DNA of 64,000 nt from Pseudoflavitalea sp. G-6-1-2 (GTDB lineage Bacteria > Bacteroidota > Bacteroidia > Chitinophagales > Chitinophagaceae): contig NZ_JABBGB010000001.1 in assembly GCF_012927185.1 (NCBI RefSeq), positions 434,001 to 498,000 on the forward strand, given 5' to 3'. Both the position numbers and the translations under genes were made by a program. The notes beneath the pieces are model-generated. The model ran no database searches, had not been told where the DNA came from, and worked only from the letters and a program-made list of their open reading frames with translations. Shown here piece by piece: positions 1 to 64,000 of this stretch. Numbering within the stretch: position 1 is the first letter of the stretch; the number at the start of each line of letters is the position of its first letter.

Positions 1-1
1 C

Positions 2-241
2 AGGTTTGAACAATACGTTGGCATCTCCGCTAAGATGTTTTCGCGCGTATGCCGCTTTCAGGCTGCATTGCAGCAATTGAAGAGCGGGCACTTCACCAAG
101 CTCTCCGATATTGCGTTCACGCACGGCTATTCAGATCAATCGCACTTCATACGATCCTTCAAACAATTCACTGGCATTTCGCCAGTTGAGTTTTACAGGA
201 AGGAGACCCCGGAGAATGTATCTCTACTTACCATGATGTAG
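2..241 (+). CDS. AraC-family transcriptional regulator, C-terminal end (5' truncated by window)
   Basis: The frame is open from base 2 and ends at the TGA/TAG-type stop at 241, so only the last 79 residues of a longer protein are present. The visible part is the second helix-turn-helix of an AraC/XylS DNA-binding domain: 'LSDIAFTHGYSDQSHFIR' followed by 'SFKQFTGISP' matches the family signature (xxIAxxxGFxDQSHFxRxFKxxxGxSPxxYR). The N-terminal effector domain lies outside the window, so the ligand and regulated genes cannot be stated. The downstream DUF1772 gene on the same strand could be a target, but that is only a guess from proximity. Confidence 0.9.
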   Translation, partial: RFEQYVGISAKMFSRVCRFQAALQQLKSGHFTKLSDIAFTHGYSDQSHFIRSFKQFTGISPVEFYRKETPENVSLLTMM

Positions 242-295
242 CAAGCAACCGTTCCGATTGTCGGATTTGTTCAATGCCACCACCACGCTGGTGTA

Positions 296-303
296 TAGTT
301 TTG
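296..303 (+). promoter_or_regulatory. Bacteroidota -7 promoter element (TAGTTTTG)
   Basis: TAGTTTTG matches the Bacteroidota TAnnTTTG -7 consensus exactly and lies 20 bases before the ATG at 324. A TTG at 267-269 is 26 bases upstream, somewhat far for the usual -33 spacing, so only the -7 box is convincing. It would drive the DUF1772-cupredoxin pair. Confidence 0.5.
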
Positions 304-323
304 TGTCATAAACAAATCAAACA

Positions 324-830
324 ATGGACATGCAAAATATTTCAAACCTCATTTTAGCAGCCGGCACAATTGCCACCGGATTACTGGCCGGATTATTCTT
401 CAGTTTTTCCGTAGCCGTGATACCCGGACTCACCCGCCTGCCCGATGCCGGTTACCTGCAGGCATTTCAGCAGATCAATGTAGCCATCCTGAACCCTGTA
501 TTTCTGCTCTGCTTCATGGCACCGGTGATCTTGCTGCCTGGCGCCACCTGGCTTCAATACAAGCAAGGCGGTCCATGGATCTGGATGCTTGCAGCAGCGC
601 TCGTTTACATCATTGCAGTATTTGGCGTAACAGCCGGTGGGAATGTGCCGCTGAATGATGTACTCGCCAAAACAGATCTTACCAATGCCACATCAACAGC
701 ACTGAGCGGATACCGTGCGGCATTCGAACCAGCATGGAACAAATTCCATAACATCCGCACAATTGCCAATATCGTTTCACTGGCGCTTTGCATCTATGTA
801 TGTATCAACACCGTAAAAAATAACCCATGA
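324..830 (+). CDS. DUF1772 (anthrone oxygenase-like) membrane protein
   Basis: A 168-residue integral membrane protein with about four hydrophobic segments (near residues 5-30, 50-72, 78-100 and 145-162). The pattern of a long first helix, a loop with 'GGNVPLNDVLA' and a following 'W..FHNIRT' segment is typical of DUF1772, the family annotated as anthrone oxygenase-like. Bacterial members have no established reaction, so function is unknown. The stop codon overlaps the start of the next gene (ATGA, 827-830), so the two are very likely translated from one message with the downstream cupredoxin. The start is the first ATG after the TAGTTTTG promoter box. Confidence 0.8.
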   Translation: MDMQNISNLILAAGTIATGLLAGLFFSFSVAVIPGLTRLPDAGYLQAFQQINVAILNPVFLLCFMAPVILLPGATWLQYKQGGPWIWMLAAALVYIIAVFGVTAGGNVPLNDVLAKTDLTNATSTALSGYRAAFEPAWNKFHNIRTIANIVSLALCIYVCINTVKNNP

Positions 831-1159
831 CCAGAATTATTATCCTCTCCCTCCTTACCGTATTTTTCATTTCAGCCATCATACCCGAACAACACAAGCC
901 AGTAACCAAAATTGTAAAAATGCGTGGCATGCGTTTCGATCCATCTAGCATTCAGGTGAGTATAGGCGACACCGTTATATGGATCAACGAAAGCAATGGT
1001 GAGCACAATGTAGTAGCCAATGACGGAACCTTCAAAAGCACCATGCTCGAAAATGGACAGCTTTACGCCCTTGTATTTGAAAAGAAGGGAGTTTACAAAT
1101 ATTACTGCCAGCCTCATCGCATTATGGGAATGAAGGGAGTGGTGGAAGTAAAGGATTAA
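827..1159 (+). CDS. plastocyanin/azurin-like cupredoxin
   Basis: A 110-residue protein with a hydrophobic N-terminus (residues 3-20) suggesting export, followed by one cupredoxin domain. The candidate type 1 copper ligands are visible: His60 in 'NGEHNVVAND', then Cys94, His97 and Met102 in 'YYCQPHRIMGMKG', giving the C-x2-H-x4-M spacing of pseudoazurin-like proteins. 'MRFDPSSIQVSIGDTVIW' is the usual first strand pair of the fold. It is probably a periplasmic or surface copper electron carrier; its redox partner is not identifiable. It overlaps the DUF1772 gene by four bases, implying translational coupling. Confidence 0.88.
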   Translation: MTRIIILSLLTVFFISAIIPEQHKPVTKIVKMRGMRFDPSSIQVSIGDTVIWINESNGEHNVVANDGTFKSTMLENGQLYALVFEKKGVYKYYCQPHRIMGMKGVVEVKD

Positions 1160-1213
1160 GCGCCTCAAACCCAGTGCAGACCGGGAGTTGGTAAAAAAAA
1201 TTCCCGGCTGCGC

Positions 1214-1245
1214 TTGTATAAGTCCCGCATTAACACCTACTTTTG
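1214..1245 (+). promoter_or_regulatory. Bacteroidota-type promoter (TTG-N21-TACTTTTG)
   Basis: TTG at 1214-1216 is followed after 21 bases by TACTTTTG at 1238-1245, an exact TAnnTTTG match with accepted -33/-7 spacing. It lies 22 bases before the ATG at 1268 and would start transcription of the small Cys-rich protein and perhaps the TonB receptor genes behind it. Confidence 0.6.
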
Positions 1246-1267
1246 CAGGCATCCGGCGCGATGGATC

Positions 1268-1642
1268 ATGTTCAGAAAACTATTCGCCATATTAATTCTA
1301 TTTGCCATTACGGTGCAAACCTTTCACAAGGCCATCATTGTGATGGAGTTCTACGCCAATCAGGACTACATTGCGAAGAACCTCTGCGAAAACCGGTACA
1401 GGCCGATGCTGAACTGTAACGGTCACTGCTTACTGGCTAAAAAGCTGCAGCAGGCAGAAAAGAAAGAGCAGCGCAACCCGGAATCGAAGCTGGCCTCCAA
1501 ACAGGAAGTAGTTTCTTCGAGATCTTATTACCAGCTGACGATCGCTTCAAACCCTGTACAGACAAGCACTCCCGCTTATACCTTCAACAACGGCAAACCC
1601 GTTGATTTTGCATCCGACTTCTTTCATCCTCCCGGCGCATAA
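1268..1642 (+). CDS. small Cys-rich membrane-anchored protein of unknown function
   Basis: The ATG at 1268 is chosen because it follows the TACTTTTG promoter box at a normal distance and starts a clean signal or anchor helix (residues 4-18); an upstream in-frame start would lie inside the promoter. The 124-residue product has three cysteines, Cys40, Cys50 and Cys54, in 'LCENRYRPMLNCNGHCLLAK', a C-x9-C-x3-C arrangement next to a histidine. The rest is a Lys/Glu-rich helix and a low-complexity tail. I know this kind of protein only as hypothetical in Bacteroidota, often just ahead of a TonB receptor and PepSY protein, as here. A metal-binding role is inference from the cysteines and context. 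Confidence 0.7.
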   Translation: MFRKLFAILILFAITVQTFHKAIIVMEFYANQDYIAKNLCENRYRPMLNCNGHCLLAKKLQQAEKKEQRNPESKLASKQEVVSSRSYYQLTIASNPVQTSTPAYTFNNGKPVDFASDFFHPPGA

Positions 1643-1759
1643 GTTTCATACTCATTTTCAGTTCAAGTTATTTGTTGATTTCCAACTTCAACCTGTGCAT
1701 GCATGTATGGTACTGCATTGCAGACGCCGATAATGTGCATGCGCACAATTCACTGATCG

Positions 1760-4081
1760 ATGAAAATAATGTTATGCCTGTTGCTTACAGCATTGTTCGC
1801 AACAGCAGCAGCCCCTGTATGCGCACAGGAAACAGTACAGATAAAAATTGCAGATAAAATTACAGGAGAGGCCATTCCAGGCGCAACGCTCACCACAACA
1901 GAAGGCCAAAGTTTTGTAGCGAATGATAAAGGAGAGATACAGCTCAGTTCCGCCATCGCCGCATTCAAAGTGAGTGGCATAGGTTATGCAGCAAAATCAT
2001 TTCAGCAATGGCCGGCGCAAACGCTGATACTGCTTGAGCCGCAGGCCGCCAATATGCAGCAGGTGATTGTAACAGCCAATCGTCAGATGCAGCAACGCAT
2101 TGCTGCACCCATTGCCATCAGTACCATCAGCGCTGCCACCATCAGCGAAACCAAGGCCACCACCATAGATCAGCTGGTGAACAAAACACCAGGCGTGTTT
2201 ATGGTGAACCTCGGCAATGAGCTGCACATGATGAGCATCCGGCAGCCGATGGGCACCAAAGGGTTGTATCTCTATCTCGAAGACGGTATTCCCATCCGTA
2301 CCACCGGCATATTCAATCACAATGCCCTGCTGGAGATCAATATGACGGCAGTGAAGAATATCGAGATCATCCGGGGGCCCAGCTCCAGCATGTACGGAGC
2401 AGAAGCCATCGGAGGAGCCATCAACTTCATCACCAGATCAGCGCCCGCTACACCATCGGCCAGGATTTCATTACAGGGCAACAACACCGGCTATCGACGC
2501 GCAGAACTTAGCACAGGCGCGAGTTTCGGCAAACTGAACCTCAGTTTCAACGGCTACTTCGCACAAAACAAAAATGGGGTGCTGGAAAGAAGTGATTTCC
2601 ATAAATGGACAGGCACCCTTCGTGCAGACTACAGAATTTCTGAGAACACCAAACTCATCACCAGCATCACAGCGCTGGATTATTACAGCGATATGCGCGG
2701 GGGTCTAGACAGTGCAACTTTCTGGAACAAAGACTACAGCACTCCCCAAACCTTCACCTGGCGCAAAGTGAATGCACTCCGGTTCAAAACACAACTGAAT
2801 CATCAATGGAAAAACGGCAGCAGCTCCAGCATTGCACTGATCTACAGAGACAATACCGTAGCACAGAATCCCTCCTATCGCATCAAGGATGATTACAAAA
2901 GAATAAGTGGCAAATGGAAAGGCGATAAATCACTCGCGCATGGAGAGATCAACGACAATTCATTTAACAGTTATGCATTTGTTGCTACACATCAGCAACA
3001 ATTCTTCGGAGGCAAACTGAATACTACCAGCGGCATCAGTGCAGACCTGAGTCCATCTACTTATGATGCCTACTACATCCGCATCAATCAGGACAGCATC
3101 AGCAGAAGATATCTTTCTTTCACCGAAAGAAAAGACAGCCTCCTCAGCAACTACTTCACAGGAATCAATAATGGTGCGGCTTTCACGCAGCTCGAATACA
3201 GGATAACTGAAAACCTTCGTCTGATCGGCGGGCTCCGTTTCGATGTATTCAGACTTGCATTCAGAAATCATTTGCCTGCTGAAGCATTCAGCGGATCGCC
3301 GAACACCACTGAAACATACAAAAGATTCACACCGAAAGCCGGCATTACCTGGCAACCATTCAAAGGAATTGGTTTCTATGCCAACTACAGCGAAGGGTTT
3401 ATTGCACCACAGGTAACGGAACTCTTCACCGGAGTGAAGGTACCAGACCTCAAGCCACAGACTTTCTTCAACTATGAGGCCGGCGGCTGGATCAGTCTCT
3501 GGCACGATAAGATCTATGCAGACTGGAGCATCTATCATCTCCGTGGCACCAACGAGATCATCAGTGTTCGTTTCGACGACGGCAGCTCCGGCAATGTAAA
3601 TGCAGGAAAAACCAAACATCAGGGAATTGAATACGGCATCAGTTTCCGACCAACCCGCGAATGGATGTTCCGATTCAGTGGAGCGAGCTCCAAACATCAG
3701 TTCGTTGAATATGCCGAACGCAAAGATCTCATCTACGACGGCAAAACCATGAACGGTGCGCCGGCATTCGTCGGAAATGCAGAGCTGCAATACAAACCCA
3801 ACTGGTTGCCGGGGTTCCGCATCGGAGCAGAGTGGCAGCACAACGATGGATATTGGATGGACCCTCAGAATACCGTTCGCGATCACGGTTTCAATCTGGT
3901 GAATCTTCGTGCCGGTTACGAATGGAAAGGAGCTGAGATCTGGTGCAATGTGATCAACATCTTCGACAATTACTATTCAGTGTACAGCAACAAATCTTCT
4001 TTCGGATATGCCTATACGGTGGGCGATCCTCAGAACATCAATATCGGCATTGCCTATACCCTCACGCGGAAAAAGAAGTAA
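1760..4081 (+). CDS. TonB-dependent outer membrane receptor with carboxypeptidase-like N-terminal domain
   Basis: A 773-residue receptor starting with a signal peptide (residues 1-22, cleavage near 'VCAQ'). Residues about 23-100 form a carboxypeptidase regulatory-like domain ('ITGEAIPGATLTTTEG'). The plug follows at about 110-225, with 'IEIIRGPSSSMYGAEAIGGA', and then a 22-strand-type beta-barrel to the end. It imports a substrate too large for porins using TonB energy. It is followed after one base by a PepSY membrane protein and preceded by a Cys-rich small protein, which suggests a metal complex as substrate. The receptor sequence alone does not separate siderophore-iron from copper. Confidence 0.92.
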   Translation: MKIMLCLLLTALFATAAAPVCAQETVQIKIADKITGEAIPGATLTTTEGQSFVANDKGEIQLSSAIAAFKVSGIGYAAKSFQQWPAQTLILLEPQAANMQQVIVTANRQMQQRIAAPIAISTISAATISETKATTIDQLVNKTPGVFMVNLGNELHMMSIRQPMGTKGLYLYLEDGIPIRTTGIFNHNALLEINMTAVKNIEIIRGPSSSMYGAEAIGGAINFITRSAPATPSARISLQGNNTGYRRAELSTGASFGKLNLSFNGYFAQNKNGVLERSDFHKWTGTLRADYRISENTKLITSITALDYYSDMRGGLDSATFWNKDYSTPQTFTWRKVNALRFKTQLNHQWKNGSSSSIALIYRDNTVAQNPSYRIKDDYKRISGKWKGDKSLAHGEINDNSFNSYAFVATHQQQFFGGKLNTTSGISADLSPSTYDAYYIRINQDSISRRYLSFTERKDSLLSNYFTGINNGAAFTQLEYRITENLRLIGGLRFDVFRLAFRNHLPAEAFSGSPNTTETYKRFTPKAGITWQPFKGIGFYANYSEGFIAPQVTELFTGVKVPDLKPQTFFNYEAGGWISLWHDKIYADWSIYHLRGTNEIISVRFDDGSSGNVNAGKTKHQGIEYGISFRPTREWMFRFSGASSKHQFVEYAERKDLIYDGKTMNGAPAFVGNAELQYKPNWLPGFRIGAEWQHNDGYWMDPQNTVRDHGFNLVNLRAGYEWKGAEIWCNVINIFDNYYSVYSNKSSFGYAYTVGDPQNINIGIAYTLTRKKK

Positions 4082-4082
4082 T

Positions 4083-5645
4083 ATGATCAGAAAGAATATT
4101 TACAAGTGGCACCGCATCAGCAGCCTGATCATTGCAATTCCGGTACTGCTCTGGGCAGTGAGTGGATTTATGCATCCGCTGATGACCACCATTAAACCGA
4201 AGGTTGCCACACAAGTGCTGACGCCGGCTTCGGTTGACAGCAACTCGCTGGAATACCCGCTGCATCAGGCTTTGCAGCTGAACAAGATCAGCGCCATACA
4301 CAATGTACGCCTGGTGCATATCGACACCAACTGGTTCTATCAGGTACAATTGCAGAAGGCAGAACCGCCGGTTTATCTCAGCGCCAAAACCGGAAAGCAA
4401 TTGCGAAATGGCGATCAGCTGTATGCCCAATACATCGCCAAACAATTTCTGCAAGGTCAGCCGAAAGATGTTGCTGCAAAAAAACAAATAGCTGCCGACG
4501 CATCACAACCCATGCAGGTAATTGCAGCATCCAGCATTCCACCACCAGCAGCAGCATCCCACGATTGCTGCGATGCAGCCACCAACAGCGTGCTGGCCGA
4601 CACAACCGGTAGTCTGGTTGAAAGTGTTCAACTGATCCGAAACTTCGACAAAGAATACAAATACATCAACCGGCTGCTGCCTGTTTACAAAGTACAGTTC
4701 GATCGTGCAGATGGCATCAGAGTGTACGTTGAAACAACACAGGATCGCTTTGCATTTGTGATGGACAACAAACGCGCAACTTTCGATCTCTTCTTCGGAA
4801 TTTTTCACACATGGGATTGGATGAATGCCGCAGGCAGTTTCAAATACGTGCTGATGGTACTGCTCACTGCACTGGGATTTCTCACCACCTGCATGGGGCT
4901 GTACATTTTCTTCATCACCAAAACCAAAAGGGGAACCAGCTCTGTAGCAAAGTCTCGAAGAACCCATCGTATCGTTTCGTTGACAGCCTGCCTCTTCACG
5001 CTCATGTTCACATTCAGCGGAGGATTGCATGCATGGGAGAAATTATTTCCGGAAACACAGATTGCAGATAACACCAGCTACTCCATCGCATCAGGCGATA
5101 TGCAGCCCGATATCTCCAAAATGAAGCAGGCACTGAAGCAAGCCGAAATCTATAATTTTTCCATTGCTCAGATCGACCAAGAATTCTACTGGCGTGTGAT
5201 CACAGGAACCGCACAAAAGCAATCGCCTGTATATCTTCATCATGCATCTTACACACCGCTGGAGAATGGAGAGATCAAGCATGCGTTATTTCTCGCAGCA
5301 CAGATGAGCGGGCATTCGCAACGCGATGTACTCAAGATTGAACCCATCACAAAATTCGCCGGAGAATATGGATTCGTGAACAAACGACTGCCCGTTTGGA
5401 AAGTGAGTTATGCCCAAAACGACAATGAGCGGTATTACGTAGAAACCAGCACAGAACGCTGTGCTGCGCGTTTTTCAGATAGTGATCTGATGGAAGGATA
5501 CAGCTTCGCTCTCCTGCATAAACATCATTTTATGGACTGGGCAGGAAAGTCTGCAAGAGATATCAGCACCATGATCGCCGCTGGTTTGCAGATCCTCATG
5601 GTGCTGATAGGTTTGATATTATTTTATCGCTGGATGCGCAGATAG
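4083..5645 (+). CDS. PepSY-associated transmembrane protein
   Basis: ATG at 4083 begins one base after the receptor stop and gives a 520-residue protein. The first helix 'WHRISSLIIAIPVLLWAVSG' is the standard start of PepSY_TM proteins, many of which are tied to siderophore or ferric reduction. Further helices lie near residues 255-280, 305-325 and 495-517, with periplasmic PepSY-like repeats between them. His160-Asp161-Cys162-Cys163 sits in a Pro/Ala-rich linker and is not part of the family core; it resembles a metal site. The gene is almost certainly co-transcribed with the receptor. Its stop is one base from the stop of the opposing DUF5009 gene, leaving no room for a terminator between them. 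Confidence 0.85.
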   Translation: MIRKNIYKWHRISSLIIAIPVLLWAVSGFMHPLMTTIKPKVATQVLTPASVDSNSLEYPLHQALQLNKISAIHNVRLVHIDTNWFYQVQLQKAEPPVYLSAKTGKQLRNGDQLYAQYIAKQFLQGQPKDVAAKKQIAADASQPMQVIAASSIPPPAAASHDCCDAATNSVLADTTGSLVESVQLIRNFDKEYKYINRLLPVYKVQFDRADGIRVYVETTQDRFAFVMDNKRATFDLFFGIFHTWDWMNAAGSFKYVLMVLLTALGFLTTCMGLYIFFITKTKRGTSSVAKSRRTHRIVSLTACLFTLMFTFSGGLHAWEKLFPETQIADNTSYSIASGDMQPDISKMKQALKQAEIYNFSIAQIDQEFYWRVITGTAQKQSPVYLHHASYTPLENGEIKHALFLAAQMSGHSQRDVLKIEPITKFAGEYGFVNKRLPVWKVSYAQNDNERYYVETSTERCAARFSDSDLMEGYSFALLHKHHFMDWAGKSARDISTMIAAGLQILMVLIGLILFYRWMRR

Positions 5646-5646
5646 A

Positions 5647-6843
5647 TCAGAGTTTCAGTTTCACTCCGGCTTTGCCGAGCAGTCCGCCAATGCCTACGAT
5701 CAGCAGCGCAAAAGCCAATGATTTTACAAGGCCAATGCCTCCTGTGAGCAACACATCCGGCAATGAAACACCGATTGACTTCACAATAGCATACACGAAA
5801 TAAGGAATGAGATAACAAAGCAAAGTATTGGTACCGGCTGGTTTGATGAAATCGAACCAGCTGGCCTTTCCTTTCTGATCTGCAATAAAATTCACCAGTA
5901 CAAATACTGCGATGGTGATGCCGCTGCAAATCAGCACCCAACTTGGAGTTACCAGTATTTTGGAAATGCCCCAGTAAGGACGCAGTAAGAAGCCTCCGGC
6001 CAGCAATGCTGCTGCAATGGCAAGCAACACGCCCACCATCTTCCCCGTTTGTTGCTGTTTATGGTAGTGAAAGAAAATAGTGGTAGTGATTGCTCCACCC
6101 AGCACCAGGGCCACATGCCCACCAACTCCGAGCGGACCAATGATGGTCTGTACAATTTCATTATTCAGCTTTCCTGCATGCGAAGCAATGCAGATGAGGA
6201 GGAACACTGCCCATGCCACTCCGATCCACCATTTCTTATTTCCTGCAAGCATCACAATGATGGCGCTTACCATGTAGGCCCATCCGATCAATCCGAGTAT
6301 ACCCCACCAATACGTAGCAAATCTTTGCGGTTCTTCAACAGATCCGCTGCGGCAGATGAAGGCCAGTACCAGCAAAATGCCTACAGCAGTGGTTTTCAGA
6401 ATTCGTTTCAACCAGGGGTTGGTATCTTTTGGCCATGCATTCCAGAGAGCAATGAAACTGAGACAGCTCAGCACATTCCATAAACTTCTGTCGATGCCGG
6501 TAGTTTTTGCATTGAGGTATTCGCCATTCACCAGAAAGAGTCCCATTATCAGCAAGGCCGCACCCCGCTCCAGTATGTGAAGGAATATTTTGCCGTTATC
6601 ATCTCCTTTGTTTCGCCTCGCAGCTACAGCAAGCGGAGCAGACATCCCTACAATAAATAAGAAGGCCGGAAATACAACGTCTGCGAGCCCCATCCCATCT
6701 TCATTGGCACTTGTATGTTCGAGCCATCCCGGAATATCTTTGAGACTCCAGAGATCGTTTACAAAGATCATCAGCACCATGGTGAGTGCGCGGAGAATAT
6801 CGATCGACGATACTCTCAATGAATTGGACGGAGTGTTAGACAT
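5647..6843 (-). CDS. DUF5009 / HGSNAT-like membrane acyltransferase homologue
   Basis: A 398-residue polytopic protein with about 11-12 hydrophobic segments. The opening 'SIDILRALTMVLMIFVND' and 'ADVVFPAFLFIVGMSAPLA' identify the family containing heparan-alpha-glucosaminide N-acetyltransferase and NagX, which move acetyl groups across the membrane onto amino sugars. The usual 'HG' before the 'DLVFPxFLF' segment is replaced by 'DGMGLAD', so the histidine seen in the paralogue at 58747 is absent and acetyl transfer may be altered. It is 25 bases downstream of a GH20 gene on the same strand, so the pair may release and modify N-acetylhexosamines. Confidence 0.8.
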   Translation of the reverse strand: MSNTPSNSLRVSSIDILRALTMVLMIFVNDLWSLKDIPGWLEHTSANEDGMGLADVVFPAFLFIVGMSAPLAVAARRNKGDDNGKIFLHILERGAALLIMGLFLVNGEYLNAKTTGIDRSLWNVLSCLSFIALWNAWPKDTNPWLKRILKTTAVGILLVLAFICRSGSVEEPQRFATYWWGILGLIGWAYMVSAIIVMLAGNKKWWIGVAWAVFLLICIASHAGKLNNEIVQTIIGPLGVGGHVALVLGGAITTTIFFHYHKQQQTGKMVGVLLAIAAALLAGGFLLRPYWGISKILVTPSWVLICSGITIAVFVLVNFIADQKGKASWFDFIKPAGTNTLLCYLIPYFVYAIVKSIGVSLPDVLLTGGIGLVKSLAFALLIVGIGGLLGKAGVKLKL

Positions 6844-6868
6844 TTTATATGCTGGGTTTGTTGGTTGA

Positions 6869-7990
6869 CTATTTCACCGCCTGAATGGCATCGAACAGCG
6901 CGCGGAAGCAAGCTGGTTGCGTTTTGGTTCCCGCCGCTTCATTCTTCACTTTTCCGTAGAATTCGTCCATGAATTGTTCAGCACCTGACCATACAGTTTG
7001 TATCATTCCCTGAAAGTATTGTTTCATTTCAGGGGTAGATCCTTTTCTGAAACTGATCATATCATTCAGTTGCGCAACTGCATTGGCCGGTGTTCGCCAC
7101 GGACAGGTTGCTACACGCAATCCTTTGGCGGCGAAGAGTACAGGCGTTTTATCAGGGCGCTCATAATGCCAGTCGCAGATGAATACATCTTTGGGAATGA
7201 GGTCGATGGCGCGATGCGTATTGTTGAAGCTTCCTTCCCACATGCCGATGCCGGTGGTTTTTCCATCGATCAGTCTGTCGCCCCAGATCCAGAGCTCTCT
7301 TTTATTCTGTCTGAGGTGATCACTGATCTTTCTAACTTCTCCGGCATAGAGTTCGGCTTTGTCTCTGCCGCTGCAACGTTTGCAGCTATCATCGCCGAGA
7401 TAAAATACTTCATCCATGCCTGCATGGAATGCATCGGCTTCAAACACATCACACACTTCGTCTACGAGATCAAAAACAATTTTATGAAGATCGGGATGCA
7501 GCGGACAATAGCTTTTGCAGTAGAGCCCATCTGCATTTGGCCATACATATTTTTCAGGCATTTTCACATGCGGCGTTTCATCGAACTGAGGATACACGCG
7601 CAGCAGGTTATCGATTCTTCCGGCCCAGGATTGATGCCCCAGCAGATTGATCTGTGGTATCACGCGGATCTTGCCCTGCCTGCAGGCAGCTACCAGTTTT
7701 TTTACATCGGCTTTTGAAAGGGCAATCGTGTCGCGCAATTCGGGATGCGACTGAAATTCGTAATTGTAATCAACGCGAAGGATCAGCGTATTAACGCCGC
7801 GCGGAGCAAGTTCTTTTGTAATGAAGTTGGCGAATGCGTCAACACCTGATTTCTTGGGAGCTACAATGCAGAATCCGCGAACGGGGAGCAAAGTATCGAG
7901 GTGTTGTTGTGCAGATGCAGCAAGATTGCATACGATCGTTAGTAAGATAAGCAGGGGGATAAGTGTAAATTTTCTCATACGAATCGACAT
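6869..7990 (-). CDS. secreted family 20 glycoside hydrolase (beta-N-acetylhexosaminidase-like)
   Basis: A 373-residue protein with a signal peptide (about residues 5-27, ending '...ASAQ'). A TIM-barrel catalytic domain carries the GH20 acidic pair Asp193-Glu194 in 'FHAGMDEVFYLG'. GH20 enzymes remove terminal beta-GlcNAc or GalNAc by substrate-assisted catalysis, where the Asp orients the acetamido group and the Glu is the acid/base. The usual N-terminal GH20b domain is missing and the protein is shorter than typical hexosaminidases, so substrate may differ. A second ATG at codon 5 (7978) is an equally good start. It precedes the DUF5009 gene by 25 bases, likely one operon. Confidence 0.85.
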   Translation of the reverse strand: MSIRMRKFTLIPLLILLTIVCNLAASAQQHLDTLLPVRGFCIVAPKKSGVDAFANFITKELAPRGVNTLILRVDYNYEFQSHPELRDTIALSKADVKKLVAACRQGKIRVIPQINLLGHQSWAGRIDNLLRVYPQFDETPHVKMPEKYVWPNADGLYCKSYCPLHPDLHKIVFDLVDEVCDVFEADAFHAGMDEVFYLGDDSCKRCSGRDKAELYAGEVRKISDHLRQNKRELWIWGDRLIDGKTTGIGMWEGSFNNTHRAIDLIPKDVFICDWHYERPDKTPVLFAAKGLRVATCPWRTPANAVAQLNDMISFRKGSTPEMKQYFQGMIQTVWSGAEQFMDEFYGKVKNEAAGTKTQPACFRALFDAIQAVK

Positions 7991-8006
7991 AAAATTTGAA
8001 TTTAAT

Positions 8007-8051
8007 AAAAAAATCTCAGACCATATACTTTCTATGTACAGGATCTGAGAC
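8007..8051 (-). terminator. rho-independent terminator after the DUF6265 gene
   Basis: Arms TCTCAGA (8014-8020) and TCTGAGA (8044-8050) are perfectly complementary and extended by a CC/GG pair with a one-base bulge. On the minus strand the hairpin is followed by a run of seven T, from the A-run at 8007-8013. It ends the message of the gene at 8096-8569. Confidence 0.6.
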
Positions 8052-8095
8052 TTCTGTAATATGTTATGACGATTAAAATCTGATGAACGCAGCAG

Positions 8096-8569
8096 CTATT
8101 TTTTTCGCTCAAACAGAAAGGGGATCGACCTTCCATCTCCTGAAATAGCGGCGTGGAGCTGGTTTCCTTTTAGATGATATTCTATCTTCTTCGGAAAATC
8201 GTGCTGAGGGTTTTCACAAACGAAGTCAACATCAGTTAATGATGTGATAAGAAAAGACACTGGTACATTATCGCCTCTGATTACAGTTGCAACATAGTAT
8301 AGTTTGTTGTCTTTTTCTATGATGGTGAATTTTTCGGAGAAGGTGGTATCCTTTCCATTTAGTGTTACGAACCAACCCGACAGTTCCTGAGCAGATTTTT
8401 TCTCCCACACTTCCTGTCCTGTAGTGCCGGGCTTTGGATTGGTTCTGTTCCATACCCCTGGAAGCCATTCGAGTTTTTTGAAATTCTCAGGCGTGGCTTG
8501 CGGAATTTCCTGCGCCATGGAATATGCAACAGAAAAGAGGAATGCAGCAACGAGAATGGAAGCTTTCAT
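8096..8569 (-). CDS. DUF6265 secreted lipocalin-like protein
   Basis: A 157-residue protein with a signal peptide (1-19, '...YSMAQ') followed by 'KLEWLPGVWNR', 'GQEVWEKKSAQELSGW' and 'CENPQHDFPKKIEYHL'. This is the pattern of the small beta-barrel DUF6265 family ('WLxGxW' plus 'NPxHDFPxxIxY'). No reaction is known for the family; the fold resembles fatty-acid-binding or lipocalin-type barrels. It has its own terminator at 8007-8051 and probably forms a single-gene unit. Nothing in the sequence links it to the kdp genes upstream. Confidence 0.75.
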   Translation of the reverse strand: MKASILVAAFLFSVAYSMAQEIPQATPENFKKLEWLPGVWNRTNPKPGTTGQEVWEKKSAQELSGWFVTLNGKDTTFSEKFTIIEKDNKLYYVATVIRGDNVPVSFLITSLTDVDFVCENPQHDFPKKIEYHLKGNQLHAAISGDGRSIPFLFERKK

Positions 8570-8717
8570 GCTATGTGTTTTTGAGTTGCTTAAATATACG
8601 AAGAGTTGATGAACGCTTCCATGCTACTTAGATAAACGATAGATCGGGATTGCTTTGAGACTAACCGGCTAGCGCAAGATGCGAATTGCTTCGCAACTGG
8701 GTACTCCCGAAGTAAAC
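8570..8717. other. intergenic region, no gene seen
   Basis: Short spacer between the kdp-associated kinase and the DUF6265 gene. A weak GCGAA/TTCGC stem near 8680 lacks a T tract on either strand. No promoter box matching TAnnTTTG was found. Confidence 0.4.
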
Positions 8718-10412
8718 TCAGCCAGCAACAACAGGGAAATCGAAGCCGAATCTGCTTCCTTCTCCTATCCTGCTTTCCACCCAGATATTTCCGCCCTGCG
8801 CTTCGATGAACTCACGTGAGATGGCAAGGCCAAGTCCGGTGCCACTCTTCTCATAATTGCCGGGCACTTTGTAATAGCGATCGAAGATCTTTGTGAGGTA
8901 TTTTTCGTCGATGCCGATTCCGTGATCGCGCACAGAGAACGAAACTTTATCATTTTTGAGAACAGCTTCTACTTCGATCGAAGAAGACTCAGGCGCATAG
9001 CGAATCGCATTGGTGAGAAAGTTGATCATCACCCAGGATGTTTTTTCAATATCAGCCATCACATGCGGCAACGATGATTGTATGCTCGTTTTAAGATGCA
9101 ATTGTTTTTGTTGTGCCTGAAACAATACGGCCTGAACGGCCTGCGTAACTATTTCATCAGGAGGCGACGATTGCAGCTTCAGCTGAATATTGCCAGTCTC
9201 TACCTGACTCATGTTCAGCAGTTCACTGGTTATCTTCAGCAGACGGTCTGCATCATCTTTGATACTGTGCAGCAATTCCTGCTGCTCTTTGTTCATATTG
9301 CCTACCCGCGGATCATCGAGTAGTCTTGCACTCATTTTGATACTCGATATCGGCGTTTTCAATTCATGAGAAACTGTGGCGATGAAATTTGTTTTAGCCT
9401 CATCCAGTTCATGGAAGGGTGTGATATTCCGGAGTACGATCACTTCGCCGATACGCGCATCTTCATTCCGCACTTCGATGCGTTCATTTACGAAGTAACT
9501 TTTTTTGCCGTCGGCAAATATTTCGAGTTCGGGGCGAACTTCATCCTGAAGCAGTGTGCGCATGAGATCGTTGCGGATGGCGATATCAGGCCCATATTTT
9601 CCTACTACATCACGTTCTCTGATTCCGATCAACGATTCTGCCACGGAATTCATAAACAGAATCTGTTTCTTTTCGTCGAAGCCGATAATGGCATCGCGCA
9701 TATTGTTGATCACGGCTTCGATACGGCTCTTCTCAAATTTGATGCGCGCGAGATTGCTATGCTCGTACTCATCTAATTTTTCTGCCATTACGTTGAAGGC
9801 ATTCGCGAGATCTCCGAACTCATCTTTCTGCGACAAATGAATTCTTCTTGAATAATTCTTATTGGCAATTGCGCTGATCCCAGCAGCGAGTTGACGGATT
9901 GGATTGCTGATCACACCGGGAAAATTCACTACCAGCGTAAATGCAAGCAAGGCAAGGATGGTGAAGATAATGGTCATCCAGGTGGCGGCGCTTCCGGTTC
10001 TTTCGCGCGCGAGCTGGTTCTTTCGGAGAATGGCTTCCTGATTGAGATCATTGATCAGCTGAATGCTTTGCCGGATGCCGGCTTTCGCCAGATCGTCATT
10101 TTTGTTGAGACGCAGTTTCTCGAAAGATTGCCTGAGCTGAAGCGTACCTTCTTTTTCTCCGGGCTCTGTAACATTCTTTTCCTGCTGCTCCAGGTTGTTC
10201 TCGAATAAACGCATTGCCAGCGAATCTGTACGAAGCTGCTCCAGCGCCTTCAGCATATTGTTGTTGTACACCAGGGTCTCATAGTTATTTCTCAGCACTT
10301 TGTCTGAGTCCTCTTTCAGCCGGTGAATGGATATGAGGCCGAATGCGCCGAATATCACTATCACCAGAAAAAGGAAACCTATGCCCAGGGTAAGTTTTGT
10401 TTTAAGTCGCAT
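8718..10412 (-). CDS. HAMP/PAS sensor histidine kinase of the kdp operon (transmitter half of a split KdpD system)
   Basis: A 564-residue kinase: transmembrane helix about 9-29, extracytoplasmic segment to about 143, second helix about 145-165, HAMP about 166-218, PAS about 228-330, then HisKA and HATPase. The phosphorylated His349 lies in 'ATVSHELKTP'; the N box 'INFLTNAIRY', G1 'DHGIGID' and G2 'GTGLGLAIS' are intact. It begins one base after the stop of kdpD, so it is part of the kdp operon. In E. coli the KdpD sensor and kinase are one protein; here the kinase is separate and carries its own extracytoplasmic sensor. Its likely partner is the NtrC-type regulator at 18664-20013, which is inference from proximity. 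Confidence 0.88.
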   Translation of the reverse strand: MRLKTKLTLGIGFLFLVIVIFGAFGLISIHRLKEDSDKVLRNNYETLVYNNNMLKALEQLRTDSLAMRLFENNLEQQEKNVTEPGEKEGTLQLRQSFEKLRLNKNDDLAKAGIRQSIQLINDLNQEAILRKNQLARERTGSAATWMTIIFTILALLAFTLVVNFPGVISNPIRQLAAGISAIANKNYSRRIHLSQKDEFGDLANAFNVMAEKLDEYEHSNLARIKFEKSRIEAVINNMRDAIIGFDEKKQILFMNSVAESLIGIRERDVVGKYGPDIAIRNDLMRTLLQDEVRPELEIFADGKKSYFVNERIEVRNEDARIGEVIVLRNITPFHELDEAKTNFIATVSHELKTPISSIKMSARLLDDPRVGNMNKEQQELLHSIKDDADRLLKITSELLNMSQVETGNIQLKLQSSPPDEIVTQAVQAVLFQAQQKQLHLKTSIQSSLPHVMADIEKTSWVMINFLTNAIRYAPESSSIEVEAVLKNDKVSFSVRDHGIGIDEKYLTKIFDRYYKVPGNYEKSGTGLGLAISREFIEAQGGNIWVESRIGEGSRFGFDFPVVAG

Positions 10413-10413
10413 C

Positions 10414-11544
10414 TTATGATAAAATTACAACATCAATGTCAGCAGCGGCCAGTTTAGTGAGCAGTTGGTTGAAAACGGCTGTACTCAGAATCACATTCCA
10501 GATCCGCAAATGGGGTTTGCCGATGCAGATGGTGGTGATCTTTTTCTGCTCGGCAGTTTCGATGATCCCTTTGGCGATATTGGTATGCTCTACTTTGATC
10601 ACCTCTCCGCCCAGTTCGGTAGCGAGTTTGAAATTGTTGATCAGGTGACGTTGCGCTGCGAGTCCGATGCGGTCTCCCGATTCTTTGGGCGTTTGCACAT
10701 ACAGCACATACCAGCGCGAATTGTAGTAAGCGGCGAGCCTGGCTGTTTTACGGATCACCATTTTTGCGATGCTGTGGTTGCTGCTGATGCAGGCCATGAA
10801 CCGCTCCGATCGCGCATTCAGCATGCCTGGCAATTCGCGTTCGATCTTTCCTTCTACCTGTGATGCCACTTCTTTCAGCGCCAGTTCGCGCAGCTGGAGT
10901 ATCTTATCCGATTGAAAAAAATTGGTGAGCGCAGTCTCGATCTTATCCTTTGTATAGATCTTTCCTTCGCGTAAGCGGGTGATCAGTTCATCGGCGGTAA
11001 GATCGATATTCACTACTTCGTCGGCCATCTGCAAAACACTGTCCGGTACGCGCTCCAATACTTCCACGCCCGTGATCTCTTTTACAGCTTCGTTAAGGCT
11101 TTCGATATGCTGAATATTTACGGCGCTCACCACGTTGATGCCGGCATTGAGAATTTCCAGTACATCCTGCCATCGCTTTTCATTTTTGCTTCCTTCGATA
11201 TTGGTATGCGCCAGTTCGTCTACGATCACCACTTCGGGGCGGAGATTCAGAATGGCCTGAACATCCATCTCATCCAGTTCCTTGCCCTTGTAGAACAGCC
11301 GGCTTCGGGGTATTACGGGTAAGCCTTCGAGCAGGTTGTGGGTTTCTTTTCTGTTGTGGGTTTCGATGTAGCCGATCTTTACATCCACTCCATTGCGGAG
11401 CAGGGTATGCGCTTCCTGAAGCATCCGGTAGGTTTTGCCCACTCCGGCGCTCATGCCAATATAGATCTTGAACTTGCCTCTTCGGCTTTGTTTGATCAGA
11501 TCTAAAAAGTGCTGAGGACCATCAGTGGAAGATTCTTCAGGCAT
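10414..11544 (-). CDS. kdpD: KdpD sensor half (KdpD and universal stress domains, no kinase)
   Basis: ATG at 11544 is preferred to a TTG eight codons upstream. The 376-residue product contains the KdpD N-terminal domain (about 17-230) with Walker A 'GMSAGVGKTYRML' and Walker B 'VVIVDELAHTN', then a universal stress protein-like domain (about 245-376). It stops there: the four transmembrane helices, GAF and histidine kinase domains of enterobacterial KdpD are absent. The family senses low potassium or turgor and binds ATP and cyclic di-AMP in some species. The gene is 10 bases from neither operon edge but sits between the porin (34 bases) and the kinase (1 base), consistent with a divided KdpD. 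Confidence 0.9.
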   Translation of the reverse strand: MPEESSTDGPQHFLDLIKQSRRGKFKIYIGMSAGVGKTYRMLQEAHTLLRNGVDVKIGYIETHNRKETHNLLEGLPVIPRSRLFYKGKELDEMDVQAILNLRPEVVIVDELAHTNIEGSKNEKRWQDVLEILNAGINVVSAVNIQHIESLNEAVKEITGVEVLERVPDSVLQMADEVVNIDLTADELITRLREGKIYTKDKIETALTNFFQSDKILQLRELALKEVASQVEGKIERELPGMLNARSERFMACISSNHSIAKMVIRKTARLAAYYNSRWYVLYVQTPKESGDRIGLAAQRHLINNFKLATELGGEVIKVEHTNIAKGIIETAEQKKITTICIGKPHLRIWNVILSTAVFNQLLTKLAAADIDVVILS

Positions 11545-11578
11545 ATGACTGGATTGTACTGTTATCAAATCTACTTGT

Positions 11579-12664
11579 TTAGAAACTCAATGCAATGGCT
11601 GTTGCAACGATAGGACTGGCTTTAGTTGTACTGTTGTTTCTTTTTACGAAGTATTCTTCCTTTCCGTGGAAACTGCGCAGTTCGAGCCTCCATACACAAT
11701 TGGAGAAGAGCTGACGATCGTAGTTTACGCTCCATCCGATAGTCTTGAATCCTTCAGGAGAATTTGTCGCGATGATCACACCATTCTTATCTTCGAAATA
11801 TTCTCCGCGAACAGATACGCTGTTGGTTTTATCCGGACTGTATTTCACAATCACCGTACCGGCATACCAGTTGTTCAGTTTGCTTTTTCCTTTTTCTTTC
11901 TGTTCCATGCCATAATCAAACCCTGCTGTGATGCCGAATTTTTCCGTGACTTGAAATATGCCGTACACATTGTGGTAGTAGCGCATCAGACGAACAGTGT
12001 CTGGTTTATCGTTACCCGCAAAATTGCTGTAGTTGAGCGTGATGGTAGAGTTAGGCTTGTACGTTACCTGCAAACCGAAAGCAGGTGTGGAATTGCCATC
12101 GATGCGCTGAATGCGTTGCCATCCGTTGAGATACATGGCAGCGAGGTACCATTTTTCGTTTTTGCTGGTGTAACCGAGTTTGGTCCCTGCTTCGTAGTAA
12201 GGCGAGTTGTCTGCAACGATGCTTCTTGTGAGTGTCCAGTTATCTTTTCCGACGGCACTTTCAAAACCAATGTGTGAAGGCATGATACCTGCATCTAACC
12301 AGAGATTGGCGTTCTTAGAAAGTTTCACTCCTGCATTTGCTTCATAAATATTTTTCAGCACACCCGGCTCAGCAGCCATGTTTGCATTCAGGTAAGTTCC
12401 TGCTCCGATAGCAATATTCGCACGAACACGATCACCACTGTAAGTTCCTTTGAGGAATGCAAGGTTCACATTCACTTCATTCGCGCGATTGTGACTGTAC
12501 ACAAAACCCGGACGCGTATTGTTCAACGGACGGTTAGCGTCGTAAAGGTAATACGCTTCTGCATATCCGCTGATGCTGAAATTATTCTTCTTTGGTTCTT
12601 CCTGGGCAATGGCCTGCATGCCAATGCTGCATGCAAAGGCGCCAGCCAACATAAACTTTTTCAT
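11579..12664 (-). CDS. outer membrane beta-barrel porin of the kdp operon (BBP2/OmpL-like)
   Basis: A 361-residue protein with a signal peptide (1-20, '...AIAQ') and alternating amphipathic strands ending in a C-terminal aromatic 'ATAIALSF', the usual outer membrane insertion signal. 'SISGYAEAYYLYDANRPLNN' at the start matches the putative beta-barrel porin-2 family. It lies between kdpC (24 bases) and kdpD (34 bases) on the same strand, so it is co-regulated with potassium uptake. It probably lets potassium or small solutes through the outer membrane under potassium limitation; that role is inference from operon position, which I recall as common in Bacteroidota kdp loci. Confidence 0.85.
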   Translation of the reverse strand: MKKFMLAGAFACSIGMQAIAQEEPKKNNFSISGYAEAYYLYDANRPLNNTRPGFVYSHNRANEVNVNLAFLKGTYSGDRVRANIAIGAGTYLNANMAAEPGVLKNIYEANAGVKLSKNANLWLDAGIMPSHIGFESAVGKDNWTLTRSIVADNSPYYEAGTKLGYTSKNEKWYLAAMYLNGWQRIQRIDGNSTPAFGLQVTYKPNSTITLNYSNFAGNDKPDTVRLMRYYHNVYGIFQVTEKFGITAGFDYGMEQKEKGKSKLNNWYAGTVIVKYSPDKTNSVSVRGEYFEDKNGVIIATNSPEGFKTIGWSVNYDRQLFSNCVWRLELRSFHGKEEYFVKRNNSTTKASPIVATAIALSF

Positions 12665-12688
12665 TGATGTACCTGGGGTTTTGTTTCT

Positions 12689-13252
12689 CTATTTTAATTT
12701 GTCTAATGCAATGTTTAATTGTAACACATTTACGGTAGAAGTTCCCAACATTCCGAGCAATGGTTTCTTAGTGTGCTGATCTACAAGTGCATTCAAGGTT
12801 GCTTCATCAAGGTTACGGATAGCTGCAATGCGTTTCACCTGAATTTTTGCAGCAACAGGAGAAAGATGCGGATCGAGGCCGCTGCCAGATGCAGTTACCA
12901 GTTCAGCAGGTATCGATGCTTTTGCGATACCGGGATTGTGCACGAGGAAAGTATCGATACGATCCTGCACAGTTTTCAGGTAATCAGCATTGGTTGCTCC
13001 TTTGTTTGAACCGCCCGACCCTGCCGGGTTGTAGCCGACTGCAGAAGGTCGTCCCTGAAAGTATTTATCGTCGGAGAACTGCTGTCCGATGTTTGCATAT
13101 CCGACAACTTTTCCATTCACAGAGATTGTTTCGCCCTTGCCACCACCCTTGCTCATTTTGGCAATCATCGCAATAGCTGCGGGGTAAACAACAGCCAGCA
13201 ATACGATCATCACCAATGTCATTTTTAATCCGGGGAGCAAATATTTTTTCAT
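12689..13252 (-). CDS. kdpC: potassium-transporting ATPase subunit KdpC
   Basis: A 187-residue protein with one N-terminal transmembrane helix (about 8-29) and a periplasmic domain. Diagnostic segments are 'YFQGRPSAVGYNPAGSGGSN', 'ELVTASGSGLDPHLSP' and 'RIAAIRNL', all typical of KdpC. The subunit assists ATP binding by KdpB and stabilises the KdpFABC complex in the inner membrane. Length is normal for the family. It starts 18 bases after kdpB and is followed by the porin gene. Confidence 0.96.
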   Translation of the reverse strand: MKKYLLPGLKMTLVMIVLLAVVYPAAIAMIAKMSKGGGKGETISVNGKVVGYANIGQQFSDDKYFQGRPSAVGYNPAGSGGSNKGATNADYLKTVQDRIDTFLVHNPGIAKASIPAELVTASGSGLDPHLSPVAAKIQVKRIAAIRNLDEATLNALVDQHTKKPLLGMLGTSTVNVLQLNIALDKLK

Positions 13253-13270
13253 TGTACTTATTTTATTCGT

Positions 13271-15322
13271 TTACATAAAGAAGGCCAGTACCAGATCGAT
13301 CAGTTTGATGCCGATGAAAGGCACTATGATTCCACCAAGGCCATAGATCAGCAGGTTCCTGCGCAGCAGTGCATTTGCGCCAATGGGTTTGTATTTCACT
13401 CCACGCAGCGCCAATGGAATCAGCATCGGAATAATGATGGCATTGAAGATCACGGCAGACAGTATCGCACTCTGAGGACTGGCCAGGTGCATGATATTCA
13501 GGGATTGTAAAGCGGGTATGGATGTGATGAACAATGCCGGAACAATGGCGAAGTATTTCGCAACATCATTAGCGATGGAGAAAGTAGTGAGCGTGCCACG
13601 GGTCATCAGCAACTGCTTTCCGATCTCAACGATCTCGATGAGTTTGGTAGGATCGTTATCCAGATCCACCATATTGCCTGCTTCTTTTGCAGCCTGTGTT
13701 CCGCTGTTCATGGCAACACCAACATCGGCTTGCGCGAGTGCAGGTGCGTCGTTGGTTCCATCGCCCATCATTGCAACGAGCTTGCCGCTCTGTTGCTCCT
13801 GTTTGATGTAATTCATTTTGTCTTCGGGACGTGCCTCGGCAATGAAATCATCCACGCCCGCTTTGTGTGCGATGTATTTTGCAGTGAGCGGGTTATCGCC
13901 GGTGACCATTACAGTTTTCACTCCCATTTTGCGAAGGCGCTCAAACCTTTCCTGGATGCCGGGTTTGATGATGTCCTGCAATTCGATGGTACCGGTGATA
14001 GATCCATTCAGACTTACTACGAGCGGAGTACCGCCATTCATTGCAATTTCCTTCACTTTGTTTTCGATGGCAGCAGGAACCGGCGTTCCATTCACATGCG
14101 TGATCTTTTTGATGGCATCGAATGCACCTTTGCGGATCTTCGTTCCATCTGCTTTATCGATACCACTGGTGCGTGTTTCGGCAGTGAAAGGAATGAATCT
14201 GATATCATTGTTCGACTGAGGAACTTTCACACCTTTTGTCTGTGCCAGTTCGATGATCGATTTCCCTTCGGGTGTTTCATCGGCAATGGAACTCCACACA
14301 CATGATTCAATGAAAGCGTTTGCTTCCACTCCATCAGCAGGCCAGAAGTTAGTAGCCTTGCGGTTTCCGATGGTGATGGTACCTGTTTTATCGAGCAGCA
14401 GGGTATCGAGGTCACCCGCTGTTTCTACTGCTTTACCACTCTTGGTGATCACATTCGCGCGAAGCGCACGGTCCATACCTGCGATGCCGATGGCAGATAA
14501 TAATCCGCCGATGGTAGTTGGTATCAGACAAACGAAGAGCGAAATAAATGCTGCGATAGTGATGGTGGTATTCGCGTAATCTGCAAAAGGTTTCAGCGTT
14601 ACGCACACAATCACGAAGATCAGTGTGAAGCTGGCCAGCAGAATGGTCAACGCAATTTCGTTTGGCGTTTTCTGACGTGATGCTCCTTCTACGAGTGCGA
14701 TCATTTTATCGAGGAAACTTTCTCCCGGCTCGGTAGTTACTTTCACTACGATCCTGTCTGAGAGCACTTTTGTTCCACCGGTTACAGACGATTTATCGCC
14801 ACCCGATTCGCGGATCACGGGAGCAGATTCACCCGTGATAGCACTCTCATCAACAGTTGCAATGCCCTCGATTATTTCACCATCCATTGGAATGGTATCG
14901 CCTGCTTCGCACACAAAAAGATCGCCTTTGCGCAGTTGGGAAGAACGGATCATTTTGATTTCGTTCAGATGGATCTCTCCCACTACTTCGATCTTTTTGG
15001 CCATCGTGTCTTCGCGTGTTTTACGAAGACTGTCGGCCTGCGCCTTGCCTCTGGCTTCCGCGATGGCTTCTGCGAAGTTGGCAAAGAGCAGTGTGAGCAG
15101 CAGTATAAGGGTTACTGTGATATTGTATGCAAGGCTTCCCTGGCCAGCTTCGCCGGCAGCAATCCAGCAGCATACTGCAATCATGATGGCTGTTCCGATC
15201 TCGACCGTGAACATCACCGGATTACGGAACATCAGCACAGGATTGAGTTTCACGAAGGCCTGCTTCAATGCAGTGCCTACCAGTTCGCGGGGGAATAATT
15301 TATTTTGATCGATGCGTTTCAT
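13271..15322 (-). CDS. kdpB: potassium-transporting ATPase ATP-binding subunit KdpB
   Basis: A 683-residue P-type ATPase. The actuator motif 'TGES' lies in '[11 protein letters not shown]', the phosphorylated Asp311 in 'LLDKTGTIT', and the hinge in '[18 protein letters not shown]'. Transmembrane pairs near residues 35-90, 220-275 and 580-680 complete the fold. KdpB hydrolyses ATP to drive potassium uptake through KdpA. Length and motifs are complete, with no sign of decay. It is 30 bases behind kdpA and 18 bases ahead of kdpC. Confidence 0.97.
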
Positions 15323-15352
15323 TGTTACTTATTTGATCTTTCGGAGATAGCT

Positions 15353-17071
15353 TTAGGAATGCATGCTGAAATATTCTGCCAATGGTCCGAGTGCCAGTGC
15401 AGGGAAGAAACTCAGTGCATTGATGATGATGATCACCGTGAATGTAACAGCGCCGAATGTAACGGAGTCTGTTCTCAGCGTACCACCAGATGCAGGAATG
15501 AATTTCTTGTTGGCCAGCAATCCGACAATCGCAACCGGGCCGATAATTGGAATGAACCTTGCCAGCAGCAGCACTATACCCGTTGAGACATTCCAGAAAA
15601 TATTGTTGTCTCCCAATCCCTCAAAACCACTGCCGTTATTGGCGTTGGAAGAAGTGAACTCGTACAGCATTTCAGAGAATCCGTGATAGCCGGGGTTGTT
15701 GAGCCAGCTCTCCGGTTTCACCGCCCACTCGGCTCCGGCATGTGTGGCAAAGAGATATGCAGCAACCGCAGTTCCTGCTTTTACAAGGAATGCTGAAAGA
15801 AGTGTTACGAATGCTGCGATCTTTACTTCGCGTGCTTCCACTTTATGGCCCATGAATTCCGGGGTTCGTCCAACCATCAATCCTGATATGAAAACAGCGA
15901 TGATGATATAGATGAGGTAGTTGAGAATACCCACGCCACATCCTCCATAAAACGCGTTGATCATCATAGCGAGCAGCTGCATCATGCCGGAGAGCGGCAT
16001 GGAACTGTCGTGCATGGAGTTGATGGAGCCGGTTGAAATGATAGTAGTGACAATGCTCCAGTACGCAGATGCAGCCGGACCGAACCTCACTTCTTTTCCT
16101 TCCATTGCCCCGGTTGCCTGGGCAATGCCCATCTTTGCAATTTCAGGGTTGCCATTCATTTCCCAGTTCATCGTAGGAATGAGCAGCAGCAAGAGGCCAA
16201 CGGTCATTACACCGAAGATCACATACGCAAAACGTTTGCGGTTGATATAGAAACCCAGCGCGAAGATGAGTGCAACAGGAATTACAACCTGCGCAATCAC
16301 TTCAGTCATATTGGTGAGGTAGTTGGGATTCTCCAGCGGGTGTGTTGAATTGGCGCCGAAGTATCCTCCACCATTCGTTCCGAGATGTTTGATAGCAATG
16401 AAACCCGCTGCTGGTCCGCGTGATACCTGCACTGAATCTCCCTGCATAGTAACGATGCTGTCCTTCGCATCATAGCTGGCAGGTGTTCCGTTGAATGCAA
16501 GAATCAATGCCATGATAAAACAGAGCGGCAGCAATATTCTTGTAATGGTCTTTGTGAAGATGCTCCAGAAGTTGCCGAGGTTGGTGGTGGTCTTTTCTTT
16601 CAATCCGTTGAACACACCGATCAGTGCGGCAATACCTGTTGCTGCACTTACAAACTGCAGAAACATCAGCACAAATGTCTGTGTGAGGTAAGTAGCCCCT
16701 GATTCGCCGGAGTAGTGTTGCAGATTGCAGTTCACCAGAAAACTGATGGCGGTGTTGAAAGCGAGATCCGGCGATTGATCCGGATTGCCATCAGGATTCA
16801 TCGGCAGATGTCCCTGAAAGAGCAGCAGAAAAAATGCATACACCAGCCAGATCATGTTGATGGTGAGCATCGCTTTCAGAAATTCTTTCCAGTTCATTTT
16901 CCGTGAAGGATCGATTCCGCAAAAGCGGTAGATGATTCTTTCTAGCGGATTCATAAAATCGGTGATAGTGCGCTCTCCTTTGAATATGCGGGCGATGTAT
17001 TTCCCCAGTGGGAATGCCAGCAATATGGTAATCAGAAAAGTAACTATCACTCCGAATAATTCTGTGTTCAT
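15353..17071 (-). CDS. kdpA: potassium-transporting ATPase potassium-binding subunit KdpA
   Basis: A 572-residue membrane protein of the potassium-channel-like superfamily with about ten transmembrane segments. 'GTNGGGYFGANSTHPLENP' near residues 230-248 is the second selectivity filter region; 'NNGSGFEGLG' is the fourth. KdpA binds and conducts potassium in the KdpFABC complex. Length matches the family. It follows kdpF after 18 bases, and its order F-A-B-C is standard. Confidence 0.97.
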   Translation of the reverse strand: MNTELFGVIVTFLITILLAFPLGKYIARIFKGERTITDFMNPLERIIYRFCGIDPSRKMNWKEFLKAMLTINMIWLVYAFFLLLFQGHLPMNPDGNPDQSPDLAFNTAISFLVNCNLQHYSGESGATYLTQTFVLMFLQFVSAATGIAALIGVFNGLKEKTTTNLGNFWSIFTKTITRILLPLCFIMALILAFNGTPASYDAKDSIVTMQGDSVQVSRGPAAGFIAIKHLGTNGGGYFGANSTHPLENPNYLTNMTEVIAQVVIPVALIFALGFYINRKRFAYVIFGVMTVGLLLLLIPTMNWEMNGNPEIAKMGIAQATGAMEGKEVRFGPAASAYWSIVTTIISTGSINSMHDSSMPLSGMMQLLAMMINAFYGGCGVGILNYLIYIIIAVFISGLMVGRTPEFMGHKVEAREVKIAAFVTLLSAFLVKAGTAVAAYLFATHAGAEWAVKPESWLNNPGYHGFSEMLYEFTSSNANNGSGFEGLGDNNIFWNVSTGIVLLLARFIPIIGPVAIVGLLANKKFIPASGGTLRTDSVTFGAVTFTVIIIINALSFFPALALGPLAEYFSMHS

Positions 17072-17089
17072 GTTCCGATGCGTTTAGGA

Positions 17090-17170
17090 TTAAAATTTTT
17101 CGGGTTTCATTAGTACGTATACGAGGTAGATGAATACAACTGCGGATACGACGAGCAAGGCTGTCATCAT
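17090..17170 (-). CDS. kdpF: KdpF-like small membrane subunit (26 residues)
   Basis: ATG at 17170 and TAA at 17092-17090 enclose 26 codons, directly ahead of kdpA (18 bases). The peptide starts 'MMTALLVVSAVVFIYLVYVL' and ends with 'MKPEKF': one hydrophobic helix plus a short 'KPE.F' tail, the hallmark of KdpF, which stabilises the KdpFABC complex ('LxxxLxxYLxxALxxPExF' in other bacteria). A second ATG immediately follows the first. The gene is too short for most automated callers. Confidence 0.88.
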   Translation of the reverse strand: MMTALLVVSAVVFIYLVYVLMKPEKF

Positions 17171-17190
17171 GTTGAGTTCAGTTTTTGTTG

Positions 17191-17274
17191 TTACACTTTT
17201 TCAAAAAAATCGATCGATTTGAAGAACAGCCAGAAGCATAACAGAAAGGCTGCGATCAGCAGAATTGTTAACAT
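17191..17274 (-). CDS. 27-residue single-helix membrane peptide upstream of kdpF
   Basis: ATG at 17274 to TAA at 17193-17191. The peptide opens with 'MLTILLIAAFLLCFWLFFKS' and ends with 'IDFFEKV'. One hydrophobic helix, a Cys-Phe-Trp centre and an acidic/aromatic tail give a convincing membrane miniprotein. It lies 20 bases ahead of kdpF and is compactly packed in the same operon. I recall similar unnamed short peptides before kdpF in other Bacteroidota but cannot name a family. It may be an additional accessory subunit of the potassium pump. Confidence 0.6.
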   Translation of the reverse strand: MLTILLIAAFLLCFWLFFKSIDFFEKV

Positions 17275-17286
17275 AATTTGTTGGGT

Positions 17287-17385
17287 TTACATCAGAGACC
17301 GGAGCAGCACCCCTAATACCAGAATCGCTACATAGATCGCGGGGATCAGAATATGCAACCGGATGCGGAGGAACTGTCTTTTCAT
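17287..17385 (-). CDS. 32-residue membrane peptide, first ORF of the kdp operon
   Basis: ATG at 17385 is only about 12 bases behind the start predicted by the sigma-54 type element at 17407-17423; the in-frame extension upstream to 17499 would run through that promoter, so it is rejected. The peptide has a basic N-terminus ('MKRQFLRIRLH') and a hydrophobic helix ('ILIPAIYVAILVLGVLL') ending 'RSLM'. It is 12 bases ahead of the next micro-ORF. Its function is unknown; either a small subunit or a leader peptide is possible. Confidence 0.5.
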   Translation of the reverse strand: MKRQFLRIRLHILIPAIYVAILVLGVLLRSLM

Positions 17386-17406
17386 GATTATTTGTTTAGC
17401 AGAGAT

Positions 17407-17423
17407 TGGCAAAGGGCAGGCCA
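17407..17423 (-). promoter_or_regulatory. sigma-54 type -24/-12 promoter of the kdp operon
   Basis: On the minus strand the sequence is TGGCCTGCCCTTTGCCA. It has TGGC with GG at -24 and TTTGC with GC at -12, exactly 12 bases apart as required, against the consensus TGGCACG-N4-TTGCA. Predicted start is an A near 17397, 12 bases before the first micro-ORF. A nearby NtrC-family activator (18664-20013) and inverted repeats at 17526-17578 fit this reading. Confidence 0.55.
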
Positions 17424-17525
17424 TCAGATCGTGCCAGTTCAACATTTTGCTGTAACCCTTATCAGACGGGCATTTGCTGGCATATAATATTTCCGGCACA
17501 GATCAGCACTATTCCCAAACCCTAT

Positions 17526-17578
17526 CATTCTGAAAAGGTGATTTTCAAAATGGAAGGGGTCAGAATGTCCAAATCACC
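17526..17578. promoter_or_regulatory. interlocked inverted repeats, candidate enhancer for the sigma-54 activator
   Basis: Two perfect 8-base inverted repeats interlock: CATTCTGA (17526-17533) with TCAGAATG (17560-17567), and GGTGATTT (17537-17544) with AAATCACC (17571-17578). Their centres are 11 bases apart, one helical turn. A smaller TGAAAA/TTTTCA repeat occupies 17531-17547. The block is about 129-181 bases upstream of the predicted kdp start, the usual distance for NtrC-type activator sites. It also lies upstream of the divergent reductase gene, so it could serve that instead. Confidence 0.5.
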
Positions 17579-17625
17579 CTGTATCGAAGTCTGATTCTGC
17601 CAGTGCCGCCCGCAATCACGGCACT

Positions 17626-17633
17626 TACCTTTA
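17626..17633 (+). promoter_or_regulatory. possible -7 box of the zinc-independent dehydrogenase gene
   Basis: TACCTTTA matches TAnnTTTG at all but the last base and lies 19 bases before the ATG at 17653. No clear -33 TTG at the normal spacing was found. Confidence 0.3.
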
Positions 17634-17652
17634 CACTTCAAACCTTTGCAAT

Positions 17653-18660
17653 ATGAAAGCAGTACAGTTGAGACAGTTCGGCATTGAACATTTGCATTTG
17701 ACCAAACTGGATACGCCTGAATTCGGAGACAATGAAGTATTGGTACGCACAACTGCAGTAGCGTTAGAGTATCATGATCTGCTCGTAGTGGAAAACCTTA
17801 TTCCTTTCGGCATTTCGCTTCCGCATGTTCCGGCAACGGAAGCAGTGGGAATTGTAGAGGAAGCAGGATGCAAGGTTACGCGCTGGAAAAAAGGAGATCG
17901 CGTGATCATTCCATTCATTCCGAGATGGGAAGCAGGGCACAACACACCCCATCACGATGAACTAAGAACCGGATTCTCCGCTCCCGGTGTTCTCGCAGAA
18001 TTCACTGTGCAGCCGGAAAACACACTCGTGCGCACGCCCTCAAACTTAACAGATGCAGAAGCTGCCCCCCTTTCTGTTGGCGGATTGACCGTCTGGGCGG
18101 TACTCGCAGAACAGGCGAATATCCGTGCAGGGCAAACTATTCTCGTACAGGGAACCGGAGGTGTTTCACTGATTGCATTGCAGATAGCCAAAATGTTCGG
18201 ACTGAAAGTGATTGCCACTACCAGCAGCAAAGAGAAGGAACAAAAGCTGCGCACACTCGGCGCCGATGAAGTAATCAATTATACGGAGCATCCGGAGTGG
18301 AGCAAAGAAGTGAAACGATTAACCGGAGGAATTGGAGTTGATGTAACACTCGATGTGGCAGGCACAGCCACCATTGCGCAAAGCATCCTTTCGGTGAAGA
18401 AACATGGCTTTGTCGGATTGATCGGTTTACTCACAGGTACCCAGCTCAACATCGATATCATTCCACTTATCACCAATTACCTGAGACTGCAATCTTACTC
18501 TGTTGGCAATGCCGCGCAGCTGACGGATTTTGTTCAGGCCATCGAAAAAAACAATCTGAAACCTGTGATAGATAGCGTGTACCCGCTCGATAAAGTGCAG
18601 AACGCATTCTATCGTTTCAAAGCAGGAGATGTATTCGGCAAAATTGTGATCCAGTTCTGA
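17653..18660 (+). CDS. zinc-independent medium-chain NAD(P)-dependent dehydrogenase/quinone reductase
   Basis: A 335-residue MDR protein: GroES-like N-terminal domain (about 1-125) and Rossmann domain (about 130-280) with the nucleotide loop 'GTGGVS' at 167-172. The catalytic zinc cysteine position in the N-terminal domain reads 'ALEYHDL', and the four-cysteine structural zinc loop is absent, so the enzyme is likely zinc-free, as quinone oxidoreductases are. Substrate cannot be deduced. It is divergent from the kdp operon and convergent with the sigma-54 activator, whose stop is three bases away. Confidence 0.87.
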   Translation: MKAVQLRQFGIEHLHLTKLDTPEFGDNEVLVRTTAVALEYHDLLVVENLIPFGISLPHVPATEAVGIVEEAGCKVTRWKKGDRVIIPFIPRWEAGHNTPHHDELRTGFSAPGVLAEFTVQPENTLVRTPSNLTDAEAAPLSVGGLTVWAVLAEQANIRAGQTILVQGTGGVSLIALQIAKMFGLKVIATTSSKEKEQKLRTLGADEVINYTEHPEWSKEVKRLTGGIGVDVTLDVAGTATIAQSILSVKKHGFVGLIGLLTGTQLNIDIIPLITNYLRLQSYSVGNAAQLTDFVQAIEKNNLKPVIDSVYPLDKVQNAFYRFKAGDVFGKIVIQF

Positions 18661-18663
18661 GGA

Positions 18664-20013
18664 TCAGCTGAGATGGTATTCTTCGATCTTGCGATAGAGT
18701 GTAGTGAGACCGATGTTCAGCAATTTAGCCGCTTCGGTTTTGTTGCCTTTTGTATGATTGAGCACCCGCTGAATATGCAGCTTCTCCACGCTTGCCAGTG
18801 AGAAGGCAGAGAGTGTATGCCCCTCTTCTGAAACAGAGACTGCCTGCTGGAGATCGAGCGGGAGATTGTCTACGGTAAGTTCGGTTCCATCAGCGAGAAT
18901 TACAGATCGTTCCATTACGTTCTTCAGTTCGCGGATATTTCCTTTCCATGAATGACGCTTCAGGTGTTCGACAAAATCTTTACTCATGCCAGTGATACGG
19001 GCATTTGTTTTGGCTGCAAATAGAGATAGATAATGTGATGCCAGTGCAGGGATATCTTCTTTTCTGTTGTTCAAAGAAGGGAGCTGTATAGTGAAAACGT
19101 TGAGACGATAATAGAGGTCTTCGCGGAAGCGGCCTGCATCTGCTTCTTCCTGCAATCCGCGGTTAGTGGCTGCGATGATGCGCACATTTACGCGGGTAGG
19201 TTTTGTATCACCCACTTTAATGAATTCGTTCGTTTCGAGAACACGAAGCAGTTTGCTTTGGAGATCGATATGCATTTCGCCGATCTCGTCGAGAAAGAGC
19301 GTGCCGTTGTGCGCTTCTTCGATCAGTCCTTTTTTATCTTTCATTGCACCGGTGAAGGCTCCGGCTTTATGGCCGAACAATTCGCTCTCCAGCAGGTCTT
19401 TGGTGAAAGCGCTGCAATTCAGTGGCATAAAGGGTTGTGTAGCACGCTTGCTGCCATTGTGAATAGCCTGGGCAAATACCTCTTTGCCTGTTCCGGTTTC
19501 GCCGAGCAGCAACACAGTAGCATCCGTAGGTGCCACTTTCTTTGCTAAAGCAATCGCTTCTTTGATGCTGGCAGATGAGCCGATGATATTTTCAAATCCG
19601 TATCTCTTGCCAACCTGTTGCTCCAGTTGTGCAACACGTTGTCTCAGTTTCACCTGCTCCATGGCGCGGTTGAGGAGCGGAATTATTTTGTCGTTATCAT
19701 CTCCTTTGGTGATGTAGTCGAAGGCGCCATTTTTCATGGCCTGAACGCCATCAGGGATATTGCCGTAGGCAGTGAGCAGTATAATTTCTGTACCGGGATA
19801 TTTCGCATGAACAGTGGCTGCGTATGCAACACCGCTGCCGTCGGGAAGTTTTACATCGCTCAGAACAACATCGATCGATTCGCGCTCCAGCAGTTTGCCT
19901 GCAGATTTCAGGTCAGCTGCTTCGAACACCTGGAAGCCTTCCAGACTGATGATGCGTTTAAGAAGACTGCGGAGTTTTTCCTCGTCGTCGATCAAAAGAA
20001 TATTTCCTGACAT
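18664..20013 (-). CDS. NtrC-family sigma-54-dependent response regulator
   Basis: A 449-residue regulator with three domains: receiver (1-120, phosphoacceptor Asp53 in 'VVLSDVKLP'), AAA+ sigma-54 interaction domain (about 141-370, Walker A 'GETGTGKE' at 171-178 and the sigma-54 contact loop 'GAFTGA' at 218-223), and a Fis-type helix-turn-helix ('NKTEAAKLLNIGLTTLYRKI') at the end. It contacts sigma-54 polymerase from enhancer sites after phosphorylation. No dedicated kinase gene adjoins it; the orphan kinase at 8718-10412 in the kdp operon is the best candidate partner. It starts 24 bases after the secreted glycosidase gene and may share its transcript. Confidence 0.93.
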   Translation of the reverse strand: MSGNILLIDDEEKLRSLLKRIISLEGFQVFEAADLKSAGKLLERESIDVVLSDVKLPDGSGVAYAATVHAKYPGTEIILLTAYGNIPDGVQAMKNGAFDYITKGDDNDKIIPLLNRAMEQVKLRQRVAQLEQQVGKRYGFENIIGSSASIKEAIALAKKVAPTDATVLLLGETGTGKEVFAQAIHNGSKRATQPFMPLNCSAFTKDLLESELFGHKAGAFTGAMKDKKGLIEEAHNGTLFLDEIGEMHIDLQSKLLRVLETNEFIKVGDTKPTRVNVRIIAATNRGLQEEADAGRFREDLYYRLNVFTIQLPSLNNRKEDIPALASHYLSLFAAKTNARITGMSKDFVEHLKRHSWKGNIRELKNVMERSVILADGTELTVDNLPLDLQQAVSVSEEGHTLSAFSLASVEKLHIQRVLNHTKGNKTEAAKLLNIGLTTLYRKIEEYHLS

Positions 20014-20037
20014 GAGAACAAAACTACAGGTTTCGTA

Positions 20038-21960
20038 TCATCTCCCAATCACCAGTTTTTCGGTGATGATGAAGAAATCGGCTTCGAACCTGCAGATGTA
20101 AGTTCCGGAAGCTAGTCTCTGCGTGAGTTCCAGCGGAACGGTATATGTACCTCTGGTGTAAGCTTTGCTGCCGATTGGCATGCCTATGTATTTACCATCC
20201 GCTGCGTAAATGGTTACCTTAACAGTTGCAGGTTCACTGAGGGTAAAACGCATCTTGGTTATATCACGGGTGGGATTGGGGAAAAGTCGGAAGCCGACCT
20301 CATGCGCGGGATCTGGCCTGTTACCCGGTTGTTCAGGAATTGGCAGCACCTGAAAAGAACCCGACAAAAAGATAGGAGTACCTGTCAGTGCAATGCCGGC
20401 GGAACTGGTGGTGGTTGTAACATTCGATTCGGTGAAGTTCCATTCGCGTTTATTGAACTTCGGTCCAACGTTCATTGCAGATGGAAAAGAATACGTTGCA
20501 TTTGCCGATTCAGAATTGTCTGCGCTGGTTTTGGCCCAAAGCACATAGGTGTATTCTCCTTTGCTGTCTTTGAATGCAGCCCCGTCCACATTTGCAGGGA
20601 GATTCATTGCAGTGGTTTTTGTGGCATCATAAACAGCACCGCGAAGCAGGTCTGATGTGGTTTTGAAAGCAATGCCTTCAGGGTTGTATTGTTGTTTGTA
20701 AACGCCGCCATTGGTACGGGGCCCGGCACCTTCGAGTTTCTGATAGAGTCCCATCGTTTGAAATCCATCGGTAGCTTCTGCCAGTGTTTTGGAATCGCCG
20801 AGTACGAAAGTGTAGTATTGCCTGATGTCGTTTTTCTGGCTGAGCACGAGGGCTTTGATCATATAGTTGCGTTGAGCATCAGGGGAGCCAATCATATTAC
20901 TGAAGCTCTTCTTCGGAATATTGTTCTCTGTGCAGATAAATAGCTTTTTCGGATATGTAGTTCCGTTATATCCATACGTAGCCAGTACTGCTTCGAAGTT
21001 TTTCTTCAGTTGCACATATTCAGATACTGCAGCATCGGAGTGACGTTTGTACACCCATCCTCCCCCATTGGCATCGCTCCAGGTGGCGAGGTTGAACATG
21101 GGATAGCTGTGATAACTGAGCACATCGAAATAAGCACCTCCCTTCAATGGATAATCTGTGGAAACCGCGCCATTAGCGGGATTGTCGGTATTCCGGAGGA
21201 TTGCGTCGAGGAAGCTGATATAACCCAGACCGCCTGTAGTTACATAGGCTGTGGGATCTACTGATTTGATCACTTCATAACTGATGCGCAGCATACGGAT
21301 GTAATGAAAGATCGGCGCCTTCATGTTAGGCAGGTCGCAGGGAGGCGGATTGTTTTCCCACCAGTTGCCCGCTTCTCCTTTCTTCTTCCATCCATTGCCT
21401 GCATTATCGTAGTCGGGTTCGTTTACGATCTCCCAGAACTTTACATAGTTTTTGTAAAGCATCACTGTTTTGTAAACGTAGAGAGCATAGTAGTTGTTGT
21501 CGTTTACAGGTGTGCCATTGGCGCCTCCGTCCCAGATGGGTTCGTACATATTTTTGAAGAGCTTCGATTCATCGGCGCATCCGGCATATTTGTTATTGTC
21601 TTTATGAGCCGCGGAAGGTTCGCCGAGAAAAACGGTATTGTCGAGCACTCCAAGAGATGCATAGTGTTTAAATTCTGCTACGCGAATGTCGTAGCTCCAG
21701 GATTCGAGAAAGTTTTCGGGAAGTGGCGGTCTGAAGGTTTTGGATCCCACCCCTTTCACTTTTTGAGCGGGGTTGCCAGCCGCAATGTCTGCGATGGTCT
21801 TATCATCCCATGATGATCCGTAGTATCCGCCATTGGTGCCGTACATGAACTTACCGTTGTATGCGGGAACCGTGTTATTGGCAGTAGTTTTAACCTGAGC
21901 GGAAAGCCGGCCACAGATCAGGAGAACTGCCGCCAGGCAAAAGAGTAATTGGTGTTTCAT
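20038..21960 (-). CDS. secreted clan GH-A-like glycosidase with type IX secretion sorting domain
   Basis: A 640-residue protein with a signal peptide (1-21, '...GRLSAQ'). The catalytic region shows 'FWEIVNEPDYDN' with Glu181 as candidate acid/base and 'KLFICTENN' with Glu345 as candidate nucleophile, the two Glu arrangement of TIM-barrel clan GH-A enzymes. 'DVLSYHSYP' between them fits the same fold. The last about 80 residues ('FRLFPNPTRDITKMRFTLSE' and 'LASGTYICRFEA') are a Por secretion C-terminal sorting domain. The exact GH family and substrate are not recognisable. It ends 24 bases before the sigma-54 regulator gene. Confidence 0.8.
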   Translation of the reverse strand: MKHQLLFCLAAVLLICGRLSAQVKTTANNTVPAYNGKFMYGTNGGYYGSSWDDKTIADIAAGNPAQKVKGVGSKTFRPPLPENFLESWSYDIRVAEFKHYASLGVLDNTVFLGEPSAAHKDNNKYAGCADESKLFKNMYEPIWDGGANGTPVNDNNYYALYVYKTVMLYKNYVKFWEIVNEPDYDNAGNGWKKKGEAGNWWENNPPPCDLPNMKAPIFHYIRMLRISYEVIKSVDPTAYVTTGGLGYISFLDAILRNTDNPANGAVSTDYPLKGGAYFDVLSYHSYPMFNLATWSDANGGGWVYKRHSDAAVSEYVQLKKNFEAVLATYGYNGTTYPKKLFICTENNIPKKSFSNMIGSPDAQRNYMIKALVLSQKNDIRQYYTFVLGDSKTLAEATDGFQTMGLYQKLEGAGPRTNGGVYKQQYNPEGIAFKTTSDLLRGAVYDATKTTAMNLPANVDGAAFKDSKGEYTYVLWAKTSADNSESANATYSFPSAMNVGPKFNKREWNFTESNVTTTTSSAGIALTGTPIFLSGSFQVLPIPEQPGNRPDPAHEVGFRLFPNPTRDITKMRFTLSEPATVKVTIYAADGKYIGMPIGSKAYTRGTYTVPLELTQRLASGTYICRFEADFFIITEKLVIGR

Positions 21961-22112
21961 AAGACTTTACTTCACTGTTCGTGTACAGGATTACCGCAGG
22001 GTGGATCAATTACTCTGCCAAAAGGATATAACATATGTCAAAAAAATGAAGGAAAACGCTCATATGAGCAAATTGAAGACGCTGCCGTCAGAAGATGGTG
22101 GTGAAGCGGGTA

Positions 22113-22649
22113 TCAGACGGTAGTTCCGCGCGCTTCGGCCCAGGCTTTCACTTTGGGGAAGGCGATTCGAAACCAGGAAGTGTATTTGCGGGGATGGGTT
22201 TCGAGCGACTGACTGATATCCTCCAGGGTTTTGTAACAAAAATCCTGTACTTCATCGGGGTTGGGCTTTATGGCCTGTTCATATACGCCCGTGAATACAT
22301 GATCGAATTCGTGCTCAGTTAGCCCGTTGTCGAATTCCGTGATGTAGGTGAAATGGAAGATCTTTTCCAGTGGTGCAGTGAAACCAAGTTCTTCGTTCAG
22401 CCTGCGGATTGCAGCTGCCTCGGTAGCTTCTCCGGGAAAAGGATGGCTGCAGCAGGCATTGGTCCATAATCCGGCACTGTGGTATTTGCTGAGAGCGCGC
22501 TGCTGCAGGAGCATTTCTCCTTTGCTGTTGAAGATAAATACGCTGAAAGCGCGATGCAGCAGGGCTTTGCGGTGAGCTTCCATTTTTTCCATCGTTCCGA
22601 TGGGCTCATCCTGTTCGTTCACCAGTATTACTTCCTGCGTGCTGATCAT
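22113..22649 (-). CDS. idi: isopentenyl-diphosphate delta-isomerase, type 1
   Basis: A 178-residue Nudix-fold enzyme. Cys67 in 'WTNACCSHP' and the Glu residues of 'TEHEFDHVF' are the catalytic pair region; 'RRLNEELGF' is the modified Nudix helix. It interconverts isopentenyl and dimethylallyl diphosphate, the branch step into isoprenoids, quinones and carotenoids. Length is normal. It follows an ECF sigma factor and a CarH-like regulator on the same strand, although a strong terminator at 22712-22760 separates it from the sigma gene, so it probably has its own promoter. Confidence 0.95.
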   Translation of the reverse strand: MISTQEVILVNEQDEPIGTMEKMEAHRKALLHRAFSVFIFNSKGEMLLQQRALSKYHSAGLWTNACCSHPFPGEATEAAAIRRLNEELGFTAPLEKIFHFTYITEFDNGLTEHEFDHVFTGVYEQAIKPNPDEVQDFCYKTLEDISQSLETHPRKYTSWFRIAFPKVKAWAEARGTTV

Positions 22650-22711
22650 GCTGCAATTTAAGGTAAAAGAGGCAAAGGCCGCGGGTACTGCTGCGGTTCA
22701 GACAGGTTATG

Positions 22712-22760
22712 AAAAACAAAAAGGCGCGATGTAGCCGGGTACTCCGGCTGTATCGCGCCT
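22712..22760 (-). terminator. strong rho-independent terminator of the ECF sigma gene
   Basis: A nearly unbroken 17-pair stem: AGGCGCGAT and AGCCGG on one side pair with CCGGCT and ATCGCGCCT on the other through two G-T pairs, with a five-base loop (22722-22760). On the minus strand it is followed by a TTTTTGTTTTT tract (22712-22722), 39 bases past the stop of the sigma gene. Confidence 0.9.
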
Positions 22761-22798
22761 GCAATATGATTGCTGCGTAAAACGCTTACACGTAGAAA

Positions 22799-23299
22799 TT
22801 AGAATCTATTGATCTGTGTTTTCAACAGTTTGCGTGCAAAGTGAATACGGCTTTTGATAGTTCCCAACGGTTCATCGAGCATCTCTGCTATCTCGTGATA
22901 TTTGAACCCATCGAAATAAAGAAGAAATGGGTTTCTGAAAATTTCAGGAAGATTGTGAATAGCTCCCTGAATATCTTTTAGCTGGAGATTTCCTTCTGCT
23001 CCATTGAGAGTAACTGCCTGACTCTGATTGATCAGAAAATCATTGGGTGTTGCATCAAAGATTACATTCTGCTTTACCTTCCTGCGATAATTATTGATGA
23101 AAATATTTCGCATGATGGTGTACAGCCAGGCCTTAATGTTCGTTCCTACGTTGTACTTATCCTTATTGGCCAAAGCCCTGTATAAAGTCTCCTGAAACAA
23201 GTCTTTAGCCGCTTCTGAATCCCTGGTGAGAGTAATTGCAAATGGCTTGAGAAAGTCTGCATTCTTCACCAGCATTTGGTTAAATTCTATCGTCGACAT
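22799..23299 (-). CDS. ECF-type RNA polymerase sigma factor
   Basis: A 166-residue sigma-70 family factor with only region 2 (about 10-75, 'DLFQETLYRALANKDKY' and 'WLYTIMRNIFINNYRR') and region 4 (about 110-160, 'GFKYHEIAEMLDEPLGTIKS'). No anti-sigma gene adjoins it. The neighbouring CarH-like MerR gene, upstream on the same strand, suggests that the regulator controls its expression, as in light-induced carotenoid systems. A TAAATTTG promoter box lies 28 bases upstream, with a TTAACGTTAA palindrome over the -33 region. A very strong terminator ends the gene. Confidence 0.93.
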   Translation of the reverse strand: MSTIEFNQMLVKNADFLKPFAITLTRDSEAAKDLFQETLYRALANKDKYNVGTNIKAWLYTIMRNIFINNYRRKVKQNVIFDATPNDFLINQSQAVTLNGAEGNLQLKDIQGAIHNLPEIFRNPFLLYFDGFKYHEIAEMLDEPLGTIKSRIHFARKLLKTQINRF

Positions 23300-23327
23300 G
23301 GCTCAAGGTGTTTAAATAATTACGATA

Positions 23328-23362
23328 CAAATTTAAACATAGATTGGCAGACTTAACGTTAA
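23328..23362 (-). promoter_or_regulatory. ECF sigma promoter overlapped by a TTAACGTTAA palindrome
   Basis: Minus-strand TAAATTTG (23335-23328) matches TAnnTTTG exactly. A perfect 10-base palindrome, TTAACGTTAA (23353-23362), begins 18 bases upstream, just where the -33 element should be; a repressor there would block initiation. The GTTAA core recurs in the palindrome upstream of the MerR gene (24355-24366). Confidence 0.45.
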
Positions 23363-23411
23363 CTGTTCAGGGGAATATGTTAAAATGTCCAACAGACGCA
23401 TTATCAGATTG

Positions 23412-24296
23412 TTACAGAGCAGAAACAAACTCCATAACTTCCTGTAAACTACGCTTGTACTGAACGTTTGAAAAGGCTTTCCGGGGGCAGCAGGCAGACA
23501 GTTGTCCGGAGATGATCAGCTTTGAGTGGGGGATGGTCTGATTGAACTGAGAAAGGAACTTATCGATGTTGAAATTGGGCGGCACGCTGGTGAGGTGCGT
23601 AAGCAGGTAATCCGGCTTTTTGGCAGCTACCAGAAACTCCATATCACGTACAGGCACATCCGAACCCAGATACAGCACCTGCACACCTTTGCTCTTCAGC
23701 AAATAGTAGAGATATAGCAATCCCAGTTCGTGATACTCTCCTTCGGGAAGAAAGAGCACCACCATTTTATCGGAGTGCACACTTGAATGCACATTTTCAA
23801 TTCCGACAATCAGTTTCTGGCGAATGATATTGGCAACAAGATGTTCCTGTGCAGGGTGGATAAAGTTGGTCATCCAAAGTATCCCTATCTTATCGAGGAA
23901 CGGAAACATCAGCTGGGTAATGGTACGTTCAATTCCGCGCAGCCGGATATAATGATTCAGCACTTCTTCAAACTGCACAATATCGAGGTCTACCATGTAT
24001 TGCACCAGATCGTTCACAAGCCGCTCCTGCTGCGCTTCTGCATGAGAAAGGTCGATGATCTTCTGCCTCATTTCTTCGGCGCTCATTTTGTCGATATGCG
24101 AAATCTTATAGCCGTATTTATTGAGCAATGCGATGTTCAGAACGGCTTTGAGCTCATCGGTAGTGTAATAGCGTATATTGGTCTCCGTTCGTTTAGGTTT
24201 GAGGAACGAATACCGCTGCTCCCAGATCCGGATGGTGTGAGCCTTTATCCCAGACAGATTCTCAAGGTCTTTGATGGTAAATACGTTCACAGGCAA
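23412..24296 (-). CDS. CarH-like MerR regulator with cobalamin-binding photoreceptor domain
   Basis: A 294-residue protein: MerR helix-turn-helix (1-70, 'LSGIKAHTIRIWEQRY'), a four-helix cap (about 90-165) and a Rossmann-like B12 domain (about 175-290). The cap carries the light-sensing signature W-x9-EH (Trp141, Glu151-His152). The cobalamin ligand motif reads Glu187-x-His189-xx-Gly192, the E-x-H-xx-G form I associate with CarH/CarA. Such proteins repress as adenosylcobalamin-bound tetramers in the dark. No ATG is available: the start is TTG (24296) or GTG (24290). It precedes the ECF sigma gene by 112 bases. Light control is inferred, not shown. Confidence 0.85.
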   Translation of the reverse strand: MPVNVFTIKDLENLSGIKAHTIRIWEQRYSFLKPKRTETNIRYYTTDELKAVLNIALLNKYGYKISHIDKMSAEEMRQKIIDLSHAEAQQERLVNDLVQYMVDLDIVQFEEVLNHYIRLRGIERTITQLMFPFLDKIGILWMTNFIHPAQEHLVANIIRQKLIVGIENVHSSVHSDKMVVLFLPEGEYHELGLLYLYYLLKSKGVQVLYLGSDVPVRDMEFLVAAKKPDYLLTHLTSVPPNFNIDKFLSQFNQTIPHSKLIISGQLSACCPRKAFSNVQYKRSLQEVMEFVSAL

Positions 24297-24351
24297 ACTG
24301 TTTTGTGTACAGAGATACTACAGGTAAGATATGTTAATTGTTTAAGATCTG

Positions 24352-24391
24352 AGCTGAGTTAACTCAACCGAAAAGTTGAGCAGCCTCAGCT
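24352..24391. promoter_or_regulatory. nested inverted repeat with TGAGTTAACTCA palindrome
   Basis: TGAGTTAACTCA (24355-24366) is a perfect 12-base palindrome. It overlaps a larger stem with arms AGCTGAG (24352-24358) and CTCAGCT (24385-24391) and an inner CTCAAC/GTTGAG stem (24363-24368, 24375-24380). The site lies between the 3' end of the polysaccharide locus and the 5' end of the MerR gene. No T tract follows, so an operator is at least as likely as a terminator. Confidence 0.4.
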
Positions 24392-24464
24392 ATAAATACA
24401 ATAACTAACAGATTTACAATGCAGTGAGTAAATCCATCGCTGATACTATGTGATTGAAGTTTAT

Positions 24465-25208
24465 CTAAAACTGAATAGTGGGATTGAGCAGTCTGCCAGC
24501 GTCGAGCAGCTGTTTGGCAATGTCTGTAAGTTGTGGTGAGGAACGAAGCGCTTCCAGATGCCGGTGATGATGAAGATCGGTACCCAGCAGGTCTACGAAC
24601 TGCTTTTTGAGTAGATATTGTGCGAGCTCGTTGGCTACTTTGCCATAGTAGTTGGTAAGAGAAAGCAGGTTCAACTGAAAATAACATCCTGCGCTTTTCA
24701 GCTCATCGTACATTCCCTTGTTGCCAGACAAATAAGTATATCGCTCAGGATGAGCCAGCACTGGCTGGTATCCTTTTATCTGAAGAGCAAACAGTTTTTC
24801 TTTGAGATCCATCGGAGGTACGAGGAAACTGAATTCTACAAGTACCCAATTGTCGCGGATGGTGAGAAGTGGACTATCGTTTCTGAGCAGTTCGTCCATG
24901 TGATCGTCCAGATAATATTCTGCCGCCGCTTTGAGTGGCGGATGGCTCGTATCGGTCATGGATATCCGAAGTTCTTCTTTTGCCGTAGCTATCGTCTCAT
25001 TGGTATTCTTGTACATATCCCAGAGGATATGCGGAGTTGTAACCAGGCGGCTGAAACCGAGATCCTGCAAACCTGCAATCAATTCGGCTGAAACAGTGGT
25101 ATCGGGTGATCCGTCATCGATACCAGGCAACAGATGCGAGTGCATGTCTGTTGCTATTTCGCTGAGGTCAACTACACCTTTTTGTTTCTTTTTGAATATC
25201 GAGAACAT
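24465..25208 (-). CDS. CpsB/YwqE-type tyrosine-protein phosphatase (PHP fold)
   Basis: A 247-residue PHP-domain phosphatase. 'TDMHSHLLPGIDDG' (His23, His25) and the later 'LAHPERY' and 'GTDLHHH' supply the metal-binding residues. Members remove phosphate from the C-terminal tyrosines of capsule kinases. A fitting substrate, the Tyr-rich tail of Wzc, is encoded at 54418-56832 about 30 kb upstream in the same locus. The gene is the last of the polysaccharide cluster, 25 bases behind fcl. Confidence 0.9.
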   Translation of the reverse strand: MFSIFKKKQKGVVDLSEIATDMHSHLLPGIDDGSPDTTVSAELIAGLQDLGFSRLVTTPHILWDMYKNTNETIATAKEELRISMTDTSHPPLKAAAEYYLDDHMDELLRNDSPLLTIRDNWVLVEFSFLVPPMDLKEKLFALQIKGYQPVLAHPERYTYLSGNKGMYDELKSAGCYFQLNLLSLTNYYGKVANELAQYLLKKQFVDLLGTDLHHHRHLEALRSSPQLTDIAKQLLDAGRLLNPTIQF

Positions 25209-25233
25209 GGTGGAATAGGAATCTGGTTTAAAA

Positions 25234-26178
25234 CTAAACTAAGGCTTCGGAATGCTGTATGAAATCACTGTAAACTTTTTGAATGCCTTCTCTGAGTTCG
25301 ATCGTATGTTTCCATCCAAGCTGATGCAGTTTGCTTACATCCATCAGTTTGCGTGGTGTTCCATCTGGTTTGGAGAGGTCGTGTTCAATTGTTCCTTCAT
25401 ACCCTACAATGTCTTTGATCATCAGGGCAAGCTCTTTGATGGAGAGATCCTCGCCGGTACCGATGTTCACAAAGCCTTCCTCATTATAGTTTTCCATGAG
25501 AAAGCAGCAGGCTTCAGCCAGATCATCGGCATGCAGGAACTCCCGCTTTGGTTCGCCGGTTCCCCACATGATTACTGAAGCTGCACCATTGATCTTCGCC
25601 TCGTGGAATTTTCTGATGAGCGCAGGCAATACATGCGAGTTATTCAAATCGTAATTATCGTTCCGGCCATACAGGTTGGTAGGCATTACGGATATGAAAT
25701 TACATCCATACTGCGAGCGGTAAGCATCGCACATTTTGATACCTGCAATCTTTGCTATTGCATATGGCTCATTTGTTGGCTCCAGCAATCCTGAGAGCAG
25801 GTATTCTTCTTTCAGCGGCTGCGGGGCCATTTTGGGATATATGCAGGATGAACCGAGGAACATCAGTTTTTTTACGCCATTCACATACGCTGCATGTATC
25901 ACATTGTTCTGGATCATGATATTGTCGTAGATGAATTCTGCACGATAAGTATTGTTGGCAACAATGCCACCAACTTTCGCAGCTGCAAGAAAAACATAAT
26001 CGGGTTTTTCCGCAGCAAAGAAATCATTTACTGCCTGCTGATTGCGGAGATCAACTTCGGAAGAAGTTCGCTGCACCAGATTCTGATATCCCTTCTCTTT
26101 CAATCTGGCGGTAATCGCCGATCCCACCATTCCACGGTGACCAGCTACATATATTTTTGCTGATTGTTCCATATTCAT
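25234..26178 (-). CDS. fcl: GDP-L-fucose synthase
   Basis: A 314-residue extended short-chain dehydrogenase. The NADP loop is 'GHRGMVGSA', the catalytic Ser lies in 'LGSSCIYP' and the Tyr-Lys pair in '[11 protein letters not shown]'. It performs the epimerase-reductase step from GDP-4-keto-6-deoxy-D-mannose to GDP-L-fucose. Together with the adjacent gmd, 26 bases upstream, it makes GDP-L-fucose from GDP-mannose, so fucose is a likely component of the surface glycan. GDP-mannose synthesis genes are not in the window. Confidence 0.96.
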
Positions 26179-26204
26179 TTATTACAGCTCGGTGTACAAA
26201 TTGT

Positions 26205-27320
26205 TTATTCAAACTGATTGCGAACGTAGTAGCCGGCTTCCTGCAACATGCGGTCTTTGCGGAAGAGGTCTACATCGTTTTCCATCATTTCCTTAACCAG
26301 TGCCGCAAGATCATATTTGGGTTTCCAGTCCAGTTGAGTTTGTGCTTTTGTAGGATCGCCGATCAAAAGGTCAACCTCTGTTGGCCTGTAATAACGGGGA
26401 TCAACGGCTACCACTTCTTTTCCGGTTTCGAGTTGAAAATCCGGATGGCTGCAGGATGCTACAACACCTACTTCTTTTTCGCCGCTTCCTTTGAATTCAA
26501 GTTCAATGCCAACCTCTCCGAAAGCCATCCGAACAAAGTCGCGCACGGGCGTAGTGATACCAGTAGCGATCACATAATCTTCAGGTTTCTCCTGCTGCAG
26601 TATGCGCCACATGGCTTCCACATAATCTTTTGCATGCCCCCAGTCGCGCTGTGCATCGAGGTTGCCGAGGAAGATCTTATCCTGCAATCCCAAAGCGATG
26701 CGTGCCGTTCCTCTGGTGATTTTTCTGGTAACGAAAGTTTCGCCGCGAAGCGGAGATTCGTGGTTGAACAATATGCCGTTCACCGCATACATGCCATAGG
26801 CTTCCCGATAGTTAACGGTGATCCAGTAGGCATAGAGTTTCGCCACTGCATATGGAGAACGTGGATAGAAAGGTGTTTTTTCGGATTGCGGTACTTCCTG
26901 CACCAGTCCGTACAGTTCGGAAGTGGAAGCCTGATATACTTTTGTTTTTTTAGTCAACCCAAGTAATCTAACGGCTTCGAGTATGCGCAAAGTACCAATA
27001 CCGTCGGCATTGGCCGTATATTCTGGTGTTTCAAAACTCACGTGCACATGGCTCATGGCAGCGAGGTTGTATATCTCATCGGGTTGTGTTTCCTGAATGA
27101 TGCGGATCAGATTGGTTGAATCTGTGAGATCACCGTAATGCAGCTTCAGCTGAATATTTTTTTCGTGAGGATCCTGGTAAAGGTGATCGATACGCTCGGT
27201 ATTGAAGAGCGAACTTCTTCTCTTCACGCCATGCACCATATATCCTTTTTTCAGCAACAGGTCTGTAAGATAGGCACCATCCTGCCCTGTAATACCTGTA
27301 ATGAGCGCAACTTTTGACAT
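26205..27320 (-). CDS. gmd: GDP-mannose 4,6-dehydratase
   Basis: A 371-residue extended SDR enzyme with the NADP loop '[10 protein letters not shown]', the catalytic Tyr-Lys in '[12 protein letters not shown]' and the diagnostic '[17 protein letters not shown]' segment of Gmd. It converts GDP-D-mannose to GDP-4-keto-6-deoxy-D-mannose. Length is typical. It is three bases behind a glycosyltransferase and directly ahead of fcl. Confidence 0.97.
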
Positions 27321-27323
27321 ACG

Positions 27324-28070
27324 TTATCGAATTATGAATTGAAATATTTTCCTTACCGGCTTTAGCCAGATAGTAAAAAAATAAGGTTTCAGGTTATTGA
27401 GTTCCCAGGCTTTTCGGTCTTCTTTATTGGCCCGAAGCCTGTTAGCGAGTGTAGCATTGCTCATTCCTCCTGCACGCATTTTCACCAGCACTTCGGGTAC
27501 ATAGGCAGCTTTCATTCTATGTTTTACCAGCACTCTGAGCATCAACTCGTAATCGGCTGCAGAACGAAGTGATGTATTGAAAAGCCCAGCCTCTTCATAT
27601 ACTTTTTTTCTTACGAAGAATGCAGGATGAGGGGGCATCCAACCGAAGTAGAAATTACCCGGACGAAAGTTTCCGGCCTTCCACTTTCGGGTGATCTTGT
27701 CTGTGTCGAATTGCTGCACATAATGCAAATCTCCATACACTGCATATACCGATGGATCTTCAAAAGCTGCCATCACCTTGCTGATTACCTGGGGATGGCT
27801 GTAGAAGTCATCAGAATTGAGAATGCCGATCACATCTCCGGTGGCCAGCTTCACTCCTTTGTTCATGGCATCATAAATGCCATTGTCTTTTTCCGAGTTT
27901 ACGCGGGATACATGCGGAAATTGTTTTACGATATCGAGCGTATTGTCTTTGGACAAACCATCAACAATGATATGTTCGATATGCTGATAGTCCTGCGAAG
28001 CGATGCTCTTAAGCGTATCGCCTACTGTTGCTGAACTATTGTAGGTTGCAGTGATTATTGAAATGGTCAT
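27324..28070 (-). CDS. family 2 glycosyltransferase
   Basis: A 248-residue GT-A enzyme beginning 'SIITATYNSSATVGDTLKSI', with the nucleotide-sugar region 'HIIVDGLSKDNT' and an Asp-Asp in 'ILNSDDFY' as the metal-binding motif. The C-terminus 'WLKPVRKIFQFI' is an amphipathic or membrane-peripheral helix. It resembles WcaA/colanic-acid-type transferases next to gmd-fcl, so a fucose or related donor is possible, but donor and acceptor cannot be read from sequence. It lies four bases after the carbamoyltransferase. Confidence 0.9.
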   Translation of the reverse strand: MTISIITATYNSSATVGDTLKSIASQDYQHIEHIIVDGLSKDNTLDIVKQFPHVSRVNSEKDNGIYDAMNKGVKLATGDVIGILNSDDFYSHPQVISKVMAAFEDPSVYAVYGDLHYVQQFDTDKITRKWKAGNFRPGNFYFGWMPPHPAFFVRKKVYEEAGLFNTSLRSAADYELMLRVLVKHRMKAAYVPEVLVKMRAGGMSNATLANRLRANKEDRKAWELNNLKPYFFTIWLKPVRKIFQFIIR

Positions 28071-28073
28071 GTA

Positions 28074-29810
28074 TTATTTTTCCCTGGAAACAACACAGTT
28101 TTCGAGTACAAGCATATCCATGTTGGTACGCAGATAACATTCCAGCGCATCTTCTGGAGAGTTCACGATCGGTTCATTCTCATTGAACGAAGTATTGAGC
28201 AAAATAGGCACGCCTGTTTTCTTTCTGAATGCCTCGATGAGATTGTAGTAACGTGGCGTAACATTCTTATCTACGGTCTGTAGTCTTCCTGTTCCGTCTG
28301 CATGTGTTACAGCAGGAATTACTGCATGTTTGTCTTTTTTGATCGGGAATACCTTCTCCATAAACGGCACTTCATCATTCACTTCAAAATATTCTTCTAC
28401 ATAATCTTTCAGAATGGAAGGTGCAAATGGCCTGAAGCTTTCGCGACGTTTGATCTTCGCATTGAGCAGATCTTTCGCATCATTCCTGCGCGGATCTGCA
28501 AGTATGGAGCGACCTCCGAGTGCACGTGGGCCGAATTCGGCTCTTCCGTTGAACCAGCCTACCACGCCGGCGTTTACCAGTCTGTCTGCTACGCGCTCAT
28601 AGAGTTCATCATCTGAATAGCGCACATAACTGATATTGCGCGAGCGCAGGTATTCTTCGATCAGTTCATTGGAAAATCTGCTGCCTGTGTAAGCAGACCA
28701 GATAGGTTCCGCACGTTTCTGCTGAAGAATGTGATTGTACGTATACAATGCAGCTCCCATCGAAATGCCGGCATCATGGCCTGCTGATGGAATGTACACA
28801 TTTGTAAATGGTGTATTTCGTGTGATCTTACCATTGGCTACAGAGTTCTGTGCCACACCACCTGCTATGCATACATTCTTCAGTCCTGTTCTCTTTTGCA
28901 GATGAGTAAGTATATGGAAGATCAGTTGCTCTGTAACACGTTGTACAGATGCAGCCATGTCCTTATGGTATTGTGAAAGTGGCTCCTCCTTCTTTCTGGC
29001 AGGGCCGAATTTCTTCACCACTTCGTCCGAGAAAAGCGTGGCCACTACAGGGATATGATCATCACCATAAGACACGATGCCTTTGGTAGCGGAGCGGAAA
29101 TATTTCAGGTTGAGCCGGAACAGGCCATCATCGCCAAAAAGCAACACATCCTTCAGCTGGTCTACATATTTGGCTTCGCCGTATGGTGCAAGGCCCATCA
29201 CTTTGTATTCATCACCGTAGTGAGGGAAACCGAGCCATTGTGTGAAAGCAGAATAGAAGATCCCAACAGAGTGCGGAAAGTCAACTGAGTCCAGTACTTC
29301 AATCTGATTGCCTCTGCCAATGCCGATCATGGTTGTGGTGAAATCGCCGGAGCCATCGATGGACAGCAGGGCAGCTTCTTCAAACGGAGAGGCAAAGAAA
29401 GCAGATCCAAGATGACTTCTATGGTGTTCTACCTGATGGATCTTCTCTTTGATGGACTGTTTGGACACGGATGGATCGAGCAGTGCGAACTCATCTTCCA
29501 GTGAAGATACTTTTCGTGAGTTCTTCAGGCGGTCGAGCACTGCGCTCCAGCCATTCCCCGGATTTTTTGCCAGGAAGAGAAGTTTCTTATGCAGTTTGGC
29601 GCCAGGATCACGGCCAATAGCGATATGATCTACTTCACTCAAAGTGATACCTGCTTCTTTGAGGCAGAACTCGATGGCCATGGAAGGAAAGCCGGCCCAG
29701 TGTTTTACTCTTCTGAATCGTTCTTCTTCTGTGGCGGCGATCATTACGCCGTCTTTAAAAATGGCTGCAGATGAATCTGCATGGTAAGCGTTGAGTCCTA
29801 ATATGAACAT
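28074..29810 (-). CDS. carbamoyltransferase (NodU/TobZ family)
   Basis: A 578-residue protein with an N-terminal Kae1-like domain ('MFILGLNAYHADSSAAIF', 'HHRSHLGSAFFASPF', 'LLSIDGSGDFTTT') and a C-terminal YrdC-like domain ('FGPRALGGRSILADPR'). The family makes carbamoyl-adenylate from carbamoyl phosphate and ATP and transfers carbamoyl to a sugar hydroxyl or amino group. In this locus it likely O-carbamoylates a glycan residue. Length and motifs are complete. The carbamoyl acceptor is unknown. Confidence 0.92.
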   Translation of the reverse strand: MFILGLNAYHADSSAAIFKDGVMIAATEEERFRRVKHWAGFPSMAIEFCLKEAGITLSEVDHIAIGRDPGAKLHKKLLFLAKNPGNGWSAVLDRLKNSRKVSSLEDEFALLDPSVSKQSIKEKIHQVEHHRSHLGSAFFASPFEEAALLSIDGSGDFTTTMIGIGRGNQIEVLDSVDFPHSVGIFYSAFTQWLGFPHYGDEYKVMGLAPYGEAKYVDQLKDVLLFGDDGLFRLNLKYFRSATKGIVSYGDDHIPVVATLFSDEVVKKFGPARKKEEPLSQYHKDMAASVQRVTEQLIFHILTHLQKRTGLKNVCIAGGVAQNSVANGKITRNTPFTNVYIPSAGHDAGISMGAALYTYNHILQQKRAEPIWSAYTGSRFSNELIEEYLRSRNISYVRYSDDELYERVADRLVNAGVVGWFNGRAEFGPRALGGRSILADPRRNDAKDLLNAKIKRRESFRPFAPSILKDYVEEYFEVNDEVPFMEKVFPIKKDKHAVIPAVTHADGTGRLQTVDKNVTPRYYNLIEAFRKKTGVPILLNTSFNENEPIVNSPEDALECYLRTNMDMLVLENCVVSREK

Positions 29811-29893
29811 CTTATTTTTAATTTACCTGGTTCAAAAATTGATGAGAATGGATAAAGCCGCAGGAACTTCTGATCAAGCCACAACAGGGTCAA

Positions 29894-31021
29894 TCAATTT
29901 CTGGCTTTTATGCTCTCTGTCTGCAACAGAGCTCCGGTGGTTTTCTCTCCGTCGGTTTTTATCTTGATTCTGTCCCGCAGATTCATAATTGGCTTTTCAA
30001 AATAATGATACATAAGTGCAGCTATTGCAAAAGAGAGCGCCATGCCGATCAGAGACTGTACATACCATCCGGAAGAGAACACGGGTGCTTTGATCACAAA
30101 CCGATAGATCTCTGCATGAATCAGATAAGCCGAGTAAGAAACAATGCTGATGAATGTTACTGATCTCCTCAAATAATTTGGTTTGCTGTTTCCCGGAAAA
30201 TTCGTTTCGAGATAAGGCAACATCAAAGCGATAAGAAAGCTATTCAAAGTGAACCATACCGATCTTGTCCAAACCAGGGAGTTAATAGCTCCGGGCGTGA
30301 GATTTGTTTTACCGAAATACCACAATGAGAGTATGAACAATATTGCAGCGGTAATGAAGACCTTTGAATTTGAAATGCCGACATAGATCTTATTGAAACT
30401 TATTTTGATCAAAGCCAGCAACACACCCCACATAAGGGCATCCAGGCGAAATACTATATTGCCGTTGAACGAGTCAAATGGTCGGTTAGTCTTCATTGCC
30501 ACGATCAACCGAAGCAGATTCACAAAAGTGATGAAGCAGACAATGAATATCAGGAATTTTCTGGTATCTATTCTCTTCTTATAAAACAACAATAAGCAGA
30601 ATACAGGCAGGGTAAGGTAGAACCATTCTTCGATAACCAGACTCCAGCTTACTTCCAGAAAATTAATGCCTACAAAATTATTCTGCAGGAAGAAGAAATA
30701 CACCAATACTTTATAACCAAGGGAATGGTCGAGGAAAATAAATTTCACAAGCAGAACCAGATAATATACCGGCAGCGTGCGGAACCATCTTCTGATCCAG
30801 AAATTCAATGTAACAGGGAAACTTACGTCTGATTTGGTGAAGTCTTTGATGAGAATGCCACCAATGAGAAAACCACTAAGAACAAAGAAGATATCAACCC
30901 CCAACTGTCCGAGTTTTATTCCTCCGATATCAGAGGGTATAATCCCCAGATGTGAGATCATCACCATTAAGATCGCTGTAGTTCTGATTATATCAAGGCC
31001 ATAATTTCTTGAAGCGCTCAT
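29894..31021 (-). CDS. acyltransferase family 3 membrane protein (OafA-like)
   Basis: A 375-residue protein with about ten transmembrane helices. 'YGLDIIRTTAILMVMISHLG' contains the conserved Arg and His of family 3 acyltransferases, and 'GVDIFFVLSGFLIGGIL' the second signature. These proteins transfer acetyl or other acyl groups to sugars at the membrane, here probably decorating the surface polysaccharide. No C-terminal SGNH domain is fused. It is separated by 83 bases from the carbamoyltransferase and by 64 bases from the glycosyltransferase before it. Confidence 0.88.
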   Translation of the reverse strand: MSASRNYGLDIIRTTAILMVMISHLGIIPSDIGGIKLGQLGVDIFFVLSGFLIGGILIKDFTKSDVSFPVTLNFWIRRWFRTLPVYYLVLLVKFIFLDHSLGYKVLVYFFFLQNNFVGINFLEVSWSLVIEEWFYLTLPVFCLLLFYKKRIDTRKFLIFIVCFITFVNLLRLIVAMKTNRPFDSFNGNIVFRLDALMWGVLLALIKISFNKIYVGISNSKVFITAAILFILSLWYFGKTNLTPGAINSLVWTRSVWFTLNSFLIALMLPYLETNFPGNSKPNYLRRSVTFISIVSYSAYLIHAEIYRFVIKAPVFSSGWYVQSLIGMALSFAIAALMYHYFEKPIMNLRDRIKIKTDGEKTTGALLQTESIKARN

Positions 31022-31085
31022 CCGAATAATGTTAGTTAACTGGTAAGTAGAAAATTTTTGCTGACGATCTGGTATTGAGTCTTGA

Positions 31086-32225
31086 TCAACTAAAGAGTTT
31101 ATTATAGGCTGCTTTCAGATCGGTTTGTGTCACAAAATCATGAACATGCTTCCATGCAGCATAACTCCACTCTCCGAATCCTTCCTGATCGAGGTCTGCA
31201 GCCTGCTGTATCGCTTCAATAAAAGCTTGCGGGTTTCCAAGGGGGAGGTCCCATCCAACCTTCAGAGATTGTAATCCTTTCCACGGTGTCTGATCACTGA
31301 TCAAAACCGGACGCCCGGCCTTCAATGCTTCAAAGATAGCATGCCCAAAATTCTCACCCCTTGTCGGAGATACAAAAATGTGGTGCTGAGCCAATCTTGC
31401 CGGTAACTGCTGATTGGGTATTTCCCCTTCAAATACAACCTGTATATTGGGTGGATATGCAGCTATGATCTTCTTACAGTCTTCCACATACGCTGCATAC
31501 TCTTCGTTGCCGATAATGGTAAGCGAAATATTTCTCCTGGCTTCCGGCAATAATTTCAACAGGAAATCCAGGTTCTTGATCGGATGCAGGCGACCGATGA
31601 AAATCATCTTCAGTTCGCCTTTGCTCTTTTCAATTGATCCCGGATAGTTGCCTACATAAGCAGGGAAGTTCGGGATCATGGAACTGGAAACGGCTGTACC
31701 GAATCGCCGTGCAATATCTTCCTGTTCAGTATCGTCTGTTGCATGGAAGTGCACTTTCTTATGCAATCCCAATGTTTTGAATAGCGAAAGGAAAACTTTC
31801 TTTTTGGGAGATTTGAACTGAAGTGCGCTCTGTTTGAGCATCCCTCTTGGTGAAAGCACTACTTTCCCTTTGTAATTGTTGAACTTATTCATCAATAAAG
31901 GGTAGATAGTGAAGAAGCGGGAGAACATGCTGTTGAGATAAATGAAATCGGCCTCCACCTCATTTATCCTGCTATGCAGGTCTTTCCAGTTCAGTTTGGC
32001 CGGAGAGCAATAATAGATCTTTACGCCGTTCTCCTGTTCAATCCATGTGTCGGCTGCGATTCCTGAATAAGGTTCGTTATCATTCAGGTCGCGGTCTGTA
32101 GTAAGCACATAGATCTGGTATGCCTCTTTCATCTGGTTCACGAAATTGGAACAGGAGCGGATCGGTCCACCTGCTTTGAATCCCGGCTCATACCAGTCGG
32201 TAAATAAGAGAATCGATTTTTGCAC
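31086..32225 (-). CDS. family 4 glycosyltransferase
   Basis: A 379-residue GT-B enzyme starting at a GTG codon (32225). The C-terminal nucleotide-sugar domain shows 'IFIGRLHPIKNLDFLLKL' and the acidic E-x7-E motif in 'GENFGHAIFEALKAG'. The N-terminal 'YEPGFKAGGPIRS' is a common start in polysaccharide GT4 enzymes. Donor and acceptor are unknown. It follows asnB by nine bases. Confidence 0.9.
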   Translation of the reverse strand: MQKSILLFTDWYEPGFKAGGPIRSCSNFVNQMKEAYQIYVLTTDRDLNDNEPYSGIAADTWIEQENGVKIYYCSPAKLNWKDLHSRINEVEADFIYLNSMFSRFFTIYPLLMNKFNNYKGKVVLSPRGMLKQSALQFKSPKKKVFLSLFKTLGLHKKVHFHATDDTEQEDIARRFGTAVSSSMIPNFPAYVGNYPGSIEKSKGELKMIFIGRLHPIKNLDFLLKLLPEARRNISLTIIGNEEYAAYVEDCKKIIAAYPPNIQVVFEGEIPNQQLPARLAQHHIFVSPTRGENFGHAIFEALKAGRPVLISDQTPWKGLQSLKVGWDLPLGNPQAFIEAIQQAADLDQEGFGEWSYAAWKHVHDFVTQTDLKAAYNKLFS

Positions 32226-32234
32226 AATACTAAT

Positions 32235-34097
32235 TTATACTTCCGTGTTTTTTTCCAGCCAGTACTCCATCACAACAAACAACCATAATTCCATCCAACG
32301 AACAGAAGGGTCCCCCTGCTGGAACTTGTTCCAGTAGGAAAGCAATTCCTTTCCATTCAGGAAATCCCTTTCTGCCATGCGTTTCAACCGCTGGTCGCAG
32401 AAGTTGAAAAGGTCTTTTTTCATCCAGACTGCCCATGGGAAGAGAAAACCCTGTTTGCGCCTGTGCACTATCTCAGGAGGCAGTAACCCTTTCAATGATC
32501 GTACCAATAAACTTTTGGGTATATCGGGAAATTTGTAAGAATCGGGAATTGCCAGTACATATTCGATCAGTTCATGATCGAAAAAAGGTTCGCGTACTTC
32601 CAGTGAAACGGCCATGCTCATCTGATCTGTATCTTTCAGCAACGTATGCTGTGTGTATCCAAGATATTCAGCGATGGACACCTGGCTGAGCAGCGGGAAA
32701 GAATGCAATGATCCGTTCAATCCTGCAAGGTTTTTCTCCACAGCGGTAATGTTGCTGCCTTCGAGATCAGTGAGCTTATTGATGAGAGAAGGTGAAATGA
32801 TCCTTCTGAACTCAGGATAGAAGCCGGCAATAGAGCAGGAAGGTGCGGTAAGAAGTCCGCGGAGCCGTTCTGCTTTATTGGAGCCTTTGATTCCGTAAAT
32901 GGCTGCCATGGCATGTCTTGGCACACTGCCAAGCTTCCAGAGCTTATCGAATTTTTTCAGTTGCAGGTATTGTTTGAAAAACGGATAACCTGCAAAAAGT
33001 TCATCGCCTCCTACACCAGACAGCGCTACTGTAAGGCCATGCTGCTTGATAGCTTTACTAACCACATAGGTGTTCACGCCATCTCCACTGGGAGTGTCCA
33101 TGGCATCGAGGGCATTGGTAAGTTCGTCCAGAAATACCGATGGCCTGAGCAATACCCTGCTATGATCGGTGTTGAATTTCTTTGCTATCTGCGCTGCATA
33201 TTCCGACTCGTCGTAATCCTTTTCATCGAAGCCGATGGTAAAAGTATTGATGGGTGCTGCACTGCTTTCGGCCATCAGCCCTACCACAGCGCTGGAGTCG
33301 ATACCTCCCGACAGGAAGGCGCCAATGGGAACATCACTGATCATTCTTTGTTCCACTGCCTGATGCAGCAGTTCTCTTACTCTCTGTTCAACACGGGTTG
33401 AGTCCCCGAAGTCGAACTGCTTCTTACGATCCGAAACAGACCAGTATTTTGTTGTTTCTATAGATTGTCGGGAAACGGTCATGTAGCTGCCGGCCTCCAG
33501 CTGGTGCACATCTTCTATGATCGCCAGTGGAAATCCTACAGATTGATACGACAGGAATTCCCGGATAGCCTGCTGATTTACTTTTCGGGGCACCAGTCCA
33601 CTGCCCATGAGACCGCGGATCTCCGAGGCAAACAGCAATACATCCCCATTGGTGTAATAATACAGAGGCTTCACTCCCATTCTGTCTCTTGCAAGGAACA
33701 TCTTTTTCTCAAGTGTGTCCCAGATAGCAAAAGCGAACATACCTTTCAGGTATTGCAGACACGATGCACCCCATTTTATATAAGCAGCCAGCAGTACTTC
33801 CGTATCACCCGATGTATGGAAATCGTATCCTGTAAGCTGTTTTTTTACTTCTCTGAAATTATAGATCTCTCCGTTGAATACGATCCTGTATCTGCCTGAA
33901 GCATCCTCGAAAGGCTGATTGGCTGCATCAGAAAGGTCGACTATAGATAGACGAAGATGACCGAATGCAATATCATCATCTGTGTAGAAACCTGTAGCAT
34001 CCGGACCTCTGTGTTGCATTGGCCTGATCATTGCCTGTATACATCCCTGTTGCAAGGGAGTATTATTCAGACGCATTATACCTGCGATCCCACACAT
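32235..34097 (-). CDS. asnB: asparagine synthase (glutamine-hydrolysing), polysaccharide-locus type
   Basis: A 620-residue two-domain enzyme. Cys2 in 'MCGIAGIMR' is the glutaminase nucleophile of the N-terminal domain (1-210), and the PP-loop 'FLSGGIDSSAV' marks the synthetase domain (about 230-610). The family amidates a carboxylate with ammonia from glutamine. In glycan loci such paralogues may amidate uronic acids or other acids rather than aspartate, so the substrate may not be aspartate here. It is divergent from the wzy-like gene across a 57-base gap, so transcription must restart at or near this point. Confidence 0.92.
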   Translation of the reverse strand: MCGIAGIMRLNNTPLQQGCIQAMIRPMQHRGPDATGFYTDDDIAFGHLRLSIVDLSDAANQPFEDASGRYRIVFNGEIYNFREVKKQLTGYDFHTSGDTEVLLAAYIKWGASCLQYLKGMFAFAIWDTLEKKMFLARDRMGVKPLYYYTNGDVLLFASEIRGLMGSGLVPRKVNQQAIREFLSYQSVGFPLAIIEDVHQLEAGSYMTVSRQSIETTKYWSVSDRKKQFDFGDSTRVEQRVRELLHQAVEQRMISDVPIGAFLSGGIDSSAVVGLMAESSAAPINTFTIGFDEKDYDESEYAAQIAKKFNTDHSRVLLRPSVFLDELTNALDAMDTPSGDGVNTYVVSKAIKQHGLTVALSGVGGDELFAGYPFFKQYLQLKKFDKLWKLGSVPRHAMAAIYGIKGSNKAERLRGLLTAPSCSIAGFYPEFRRIISPSLINKLTDLEGSNITAVEKNLAGLNGSLHSFPLLSQVSIAEYLGYTQHTLLKDTDQMSMAVSLEVREPFFDHELIEYVLAIPDSYKFPDIPKSLLVRSLKGLLPPEIVHRRKQGFLFPWAVWMKKDLFNFCDQRLKRMAERDFLNGKELLSYWNKFQQGDPSVRWMELWLFVVMEYWLEKNTEV

Positions 34098-34154
34098 TCA
34101 TTTTATCTTTAAATAAACAAATAATATTACTTTGCAATAGTAAGAAATCCTTAA

Positions 34155-35468
34155 ATGAAAAAAAGAACTTCGGTACTTGAGTTTTGGGCCATGCTTTGCA
34201 TCTTCTCCGTATTCCTTGATAAAGCGATACGGGGTGCATTCGTTTTCGATTTCTACTATTATTATCCCATCTTTCTCATCTTCCTTATAGTGATGCTGAT
34301 AAAGAAGGGACATATCGTAATGCCTCCAAGGTGGTTCAACTGGGGCATCTTCACTATTTTCATCACCGGGTTTGGTGTATTGATGTACCGCGACATGCTG
34401 GGCTTCGAATATATAAAACAGGTTTTCGGTATCCTGTTCACATCTTTCGTATCCTATAATGTTCTGTACGTTTTCCGGTTCGATATTGTCCGCATATTCA
34501 ATTACTATCTGCGATTCGCCTATTGGGTAGCGTTATTCGGGGTATTTGACAATATCCTTCACATTGCAGGTATTCACATAACTACCAATCTCGCTTCCGG
34601 TGGTCTCCTGCACCGCGAATTCTCTATAATGGGTGAGCCCTTCTATCTGGCGGTAGCGCTCGCCCCTGCAGTTGTGTACAACCTGATCTATTTTCAGGAA
34701 GCATGGACCAAAAACAGGAATCGATTTCTGGTAATCATGATCTGTTACCTGATCACCTATTCTTCCATTGCAGTAACGGGGCTGGTTGCAGGTTTCATTC
34801 TGGCGCTGCATATCAATAATTTCTTCAGCCTCAAGAAGAACCGGCTGGCATTAGTGCCCATCATTATTATCCCTGCTTTTCTGCTGATCAATCAGCTTAT
34901 CGAGAATGTAAGCCTGTTGAATGTAAGATTCAACGATACCTATGAGTTATTCTTCAGTTCCGAAATGCAACCAGATAAAGCAGGCGAGTCCAATGCGAGT
35001 ACCTTTGCACTCTATTCAAATTTTATCGTATCAAGGGATTCATTTATCAAGAACCCATTGTTCGGTTCGGGATTGGGTGCGCATCCGCTGATCTACCGTG
35101 AAACCTTTCTCGAGTATTTTCCAAGCGTATATCTTAAACGGTACGGGGCTCAGAATCAGCAGGACGCCAACTCAAAATTCCTGCGGCTACTCTCAGAAAC
35201 CGGCCTCACGGGATTGCTGCTCTTCCTGTTCGCCTTTTTCAAATTCTTTGCCAGCAAACGAAAAATGATAACACCTGGATTGAAACGCCTGGGGGCTATC
35301 AATTATTCCATTGCAGTCTACATACTACTTTGTCTGATCAGAAACGGCAACTACGTAAATATCGGGTTCTTCCTTTTCTTCTTTATTTACTATGTAACCT
35401 GGAAACAGATCCAGACCCGCTACCAGCAGCAGCTTTCAGCAGCGCGTCAGCCCATGTATATGGAGTGA
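34155..35468 (+). CDS. O-antigen polymerase/ligase-like (Wzy-type) membrane protein, opposite orientation
   Basis: A 437-residue polytopic protein with about ten helices and a large periplasmic loop at about 245-345. 'NPLFGSGLGAHPLIY' followed by 'DANSKFLRLLSETGLTG' is the usual O-antigen ligase/polymerase signature before the last helices. It probably polymerises repeat units at the outer face of the inner membrane. It is the only plus-strand gene in a locus of about 30 minus-strand genes. Its last 86 bases overlap the 3' end of the convergent glycosyltransferase gene. Confidence 0.82.
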   Translation: MKKRTSVLEFWAMLCIFSVFLDKAIRGAFVFDFYYYYPIFLIFLIVMLIKKGHIVMPPRWFNWGIFTIFITGFGVLMYRDMLGFEYIKQVFGILFTSFVSYNVLYVFRFDIVRIFNYYLRFAYWVALFGVFDNILHIAGIHITTNLASGGLLHREFSIMGEPFYLAVALAPAVVYNLIYFQEAWTKNRNRFLVIMICYLITYSSIAVTGLVAGFILALHINNFFSLKKNRLALVPIIIIPAFLLINQLIENVSLLNVRFNDTYELFFSSEMQPDKAGESNASTFALYSNFIVSRDSFIKNPLFGSGLGAHPLIYRETFLEYFPSVYLKRYGAQNQQDANSKFLRLLSETGLTGLLLFLFAFFKFFASKRKMITPGLKRLGAINYSIAVYILLCLIRNGNYVNIGFFLFFFIYYVTWKQIQTRYQQQLSAARQPMYME

Positions 35469-36465
35469 TGCGTTGTGCATGATTGTGGCTGTTATTCCCC
35501 ATCAGGTTCAGTTCTGCATCTGTCATGCCGGCAACTTTTCTGAATAATTCCACCAGCTCTTCTTCCTTTTCCGGATGAAAGGAAAATCCGTTATCAGCAT
35601 TCAGAAAGCCCGATGCTGCCCCAACTTCGCTACTCAGCAATAAAGGATAACCTGCTGCCGCAAACTCCTGCACCACCACTCCCCATGGCTCTGAAAGGCT
35701 GGCCAGTACAAATACTCCGGTATTGGCAATCACTTTCTCCCACTCCTCCTTTTGTACAAAGCCCAGGTGCTTAATGGCCGGGTGCTCTATTCTTTCATCG
35801 AACTGTTCTCCGGTTCCAGCACACCAAAGCTCCCAATCACTTCCATATTGTTCTCTGAAACGAATGAAGGCACTCCAGAGAAATGGATAATTCTTCACAG
35901 GAATATACCGGGCAACACAGAGGATCCTCTTAGGGAATTGCTGCGCTTTGGCAGCTCTGTTCTTATCAAACAATTGGTTGAAACGATCTGTATCGCAGCA
36001 ATAAAAACCTTCGATTATCTGATCCCTTCTGAAGGAGAGTTTTTCTGCATACTGAATCTGATGCTCGCCCGGCACCCATAGTTTCCTGAACAGGAACTTA
36101 AGGGTGAAGGGCGATAATATCCTTAATATCTTTTGCTGCAGGCTATTGTTCCAGTGATTGTCGAGCGTGAGAATATTCAACCTGTCTCTGAATCTGAAAC
36201 AGGCACGCAGATACCATTTATTTTGCCATCCGCCACAAACAATAACGGCAGGATCAAATTTTCTGATAGCCTGAATGAAATCCTTGTAGGTAGAGAAATC
36301 ATTCACGCATTTGAAATGCCCTATCTCCGTAAAATCGAACCTGAAAGGCGCTTCCGGATTTACAGGGAAGTGAAGCACCATAATTTCGACATCGCGTTTC
36401 TTCAATGCTTTCAGGCAGGCTATGGTATAATCTGCCAGCTCTGCATACAGGAACAAAATCTTCAT
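35383..36465 (-). CDS. family 4-like glycosyltransferase
   Basis: A 360-residue GT-B enzyme. 'ILCVARYIPVKNYPFLWSAF' opens the C-terminal domain and the E-x7-E motif is visible in 'LSEPWGVVVQEFAAAG'. The last about 28 codons ('WADALLKAAAGSGSGSVSR...') are low in complexity and overlap the wzy-like gene on the other strand by 86 bases, which may mean that the tail arose by read-through into it. Donor and acceptor are unknown. It is 19 bases after the methyltransferase. Confidence 0.87.
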   Translation of the reverse strand: MKILFLYAELADYTIACLKALKKRDVEIMVLHFPVNPEAPFRFDFTEIGHFKCVNDFSTYKDFIQAIRKFDPAVIVCGGWQNKWYLRACFRFRDRLNILTLDNHWNNSLQQKILRILSPFTLKFLFRKLWVPGEHQIQYAEKLSFRRDQIIEGFYCCDTDRFNQLFDKNRAAKAQQFPKRILCVARYIPVKNYPFLWSAFIRFREQYGSDWELWCAGTGEQFDERIEHPAIKHLGFVQKEEWEKVIANTGVFVLASLSEPWGVVVQEFAAAGYPLLLSSEVGAASGFLNADNGFSFHPEKEEELVELFRKVAGMTDAELNLMGNNSHNHAQRITPYTWADALLKAAAGSGSGSVSRLHSK

Positions 36466-36484
36466 AACTCCTTATCGCAACAAT

Positions 36485-37156
36485 TTATGGTTTTACAGCC
36501 TCTATACAAATGGCCCTGTTGAACCTTTCAGGTATATCTATTTCACTGATGTTCGGAATGGCGCTCTCACCCCATGCCTTAAATGAAATATTCCTGAAAC
36601 CTGCATTTTCCAACTGGTGTTGCAAACCCGGTTTATCGTACAGGAAATAGTGATTATTTTTTCTTTTGAAATAGAACTTGAACAGTCCGGAAAATGTATT
36701 GGGAATAGGGATCTCGAAATAAAAAGTATCCGTCAGAAATTTCTTTGCAGCCAATGCGGGATCCTTCTTTTGCTCCTCGAGATAGGTTTGAACTATCTCC
36801 CCAAAATCCGGAACAATAATGCGGATCACGCCACCGGGCCTGAGAACCCTCATGCTTTCATTGAAAACGAACTTAGCTTCTTCATAGGTCAGGTGCTCAA
36901 TTGTGTGAGAAGAGTACACTACATCCACAGAATTATCAGCATATGAGAATGGTCTGGTGATATTCATCCATTTCACATTGGAAGACCATTCCTTATTGGG
37001 TAACCATTTTGAAGAAGTTGGAATGAGCGACAACATGCTGCGGAGCACGGGCATCTTAGCCAGTCTTACTCCCATTGAGCTATCGATATTCACCCATCCC
37101 TGCGGAACTTGCAGTCCGCAGCCCAGGTTCAATTTTACCGGGTTAGAAGCATTCAT
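36485..37156 (-). CDS. SAM-dependent methyltransferase (type 11-like)
   Basis: A 223-residue class I methyltransferase. 'KLNLGCGLQVPQGWVNID' is motif I with the GxG loop, 'SSHTIEHLTYEEA' and 'VLRPGGVIRIIVPDF' are later motifs. This subgroup is common in glycan clusters, where it may methylate sugar hydroxyls. Substrate is unknown. It sits between the LamG protein (12 bases) and a glycosyltransferase (19 bases). Confidence 0.88.
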   Translation of the reverse strand: MNASNPVKLNLGCGLQVPQGWVNIDSSMGVRLAKMPVLRSMLSLIPTSSKWLPNKEWSSNVKWMNITRPFSYADNSVDVVYSSHTIEHLTYEEAKFVFNESMRVLRPGGVIRIIVPDFGEIVQTYLEEQKKDPALAAKKFLTDTFYFEIPIPNTFSGLFKFYFKRKNNHYFLYDKPGLQHQLENAGFRNISFKAWGESAIPNISEIDIPERFNRAICIEAVKP

Positions 37157-37168
37157 TTTAGTAGTTGT

Positions 37169-39949
37169 TTATAAGGGAATCTGAGAATTATTTGTGATCA
37201 TGATCTTGTCGACCTCTATGCTGGCAGCAGTTCTTCTGATCTCCAGTGTTTGTTGCTGTCCTTCTTGCACCTGCCATTTGTAATTACCACCCAGATCCAC
37301 ACGATACCATTTCCACTGTTTGCCGGATACCGCAACTGATGCCCGCATATTATTTCCTCCACTGATCTGAATAGGCAATGTTGAACTGCCATTAGCTCTT
37401 GCTCTCACATAGCAGTACAAACTTCCCGGTTTACGTGGAATAAAACGGTAGGATACCCTGTCGGGAATTGAACTGGTTTTTATATACGATGTGAAACTGG
37501 TGAAATCATAGTTGCTCTTTCCCGTTTCCGTACCTATCAGATTGTTTCCGGGCGTATTGATATTATCCGGGTTCTCTGCTTCAATCTCAAAATCCTGCTT
37601 CCAGAAATAAGGATGCTCATACTGATGCCAGCTATCCAGCTGGTAAAATACCGGTGATGCTCCCGACAGATCGAGCACGTATACACTGCCCTGTCTGCGG
37701 ATATTGAAACGAATGGTTTGGTTACCAATTCTGATACTGGTACTTTCTTCTACCTGTCCATTACCCATCAGATTGGAATTTGGCTGTACACTTCCATAGA
37801 TGAGATAACGTTTGCCAAGCTGCCTGGCCATGATCAGCTGATTTTCTTTTTGTCCATCTAACCTGAAAGTATAAGCGCGATCTTTCCCTTTCTGCGGATC
37901 GAGCAAAGTGCCCTTCGAAATAAACTCGAAGGCTCTTGCAGCAGTCTCCTGCGCATAAACAGGCATTGCTACCTGGTACACATATCCTCTCGGATCATTG
38001 GGACCAGCACCATCAGGCCAGCCATTGGGACCTGTTACATTGAAATAGCCCACATAATAAAAATCTGCACCCAGCATCATCATCGACTTCAGCAGTCCCA
38101 GCCATTGGGCTGGTCTCACATTGTCTGTTTCTTTGCCCCAGCCGGCGCTTATGAATGGAGAGAAGAGTGTTACTCCCATGGCCATCTCCTTCTGCCTTCC
38201 CTCTGCAAGCGCACCATACCCGTTGTTAGAGCCTGCAGCCAGTCTCCAGTTGCGGGGTGTGCCCGGATAGAAATCCGGCGTGGAGTAATTGATATTATTG
38301 AAAGCGCTGTTCACATTTTTTCTTATTGCATAGTCAGGCCAGTACATACTGTTCACAGCTGTTACATTGTAGAAAGAAAAGCTGGATCTTCTGAGAGGCG
38401 GGTAACCCTGTATTGTTGCGCGATAGGTTGAATCGAGTTTGTTGAGGAACCAGCCACTGTATCGTGAAGCAGAATATCCGGTGCGCAGCATGTGCGCTTT
38501 CACTGCCGGATCTGATTGCAGCAGGGATTCCGGCCTTGTGTGCCCGAATACCTCACCATTTTCATTGATGATATCGATAGGCCTTTTCAATACATGGGTC
38601 AGCTGGCGGAGATAGAACTGAGCAGTAAGCGCATCTTTTTGGATCACATCCATCGGCATCAACGGACTCAGCCATTTTCTGTTCTGTTCCTTTACAGGCT
38701 TGCCATTACTGCCACGCAGGTAATAGTTATCAGGAAGATCCTGTGCACTTACATATGGCAAATTCCGATCGAAGCCTGCATGTACAGGCCTGTTCTGCGC
38801 CTGCAGTATGATAGTGGACAGTGGCAATTCCGGATGTGCATTGGCATAACGTACCAGCGAACCTGCCAGTGATGATGGATCACGGTATGTAGCTGCTGCA
38901 CTGGCTGAATCCTGACGGAGACAAGGAACTTCAATATAGTAATTCCAGTTGCTGGCCATTTCGTCTACCATTTCCACTGCTTTTTGCGGATTCAGTTTTC
39001 CAAATCCTTTTCCACCGTTTCCGGGAAGTTCTCTATGCAGATAACTGATATCAAGCCAGGGGAAATTCCTGTTCATTGGATTCTTTTCAGGGAATCTTGG
39101 CAAAGCAAAAGCTTTCAGTTGGTCGGTAGCCTGCACAGAATAATTGGGATAACCCGGCGCGAATTCTTTGACGTCTACCGACTGCGGTGTGTTGATAGTT
39201 TTATTCGCTGTCTCACTTTCTACAGCAACCCTGTCTGGTACTTTAGTATTTCTGATGAAAGTGTAATGCCCACCTGCTTTTATTTCATTTGCATGCTGAC
39301 GGATCATATCGTCGGAAAGTGCAGCGTTGTAGAAAGCTACCTCGTCCAGCCCTTTCACCCATTTGAAGCCATCACTCCTGTCGAATACAAAATTGGAGCG
39401 GGGCAATTTATCTTTTTTGAATGCCGGAATTGTTTGACCGTCGATCCAGATCTCTTTTGTACCGGCGGCTGCATCCGCTTTGAATACGGCATGATGCCAG
39501 TTCCCATCGGCCCAGTAATCGTAACTGCCTATCCCGGATCCATTCAGCGGGATGCGCCATTCGTCTTTGGCCGAAGCACTTACTGTATTGAAATCACAGA
39601 AAGCATATTGAAAGCCAATCTTGAGGTTGAATACCGGAAAACTGAGGTAGAGAAATTGTTTCCCGCGAAAAAGGAACTCTATGGTAAAGGCTCTCGCTCC
39701 TGTTCCGTTCCTGAAAAAATTAGATACCAGAATACAGTTGTCATTGTCGGAACTCACGCCTTTTCCCGAAACGGAACCCGTAGTTTGAAGACTGCAGGAA
39801 TACATATCCTGATTTAACGAATTTCCCCCTATCACATCTTTCAGTAAAGTAGTTTCATCGAAAGTGTAATATGCCGCAGGCTTCTGAGCCGGCAGCAGCA
39901 AAGGTGAGATCAGCAGAACGAAAAATATTGTATAGGCGGATTTCATCAT
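37169..39949 (-). CDS. large secreted LamG-domain protein with candidate glycan-active domain
   Basis: A 926-residue protein with a signal peptide (1-21, '...LLLPAQ'). Residues about 24-230 form a LamG/concanavalin-like jelly roll ('FTIEFLFRGKQFLYLSFPVF', 'GSYDYWADGNWHHAVFKADA'). The central 300-700 region has TIM-barrel-like spacing with acidic residues Glu463 and Glu466 in 'IDIINENGEVFGH'. The C-terminal about 130 residues start 'DFEIEAENPDNINTPG' and resemble a CBM6/35-like carbohydrate-binding module. No Por sorting domain is seen. Position inside the polysaccharide locus suggests a lyase or hydrolase trimming the glycan; I cannot assign a known catalytic family. Confidence 0.6.
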   Translation of the reverse strand: MMKSAYTIFFVLLISPLLLPAQKPAAYYTFDETTLLKDVIGGNSLNQDMYSCSLQTTGSVSGKGVSSDNDNCILVSNFFRNGTGARAFTIEFLFRGKQFLYLSFPVFNLKIGFQYAFCDFNTVSASAKDEWRIPLNGSGIGSYDYWADGNWHHAVFKADAAAGTKEIWIDGQTIPAFKKDKLPRSNFVFDRSDGFKWVKGLDEVAFYNAALSDDMIRQHANEIKAGGHYTFIRNTKVPDRVAVESETANKTINTPQSVDVKEFAPGYPNYSVQATDQLKAFALPRFPEKNPMNRNFPWLDISYLHRELPGNGGKGFGKLNPQKAVEMVDEMASNWNYYIEVPCLRQDSASAAATYRDPSSLAGSLVRYANAHPELPLSTIILQAQNRPVHAGFDRNLPYVSAQDLPDNYYLRGSNGKPVKEQNRKWLSPLMPMDVIQKDALTAQFYLRQLTHVLKRPIDIINENGEVFGHTRPESLLQSDPAVKAHMLRTGYSASRYSGWFLNKLDSTYRATIQGYPPLRRSSFSFYNVTAVNSMYWPDYAIRKNVNSAFNNINYSTPDFYPGTPRNWRLAAGSNNGYGALAEGRQKEMAMGVTLFSPFISAGWGKETDNVRPAQWLGLLKSMMMLGADFYYVGYFNVTGPNGWPDGAGPNDPRGYVYQVAMPVYAQETAARAFEFISKGTLLDPQKGKDRAYTFRLDGQKENQLIMARQLGKRYLIYGSVQPNSNLMGNGQVEESTSIRIGNQTIRFNIRRQGSVYVLDLSGASPVFYQLDSWHQYEHPYFWKQDFEIEAENPDNINTPGNNLIGTETGKSNYDFTSFTSYIKTSSIPDRVSYRFIPRKPGSLYCYVRARANGSSTLPIQISGGNNMRASVAVSGKQWKWYRVDLGGNYKWQVQEGQQQTLEIRRTAASIEVDKIMITNNSQIPL

Positions 39950-39978
39950 AATTCAATCGGTGTACGGAGAGACCATTT

Positions 39979-40779
39979 CTATTTTGACCTTTTGGCAAAA
40001 ATCTCGAAATAACGTTTTTGATTTTCATTCACAAACCAGTTCCTGAACTGATCGTAAGTGATGAAATCATTGAACACCCATGTCTTTTCGTCAAAAGCGT
40101 TGAAAAGATATGAGTTGTCCAGCGAATGCAGGTGGTCGACGCACCAAAGAGATTCGCTGTAGAACTCCGGCAGGTTGCATTCGAAGCTGATCAGTGGAAC
40201 AGGTGTATCGATGCCGCTTATTACATTCTTCTCAAAACCTTCCACATCTACTTTGATAAAATCAGGAGTTCCGAATGCTCTAATCAGGTCGCCCATGGTT
40301 ATGGTGTTTACCGTAACCTTTTTGTTGTATTCGATAGCATGCTCCCACCTGCTTTCTTCTGTATTGCTCAGCGCATCTTTCCATTTATTGCTCATGGTAT
40401 TGAGACCACTTCCTTCCTCGGTAATGTAAAGAACGGATTCGCCATTGCTGGCATCTACGGCCTTTTTGATGATAGTGATATCCGGGTTCTTTTTGAACCT
40501 GATATTGAGGATGGCGAAGTTGGTATCATCAGGGTCTACCGAAACCACTTTTTTGCTCAGTTTGCGGAAGATATGCGTTTTGTGTCCCTGATTTGCGCCG
40601 ATATCGAATATGAGTTGATTATTGGTACCCAACAGTTCTGAAAAGAACTGCCTGTCGAACGCTCTTTGTTTTTTGAGCGATGGATTCCGTTGTTCGAGGT
40701 ACCATTGAGTAAAAGGAGAGAATTTCACTTCATAAAAGATATCAAGTCTCTTGAGGATGTTCTTGATTGTTTTTTTCAT
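39979..40779 (-). CDS. FkbM-family methyltransferase
   Basis: A 266-residue SAM-dependent methyltransferase with 'IFDIGANQGHKTHIF' as the SAM loop and 'DFIKVDVEGFEKNVISG' as the FkbM signature. Members O-methylate sugars and other small molecules. It begins inside the end of the preceding glycosyltransferase gene (38-base overlap), implying coupled translation. The methylated residue is unknown. Confidence 0.9.
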   Translation of the reverse strand: MKKTIKNILKRLDIFYEVKFSPFTQWYLEQRNPSLKKQRAFDRQFFSELLGTNNQLIFDIGANQGHKTHIFRKLSKKVVSVDPDDTNFAILNIRFKKNPDITIIKKAVDASNGESVLYITEEGSGLNTMSNKWKDALSNTEESRWEHAIEYNKKVTVNTITMGDLIRAFGTPDFIKVDVEGFEKNVISGIDTPVPLISFECNLPEFYSESLWCVDHLHSLDNSYLFNAFDEKTWVFNDFITYDQFRNWFVNENQKRYFEIFAKRSK

Positions 40780-41911
40780 GAAAAGTATTAAGTTCCTTTA
40801 TCAGATTTTGAATTACTTTATCCCAGATAAAATGATCCCGTACTGTTTCAAAAGCTCTTAATTTCTTCTCTTTAAGCCCCGATGCCGGAAGATCGAGGGC
40901 TTCATCTAATGTCCTTTCAAGTTGTACAATATTTCCAGGTTCTATCAACCATCCGTTTTTCTGATTAACGCTCATGGCAATTGCCCCCACATTGCTGGCA
41001 ATAATGCTCATGCCCGAGGCCATTGCTTCAAGGTTTACATAACTCATCCCTTCAGCAAAGCTTGGGTTCACCAGTACGTCGCAGGTGGTCATCAGGTGCA
41101 TCAGTTCTTCATCTGATACCCTGCCATGATAAATAATATTATTGTTGTTTAGTATTCTGATCTGTTCGGGTACCGGACAAACGAAATGGAATTCGAAATC
41201 GTTCCGTTTGGTCAGCAGGGAAGCCAGCGCCTTATGCAACTCTTCGATACCCCGCCTTCTTTCATATCTTCCTACGAAGAGGAATTTTCGTATAGTATTC
41301 TCCGGTAGTGGACTTTGGCGGAGCCAGTTCTTTTCAATGGCAATGGGTGCAACAATGAGTTGCTCTTCTCTTATGCCGATCTTACGGAGGATCTCGGTTT
41401 GTATGCCGCCATTGGTGATTACAAAATCAGCCCTTCTCAAATTGCCTTTTACGAAAGGACGCAACAGGTATTGCTCCAGTTTGGAGCGAAAGGTGGCTGC
41501 CTGCTGAAACATTTCCAGCCCGTGAAAATTCAATATCAGTTTTGTTCCCGGAGGAAGGGAATTCTTTCTGTTGAGCAGGTACCAGGCAGAGAATCCCTGT
41601 GCATAAAGGATCTCCGGCACCTTTCTTTTCTCAAACTCCTGATACAGTTTTTTGGAATAGAGATATTGCTCATAGACATAATGCCCGGGGAACTTGTACG
41701 CCGCAGGTTGCTTTATCTCTACAAATTCGATATTGGTAAGCTGGTCTGCTGAAAGCCCCAGCTCGGATACGCGTTTCGCATATGGATTAACGTGATACAC
41801 GGTTGTTGAAACACCTTCTAAAGACAGGTATTTAAGAAGATGGGTGGAATGCCTTTGCATCCCTCCTACAACCAGCGGGAAAAGGCCATCAGTAAGCAGG
41901 GCTAGTTTCAC
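40742..41911 (-). CDS. family 4 glycosyltransferase (GTG start)
   Basis: A 389-residue GT-B enzyme beginning at GTG 41911, which overlaps the previous stop as GTGA. 'GGMQRHSTHLLKYL' is the GT4 N-terminal glycine-rich region; 'FVGRYERRRGIEELHKAL' and the E-x7-E motif 'EGMSYVNLEAMASG' lie in the C-terminal domain. Its donor and acceptor cannot be told. The 3' end overlaps the FkbM gene. Confidence 0.9.
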   Translation of the reverse strand: MKLALLTDGLFPLVVGGMQRHSTHLLKYLSLEGVSTTVYHVNPYAKRVSELGLSADQLTNIEFVEIKQPAAYKFPGHYVYEQYLYSKKLYQEFEKRKVPEILYAQGFSAWYLLNRKNSLPPGTKLILNFHGLEMFQQAATFRSKLEQYLLRPFVKGNLRRADFVITNGGIQTEILRKIGIREEQLIVAPIAIEKNWLRQSPLPENTIRKFLFVGRYERRRGIEELHKALASLLTKRNDFEFHFVCPVPEQIRILNNNNIIYHGRVSDEELMHLMTTCDVLVNPSFAEGMSYVNLEAMASGMSIIASNVGAIAMSVNQKNGWLIEPGNIVQLERTLDEALDLPASGLKEKKLRAFETVRDHFIWDKVIQNLIKELNTFHEKNNQEHPQET

Positions 41912-43056
41912 CGGGGCAAGTATTTTTTGATATCCTCTGCAATTTCTGTGTAGATCTTTTGCCAGGTGTATTTATCACTTACTTTATCATATATCCTTTC
42001 GGAGTATTGTTGAAGCAAGGCCGGCTGTTCTACAACCTGGTCTATTCTGGCGGCCATTTGTTTGGTATCGTACTGATCAAAATAGAGAATCTCCTCTTCA
42101 TTGAAAACCTTTCCGATATTTTCTACTTTGGGAGCAATGATAAGTTGTCTGGAAGCTCCATACAGAAAGAGCTTCAGGTTGCTTCCGAACTCAAGGATAA
42201 ATGGAACGATACCAACATGCATTTTCTCCAGCACGGGAGGCAACTCTTCGTGAAGAATTGGCCCGAGGTAATGCGTTTTAATGTTGGCCGGAACAGCGTC
42301 ACTCAGGTATTCCTGCACTCTTTCGCCGATGAAGTATACTTCGATCTTTTCAGGGTGGCGCAACTGTTTCAGTGCGTCAACGAAAAGATCGAGGCGGTGG
42401 TGCACCATGGCCTTTCCTACCCAAACCAGTTTGATAACACCATTCACAGATTTCTGTGTACCCGTAAATTGCTCTATGAACTCTGTTTCGATACCATTCT
42501 GAATAGCCTTGTGATTGTTTGTTCTCATCCGAAGGTGCTTGCCCAGATCGCCTACGCAGAAACAAAACGTAGATCTTTGCAGGGTCTGTCTTTGCACATA
42601 CCGGGCAAGAGGCAGCATCCATGATCTGTAGAAGCTCTTCATTTCTTCTGCCATTAATCCATTCACTTCATAAAAGTGAGGGATCTTCAGCATTTTGCTG
42701 ATCAGAAGACCGTTATAATTGAGGTAAGCCGCCCTTTCAAAAATGAAATCGGGCTTTTCCGCTTTTATCTTTTTATAGTATTTGAAGAACCTGTAATGGT
42801 TTTTCAGAAAGAACTTGATATCTCTGAGCGAACCGAATAAACCCCATTTAAGCAGCTTTGATTTCAGTGACTGGCTCTTTGCAGGTTTGGGCTGTGCTGT
42901 ATCGGCAACTTCGGGTGCAGCGTCTTCAAAAATATGGACAGGCTTTACTTCGAAATGCCTTTGCAGTTCTTTCAATCCTTCTACATAATGCCTGTTGGGC
43001 CCGCTGGCGGGCTTGAGGCAATCATTCTCAGGTAACAGATAAATCCCTTTGATCAT
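41908..43056 (-). CDS. glycosyltransferase, GT4-like with altered E-x7-E motif
   Basis: A 382-residue GT-B-type protein with 'IKLVWVGKAMVHHRLDLF' at the start of the C-terminal domain. The family usually has '..KLFEYLAAGKPV'; here it reads 'NLKLFLYGASRQLIIAPK', so the second glutamate is missing and activity or donor binding may differ. The N-terminal half has a basic linker (about 70-110). It starts four bases after the aminotransferase and ends overlapping the next gene as GTGA. Confidence 0.8.
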   Translation of the reverse strand: MIKGIYLLPENDCLKPASGPNRHYVEGLKELQRHFEVKPVHIFEDAAPEVADTAQPKPAKSQSLKSKLLKWGLFGSLRDIKFFLKNHYRFFKYYKKIKAEKPDFIFERAAYLNYNGLLISKMLKIPHFYEVNGLMAEEMKSFYRSWMLPLARYVQRQTLQRSTFCFCVGDLGKHLRMRTNNHKAIQNGIETEFIEQFTGTQKSVNGVIKLVWVGKAMVHHRLDLFVDALKQLRHPEKIEVYFIGERVQEYLSDAVPANIKTHYLGPILHEELPPVLEKMHVGIVPFILEFGSNLKLFLYGASRQLIIAPKVENIGKVFNEEEILYFDQYDTKQMAARIDQVVEQPALLQQYSERIYDKVSDKYTWQKIYTEIAEDIKKYLPR

Positions 43057-43059
43057 ACA

Positions 43060-44160
43060 CTAGTTTGCAATAGATAAAACCTTGCTGGCCACAAATTGCA
43101 TCTGCTCTTGAGTGAGCTCCGGGAACATGGGAAGCGACAGCAGTTTGTCTTTATACCCTTCATTTACATCATAGGATCCGCTGCCATTGAGGTATTCCCT
43201 GAATGCCGGCATTGCAGGCATCGGAACGGGATAATGAACAGCAGTCTCAATGCCTGCTTCTTTGAGGACTTCCTGCACCTGGCTACGGTTGTTCACCTGT
43301 ACAACATAGAGATGGAATACATGCCTGCTATGTTCAGGGATCACGGGCGTAATCACCACAGAATCCTTGAAAAGTTCATTGTAATAAGCCGCATTGGCGA
43401 TGCGTGCTTCTGTCCATTTATCGAGATATTTCAATTTGGCAGTGAGGATGGCAGCCTGAAGTCCATCGAGGCGGCTATTCCTTCCTGCAATCTGATGATC
43501 ATGTTTTTTAAGCTGACCATGATTGGCGATCATGCGGCAGGTCTTTGCTATATTCTCATCGTTGGTAACAATGCATCCTGCATCACCGTATGCGCCGAGA
43601 TTTTTTCCGGGGTAGAAACTGAAGCTGGCTGCATTACCAAAAGTGCCGGTTCTTTTTCCTTTGTATTCTGCACCATGGCACTGGGCGCAATCTTCGATCA
43701 CAATCAGATTGTGTTTGTTGGCGATCTCCATGATTCTGTCCATTTCAGCGGGAAGGCCAAAAAGATGAACAGGGATGATGGCTTTGGTACGGGGAGTGAT
43801 CTTCTTTTCGATCTGATCAACATCCAGGGTGTACAATCTTGCATCGGTATCAACGAATACCGGTATACCACCTACATTCACCACTGTTTCTGCAGTGGAT
43901 ACCCACGAATGGGAAGGGATGATCACTTCATCACCAGCTCCTATTCCATATGCTTTCAGCAATATTTCCAATGTATCTGTACCGTTTCCGGCTGCAATGC
44001 AATATTTGGCTCCGACCCATGCAGCGAACTTCTCTTCAAAATCCGTTACCACACGGCCACCGATATAGCTGCTGTTCTTGATGGTTGTTTCAATAGCGGC
44101 GTCAATATCGGGCTTGATGGAAAGATATTGCGCATACAGATCAACGAAAGGAATAGTCAT
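43060..44160 (-). CDS. DegT/DnrJ/EryC1/StrS-family sugar aminotransferase
   Basis: A 366-residue PLP-dependent aminotransferase. The PLP lysine is in 'SFYPGKNLGAYGDAG', 'AAGNGTDTLEI' is the phosphate-binding region, and 'GRNSRLDGLQAAIL' is the conserved C-domain start. The family aminates a keto-sugar nucleotide using glutamate. With the oxidoreductase (44633) and hexapeptide acetyltransferase (44176) it forms the WbpB-WbpE-WbpD type trio for 3-acetamido sugars. Substrate is inferred to be a UDP-3-keto-GlcNAc(A). Confidence 0.92.
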   Translation of the reverse strand: MTIPFVDLYAQYLSIKPDIDAAIETTIKNSSYIGGRVVTDFEEKFAAWVGAKYCIAAGNGTDTLEILLKAYGIGAGDEVIIPSHSWVSTAETVVNVGGIPVFVDTDARLYTLDVDQIEKKITPRTKAIIPVHLFGLPAEMDRIMEIANKHNLIVIEDCAQCHGAEYKGKRTGTFGNAASFSFYPGKNLGAYGDAGCIVTNDENIAKTCRMIANHGQLKKHDHQIAGRNSRLDGLQAAILTAKLKYLDKWTEARIANAAYYNELFKDSVVITPVIPEHSRHVFHLYVVQVNNRSQVQEVLKEAGIETAVHYPVPMPAMPAFREYLNGSGSYDVNEGYKDKLLSLPMFPELTQEQMQFVASKVLSIAN

Positions 44161-44175
44161 TGTATAAGTATTATT

Positions 44176-44649
44176 TTATAAGGCTGCTATCAGTTTGGCG
44201 GGATTTCCCGCATATTTTCCTGGTTTGCTGATATTCTTTGTAACTACTGCACCGGCTCCGATCACCACATTATCGCAGATCTCCACCGGGAGGATAGTGG
44301 CATTGGAACCGATCGATACATTATTGCCGATCTTTGTTTCTTTCCAGAGATTCTTATCACCGCCCGCAGGACCGCCTTTCGCAAACAGGTCGTTGATGAA
44401 CATCACACCATGGCCGATGAAGCAATGGCTGCCGATAGTTACCAGTTCGCAGATGAATGTATGCGACTGCACTTTGCAATGTTCTCCGATGGTAACGCTT
44501 TTCTGAATTTCAACGAAGGGGCCGATAAACGTATGCTGCCCGATTTCGCAACCATATAAGTTTACGGGCTCTACTACGGTTACATTTTCTCCGAACTTAA
44601 CATCCCTGATACCGATCTGCTTTTTGTTCGGCTCAAATGTTCCTGGCAT
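44176..44649 (-). CDS. left-handed beta-helix sugar N-acetyltransferase (WbpD/WlbB-like)
   Basis: ATG at 44649 is chosen instead of a TTG nine codons upstream. The 157-residue product is a series of hexapeptide repeats ('IGIRDVKFGENVTVVEPVNL', 'IGNNVSIGSNATILPVEI') typical of acetyl-CoA-dependent sugar-nucleotide N-acetyltransferases such as WbpD and WlbB. It would acetylate the 3-amino group made by the aminotransferase. It overlaps the upstream oxidoreductase gene by 17 bases and is 15 bases ahead of the aminotransferase gene. Confidence 0.88.
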   Translation of the reverse strand: MPGTFEPNKKQIGIRDVKFGENVTVVEPVNLYGCEIGQHTFIGPFVEIQKSVTIGEHCKVQSHTFICELVTIGSHCFIGHGVMFINDLFAKGGPAGGDKNLWKETKIGNNVSIGSNATILPVEICDNVVIGAGAVVTKNISKPGKYAGNPAKLIAAL

Positions 44650-45646
44650 TGGAATAGATTTTATCGATGATCTCAACCGTTTTCATGCCTTCATAACCAT
44701 TGGTGGCAATGATGCCATTGTTATTCAGTACTTCGTGTATGTTCTGATAAACCTGGTCGTGATTCGACATGGACCCCACATACTGACCATAGTTGTTGGG
44801 TGGGTTACCGGGAGGCAGGTTCTCGATCTTATGGCCTTCGATATTCTGGTACTCAAGCTCATTGAGATACTGGCCACCGATCTTTACAGTTCCTTTTTCT
44901 CCAAAGATGGTAAGAGAACCTTCCATATTCTTTCCGAAACTGTTTACGGTATAATTGATGGTACCGATCACGCCGTTATGGAATTCAACAGTTGCCACAC
45001 CACAATCTTCAAATTCGATTACATTGTCGTGTGCTTTATTGGAGATGAAGGAATGTGCATTTTTTACATCACCGATCAACCAGTAGAGCAGATCTATGAA
45101 ATGGCTGAACTGAGTGAAGAGTGTGCCTCCATCCAGCTTTTTGGTGCCTTTCCATGCAGAAGTGGAATAGTATTGATCGTTACGGTTCCAGAAGCAATTC
45201 AGCTGAACGCTGAAGATCTTACCGAGTTTACCTTCATCAATGATCTTCTTCACTTCCATAACAGGAGGGTTGAACCTGTTCTGCTTTACAATGAATAATC
45301 TGCGATTGGCCTTTTCAGCCGCATCGATCATTCTGCCTGCATCCGATACGGAGAGTGCCATTGGCTTTTCGCAGAGTACGTGGGTGCCGGCCTTGAGTGC
45401 CAGCAGTGTATGTTCGGTATGAAGACCGTTGGGAGAGCAGATGGAAACTACATCGATACTTTTCTCTTTCGCCAGCATTTCTCCTGCATCTGTATAAGCC
45501 GTAACACCATATTTAGCGGCCAGTGCATCAGCTGCTGCTTTATCTACATCGCAAACAGCCACCAGTTTACCCGTATTGTTGATATGTTCGGCATGCCGTT
45601 GTGCGATTCGGCCGCAACCGATAATTGCGAAATTCAACTTTTTCAT
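44633..45646 (-). CDS. Gfo/Idh/MocA-family sugar-nucleotide oxidoreductase (WbpB/WlbA-like)
   Basis: A 337-residue NAD(P)-dependent enzyme with Rossmann loop 'IIGCGRIAQRHAEHI' and catalytic region 'VLCEKPMALS'. 'SAWKGTKKLDGGTLFTQFSH' is the C-terminal substrate site shared with WlbA/WbpB enzymes, which oxidise C3 of UDP-GlcNAcA to allow transamination. Its start ATG overlaps the previous stop by one base. The dehydrogenase that would make UDP-GlcNAcA (WbpA type) is not in the window. Confidence 0.88.
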   Translation of the reverse strand: MKKLNFAIIGCGRIAQRHAEHINNTGKLVAVCDVDKAAADALAAKYGVTAYTDAGEMLAKEKSIDVVSICSPNGLHTEHTLLALKAGTHVLCEKPMALSVSDAGRMIDAAEKANRRLFIVKQNRFNPPVMEVKKIIDEGKLGKIFSVQLNCFWNRNDQYYSTSAWKGTKKLDGGTLFTQFSHFIDLLYWLIGDVKNAHSFISNKAHDNVIEFEDCGVATVEFHNGVIGTINYTVNSFGKNMEGSLTIFGEKGTVKIGGQYLNELEYQNIEGHKIENLPPGNPPNNYGQYVGSMSNHDQVYQNIHEVLNNNGIIATNGYEGMKTVEIIDKIYSNARNI

Positions 45647-46821
45647 TAAGGATTGAGTTGTGGTTTTACCTTACTAAAATATTTTCTCCTGAAGGATCTT
45701 GTAGAATCCAGTAATTTAAAATAGTATTTCCAGTGCCTTCCGTTGTAATTGGCATAGGACTGATGTGGAACAGGCTTGTCGTTCATCAGTTGATCGAACT
45801 CCTGTTCGGAAAAGCCGAGCTTTTTAAGCACAAACTCTTTATCCTCTTTAAGTTTAGAAGGCTCGTAAAGCGGCTCTTTCAATTCCTCTTCTGCCTGCGC
45901 CTTTGTTATCTGACCAGAACAGATCAGCGTAGACAAATGCGCCTTTCTTTTATCGATGCCAAATTTTACTGGCAGTACGTATGCCTGGTAGAATCGGGTG
46001 AAGATCGACTCATAATGTTTGCCGCCATAATCGCGCCATCCGAGTTCCTTCTTGATCACTTCCTTCACTTCCTGTTTGTTGTAAGGGAAATAATCGAGTA
46101 TATGAATGCTTTCCAGTTTGAAGAAGTAAGTATTGATGAGGTTCCTCCAAAAGCTCATATGGGGGAAGGTCTTCAGTTTCGTATTGCCATACTGGTTATG
46201 TATGGTTTTAATATTCAGCCAGTCCGATTTATCCCAGATCCATGCTTTAGGCAGAATATTCTCTGTAACGATATTGTTACCAGCAAGGATATAGTGGATC
46301 TTGTATTGACGTGCAAGTTTGTACAGGGTGGAAATGATGGCATGATCTGTAAGCAGTTCGATATCTACCACACCTGCCTTGAAGAAGGCGCGCTGCAGGT
46401 CTCTGAACTCATCCCAGTTGATCACATAGGTATACAGTTCGTAACCAAGCGTAGTAATGATGTTCTCGATATTTTTTACAGCCAGTTCAGAATTCCAGCC
46501 ATTATCGAAATGCACCACCAGCGGCCTGAGGTTATATTGTTTGGCGAGATATGCAACATAAGTACTGTCCACTCCACCACTTACTCCAACGATGCAATCA
46601 TATTGTTTTCCCTCTCCATCCTTTTTGATCTCTTTGATCTTTTTCTCGATCAGTTTCTTTCCCTGCTCTCCCTGGAATACCCTTTTCCTGAAGGCCTGGT
46701 TGAACTCATGAACATAATTGCTTACACCATTCTCATCGAAGTGGATACCGGGATCGGCAATATTGTCCATAACAGTCAGGGAGCACTGCTTATATCGGGG
46801 ATCTTTCTCTGACAAAACCAT
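45646..46821 (-). CDS. N-acetyl sugar amidotransferase (WbpG-like)
   Basis: A 391-residue PP-loop amidotransferase with 'GVSGGVDSTYVAYLAKQY' at about 79-96. 'DPGIHFDENGVSNYV' at 24-37 is the conserved N-terminal part, but the zinc-binding cysteines I expect around it ('CxxC' and 'GVCxxC') are reduced to Cys13. WbpG-type enzymes turn an N-acetyl group into an acetamidino group with ammonia from HisH/HisF paralogues, which are encoded next (46858, 47643). It precedes the oxidoreductase by overlap of one base. Confidence 0.9.
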   Translation of the reverse strand: MVLSEKDPRYKQCSLTVMDNIADPGIHFDENGVSNYVHEFNQAFRKRVFQGEQGKKLIEKKIKEIKKDGEGKQYDCIVGVSGGVDSTYVAYLAKQYNLRPLVVHFDNGWNSELAVKNIENIITTLGYELYTYVINWDEFRDLQRAFFKAGVVDIELLTDHAIISTLYKLARQYKIHYILAGNNIVTENILPKAWIWDKSDWLNIKTIHNQYGNTKLKTFPHMSFWRNLINTYFFKLESIHILDYFPYNKQEVKEVIKKELGWRDYGGKHYESIFTRFYQAYVLPVKFGIDKRKAHLSTLICSGQITKAQAEEELKEPLYEPSKLKEDKEFVLKKLGFSEQEFDQLMNDKPVPHQSYANYNGRHWKYYFKLLDSTRSFRRKYFSKVKPQLNP

Positions 46822-46857
46822 CGGTCTGTTTATTATTTGAATTCTGAAAAAGTAGGG

Positions 46858-47643
46858 TTATCGGTTTCTTCCGGCCAGTGGTTCAAATACTTCCTTCTTC
46901 AGTTCTTTCTGCGAAGGGTAAGTGATCAGCACAGCCCTGTGGGGTTGCTGAAAAACGAACATGCTGCCGGCAGCCAGTGCGGATGCCCCGCCCAGTTCAA
47001 CTGCCTTTCTGAAATCATGCACGGAGGCTGCTCCGCCGCATGCGATCACCGGAACATCCACTGCAGCAGTTACCTGCTTCAATAAGTCTGTATCATATCC
47101 TTCAAAAGTGCCATCCCGATCAATAGAGTTGAGGAATATCTCACCTGCTCCGGCATTGACCATGGATTGCACAAAAGAAACCGGGTCCACTCCTGCATTC
47201 TTCGTGCCATTAAGTGTATAAACCCGATATTTTCCCAACCAGTTTTTACTTACATCCACAGATACCACCACACTGGAGCTTCCGAATTGCCTGGCAGCTT
47301 CCGTTATCAGTGCAGGTTGGGTGATGGCACTGTGATTGAACACAACTTTCTCCACTCCTTCGTACAGGATGGCTTTCACCTGTTCGATGGTAGTGATGCC
47401 ACCGCCATATGCAACGGGCATGAATGCTTCACTCACAATTTCGCTGATCTGTCTGATATTGGGTGCACGTTTTTCCTGAGAAGCCGTGATATCGAGCAGC
47501 ACCAGCTCATCAACTTCTTTTTCGTTGAAGATCTTAACGGCGTTGATGGGGTCGCCTACATACTTGTGTTGGTGAAAGCGGACGGACTTAACCAATCCGC
47601 CATTTTTCAATAACAAAGTTGGGATCACTCTTACGCGGCGCAT
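46858..47643 (-). CDS. HisF paralogue for sugar amidotransfer (not histidine synthesis)
   Basis: ATG at 47643 overlaps the HisH stop by one base (TGATG). The 261-residue TIM barrel is HisF-like, but the catalytic Asp of authentic HisF ('CLDVKxG') is replaced in 'VIPTLLLKNGGLVKSVRF'; the second Asp is kept in 'VSVDVSKNW'. This is typical of the HisF2 paralogues that channel ammonia to WbpG-type enzymes. No other his genes are present, which supports the paralogue reading. Confidence 0.9.
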   Translation of the reverse strand: MRRVRVIPTLLLKNGGLVKSVRFHQHKYVGDPINAVKIFNEKEVDELVLLDITASQEKRAPNIRQISEIVSEAFMPVAYGGGITTIEQVKAILYEGVEKVVFNHSAITQPALITEAARQFGSSSVVVSVDVSKNWLGKYRVYTLNGTKNAGVDPVSFVQSMVNAGAGEIFLNSIDRDGTFEGYDTDLLKQVTAAVDVPVIACGGAASVHDFRKAVELGGASALAAGSMFVFQQPHRAVLITYPSQKELKKEVFEPLAGRNR

Positions 47644-48263
47644 CAATAATATTTTAAGAAATTCTCATAAATCTTCAATCCGAATTTGTGGCTTTTCTCC
47701 GGATGGAATTGTGTACCAACAATGTTATCCTTTTCCACTCCTGCTGCAAAATCATATCCGTAATCTGCATTTACCAGTACATCGGAAGGATCATCGCAGA
47801 GCAGGTGGTATGAATGAACAAAGTAGAATCTGGGATCTTCGTGCATATCCCTGAACAACCTGGAATCTTTCTGCACGGTAACATCAGTCCAGCCCATATG
47901 CGGAACCTTGAGCGCACTATCGGTCATTTTCTCCTGACGGAACTTCACCACTTTCCCTTTTATCCAACCGAGGCCCGGCAGCACTCCTTCTTCACTGCTT
48001 TCCGTGAAGAGTTGTACACCCAGGCAAACGCCGAGCACCGGTACTTTCTCATCAAGTACCCGCTTATTGAGGATATCGAAATACGGGGCGCTGCGCAAAT
48101 GCTGCATGCCATGATCAAAGGCGCCAATACCTGGCAATATGAACTTGGAAGCTTTTTCGATCACCGCGGGATCGCCGGAAATCACAGCTTCAGCCCCTGC
48201 CTTCTTGATCATATTTTTGATGGATGTGAGATTACCCACCCCATAGTCAATGATAACGATCAT
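47643..48263 (-). CDS. HisH paralogue, glutaminase of the sugar amidotransferase system
   Basis: A 206-residue class I glutamine amidotransferase. The nucleophile Cys lies in 'VLGVCLGVQLFTESSEEG', and His-Glu in 'GTQFHPEKSHKFG' complete the triad. It hydrolyses glutamine and passes ammonia to the HisF paralogue. It overlaps both neighbours (ATGA with wzx, TGATG with hisF), so the genes are translated together. Confidence 0.92.
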   Translation of the reverse strand: MIVIIDYGVGNLTSIKNMIKKAGAEAVISGDPAVIEKASKFILPGIGAFDHGMQHLRSAPYFDILNKRVLDEKVPVLGVCLGVQLFTESSEEGVLPGLGWIKGKVVKFRQEKMTDSALKVPHMGWTDVTVQKDSRLFRDMHEDPRFYFVHSYHLLCDDPSDVLVNADYGYDFAAGVEKDNIVGTQFHPEKSHKFGLKIYENFLKYY

Positions 48264-49684
48264 TTATTAAGATTTATCAGGCTCCTGTATTTAATGAGTG
48301 CAATAACCATCGCTGCCAGAATGCTACCTGTTATCATCAACCTGTAAGATACAGGAAGGTCTTTGCAAAGGAAAACGATGCAGGTAGAAACAGAGATGAT
48401 CAATATCCAGGCAAGCGGGCGATAATTCACCGAACTGATCTTTTTGAATTCAGGCAGGTAATAACCTGAGAAACCAAGAAATATCAGCGATACAAATGTA
48501 ATGTATACCGAAGCCGTGTACCCATATATCGGGATGAATATCAGATTGAGTACAATATTCAACAGGCCTGCTATGAAAGAGATCCTCCACAATTTTCCGG
48601 TGAGCTTGTAAAATATCAGTCTGTTGATGCTTCCCCAGTACATGGGCCTGTAGCAATATCCCATTATAACAATGATGGCGAGGGAGTAACCTGCCTGAAG
48701 TTCAGTATTCCTGATGAGAAAGTGGAATACTTCTTTCAGCCAGAGGCAGACCAGTATTGAGCCCAGCAGAAATACTGCCTGGAACAAATAGATCAGTTTC
48801 CGAAGGCGGAGCTCTGCTTCCATTTTCTTTTCTGCCAGCAGATCATTGATGAACGGGCTTACGGCAAATCCCATAGAGCTTCCGATCACTTCAAAATAAT
48901 TACCGAAGGTGGATGCCAGGTTGTATACCCCGATATTATTGATATCAAGATTATACCAGCGCATCACCAATCTGTCTGATGAATTGAGCAGATACGTGGA
49001 ATAATTATGAGGGATCATCGGCAGCGACACCCGCATTTGTCTCCGGAAGAATTCTTTACTCTTATAAAAAACCGGTTTAAGCTTCAGGTCTGCGAAAACA
49101 GGTTTGCAATAGAACAAAAAGGAAACGGCGGTTCCGATGAAGGTAGACCAGAACCATCCCATGTATCCCATTTTCATATGCACAATGGTGATGTAATTGC
49201 AGACAACGATTGTTAATCCCGAAGCAACGGATGCAATCCCCAGATAGGCCACGTTCCTTTTGATCACATGCAGGTAGCGGAATCCTATCAGAATGGTATG
49301 ATCAAACAAAAGTATCTGTAAACTGGTAAGCAAACCGATCCCGATCACATGAGACTGCACCTCTTTAGGACAAACGAACAGTATGAAAATAAATTGCACC
49401 AGAAACAGCAGAGGCGCCCAGGCCAACAGATAGCCATAGAATATCCTCCATCTCAGTTTCCAGGTTTGGGGGTGGTGGTAGAAGGCATTGACAAGCAGAA
49501 CAGTAATACCCAGGTCTTTAATACCTGAGAACAGCCCGGTATACACCAGGATGGATGCAGAAACACCATAGTCGAGAGGCGTCAGATGTTTGGTGAGCAA
49601 AGGCAGGATAAAAATGGATACGATCCGGGATACCTGTGGTGCTACAGCGTAAACAAATGAATGGGAGATGATTTTCTTCAGCAT
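48260..49684 (-). CDS. oligosaccharide flippase (Wzx-type, MATE/MVF fold)
   Basis: A 474-residue membrane protein with about 14 helices; 'SFVYAVAPQVSRIVSIFILP' begins the polysaccharide biosynthesis protein family. It would flip lipid-linked repeat units from the cytoplasmic to the periplasmic face, for polymerisation by the Wzy-like protein. A hydrophilic loop containing 'RRQMRVSLPMIPHNYSTYLL' is characteristic. It is four bases behind the TIGR04326-like gene and overlaps hisH. Confidence 0.9.
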   Translation of the reverse strand: MLKKIISHSFVYAVAPQVSRIVSIFILPLLTKHLTPLDYGVSASILVYTGLFSGIKDLGITVLLVNAFYHHPQTWKLRWRIFYGYLLAWAPLLFLVQFIFILFVCPKEVQSHVIGIGLLTSLQILLFDHTILIGFRYLHVIKRNVAYLGIASVASGLTIVVCNYITIVHMKMGYMGWFWSTFIGTAVSFLFYCKPVFADLKLKPVFYKSKEFFRRQMRVSLPMIPHNYSTYLLNSSDRLVMRWYNLDINNIGVYNLASTFGNYFEVIGSSMGFAVSPFINDLLAEKKMEAELRLRKLIYLFQAVFLLGSILVCLWLKEVFHFLIRNTELQAGYSLAIIVIMGYCYRPMYWGSINRLIFYKLTGKLWRISFIAGLLNIVLNLIFIPIYGYTASVYITFVSLIFLGFSGYYLPEFKKISSVNYRPLAWILIISVSTCIVFLCKDLPVSYRLMITGSILAAMVIALIKYRSLINLNK

Positions 49685-49688
49685 ATCT

Positions 49689-52607
<2,919 letters not shown>

Positions 52608-52615
<8 letters not shown>

Positions 52616-53654
52616 CTGCGATGATATTGTTGTACACCAGTTCGTCTTTTTCAATATCAGCAGAAAGCTTCTTACCGAGAACCAAATGTCTGTCTCTCCA
52701 TTTGAAACCATCTCCCGGCGACAGCAGATGAATATCAGTTTCGGTGATCACTTCGCCTTTTTTCATTGCACGTTTTGTAGCGATGGATCTTTCCAGTTTT
52801 GTTCTGGCCTGTTCAACAGAAGGTTCGATATAGAGGTCTTCTTTTCCGAAAGACATTTCCAGAACCCTGATATCACGAACCATTCTGTTTACACCATCGG
52901 GGCCGAGTGAACCGGCCTGATCGGTGCCTTTCATTCTTCTGTCGAGTGTAATATGTTTTTCGATCATTTCTGCTCCCATGGCCACGGCGGCCAACGGAGT
53001 AGCAATGCCGATGGTATGATCGGAGAATCCAATTGTGTATTGCGGGTAATGTTTCTTCAGGTAATTGATGGTATTCAGGTTCACATTCTGCGGCTTGGTG
53101 GGGTATTCCGAAACACAGTGCAGGATGGAAATATTGCTATGATACCTGGAGATCACTTCCAGTGCATCTTCCAGCTCCTGTTTACCAGCCATGCCGGTAG
53201 AAAGGATAATAGGTACTTTGGTTTCTGCCATTGCTGCCAGCAAGGGCAGATTGGTAAGATCGCGGCTGGCAACTTTCAGCCTGTCGGGAGTAAACAGCTT
53301 CAGCATGGAAAGACAACCTATTGCGCAGAGGGTCTCTACGAAGTCGAACCCATGGCCTTTTGCATATTTGTATAGCTCGAAATGTTCTTCATCATTCAGT
53401 TCGAGTTTTTCACGGTGTTCTCCATAGGTTCTGCCGAATGAGTGCGGACTATCATAAATCCTGTTCATCTGCGAAGCAGACAATTCTTCATTAAGATCTC
53501 TTTTGGTGAGCTTGATGGCATCCATAGGAGCCAGTTTCAATCCGAAAAGGTCTTCCTGAATGGGCCTTGCTACCATATCGATGATCAGTTTGGCAATATC
53601 AACTGAACCATTGTGGTTCTGCCCTATCTCTCCAATAATGTAGGTGCTGCTCAT
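52608..53654 (-). CDS. neuB: N-acetylneuraminate synthase family protein
   Basis: A 348-residue enzyme: TIM barrel (about 1-270) and SAF antifreeze-like domain (about 290-348). 'YIIGEIGQNHNGSVDIAK' and 'GAEMIEKHITLDRRMKGTDQ' are the NeuB signatures. It condenses phosphoenolpyruvate with a six-carbon sugar to give a nine-carbon sugar acid. The substrate may be ManNAc, ManNAc-6-P, mannose-6-P or a diacetamido sugar; the adjacent KdsC phosphatase favours a phosphorylated one. No NeuC epimerase is present in the window. Confidence 0.92.
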
Positions 53655-54428
53655 TTATTTTTGATTTATTAGCTGCTGGGTTTTCATTTCCTGCAACAAG
53701 TGAGGATATTGTTGTGCTATTTTCAAAAGGCCATTTACTGAAAGCTCATTGTTTTCTGCGAGCTCTTTGTATATGAAGCCGGCTATCTCAAAATCCTTGC
53801 CGGTATCGATGGTCAATCTGAAATTTCTGAAGGGATCCAGTTCACGCGACTTATCGATCAGATGAATCCGGAATGATCCGGGATTCGTATAAAGATAATT
53901 GGTGACATGCTCCTGATATAGCTGCTCACTGGTCATTGTACGGACTTTCTCCAGGGCAGTAAGTTTAACCATTTCGGTAAAGAACCCAAAATGGCATTTG
54001 ATCACGGGAGTTTGCTCAAATGAGAAACTCGTATAGTCATTTCCGTTATCAGTTTCTTTCAGCAAATCCCGAATGAACTCGGGCAATATGAATGGATTGT
54101 CTGCACAAACCCTGATAATATTCTCTACACCAAATTCTTTTCCGGCATCGGTGAACCGCTTGAGCACATTTTGCTCGTCGCCCCGGAAAGTATGCAGATT
54201 GGGATAGTCTTTAACGGAGTCTATCAGTACATCGTCGCCCGGATTGGTGGTAGTAAGCAGGTAAAGCGGAATATTACCGAAGTTTTCCTGCAGCCGTTCA
54301 ATCAGAAGCTGAACGATGGTCTTTCCCCCGAAAAAGGGAAGCAACATTTTTTTGGGTAGCCTGGTTGAACCTGTACGGGCCTGCATAAAAAATGCAGTAT
54401 TACCCCCTTCTACAATATTATTTGCCAA
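53655..54428 (-). CDS. cytidylyltransferase, SpsF/NeuA-like (TTG start)
   Basis: A 257-residue nucleotidyltransferase. 'FMQARTGSTRLPKKMLLPF' is the nucleotide-binding signature of CMP-sugar synthetases and SpsF, and 'IIRVCADNPFI' holds the metal-binding Asp. It would activate the NeuB product as CMP-sugar. The start is TTG at 54428, overlapping the Wzc stop by 11 bases; the first ATG is inside the conserved motif and is unlikely. It lies directly ahead of neuB. Confidence 0.87.
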   Translation of the reverse strand: MANNIVEGGNTAFFMQARTGSTRLPKKMLLPFFGGKTIVQLLIERLQENFGNIPLYLLTTTNPGDDVLIDSVKDYPNLHTFRGDEQNVLKRFTDAGKEFGVENIIRVCADNPFILPEFIRDLLKETDNGNDYTSFSFEQTPVIKCHFGFFTEMVKLTALEKVRTMTSEQLYQEHVTNYLYTNPGSFRIHLIDKSRELDPFRNFRLTIDTGKDFEIAGFIYKELAENNELSVNGLLKIAQQYPHLLQEMKTQQLINQK

Positions 54429-56832
54429 AAACCTTACGCTTTAATTTTTTCCAGAGACCGGCATTGGAATCATCATAGTATCCATCAGTAATTCCATATC
54501 CGTAACCATAGCCATATTTCTCCGCACCATATCCATAATACCCTTTCACACCAGACACTTTCACATCATTCACCAGCAGACCCATGCGTGGTAATTTACG
54601 TTGACGGTACAGTTCGTCAATGAAATTAAGCTGACGCTTGAAAGTATAACGTTGGCGAAGCACATATAGTGTAGAATCCACGTACTGGCTCAGCGTTACG
54701 GCATCACTCACCAGTCCGATCGGCGCCGTATCGATGATTACTGCATCAAAGTTTTCTTTCAACCATTTGAATAATTCAGCCACGCGTGGATCCAGCAAAA
54801 TTTCGGACGGGTTTGGAGGTACAGGTCCGCAGGAGATCACAAAAAGGTTCTCTACCTGAGGAACACGTTGAACCAGCTGATCGAGACTGGCGCCTCCGAT
54901 TATATAATTCGTAAGACCTTGTCCATGACCTTTGGCAAGGCCCAGACCTTCTACGATCTTGGGTTTACGCAAGTCGAATTCGAGGATCACTGTACGTTTT
55001 CCTGAAAGTGCCAGCGTAGCTCCAAGGTTTGTAGAGATGAACGACTTGCCCTCTCCACTAAATGAAGAGGTGACAAGAATCGCAGGCTTCGCGAATCTGT
55101 CGCCCAGTACAAAATTCAGGTTACTTCGCAGTATTCTCAGCTGCTCTGCCACAACGCTTCGCGATTTCTGGGGAAAGAGCAGCACTTTATCATTTTCGCT
55201 ATGGCCTATCTCGGCCAGAACCGGTGCATTGGTTACAGAAGTGATATCAGATCTTACAGTTACCTTATCGTTCAGAAGATCGACAAGATAAATGATAAGG
55301 ATCGGTATCAACAGACCTGCCAGCAATGCGATGGTATAGATCTGGATCCTTTTGGGACTGATCTTACTTCCGATACTCAACGCATTGTCTACTACTCTTG
55401 CACTGGAAATGGTAGACGCCAGGGCTATGGAAGATTCCTCTTTCTTTTGGAGCAGATAGAGATAGAGCGTCTGTTTGATCTCCTGCTGACGTGTTTTTTC
55501 ACGGGCTTGTTTTTCCTTTTCAGGAATGGAGGAGAGCTTGGTTTGAAGACCCTTATTCTGTTCGCTGAGTGCGGCAATAGTACCGAGATACGATTTCTTG
55601 ATATTATCCAGATTGCGGATGATCTTGAGTCTTGCATCCTCGATATTGGCATCGAGATTCTGCACTACAGGGTTACCAGCTGTGGCGCCGGTTTGCAGCT
55701 GTGCCTTTTTGTCCATCACCAGCTTATTATACCCTCCAACGAGGTCAAGCAAGGTGGGGTCTTCGAGGCCAAGTGTCGAAGGCACCAGGTCGTTACGGTT
55801 TGCTGGATTCTGTACATAATTTTCCAGCAACTGAGCTACACGCAGACTGATCTCCTGCTCTTGCAGGGACTTGCGCATATCCCCGAGATTTTCCATATAG
55901 AAAGCAGACTGTGCAGGCAGGTCTATCACCTCCTGTGAGGTTTTGAACTGCTGCAGGTCTTTCTCCACATTACCCAACTGTGTTTCAACCAATCTTAAGC
56001 GATCGTCCAGGAAAGCGATGATCTTTTTGTTGGTCTCATTCTTATCCTCGATGGCAGCGCGATTGTACTCAAGCATCAGGGCATTGAGAATGTCTGCGCC
56101 CATTCTCGGATTGTCTGTAACATAGGTGAGCTCCAGAACATTCGATTGATCATTTGCCGGTTTCACCTGCAATCCTCCCTCGAAGCTGATGGCAGCGAGG
56201 TATTCCGGAACATAAGAAACTACATAAGTTTGGTATGTAAGACTGGAGTATCTCGAATTATTTAGCTGTATCACGAATTTCCCTTCGGGCATGGAAAGCA
56301 CTTCTCCAAAATACCGCTCCTTCGGATCTGTTCCTACCTTGAAAGTATTCTTGCTCGAAAGATGGATCTCATAGGAAAATCCTCTTGAACTGTCCGTCAT
56401 TTCACGAACATCAATTTCGAAAGGTGCTTCCTTATAGATGTTGGTGGTTTTTACATTCCCCAGCACATAATATTGCACATTCAAATTGAGCACACGTACA
56501 ACGCGGGCCATCATGGCTCTCGACTTCAATATCTCGATCTCATTCTGCTTATTGCTGCTCTGCATTTGCATCATACCCATCAACATGGCATCCTGCTGAC
56601 CACCTGGACGAACATTGTTGTCGTTCCTGATCAAAAGAGTGGAAGCAACTTTGTACATGGGTGTGGTATAGCGCAAATGAAGCCATGCGGCTAAGACTGC
56701 AACTGCCAGAAAAAGGATAAAAAGCCACCAATAATGGAAGTATTTAAATGCAATCTCTTTAACACTGATTACCTGTGCAGACTTTTCCAGGTTACTGTCC
56801 TCGAAAATTTCCGGATTTTTTTCTGATTTCAT
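54418..56832 (-). CDS. wzc: Wzc-type polysaccharide copolymerase and tyrosine autokinase
   Basis: An 804-residue fused protein: Wzz domain with transmembrane helices near 33-52 and 508-527, a periplasmic coiled coil at about 270-450, and a C-terminal BY-kinase with Walker A 'SSFSGEGKSFISTNLG' and Walker B-like 'VILEFDLRKPKIVEG'. The end is a tyrosine cluster ('GYYGYGAEKYGYGYGYGI', then 'DGYYDD') for autophosphorylation. It controls chain length and export together with Wza, and is reset by the CpsB-type phosphatase at the far end of the locus. It lies 26 bases after wza. Confidence 0.95.
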   Translation of the reverse strand: MKSEKNPEIFEDSNLEKSAQVISVKEIAFKYFHYWWLFILFLAVAVLAAWLHLRYTTPMYKVASTLLIRNDNNVRPGGQQDAMLMGMMQMQSSNKQNEIEILKSRAMMARVVRVLNLNVQYYVLGNVKTTNIYKEAPFEIDVREMTDSSRGFSYEIHLSSKNTFKVGTDPKERYFGEVLSMPEGKFVIQLNNSRYSSLTYQTYVVSYVPEYLAAISFEGGLQVKPANDQSNVLELTYVTDNPRMGADILNALMLEYNRAAIEDKNETNKKIIAFLDDRLRLVETQLGNVEKDLQQFKTSQEVIDLPAQSAFYMENLGDMRKSLQEQEISLRVAQLLENYVQNPANRNDLVPSTLGLEDPTLLDLVGGYNKLVMDKKAQLQTGATAGNPVVQNLDANIEDARLKIIRNLDNIKKSYLGTIAALSEQNKGLQTKLSSIPEKEKQAREKTRQQEIKQTLYLYLLQKKEESSIALASTISSARVVDNALSIGSKISPKRIQIYTIALLAGLLIPILIIYLVDLLNDKVTVRSDITSVTNAPVLAEIGHSENDKVLLFPQKSRSVVAEQLRILRSNLNFVLGDRFAKPAILVTSSFSGEGKSFISTNLGATLALSGKRTVILEFDLRKPKIVEGLGLAKGHGQGLTNYIIGGASLDQLVQRVPQVENLFVISCGPVPPNPSEILLDPRVAELFKWLKENFDAVIIDTAPIGLVSDAVTLSQYVDSTLYVLRQRYTFKRQLNFIDELYRQRKLPRMGLLVNDVKVSGVKGYYGYGAEKYGYGYGYGITDGYYDDSNAGLWKKLKRKVFGK

Positions 56833-56858
56833 GCTGGCTGAAACTTTTACACCTTCAA

Positions 56859-57671
56859 TTAGAACCTGGTTATTGTAGTAATTATCAGAGACACTGCAGA
56901 GATGATACCTAGTCCCAATGAAAGGTTTCTTACATTGGTCTGGTCTGCATTCTGCATCTTACGGCTGTTCATTTCAACATACACTATATCGTTCTGACGA
57001 AGAAAATAATAAGGAGATGAGAAAATATCACCATTGTTCAGATCAAGTGTACCCATTTCTCTTTTACCATCCGTCTCCCTCATTATTTTAATATTATTCC
57101 GTTTTCCAAAAACAGTGAGATCTCCTGCAAGGCCGATCGCATCGAGAATGGTGACCCTTTCACTGGGGATTGAATAAGTGCCGGGTTTGGCCACTTCCCC
57201 GAGCACAGTTACCCGGTAATTCAGCAGTCTCACGGAAACGATCGCATCGACAGCAATCTGCTTTACCTTGTTGGTGATAGTATCAGTAAGTGCCGCTTTG
57301 GTCATTCCGGCTACATTCAGTTTGCCTATGAGCGGAAAAATGATAGTACCGTTATCATCTACCAGATAACCTGTAATTGTATTTCCGGAAGAAGAGCTGG
57401 AAGCACCGGCAGAGCTGGATGCGCCGTAAAAGTTGGGCTGATTCAGCAAAAGAGCAGAAGACTCGTTGGCCGTATTCACCACTATGTAAAGTATATCTCC
57501 CTTCTGAATACGTGGTTCATATTGAACCACAGTTTTCCTCAGAACACTATCATTCACATTCCTGAAGTATATGGATTGTTCGGTAAGTTTCTTATTGGAA
57601 ACACATGATGTCATTAAAAAGCTAAAAACAATACAAGCTCCTGTTAAGCTTTTGAAAAATGATGCTATCAT
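56859..57671 (-). CDS. wza: polysaccharide export outer membrane lipoprotein (Wza family)
   Basis: A 270-residue lipoprotein: lipobox 'FLMTSC' with Cys23, a Poly_export domain ('YEPRIQKGDILYIVVNT', about 50-150), an SLBB-like domain ('VTVLGEVAKPGTYSIPSERV') and a C-terminal helix 'LGLGIISAVSLIITTITRF'. It would form the outer membrane export pore connected to Wzc. A Ser/Gly-rich insertion ('YGASSSAGASSSSSGN') lies at about 82-97. It follows the UpxY gene by 40 bases. Confidence 0.93.
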   Translation of the reverse strand: MIASFFKSLTGACIVFSFLMTSCVSNKKLTEQSIYFRNVNDSVLRKTVVQYEPRIQKGDILYIVVNTANESSALLLNQPNFYGASSSAGASSSSSGNTITGYLVDDNGTIIFPLIGKLNVAGMTKAALTDTITNKVKQIAVDAIVSVRLLNYRVTVLGEVAKPGTYSIPSERVTILDAIGLAGDLTVFGKRNNIKIMRETDGKREMGTLDLNNGDIFSSPYYFLRQNDIVYVEMNSRKMQNADQTNVRNLSLGLGIISAVSLIITTITRF

Positions 57672-57711
57672 ATTGGCTTTATAAAATGAATTTTTGGGAG
57701 TATCAATAACT

Positions 57712-58212
57712 TCAGTCTGAACCTATGCTTCCTTTATAAGTAACAACAAGGTTAACGCCAAGATCCGTAAGACATACTACTACTTTATTATTACGGACAT
57801 CAGCCACTTTACCCAGTTTATTCATAAATGGTCCGGATTGGATCACTATCTGTTGTCCTACTTTTACCTGAGCAGGTTCGATCAGAACATTCTCGTGTTC
57901 ATTGAGAAAACGCTTGATAGCCTCAATTTCTTTGTTCCTGATAACGGCGGGTTTACCCAACCAATATACAAAATTCGTTACACCTGGCGTCAATCTTACA
58001 TTTGATTGCTGAGCAGAAGAGATCCTTACAAATACGTAGGACTTGAATAAAGGCTCTTCCACTGTTTTATACCTGTCGCTCCATTTCCTTCTTACCTTAT
58101 TCAATGGACAATAACTCTCAATACCCTTCTCAGTCAATATCTGATGAACTTTCTTCTCCCATCGGGCTTTCGTGTAAACCGCATACCATTTTCCACTGGT
58201 TGCACTATTCAT
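57712..58212 (-). CDS. UpxY-family transcription antiterminator (NusG paralogue)
   Basis: The ATG at 58212 gives 166 residues; an upstream GTG at 58269 would add a non-conserved tail. The NGN domain ('KWYAVYTKARWEKKVHQILT', 'LFKSYVFVRI') is followed by a KOW segment ('GPFMNKLGKVADVRNNKVVV'). UpxY proteins bind their own operon's leader and prevent early termination of capsule transcription in Bacteroides. It is the first gene of the locus, behind a leader of about 350 bases. Confidence 0.92.
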   Translation of the reverse strand: MNSATSGKWYAVYTKARWEKKVHQILTEKGIESYCPLNKVRRKWSDRYKTVEEPLFKSYVFVRISSAQQSNVRLTPGVTNFVYWLGKPAVIRNKEIEAIKRFLNEHENVLIEPAQVKVGQQIVIQSGPFMNKLGKVADVRNNKVVVCLTDLGVNLVVTYKGSIGSD

Positions 58213-58359
58213 CTGGGATATCGATTTGAATAATATTGTTCCCGGAACACATAGGATCCATTCAGGCACAGCTTCGCCACCTCAGTCACATTCCGAAATT
58301 ACAACTGATTGATTATTATTAAATTACAGCTCACCTTTTCAGGCCGGATACAAACGCCA

Positions 58360-58396
58360 AAAGGGCATACCAGTATTGCATACCAATATACCCTTT
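58360..58396 (-). repeat. leader inverted repeat with internal direct repeats
   Basis: Imperfect 10-base arms (AAAGGGCATA and TATACCCTTT, one mismatch) enclose two copies of GCATACCA 13 bases apart. On the minus strand it lies about 150-185 bases before the UpxY start, in the predicted leader, where an antitermination target would be expected. Confidence 0.4.
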
Positions 58397-58564
58397 CAAT
58401 AATTTATAAGAATGCAGTAAATCTACAGCGTTTCTTCAAAGGATTGTATTCCATGGTTAATGATACTTGTGAGAAGCTCTTTGTTCTACCAAAACATCAC
58501 TGTTCCATTCCTCCCTGCCAAAGCACTACCCTTAAATTGCACCAGGCAAAAAAGGCGCTTCATG

Positions 58565-58572
58565 CAAATATA
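58565..58572 (-). promoter_or_regulatory. -7 box for the polysaccharide locus (TATATTTG)
   Basis: Exact TAnnTTTG match on the minus strand. No TTG at the standard -33 distance was found; the nearest is 29 bases upstream. If used, transcription starts near 58560. Confidence 0.4.
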
Positions 58573-58746
58573 GGGGATTTTTAATGTGTTTGATCTGCGA
58601 ACAAAAATGCTAAATCGTTATTTTTCAACTGAGAAAATCAAGGTCTCAGTCACAGATTCACCGATACTGCAAATGACCTGCCAGAAACCTGATATTAGGT
58701 CGGCCGAAATGTTTTATTATCTTTAAGATCCTGAAAATCTACCGTA

Positions 58747-59928
58747 TTGAACCAACGTTTCTATTCCCTCGACGTATTTCGTGGCGCTACTGTAGCCCTC
58801 ATGATACTTGTTAACAACCCCGGCAGCTGGAGTTATTTGTATCCACCATTGGCCCATGCTTCCTGGCATGGCTGCACTCCCACTGACCTGGTATTTCCAT
58901 TCTTCCTGTTTGCCGTGGGCAATGCCATGGCCTTTGTGATGCCACGGCTCGAAGCTGCCGGCACCAATGTTTTTCTGAAGAAAGTTTTCAAGCGAAGCAT
59001 CCTCATCTTCGCAATAGGGCTCTTCCTCAACTGGTGCCCCTTTGTGAAATGGAGTGATAGCGGCCTTGTGTTCAGACACTGGACAGACCCCAATAACCCC
59101 GAATCAGGAGTACGCATCCTTGGTGTGCTGCAAAGGATTGCCCTCTGTTATCTTTTTGCATCACTCATCATTTACTTCTTCAAGATCCGTGGCGCATACG
59201 TTATCAGCGTGATCATTCTGCTCGGTTACTGGATGCTCACCATGCTGCTCGGAACTCCAGGAGACCCATACAGCCTGAGCGGTTATTTCGGAACAAACAT
59301 AGATAAAGCCATACTCGGGGCTGCTCATATGTACAAAGGAGAAGGTGTTGCATTCGATCCTGAAGGACTTACCAGTACGCTTCCTGCAATTGTGCAGGTG
59401 ATCTTCGGATACATGGTTGGCCACTACATTCAGCAGAAAGGCAAAACCCACGAAATGCTTTCGGGCCTCTTCGTAATCGGCAGTGTACTTGTGTTTACAG
59501 GTTTCGTTTGGGATATGGCTTTCCCCATCAACAAAAAAATCTGGACGAGTTCTTATGTGCTCTATACAACCGGACTGGGCACTATGGTGCTTTCCGTACT
59601 CATCTATCTGATCGAATTCAAAGAAGCCAAAGGCGCCTGGAGCCGCTTCTTCGATGTATTCGGAAAAAATGCACTCTTCGTATTTGCCCTCAGCGGATTT
59701 CTGGTGAAAGTGCTTCCATTGTTCCGTTGGATAGATCATGTGAATGAACAGGGAAAACCTGTTTACACCAGCCCGCTCAACTGGTTCTATGAGCATGTAT
59801 GCAGTCCATTGCTTGCATTCACCAATAATCCAAAGAACGGATCATTCCTGTACGCCGTCTGCCTGCTGGCCGTGTACTGGCTCATTGCAAGATGGATGGA
59901 TAAAAAGAAGATCTACATCAAGGTATAG
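58747..59928 (+). CDS. HGSNAT/NagX-like membrane acyltransferase (TTG start)
   Basis: A 393-residue polytopic protein starting at TTG 58747; a stop 15 bases upstream and the conserved 'YSLDVFRGATVALMILVNNP' before the first ATG leave no ATG alternative. 'SWHGCTPTDLVFPFFLFAVG' carries the conserved His of the heparan-alpha-glucosaminide N-acetyltransferase family, unlike the paralogue at 5647. About ten helices follow. It may acetylate periplasmic glucosamine-containing sugars with cytoplasmic acetyl-CoA. It stands alone, 26 bases before the phosphoesterase gene. Confidence 0.88.
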   Translation: MNQRFYSLDVFRGATVALMILVNNPGSWSYLYPPLAHASWHGCTPTDLVFPFFLFAVGNAMAFVMPRLEAAGTNVFLKKVFKRSILIFAIGLFLNWCPFVKWSDSGLVFRHWTDPNNPESGVRILGVLQRIALCYLFASLIIYFFKIRGAYVISVIILLGYWMLTMLLGTPGDPYSLSGYFGTNIDKAILGAAHMYKGEGVAFDPEGLTSTLPAIVQVIFGYMVGHYIQQKGKTHEMLSGLFVIGSVLVFTGFVWDMAFPINKKIWTSSYVLYTTGLGTMVLSVLIYLIEFKEAKGAWSRFFDVFGKNALFVFALSGFLVKVLPLFRWIDHVNEQGKPVYTSPLNWFYEHVCSPLLAFTNNPKNGSFLYAVCLLAVYWLIARWMDKKKIYIKV

Positions 59929-59954
59929 GCGGGCTCAGAAAATCTCCATTGCCG

Positions 59955-61049
59955 ATGAAGAAATTATTGCGGTGGCTTTTCAGGAAACCAATGATCTGGC
60001 TGGCAGAAAAGCTGTCTTCTTCTGCCAATGAAAAAGATGTATTTGTTTCTCTCACAAAACTGAAAGATGATATCGGAGAAGGAAAAACTTCCAAAGGCAT
60101 CACTCTTTCTTTTGATCTGGCAACCGCGCGTTATATCATTTTTTCCGATCAGCATAAAGGAGCCAAAGATCCTGCAGACGATTTCAGGCTCGCTGAAGAG
60201 AATTACATGACGGCCCTTCAGTATTACGACCAGCAGGGTTTTACACTCATCAGTCTGGGCGACAGTGAGGAACTCTGGGAGAACACACCAAAGACCGTTA
60301 TCGATAAAAACAGATTAAGCCTGCTGGAGGAAGCTAAATTTCTGCAGCAGGACAGATACTTCCGCGTATTCGGAAACCACGATCTGGAATGGAGCTACGC
60401 CATCCAGCAAAATCTTTTTCTGAAACCTATCTTCGGAGACAAGCTGAAGATCTATGAAGGCATTCTGCTTAATACAAAATATAACAGTAAGGATTATTCG
60501 ATTTTTCTTACCCATGGTCATCAGGGCGACAAACGCAGCGACGGCAATGCCTTCAGCAAATGGGTAGTGGCTGCCATCTGGACGCCCCTGCAACGTTTTC
60601 TCGATATCTCCATCAATACCACCGCAGATTCTTTCGATCTCGTAGACAAACACAACGTTATCATGTACGAATGGAGCGCCACACAACGCAATCTGGTATT
60701 CATTTCCGGCCATACGCATAAGCCCGTGTTCGCATCACTCGACCATATCGACCGGCTCACCAAACAACTCGAAAATGCTACCCTGTCGGGAGACGCAGAA
60801 CTGATTCAGACAATCAAAGACGCACTGGAAAAAAGAAAACTGGAATATGCCGGTAAACAGTTTGTGAAAACCATGGCACATCCCAGTTATTTCAACAGCG
60901 GTTGTTGCTGCTTCAGCGACGGAGACATTACGGGGATCGAAATTGCAGATGGATTGATCCGGCTCATCAAATGGGATGTTACCAACGAAGGATACAAACG
61001 CATTGTGCTGGAAGAATCACCGCTGACTTACATTTTCGATCAGCTGTAA
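59955..61049 (+). CDS. metallophosphoesterase of calcineurin type
   Basis: ATG at 59955 is preferred to TTG 59949. The 364-residue product has the metal motifs 'IIFSDQHKGAKD', 'LISLGDSEELWENTP' and 'VFGNHDLEW', plus 'LTHGHQGDKRSDG' and 'ISGHTHKP', a full calcineurin-like set. Substrate (nucleotide, phospholipid or nucleic acid) is not determinable. It ends seven bases from the convergent rtcB gene. Confidence 0.9.
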   Translation: MKKLLRWLFRKPMIWLAEKLSSSANEKDVFVSLTKLKDDIGEGKTSKGITLSFDLATARYIIFSDQHKGAKDPADDFRLAEENYMTALQYYDQQGFTLISLGDSEELWENTPKTVIDKNRLSLLEEAKFLQQDRYFRVFGNHDLEWSYAIQQNLFLKPIFGDKLKIYEGILLNTKYNSKDYSIFLTHGHQGDKRSDGNAFSKWVVAAIWTPLQRFLDISINTTADSFDLVDKHNVIMYEWSATQRNLVFISGHTHKPVFASLDHIDRLTKQLENATLSGDAELIQTIKDALEKRKLEYAGKQFVKTMAHPSYFNSGCCCFSDGDITGIEIADGLIRLIKWDVTNEGYKRIVLEESPLTYIFDQL

Positions 61050-61056
61050 CAATCAT

Positions 61057-62520
61057 TTATTCTCCATCCTGTATTCCATCTTTCTTCATCCACGGCTTGG
61101 GTGGCGTACCATCCATCTTCACAATTTTCGGATAGAAAGCACCAACGGTATCCACCAGATTCTTCTGCGCCTTCATCACATTCTCAATGTCTTTGTATGC
61201 ATGCGGCGCTTCATCGAGTCCACCACCGAGCAATTTCACGCCGTGCTTCGCCAGCATTTCGTTCAACGCATTTTGCGTGATGGAGTTCATTGCGGCAGTA
61301 CGGCTCATCTTCCTTCCTGCACCGTGTGATGCAGATGCCAGAGAGCTTACCTCACCTTTTCCTTTTACGATGAAACCCGGAGCTGTCATGGATCCCGGAA
61401 TTATTCCGAGTACGTCTTTCCCTGCAGGCGTTGCGCCTTTCCGGTGAACGATCAGTTCCTGCGGACCACCTTCCAATCCATGTACGATTTCTTTCCATGC
61501 AAAGTTGTGGTGGTTCTCCACTATTCTGATGGGTGAACGTCCGAGTTCTTTTGCAATCTTGGCATGTATCACATGGTGGCAGGCAGCTGCGTAGTCACCT
61601 GCGAGATTCATCGCCAGCCAGTATTCAATTCCTTCCTCTTCATTCATATCGAGCCATGCGAGATTGGCTGCTTCTTTCGGAAGCAATCTCTTCTCTTTCG
61701 CTATTTTGGTAAAGTGCCCCGCAACTGTAGCGCCAAGGCCACGTGATCCGGAGTGCGACAGCAATCCGAGATAGTTACCGGCTTCGAGATTCAGCACTTC
61801 ATCGCGTTCTTTGATCTCTACGATTCCGAATTCCACGAAGTGGTTTCCCGAACCTGAAGAGCCGAGTTGTTTCGATGCTTTATGCTGAAGCTGTTTCAAT
61901 ACGCCGATCTCATCGAATAGTTTGCTATCGAGCACTTCGTGTGAGCCAGGCTTTAAGAACTGCTGTCCGCTTCCGAACAAGGTGTTATCGTTCAGCACAG
62001 ACGTGAAGTAATGTTCACGCTGCACCAGTTTTTTCGGATCGATGTCGAAAACAGACAGACACATTCTGCAACCGATATCCACACCTACACCGTAAGGGAT
62101 CACGGCATTGGAGGTAGCAAGTACGCCACCTATCGGCAATCCATAACCGGAGTGAGCATCCGGCATCAAAGCTCCGCTCACCGCTATCGGCAGGCGTGAT
62201 GCCTGGCTCATCTGATCCATAGCGCCTTTCTCGATAAACTGAGATCCGAATGTATTGAAGGAAACACCTGTTTTATTCAGTTCAATCACAGTCCCTTCTG
62301 TTTCTTCTTTCGGAATCAGCTGCTGGGCGATAAGTCCCAGTACAGCGTCGTTCTCGTATTCAACAGGTGCTTTCAATATATTTTGTAAGATGTCCATTGC
62401 TTCTTCGTTTGTGGAATGTTTGTATTCCCTTTGCATGATGTTCATTGCGATGCTGATAACCGGGCCTTCCGGGTATCCGATGTTTCTGAGGTCTTTTCCT
62501 CTCAGTTTCAACTTTGCCAT
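61057..62520 (-). CDS. rtcB: RtcB-family RNA ligase
   Basis: A 487-residue protein. Metal and guanylylation motifs are 'MPDAHSGYGLPIGGV', 'GVGVDIGCRMCLSVFD', 'GSSGSGNHFVEFG', 'LLSHSGSRGLGATVAG' and 'ASASHGAGRKMSRTAAM'. RtcB joins 2',3'-cyclic phosphate or 3'-phosphate to 5'-hydroxyl RNA ends with GTP, in tRNA and rRNA repair. Length is standard. Upstream of the ATG the frame is open for 46 codons and encodes a strongly acidic stretch, but has no start codon. Confidence 0.93.
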   Translation of the reverse strand: MAKLKLRGKDLRNIGYPEGPVISIAMNIMQREYKHSTNEEAMDILQNILKAPVEYENDAVLGLIAQQLIPKEETEGTVIELNKTGVSFNTFGSQFIEKGAMDQMSQASRLPIAVSGALMPDAHSGYGLPIGGVLATSNAVIPYGVGVDIGCRMCLSVFDIDPKKLVQREHYFTSVLNDNTLFGSGQQFLKPGSHEVLDSKLFDEIGVLKQLQHKASKQLGSSGSGNHFVEFGIVEIKERDEVLNLEAGNYLGLLSHSGSRGLGATVAGHFTKIAKEKRLLPKEAANLAWLDMNEEEGIEYWLAMNLAGDYAAACHHVIHAKIAKELGRSPIRIVENHHNFAWKEIVHGLEGGPQELIVHRKGATPAGKDVLGIIPGSMTAPGFIVKGKGEVSSLASASHGAGRKMSRTAAMNSITQNALNEMLAKHGVKLLGGGLDEAPHAYKDIENVMKAQKNLVDTVGAFYPKIVKMDGTPPKPWMKKDGIQDGE

Positions 62521-62624
62521 TGTTCTTGTTTTTAATGCCGGTATGAATTCTCCTTCCCATTCATCTTCATCATCTTCTTCATCCGCATCGTCAAAATTCT
62601 CAATTGATTCAATTTCTCTGCAGG

Positions 62625-62759
62625 TTATCGCAGGCTGAATGCAGCTGGGTGCATTGGCTCGCGATGATCTGCCGCAGCAGATTTTTGTCGTTTCATTTTC
62701 CTGATCTCCAGCACCGCGGAAATTCCGGTGATGATCAGGATGATTTCAAGCACTTTCAT
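62625..62759 (-). CDS. 44-residue membrane miniprotein with an unusually strong ribosome binding site
   Basis: ATG at 62759 to TAA at 62627-62625. The N-terminus 'MKVLEIILIITGISAVLEIR' is a transmembrane helix, followed by a basic stretch ('KMKRQKSA') and a short tail. AAAGGAGG lies six bases before the ATG, a perfect Shine-Dalgarno match that is rare in Bacteroidota and decides the start. It is 104 bases ahead of rtcB on the same strand. Function unknown. Confidence 0.55.
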   Translation of the reverse strand: MKVLEIILIITGISAVLEIRKMKRQKSAAADHREPMHPAAFSLR

Positions 62760-62859
62760 GTTGGCCTCCTTTCTTTTTCGTCTTTGTTTTGGTTGTTGGA
62801 TGGCCCATTTTCAGGGGGATCCAGGTTTAATGTTGCTTCTTCCGTTACCGGCGGGAACT

Positions 62860-62892
62860 AAAAAAGCCCGGCGGTTTTATCCGGCCGGGCTT
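62860..62892 (-). terminator. rho-independent terminator (second small unit)
   Basis: AAGCCCGG (62864-62871) pairs with CCGGGCTT (62885-62892), extended by CGG/CCG with one bulged base. On the minus strand six T follow (62865-62860). It lies 31 bases after the stop of the 54-codon ORF and ahead of the miniprotein gene. Confidence 0.85.
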
Positions 62893-62922
62893 CTGGTATG
62901 TTGTTCAGCGAAGTGCTGATAA

Positions 62923-63087
62923 CTATATCTCAGTTAATCCCGACCGTATTCGTTTGTAAAACAATTCATTGCCTTCAAAGTGCCATGCAGAAAACGAACA
63001 GCCCATACGCTGCATACTCATTCGCTGGCGGCTGCATGCCACTTGCGGAGTATCCGTTACTGCCTGAATATTTACACTTTTTAGCAT
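62923..63087 (-). CDS. possible 54-residue protein between two terminators
   Basis: ATG 63087 to TAG 62925-62923, between the terminators at 63115-63144 and 62860-62892. It starts 'MLKSVNIQAVTDTPQVA' and ends 'ELFYKRIRSGLTEI', with Cys at about 18 and 30. There is no family match I can offer and no clear promoter box, so a small RNA with an incidental frame is equally possible. Confidence 0.25.
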   Translation of the reverse strand: MLKSVNIQAVTDTPQVACSRQRMSMQRMGCSFSAWHFEGNELFYKRIRSGLTEI

Positions 63088-63114
63088 ATATATCACTGTT
63101 ATATTGAATGCTGA

Positions 63115-63144
63115 AAAACAAAAAACCCCGCAGTTGCTGCGGGG
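63115..63144 (-). terminator. rho-independent terminator behind the 30-codon ORF
   Basis: Perfect stem CCCCGCAG (63126-63133) / CTGCGGGG (63137-63144) with a TTG loop, followed on the minus strand by TTTTTTGTTTTT (63125 downward). The 5' arm plus flank, ACAAGCCCCGC on the minus strand, is complementary over 11 bases to GCGGGGCTTGT inside the ORF just upstream, so an alternative antiterminator can form. Confidence 0.85.
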
Positions 63145-63177
63145 CTTGTATTTTGAAGGATCTTTTTTCTGATCCCT

Positions 63178-63270
63178 GTTATGCTGCAGCACAACAAGCC
63201 CCGCGGATGGCATCACTCTCATTGAGTGCAAACCACTTCACTGTTTCGATATGTTGCATCTTTCGGGACA
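63178..63270 (-). CDS. 30-residue peptide ORF with own promoter and terminator, attenuator-like
   Basis: ATG 63270 to TAA 63180-63178. The peptide starts 'MSRKMQHIETVKWFAL' and ends 'AIRGACCAAA', with two adjacent cysteines (TGT TGT) near the C-terminus. A complete Bacteroidota promoter (63293-63324) precedes it and a strong terminator follows the stop by 33 bases. It is not a family I know. It could be a leader peptide, a small secreted or modified peptide, or an mRNA-like small RNA. Confidence 0.5.
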
Positions 63271-63292
63271 TGTTTTAAATTGTTTGTCGATG

Positions 63293-63324
63293 CAAAATTG
63301 AAACTATTTTTTCATTCCTGCCAA
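63293..63324 (-). promoter_or_regulatory. promoter of the 30-codon ORF (TTG-N21-CAATTTTG)
   Basis: On the minus strand TTG (63324-63322) is followed after 21 bases by CAATTTTG (63300-63293), one mismatch from TAnnTTTG. It is 22 bases before the ATG at 63270. Confidence 0.5.
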
Positions 63325-63435
63325 TTTTTTCTCCGGATTTTTTAAAAAATATTTTTTACTCCGCTCCCGCTGAAGTAGCAGAACCCCTATAGGAATTGGG
63401 CTTCAAAATGATTAGATTTAGTAAAACACACACGT

Positions 63436-64000
63436 ATGCTGGCCAAATCCTTTTTAACAACACTGGGATTGCTGTTGCTATCCCATATTCCCATGTATGC
63501 ACAAAAGCATACCGTAACCGGAAAGATAACAGACGCCCAAACAGGAGAAGCCCTGAACGGTGTTTCTGTCAGAATCAAAGGAAGCGGTATCGGAACTTTC
63601 ACCAATCAGAACGGACAATATAACCTACAGGTACAACCGAATAACGAGATCGAGATCACCATGATCACTTACAAGACAATTACAATTCCTGTTGGAGATC
63701 AGTCTGTGATCGATATCAAACTGGAAAGACTCAGCTCCGAGCTGGAGCAGGTAATCCTCATCGGTTCCCGCCGGTCGGGGCGTGTGAAAATGGAAACGCC
63801 CGTTCCTGTGGATATCGTGAATGTAGGGCAGGTAGCGCTTCCTACGGCGCGCATGGATCTCACTGCACTCATGAATTACTCCGCGCCTTCTCTCAATTAC
63901 AACAAACAAAGTGGAAGTGATGGTGCAGATCATATCGATCTCGCAACACTTCGCGGACTGGGGCCCGATCAAACGCTGGTGCTTATCAATGGCAAGCGCC
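63436..64000 (+). CDS. TonB-dependent receptor, N-terminal part (runs off the window)
   Basis: ATG 63436 opens a frame that has no stop to base 64000, giving 188 residues. Signal peptide 1-23 ('LLLLSHIPMYAQ'), carboxypeptidase-like domain about 24-105 ('VTGKITDAQTGEALNGVSVR'), and the beginning of a plug with 'LATLRGLGPDQTLVLINGKR'. It is typical of Bacteroidota TonB receptors such as SusC-like or metal receptors; the barrel lies outside. The substrate cannot be told. Confidence 0.93.
   Translation, partial: MLAKSFLTTLGLLLLSHIPMYAQKHTVTGKITDAQTGEALNGVSVRIKGSGIGTFTNQNGQYNLQVQPNNEIEITMITYKTITIPVGDQSVIDIKLERLSSELEQVILIGSRRSGRVKMETPVPVDIVNVGQVALPTARMDLTALMNYSAPSLNYNKQSGSDGADHIDLATLRGLGPDQTLVLINGKR

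Follow-up and report, generated by a model that had tools for sequence, protein, structure and literature searches.

How is the kdp operon switched on in the window (the whole 64,000-nucleotide stretch of DNA analysed here), where no gene for the usual type of regulator lies alongside? In Escherichia coli, kdp is governed by the one-piece kinase KdpD, the OmpR-type regulator KdpE and sigma-70. The present locus resembles that arrangement in having a two-component system with a KdpD sensor domain on kdp, and differs from it in that the KdpD part has no kinase and no OmpR-type gene is near. The genome was found to contain 12 Trans_reg_C genes, none closer to kdp than about 150 kb, in agreement with the first-pass annotation, which had reported the lack of a KdpE. 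The locus consists of the following genes:

18664..20013, minus strand, NtrC-type response regulator, candidate kdp activator (domain matches and comparison)
17653..18660, plus strand, divergent dehydrogenase between the regulator and kdp, with no role in the switch seen so far
17287..17385, minus strand, first mini-ORF, 32 codons, without Pfam match
17191..17274, minus strand, second mini-ORF, 27 codons, kept in relatives, without Pfam match
17090..17170, minus strand, kdpF (PF09604)
15353..17071, minus strand, kdpA
13271..15322, minus strand, kdpB
12689..13252, minus strand, kdpC
11579..12664, minus strand, BBP2-type outer-membrane porin (PF07642)
10414..11568, minus strand, KdpD sensor part without kinase, 384 aa (best match NF038185, under the curated cut-off)
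8718..10412, minus strand, histidine kinase (4HB, HAMP, PAS, HisKA, HATPase), probably paired with the regulator

Domain searches of the 384-aa sensor part (10414..11568) found no KdpD kinase domain, and no Rfam family reached its gathering score within the 64-kb window. The second mini-ORF, which precedes kdpF, encodes a membrane-type peptide ending in FFKSIDFFEKV; by a loose pattern it recurs in 57 of 115 upstream regions, kdpF being present in 106 of the same 115. In the named collection, the closest KdpA matches belong to a Chitinophagaceae MAG (L015, 91%), Pseudoflavitalea rhizosphaerae (L016, 88%) and a Pseudobacter MAG (L017, 85%).

In order to identify what controls these genes, kdpA loci were compared among the best 80 of 350 relatives, and an arrangement of NtrC-type regulator and sigma-54 type promoter was encountered in most of the sampled loci. 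The earlier idea of a potassium response rewired to sigma-54 is a conjecture as regards any prior KdpE-type state. Sequence comparison brings out a conserved palindrome and promoter box, a phased distance between them, covariation of palindrome letters with the regulator helix, and genetic linkage of regulator and operon. On this evidence, the kdp operon is very probably under a sigma-54 promoter that is activated from tandem palindromes by the 18664-20013 regulator.

The promoter element is located directly before the first mini-ORF:

17407..17423, minus strand (read 17423-17407), -24/-12 (sigma-54 type) promoter box TGGCCTGCCCTTTGCCA, GG-N10-GC, kept in relatives

Both the element, with its 12-base GG-to-GC spacing, and a predicted start A about 12 bases ahead of the first mini-ORF had been described previously and were recovered here (A at 17397, ATG at 17385). 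By itself the box is not significant against chance, because 10 places in the window, counting both strands and the site itself, score at least 14 of 16.2 against the consensus; it is the comparison across species that makes it significant. Alignment of the closest relatives revealed a retained GG...TTTGCC box, and GG at -24 and GC at -12 are conserved among orthologous kdp promoters. The frequency of such scores in the window and the existence of a second spacing class could suggest that the box is a chance match and that kdp is transcribed from a housekeeping promoter. Given that a GG/GC box stands at a phased distance in most relatives, and that L016, L018, L019 and L024, the closest relatives with an aligned box, all keep it, this is highly unlikely. 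The proposal of a sigma-54 type promoter before kdp thus gains support from boxes kept in relatives at clustered distances.

The region further upstream had been proposed to contain an enhancer made of two interlocked 8-base inverted repeats. Three elements overlap there:

17520..17538, minus strand, enhancer palindrome proximal to the promoter, CCTTTTCAGAATGATAGGG, with its centre at 107 bp from the -24 GG
17540..17558, minus strand, distal, weaker enhancer palindrome CCCTTCCATTTTGAAAATC
17526..17578, no strand assigned, two interlocked 8-base inverted repeats, outside the conserved register

The 8-mers are indeed present (17526-17533 with 17560-17567, and 17537-17544 with 17571-17578). By themselves they are not significant against chance: shuffling the region 500 times gave two or more such repeats (gap of at most 40) in 5% of cases, and among 218 tiles of the window 12 contain them. 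In alignments before kdp in relatives the box is kept and the 8-mers are not; alignment of the closest relatives exposed a TTCCATTTTG/CAAAATGGAA element instead, corresponding to a 19-bp palindrome, CCCTTYCA-N3-TGRAAGGG, that is often tandem. The 8-mers were rejected as operator, as conservation selects the tandem 19-bp palindromes, which overlap them in a different register. The idea of an upstream enhancer is supported by the comparison, with the tandem palindromes at 17520-17558 in place of the 8-mers.

The palindrome was scanned for in 79 regions reaching at most 900 bp upstream of kdpA, namely 78 loci plus the window, the short loci L015 and L029 being left out. The form CCCTTCCA-N3-TGGAAGGG was matched at 13 or more of 16 positions in 49 of the 79 regions, versus about 0.2% of 1580 dinucleotide shuffles, and the kdp upstream palindrome is thus significant through cross-species comparison. 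In many loci a second, weaker copy is visible by eye 20-22 bp further upstream. The two palindromes of the window are weak, each matching the strict consensus at 12 of 16 positions, and a letter-agnostic dyad search picked another dyad in the window rather than those at 17520-17558.

When Y and R were allowed, a palindrome scoring at least 13 was found in 58 regions, window included. The best box lay 84-89, 94-97 or 104-110 bp from the palindrome centre in 52 of these 58 (8% in shuffles) and scored at least 14 in 44 of them (1.5% in shuffles; 3/58 on the opposite strand). The distances thus form clusters about one helical turn apart, the window falling at 107 bp. A simple periodicity statistic carried little weight (0.62-0.68 for periods of 10.5-12); the case for phasing is based on the three tight clusters. 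These distance windows were set after seeing the first data set and then tried on further kdpA loci of the order (40 loci, L161-L200, from which L183, L185, L190 and L199 were dropped as repeats of the first set, and L181 also). Of the remaining loci, several of them close relatives and hence not 35 independent tests, 23/35 fell inside and 12 missed (L165, L171, L172, L174, L182, L184, L188, L189, L192, L194, L197, L198). The dropped L181 may be a new locus, and its distance of 97 bp would give 24/36 if counted. Chryseolinea (L043), Chryseosolibacter (L044) and Parachryseolinea (L051) have a palindrome-to-box distance of 63-65 bp.

The protein that would read these sites was described previously as an NtrC-family regulator encoded at 18664-20013, an assignment borne out by receiver, sigma-54 activator AAA+ and Fis-type HTH domains and by a GAFTGA loop in the translation. 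An ortholog lies within the kdp locus in 59 of the 80 loci. The other 21 comprise three on short contigs, 14 whose genomes were searched whole, and L056, L078, L081 and L084, outside that search. All 14 genomes searched whole contain an ortholog (59-68% identity), clearly above the next match save in G254, where the next match reaches 406 bits. Around six orthologs remote from kdp, no palindrome scoring at least 14 was detected. Four of these cases are informative: the kdp loci L079, L075, L030 and L040 keep an R-type palindrome and the corresponding regulator regions (L150, L151, L153, L156) are without one. The other two kdp loci (L051, L036) carry other site types.

The histidine kinase at the end of the operon had been regarded as an orphan, a view that is probably mistaken given some of the relatives. 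In L042 and L032 the kinase gene precedes the regulator by 33-36 bp; in L070 the two are convergent and abut, and in L033 and L049 they are about 1 kb apart. Because of this adjacency or proximity, the kinase is probably the partner of the regulator. Kinase and regulator genes stand side by side after kdp in L032 (15547-18590) and L042 (15548-18588), loci in which a KdpD sensor part was not detected. Upstream of kdp, L042 contains a further copy of the regulator.

Comparison of the recognition helix of the regulator with the letters of the palindrome revealed that they change together. Regulators with an LYRK helix go with the half-site core YCA, those with LYNK (L054, L057, L088) with CAG, and those with LYQK (L043, L051 and, separately, L161) with CGG. 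Also, helices of the form xxATLYRK occur mostly with CTCA or ATCA, and ATTTLYRK (L173, L178, L179) with TGCA. Association was tested on letter-agnostic dyads in which 7 or all 8 pairs form, position 2 is C and position 18 is G, which kept 58 of 102 labelled loci; the hand-placed sites of L036, L058, L050 and the window were left out, and L044 is outside the labelled set. Among the 58 loci, Gln or Asn occurs with G beside the spacer in 4/4 cases and Arg with A in 51/54, while at site position 5 Ala is accompanied by C or A in 8/10 and Thr by T in 42/48. Only 1 and 0 of 2000 permutations matched these associations, in a test that ignores ancestry and in which many loci are close relatives. In a regulator tree built without the last 50 residues (the DNA-binding end), with only the window and L050 classed among the hand-placed sites, Gln has two separate origins and the combination of Ala and CTCA has five (the L191 group, L061, L165, L187/L184 and L168), node support being mixed and as low as 0.36 at L161/L165. 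Exceptions are L025 and L169 (Ala, TTCA) and L175 (Thr, ATCA). For L036 and L058 (LYNK), related sites could be placed manually, and in L166 (LYAK) a search for a palindrome site found none. Since the palindrome letters shift with the recognition helix in several lineages, the regulator appears tied to the site, and covariation together with linkage favors the 18664-20013 product, as suggested earlier, as the candidate protein reading the enhancer.

In order to gain insight into the wider distribution of the palindrome, the strict pattern CCYTTYCA-N3-TGRAARGG was searched in 248 genomes of the order. Being narrow, this pattern fails to detect most kdp genomes, among them that of the window; it was found in 17 genomes, once in each, versus a single occurrence of the backward pattern. 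KdpA matches, a few of them weak, occur in 49 of the 248. Of these 17 palindromes, eight are located 315-526 bp from a kdpA match and all eight adjoin a regulator ortholog, another (L117/L154) is beside such an ortholog in a genome where kdpA has no match, and the remaining eight have no visible link to kdpA or regulator. In L154 (about 7200-10400) the palindrome is followed by TGGTACGTCCTTTGGCA at 107 bp, a 31-codon ORF and an ORF that, by reading, resembles an ECF sigma factor. With up to two mismatches, the pattern matches 8 places across the genome of the window (3 for the control), and only the kdp place has a phased box scoring at least 14 with an intact GC. On the dehydrogenase side of the kdp palindrome, the match CGGCACTTACCTTTACA reaches 14 points and is without the G of the -12 GC.

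Palindromes upstream of genes could also be intrinsic terminators of the preceding gene instead of enhancers. In many loci the palindrome has an A-run before it and a T-run behind it, the terminator layout of hairpin and T-run behind a co-directional gene is present in many relatives with such a gene, a co-directional regulator gene lies just upstream in 28 of 58 loci, and among the strict palindromes near neither kdpA nor regulator (8/17), the one in L155 closely follows a co-directional gene. However, in 20 of the 58 loci, window included, the first gene upstream that is 600 nt or longer is oriented away, and the window, L019, L024, L026 and L039, all with a divergent neighbor, have no T-run and yet keep palindrome and distance. 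Also, the palindrome stays with kdp in the four loci whose regulator gene is elsewhere, and its letters follow the regulator helix. A terminator was rejected for the window itself, where the neighbor is divergent and no T-run is present, and as a general explanation it is very unlikely. The enhancer is the better reading because loci with a divergent neighbor and no T-run keep palindrome and distance, and because of the helix covariation; in some species the palindrome may double as a terminator.

If the palindrome acts as enhancer, sigma-54 control of kdp could still be exerted by a different NtrC-type activator of the genome, which contains seven strong sigma-54 activator genes, that is, six besides the 18664-20013 gene; furthermore, the kdp-type regulator is not near kdp in some relatives. 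Against this, the site letters track the helix of the 18664-20013 type in several lineages, with the Gln/CGG core at two separate tree places, and the L154 genome, in which kdpA has no match, keeps regulator, palindrome and box together. Binding by another activator is very unlikely.

The 12-base GG-to-GC spacing does not extend as a general feature to the relatives: among 66 promoters passing the filter, 27 have it (GG-N10-GC) and 39 have 13 bases (GG-N11-GC). Sigma-54 is generally strict on this spacing, and a 13-base spacing is unusual for it. A 2025 survey of sigma-54 regulons gives a consensus with 5-7 spacer bases (PMC12316311). Either the Bacteroidota sigma-54 tolerates TTTGGCA one base further, or the box is partly misread. 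Matches versus reversed-pattern controls over 39 genomes (hand sums) were 110/42 for YGGCAY-N4-TTGGCA, 329/121 for YGGCAY-N5-TTGGCA and 308/122 for YGGCAY-N5-TTGCA; with ratios of about 2.5-2.7 for all three patterns, genome-wide counts favor neither spacing. In keeping with sigma-54 use, the window's genome has two full-length rpoN genes (L001 1492-2982 and L002 1486-2898), the second of which is followed by another NtrC-type regulator gene. The arguments are evenly balanced on a broader reading in which the Bacteroidota kdp enhancer is a case of regulator-operator co-evolution, its letters having changed several times in parallel with a few helix residues of a dedicated NtrC-type protein, its distance having moved by whole helical turns, and its promoters having two spacings, perhaps one per RpoN paralog.

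At glnA, NtrC acts from dimer sites arranged in tandem, 100-150 bp ahead of a -24/-12 promoter. The kdp region is alike in its tandem sites at such a distance before a -24/-12 promoter, and differs in its operator letters, its two-turn tandem spacing and its target, potassium rather than nitrogen genes. In the switch that we infer, with its signal, phosphotransfer, looping, operon extent and sigma-54 dependence, low potassium would lead a split sensor (10414-11568 plus the kinase 8718-10412) to phosphorylate the 18664-20013 regulator. The latter would bind the tandem palindromes centred near -132 (17520-17538) and -152 (17540-17558), build an AAA+ ring, loop to the polymerase and open the promoter. 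Sigma-54 RNA polymerase would then transcribe the two mini-ORFs, kdpF, kdpA, kdpB, kdpC, the porin, the KdpD sensor part and the histidine kinase from 17407-17423. Because the operon includes sensor and kinase, the switch would act back on its own components.

NtrC-type control of kdp is already known from an unrelated bacterium; the Bacteroidota member, the operator and the covariation are new additions. In Desulfovibrio vulgaris, kdp has been reported, in the available parts of two papers, to be under the NtrC-family regulator DVU3334 with a split KdpD (PMC3333781, PMC4641369). According to those parts, the two systems share an NtrC-family regulator with GAFTGA for kdpFABC and a separation of KdpD functions, in D. 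vulgaris into a sensor-UspA ORF and a kinase ORF. The gene set that marks DVU3334-type control of kdp, with an NtrC-type regulator, a KdpD sensor part and a kinase encoded apart from it, is found here too, a likeness that concerns the gene set as far as these sources describe it. D. vulgaris differs in belonging to another phylum, in having regulator, sensor and kinase inside the operon and, from the same excerpts, in two further regulators that target kdp. Searches of open-licence PubMed Central papers yielded no prior report of sigma-54-controlled kdp in Bacteroidota, nor did the accessible parts of papers on Geobacter kdp, sigma-54 and Chryseobacterium; a term search of the main text of the 2025 survey, as far as available, found neither kdp nor potassium (PMC12316311).

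The proposed switch would place emergency potassium uptake of many soil and water Bacteroidota, without a neighboring KdpE, under all-or-none sigma-54 control. Also, the operator and its co-varying helix could serve as a system for studying how NtrC-type regulators choose DNA, and the tolerance of enhancer phase and -24/-12 spacing.

With regard to the occurrence of kdp itself, kdpA is present in five genomes within the genus of G182, and three kdpA copies or pieces are clustered on one contig each in G132 (contig 42) and G163 (contig 181). The L056 contig, labelled Beijerinckiaceae, carries a Chitinophagaceae-like kdp cluster (relative to the window, 74% for KdpA and 61% for the kinase); the bin may be mislabelled.
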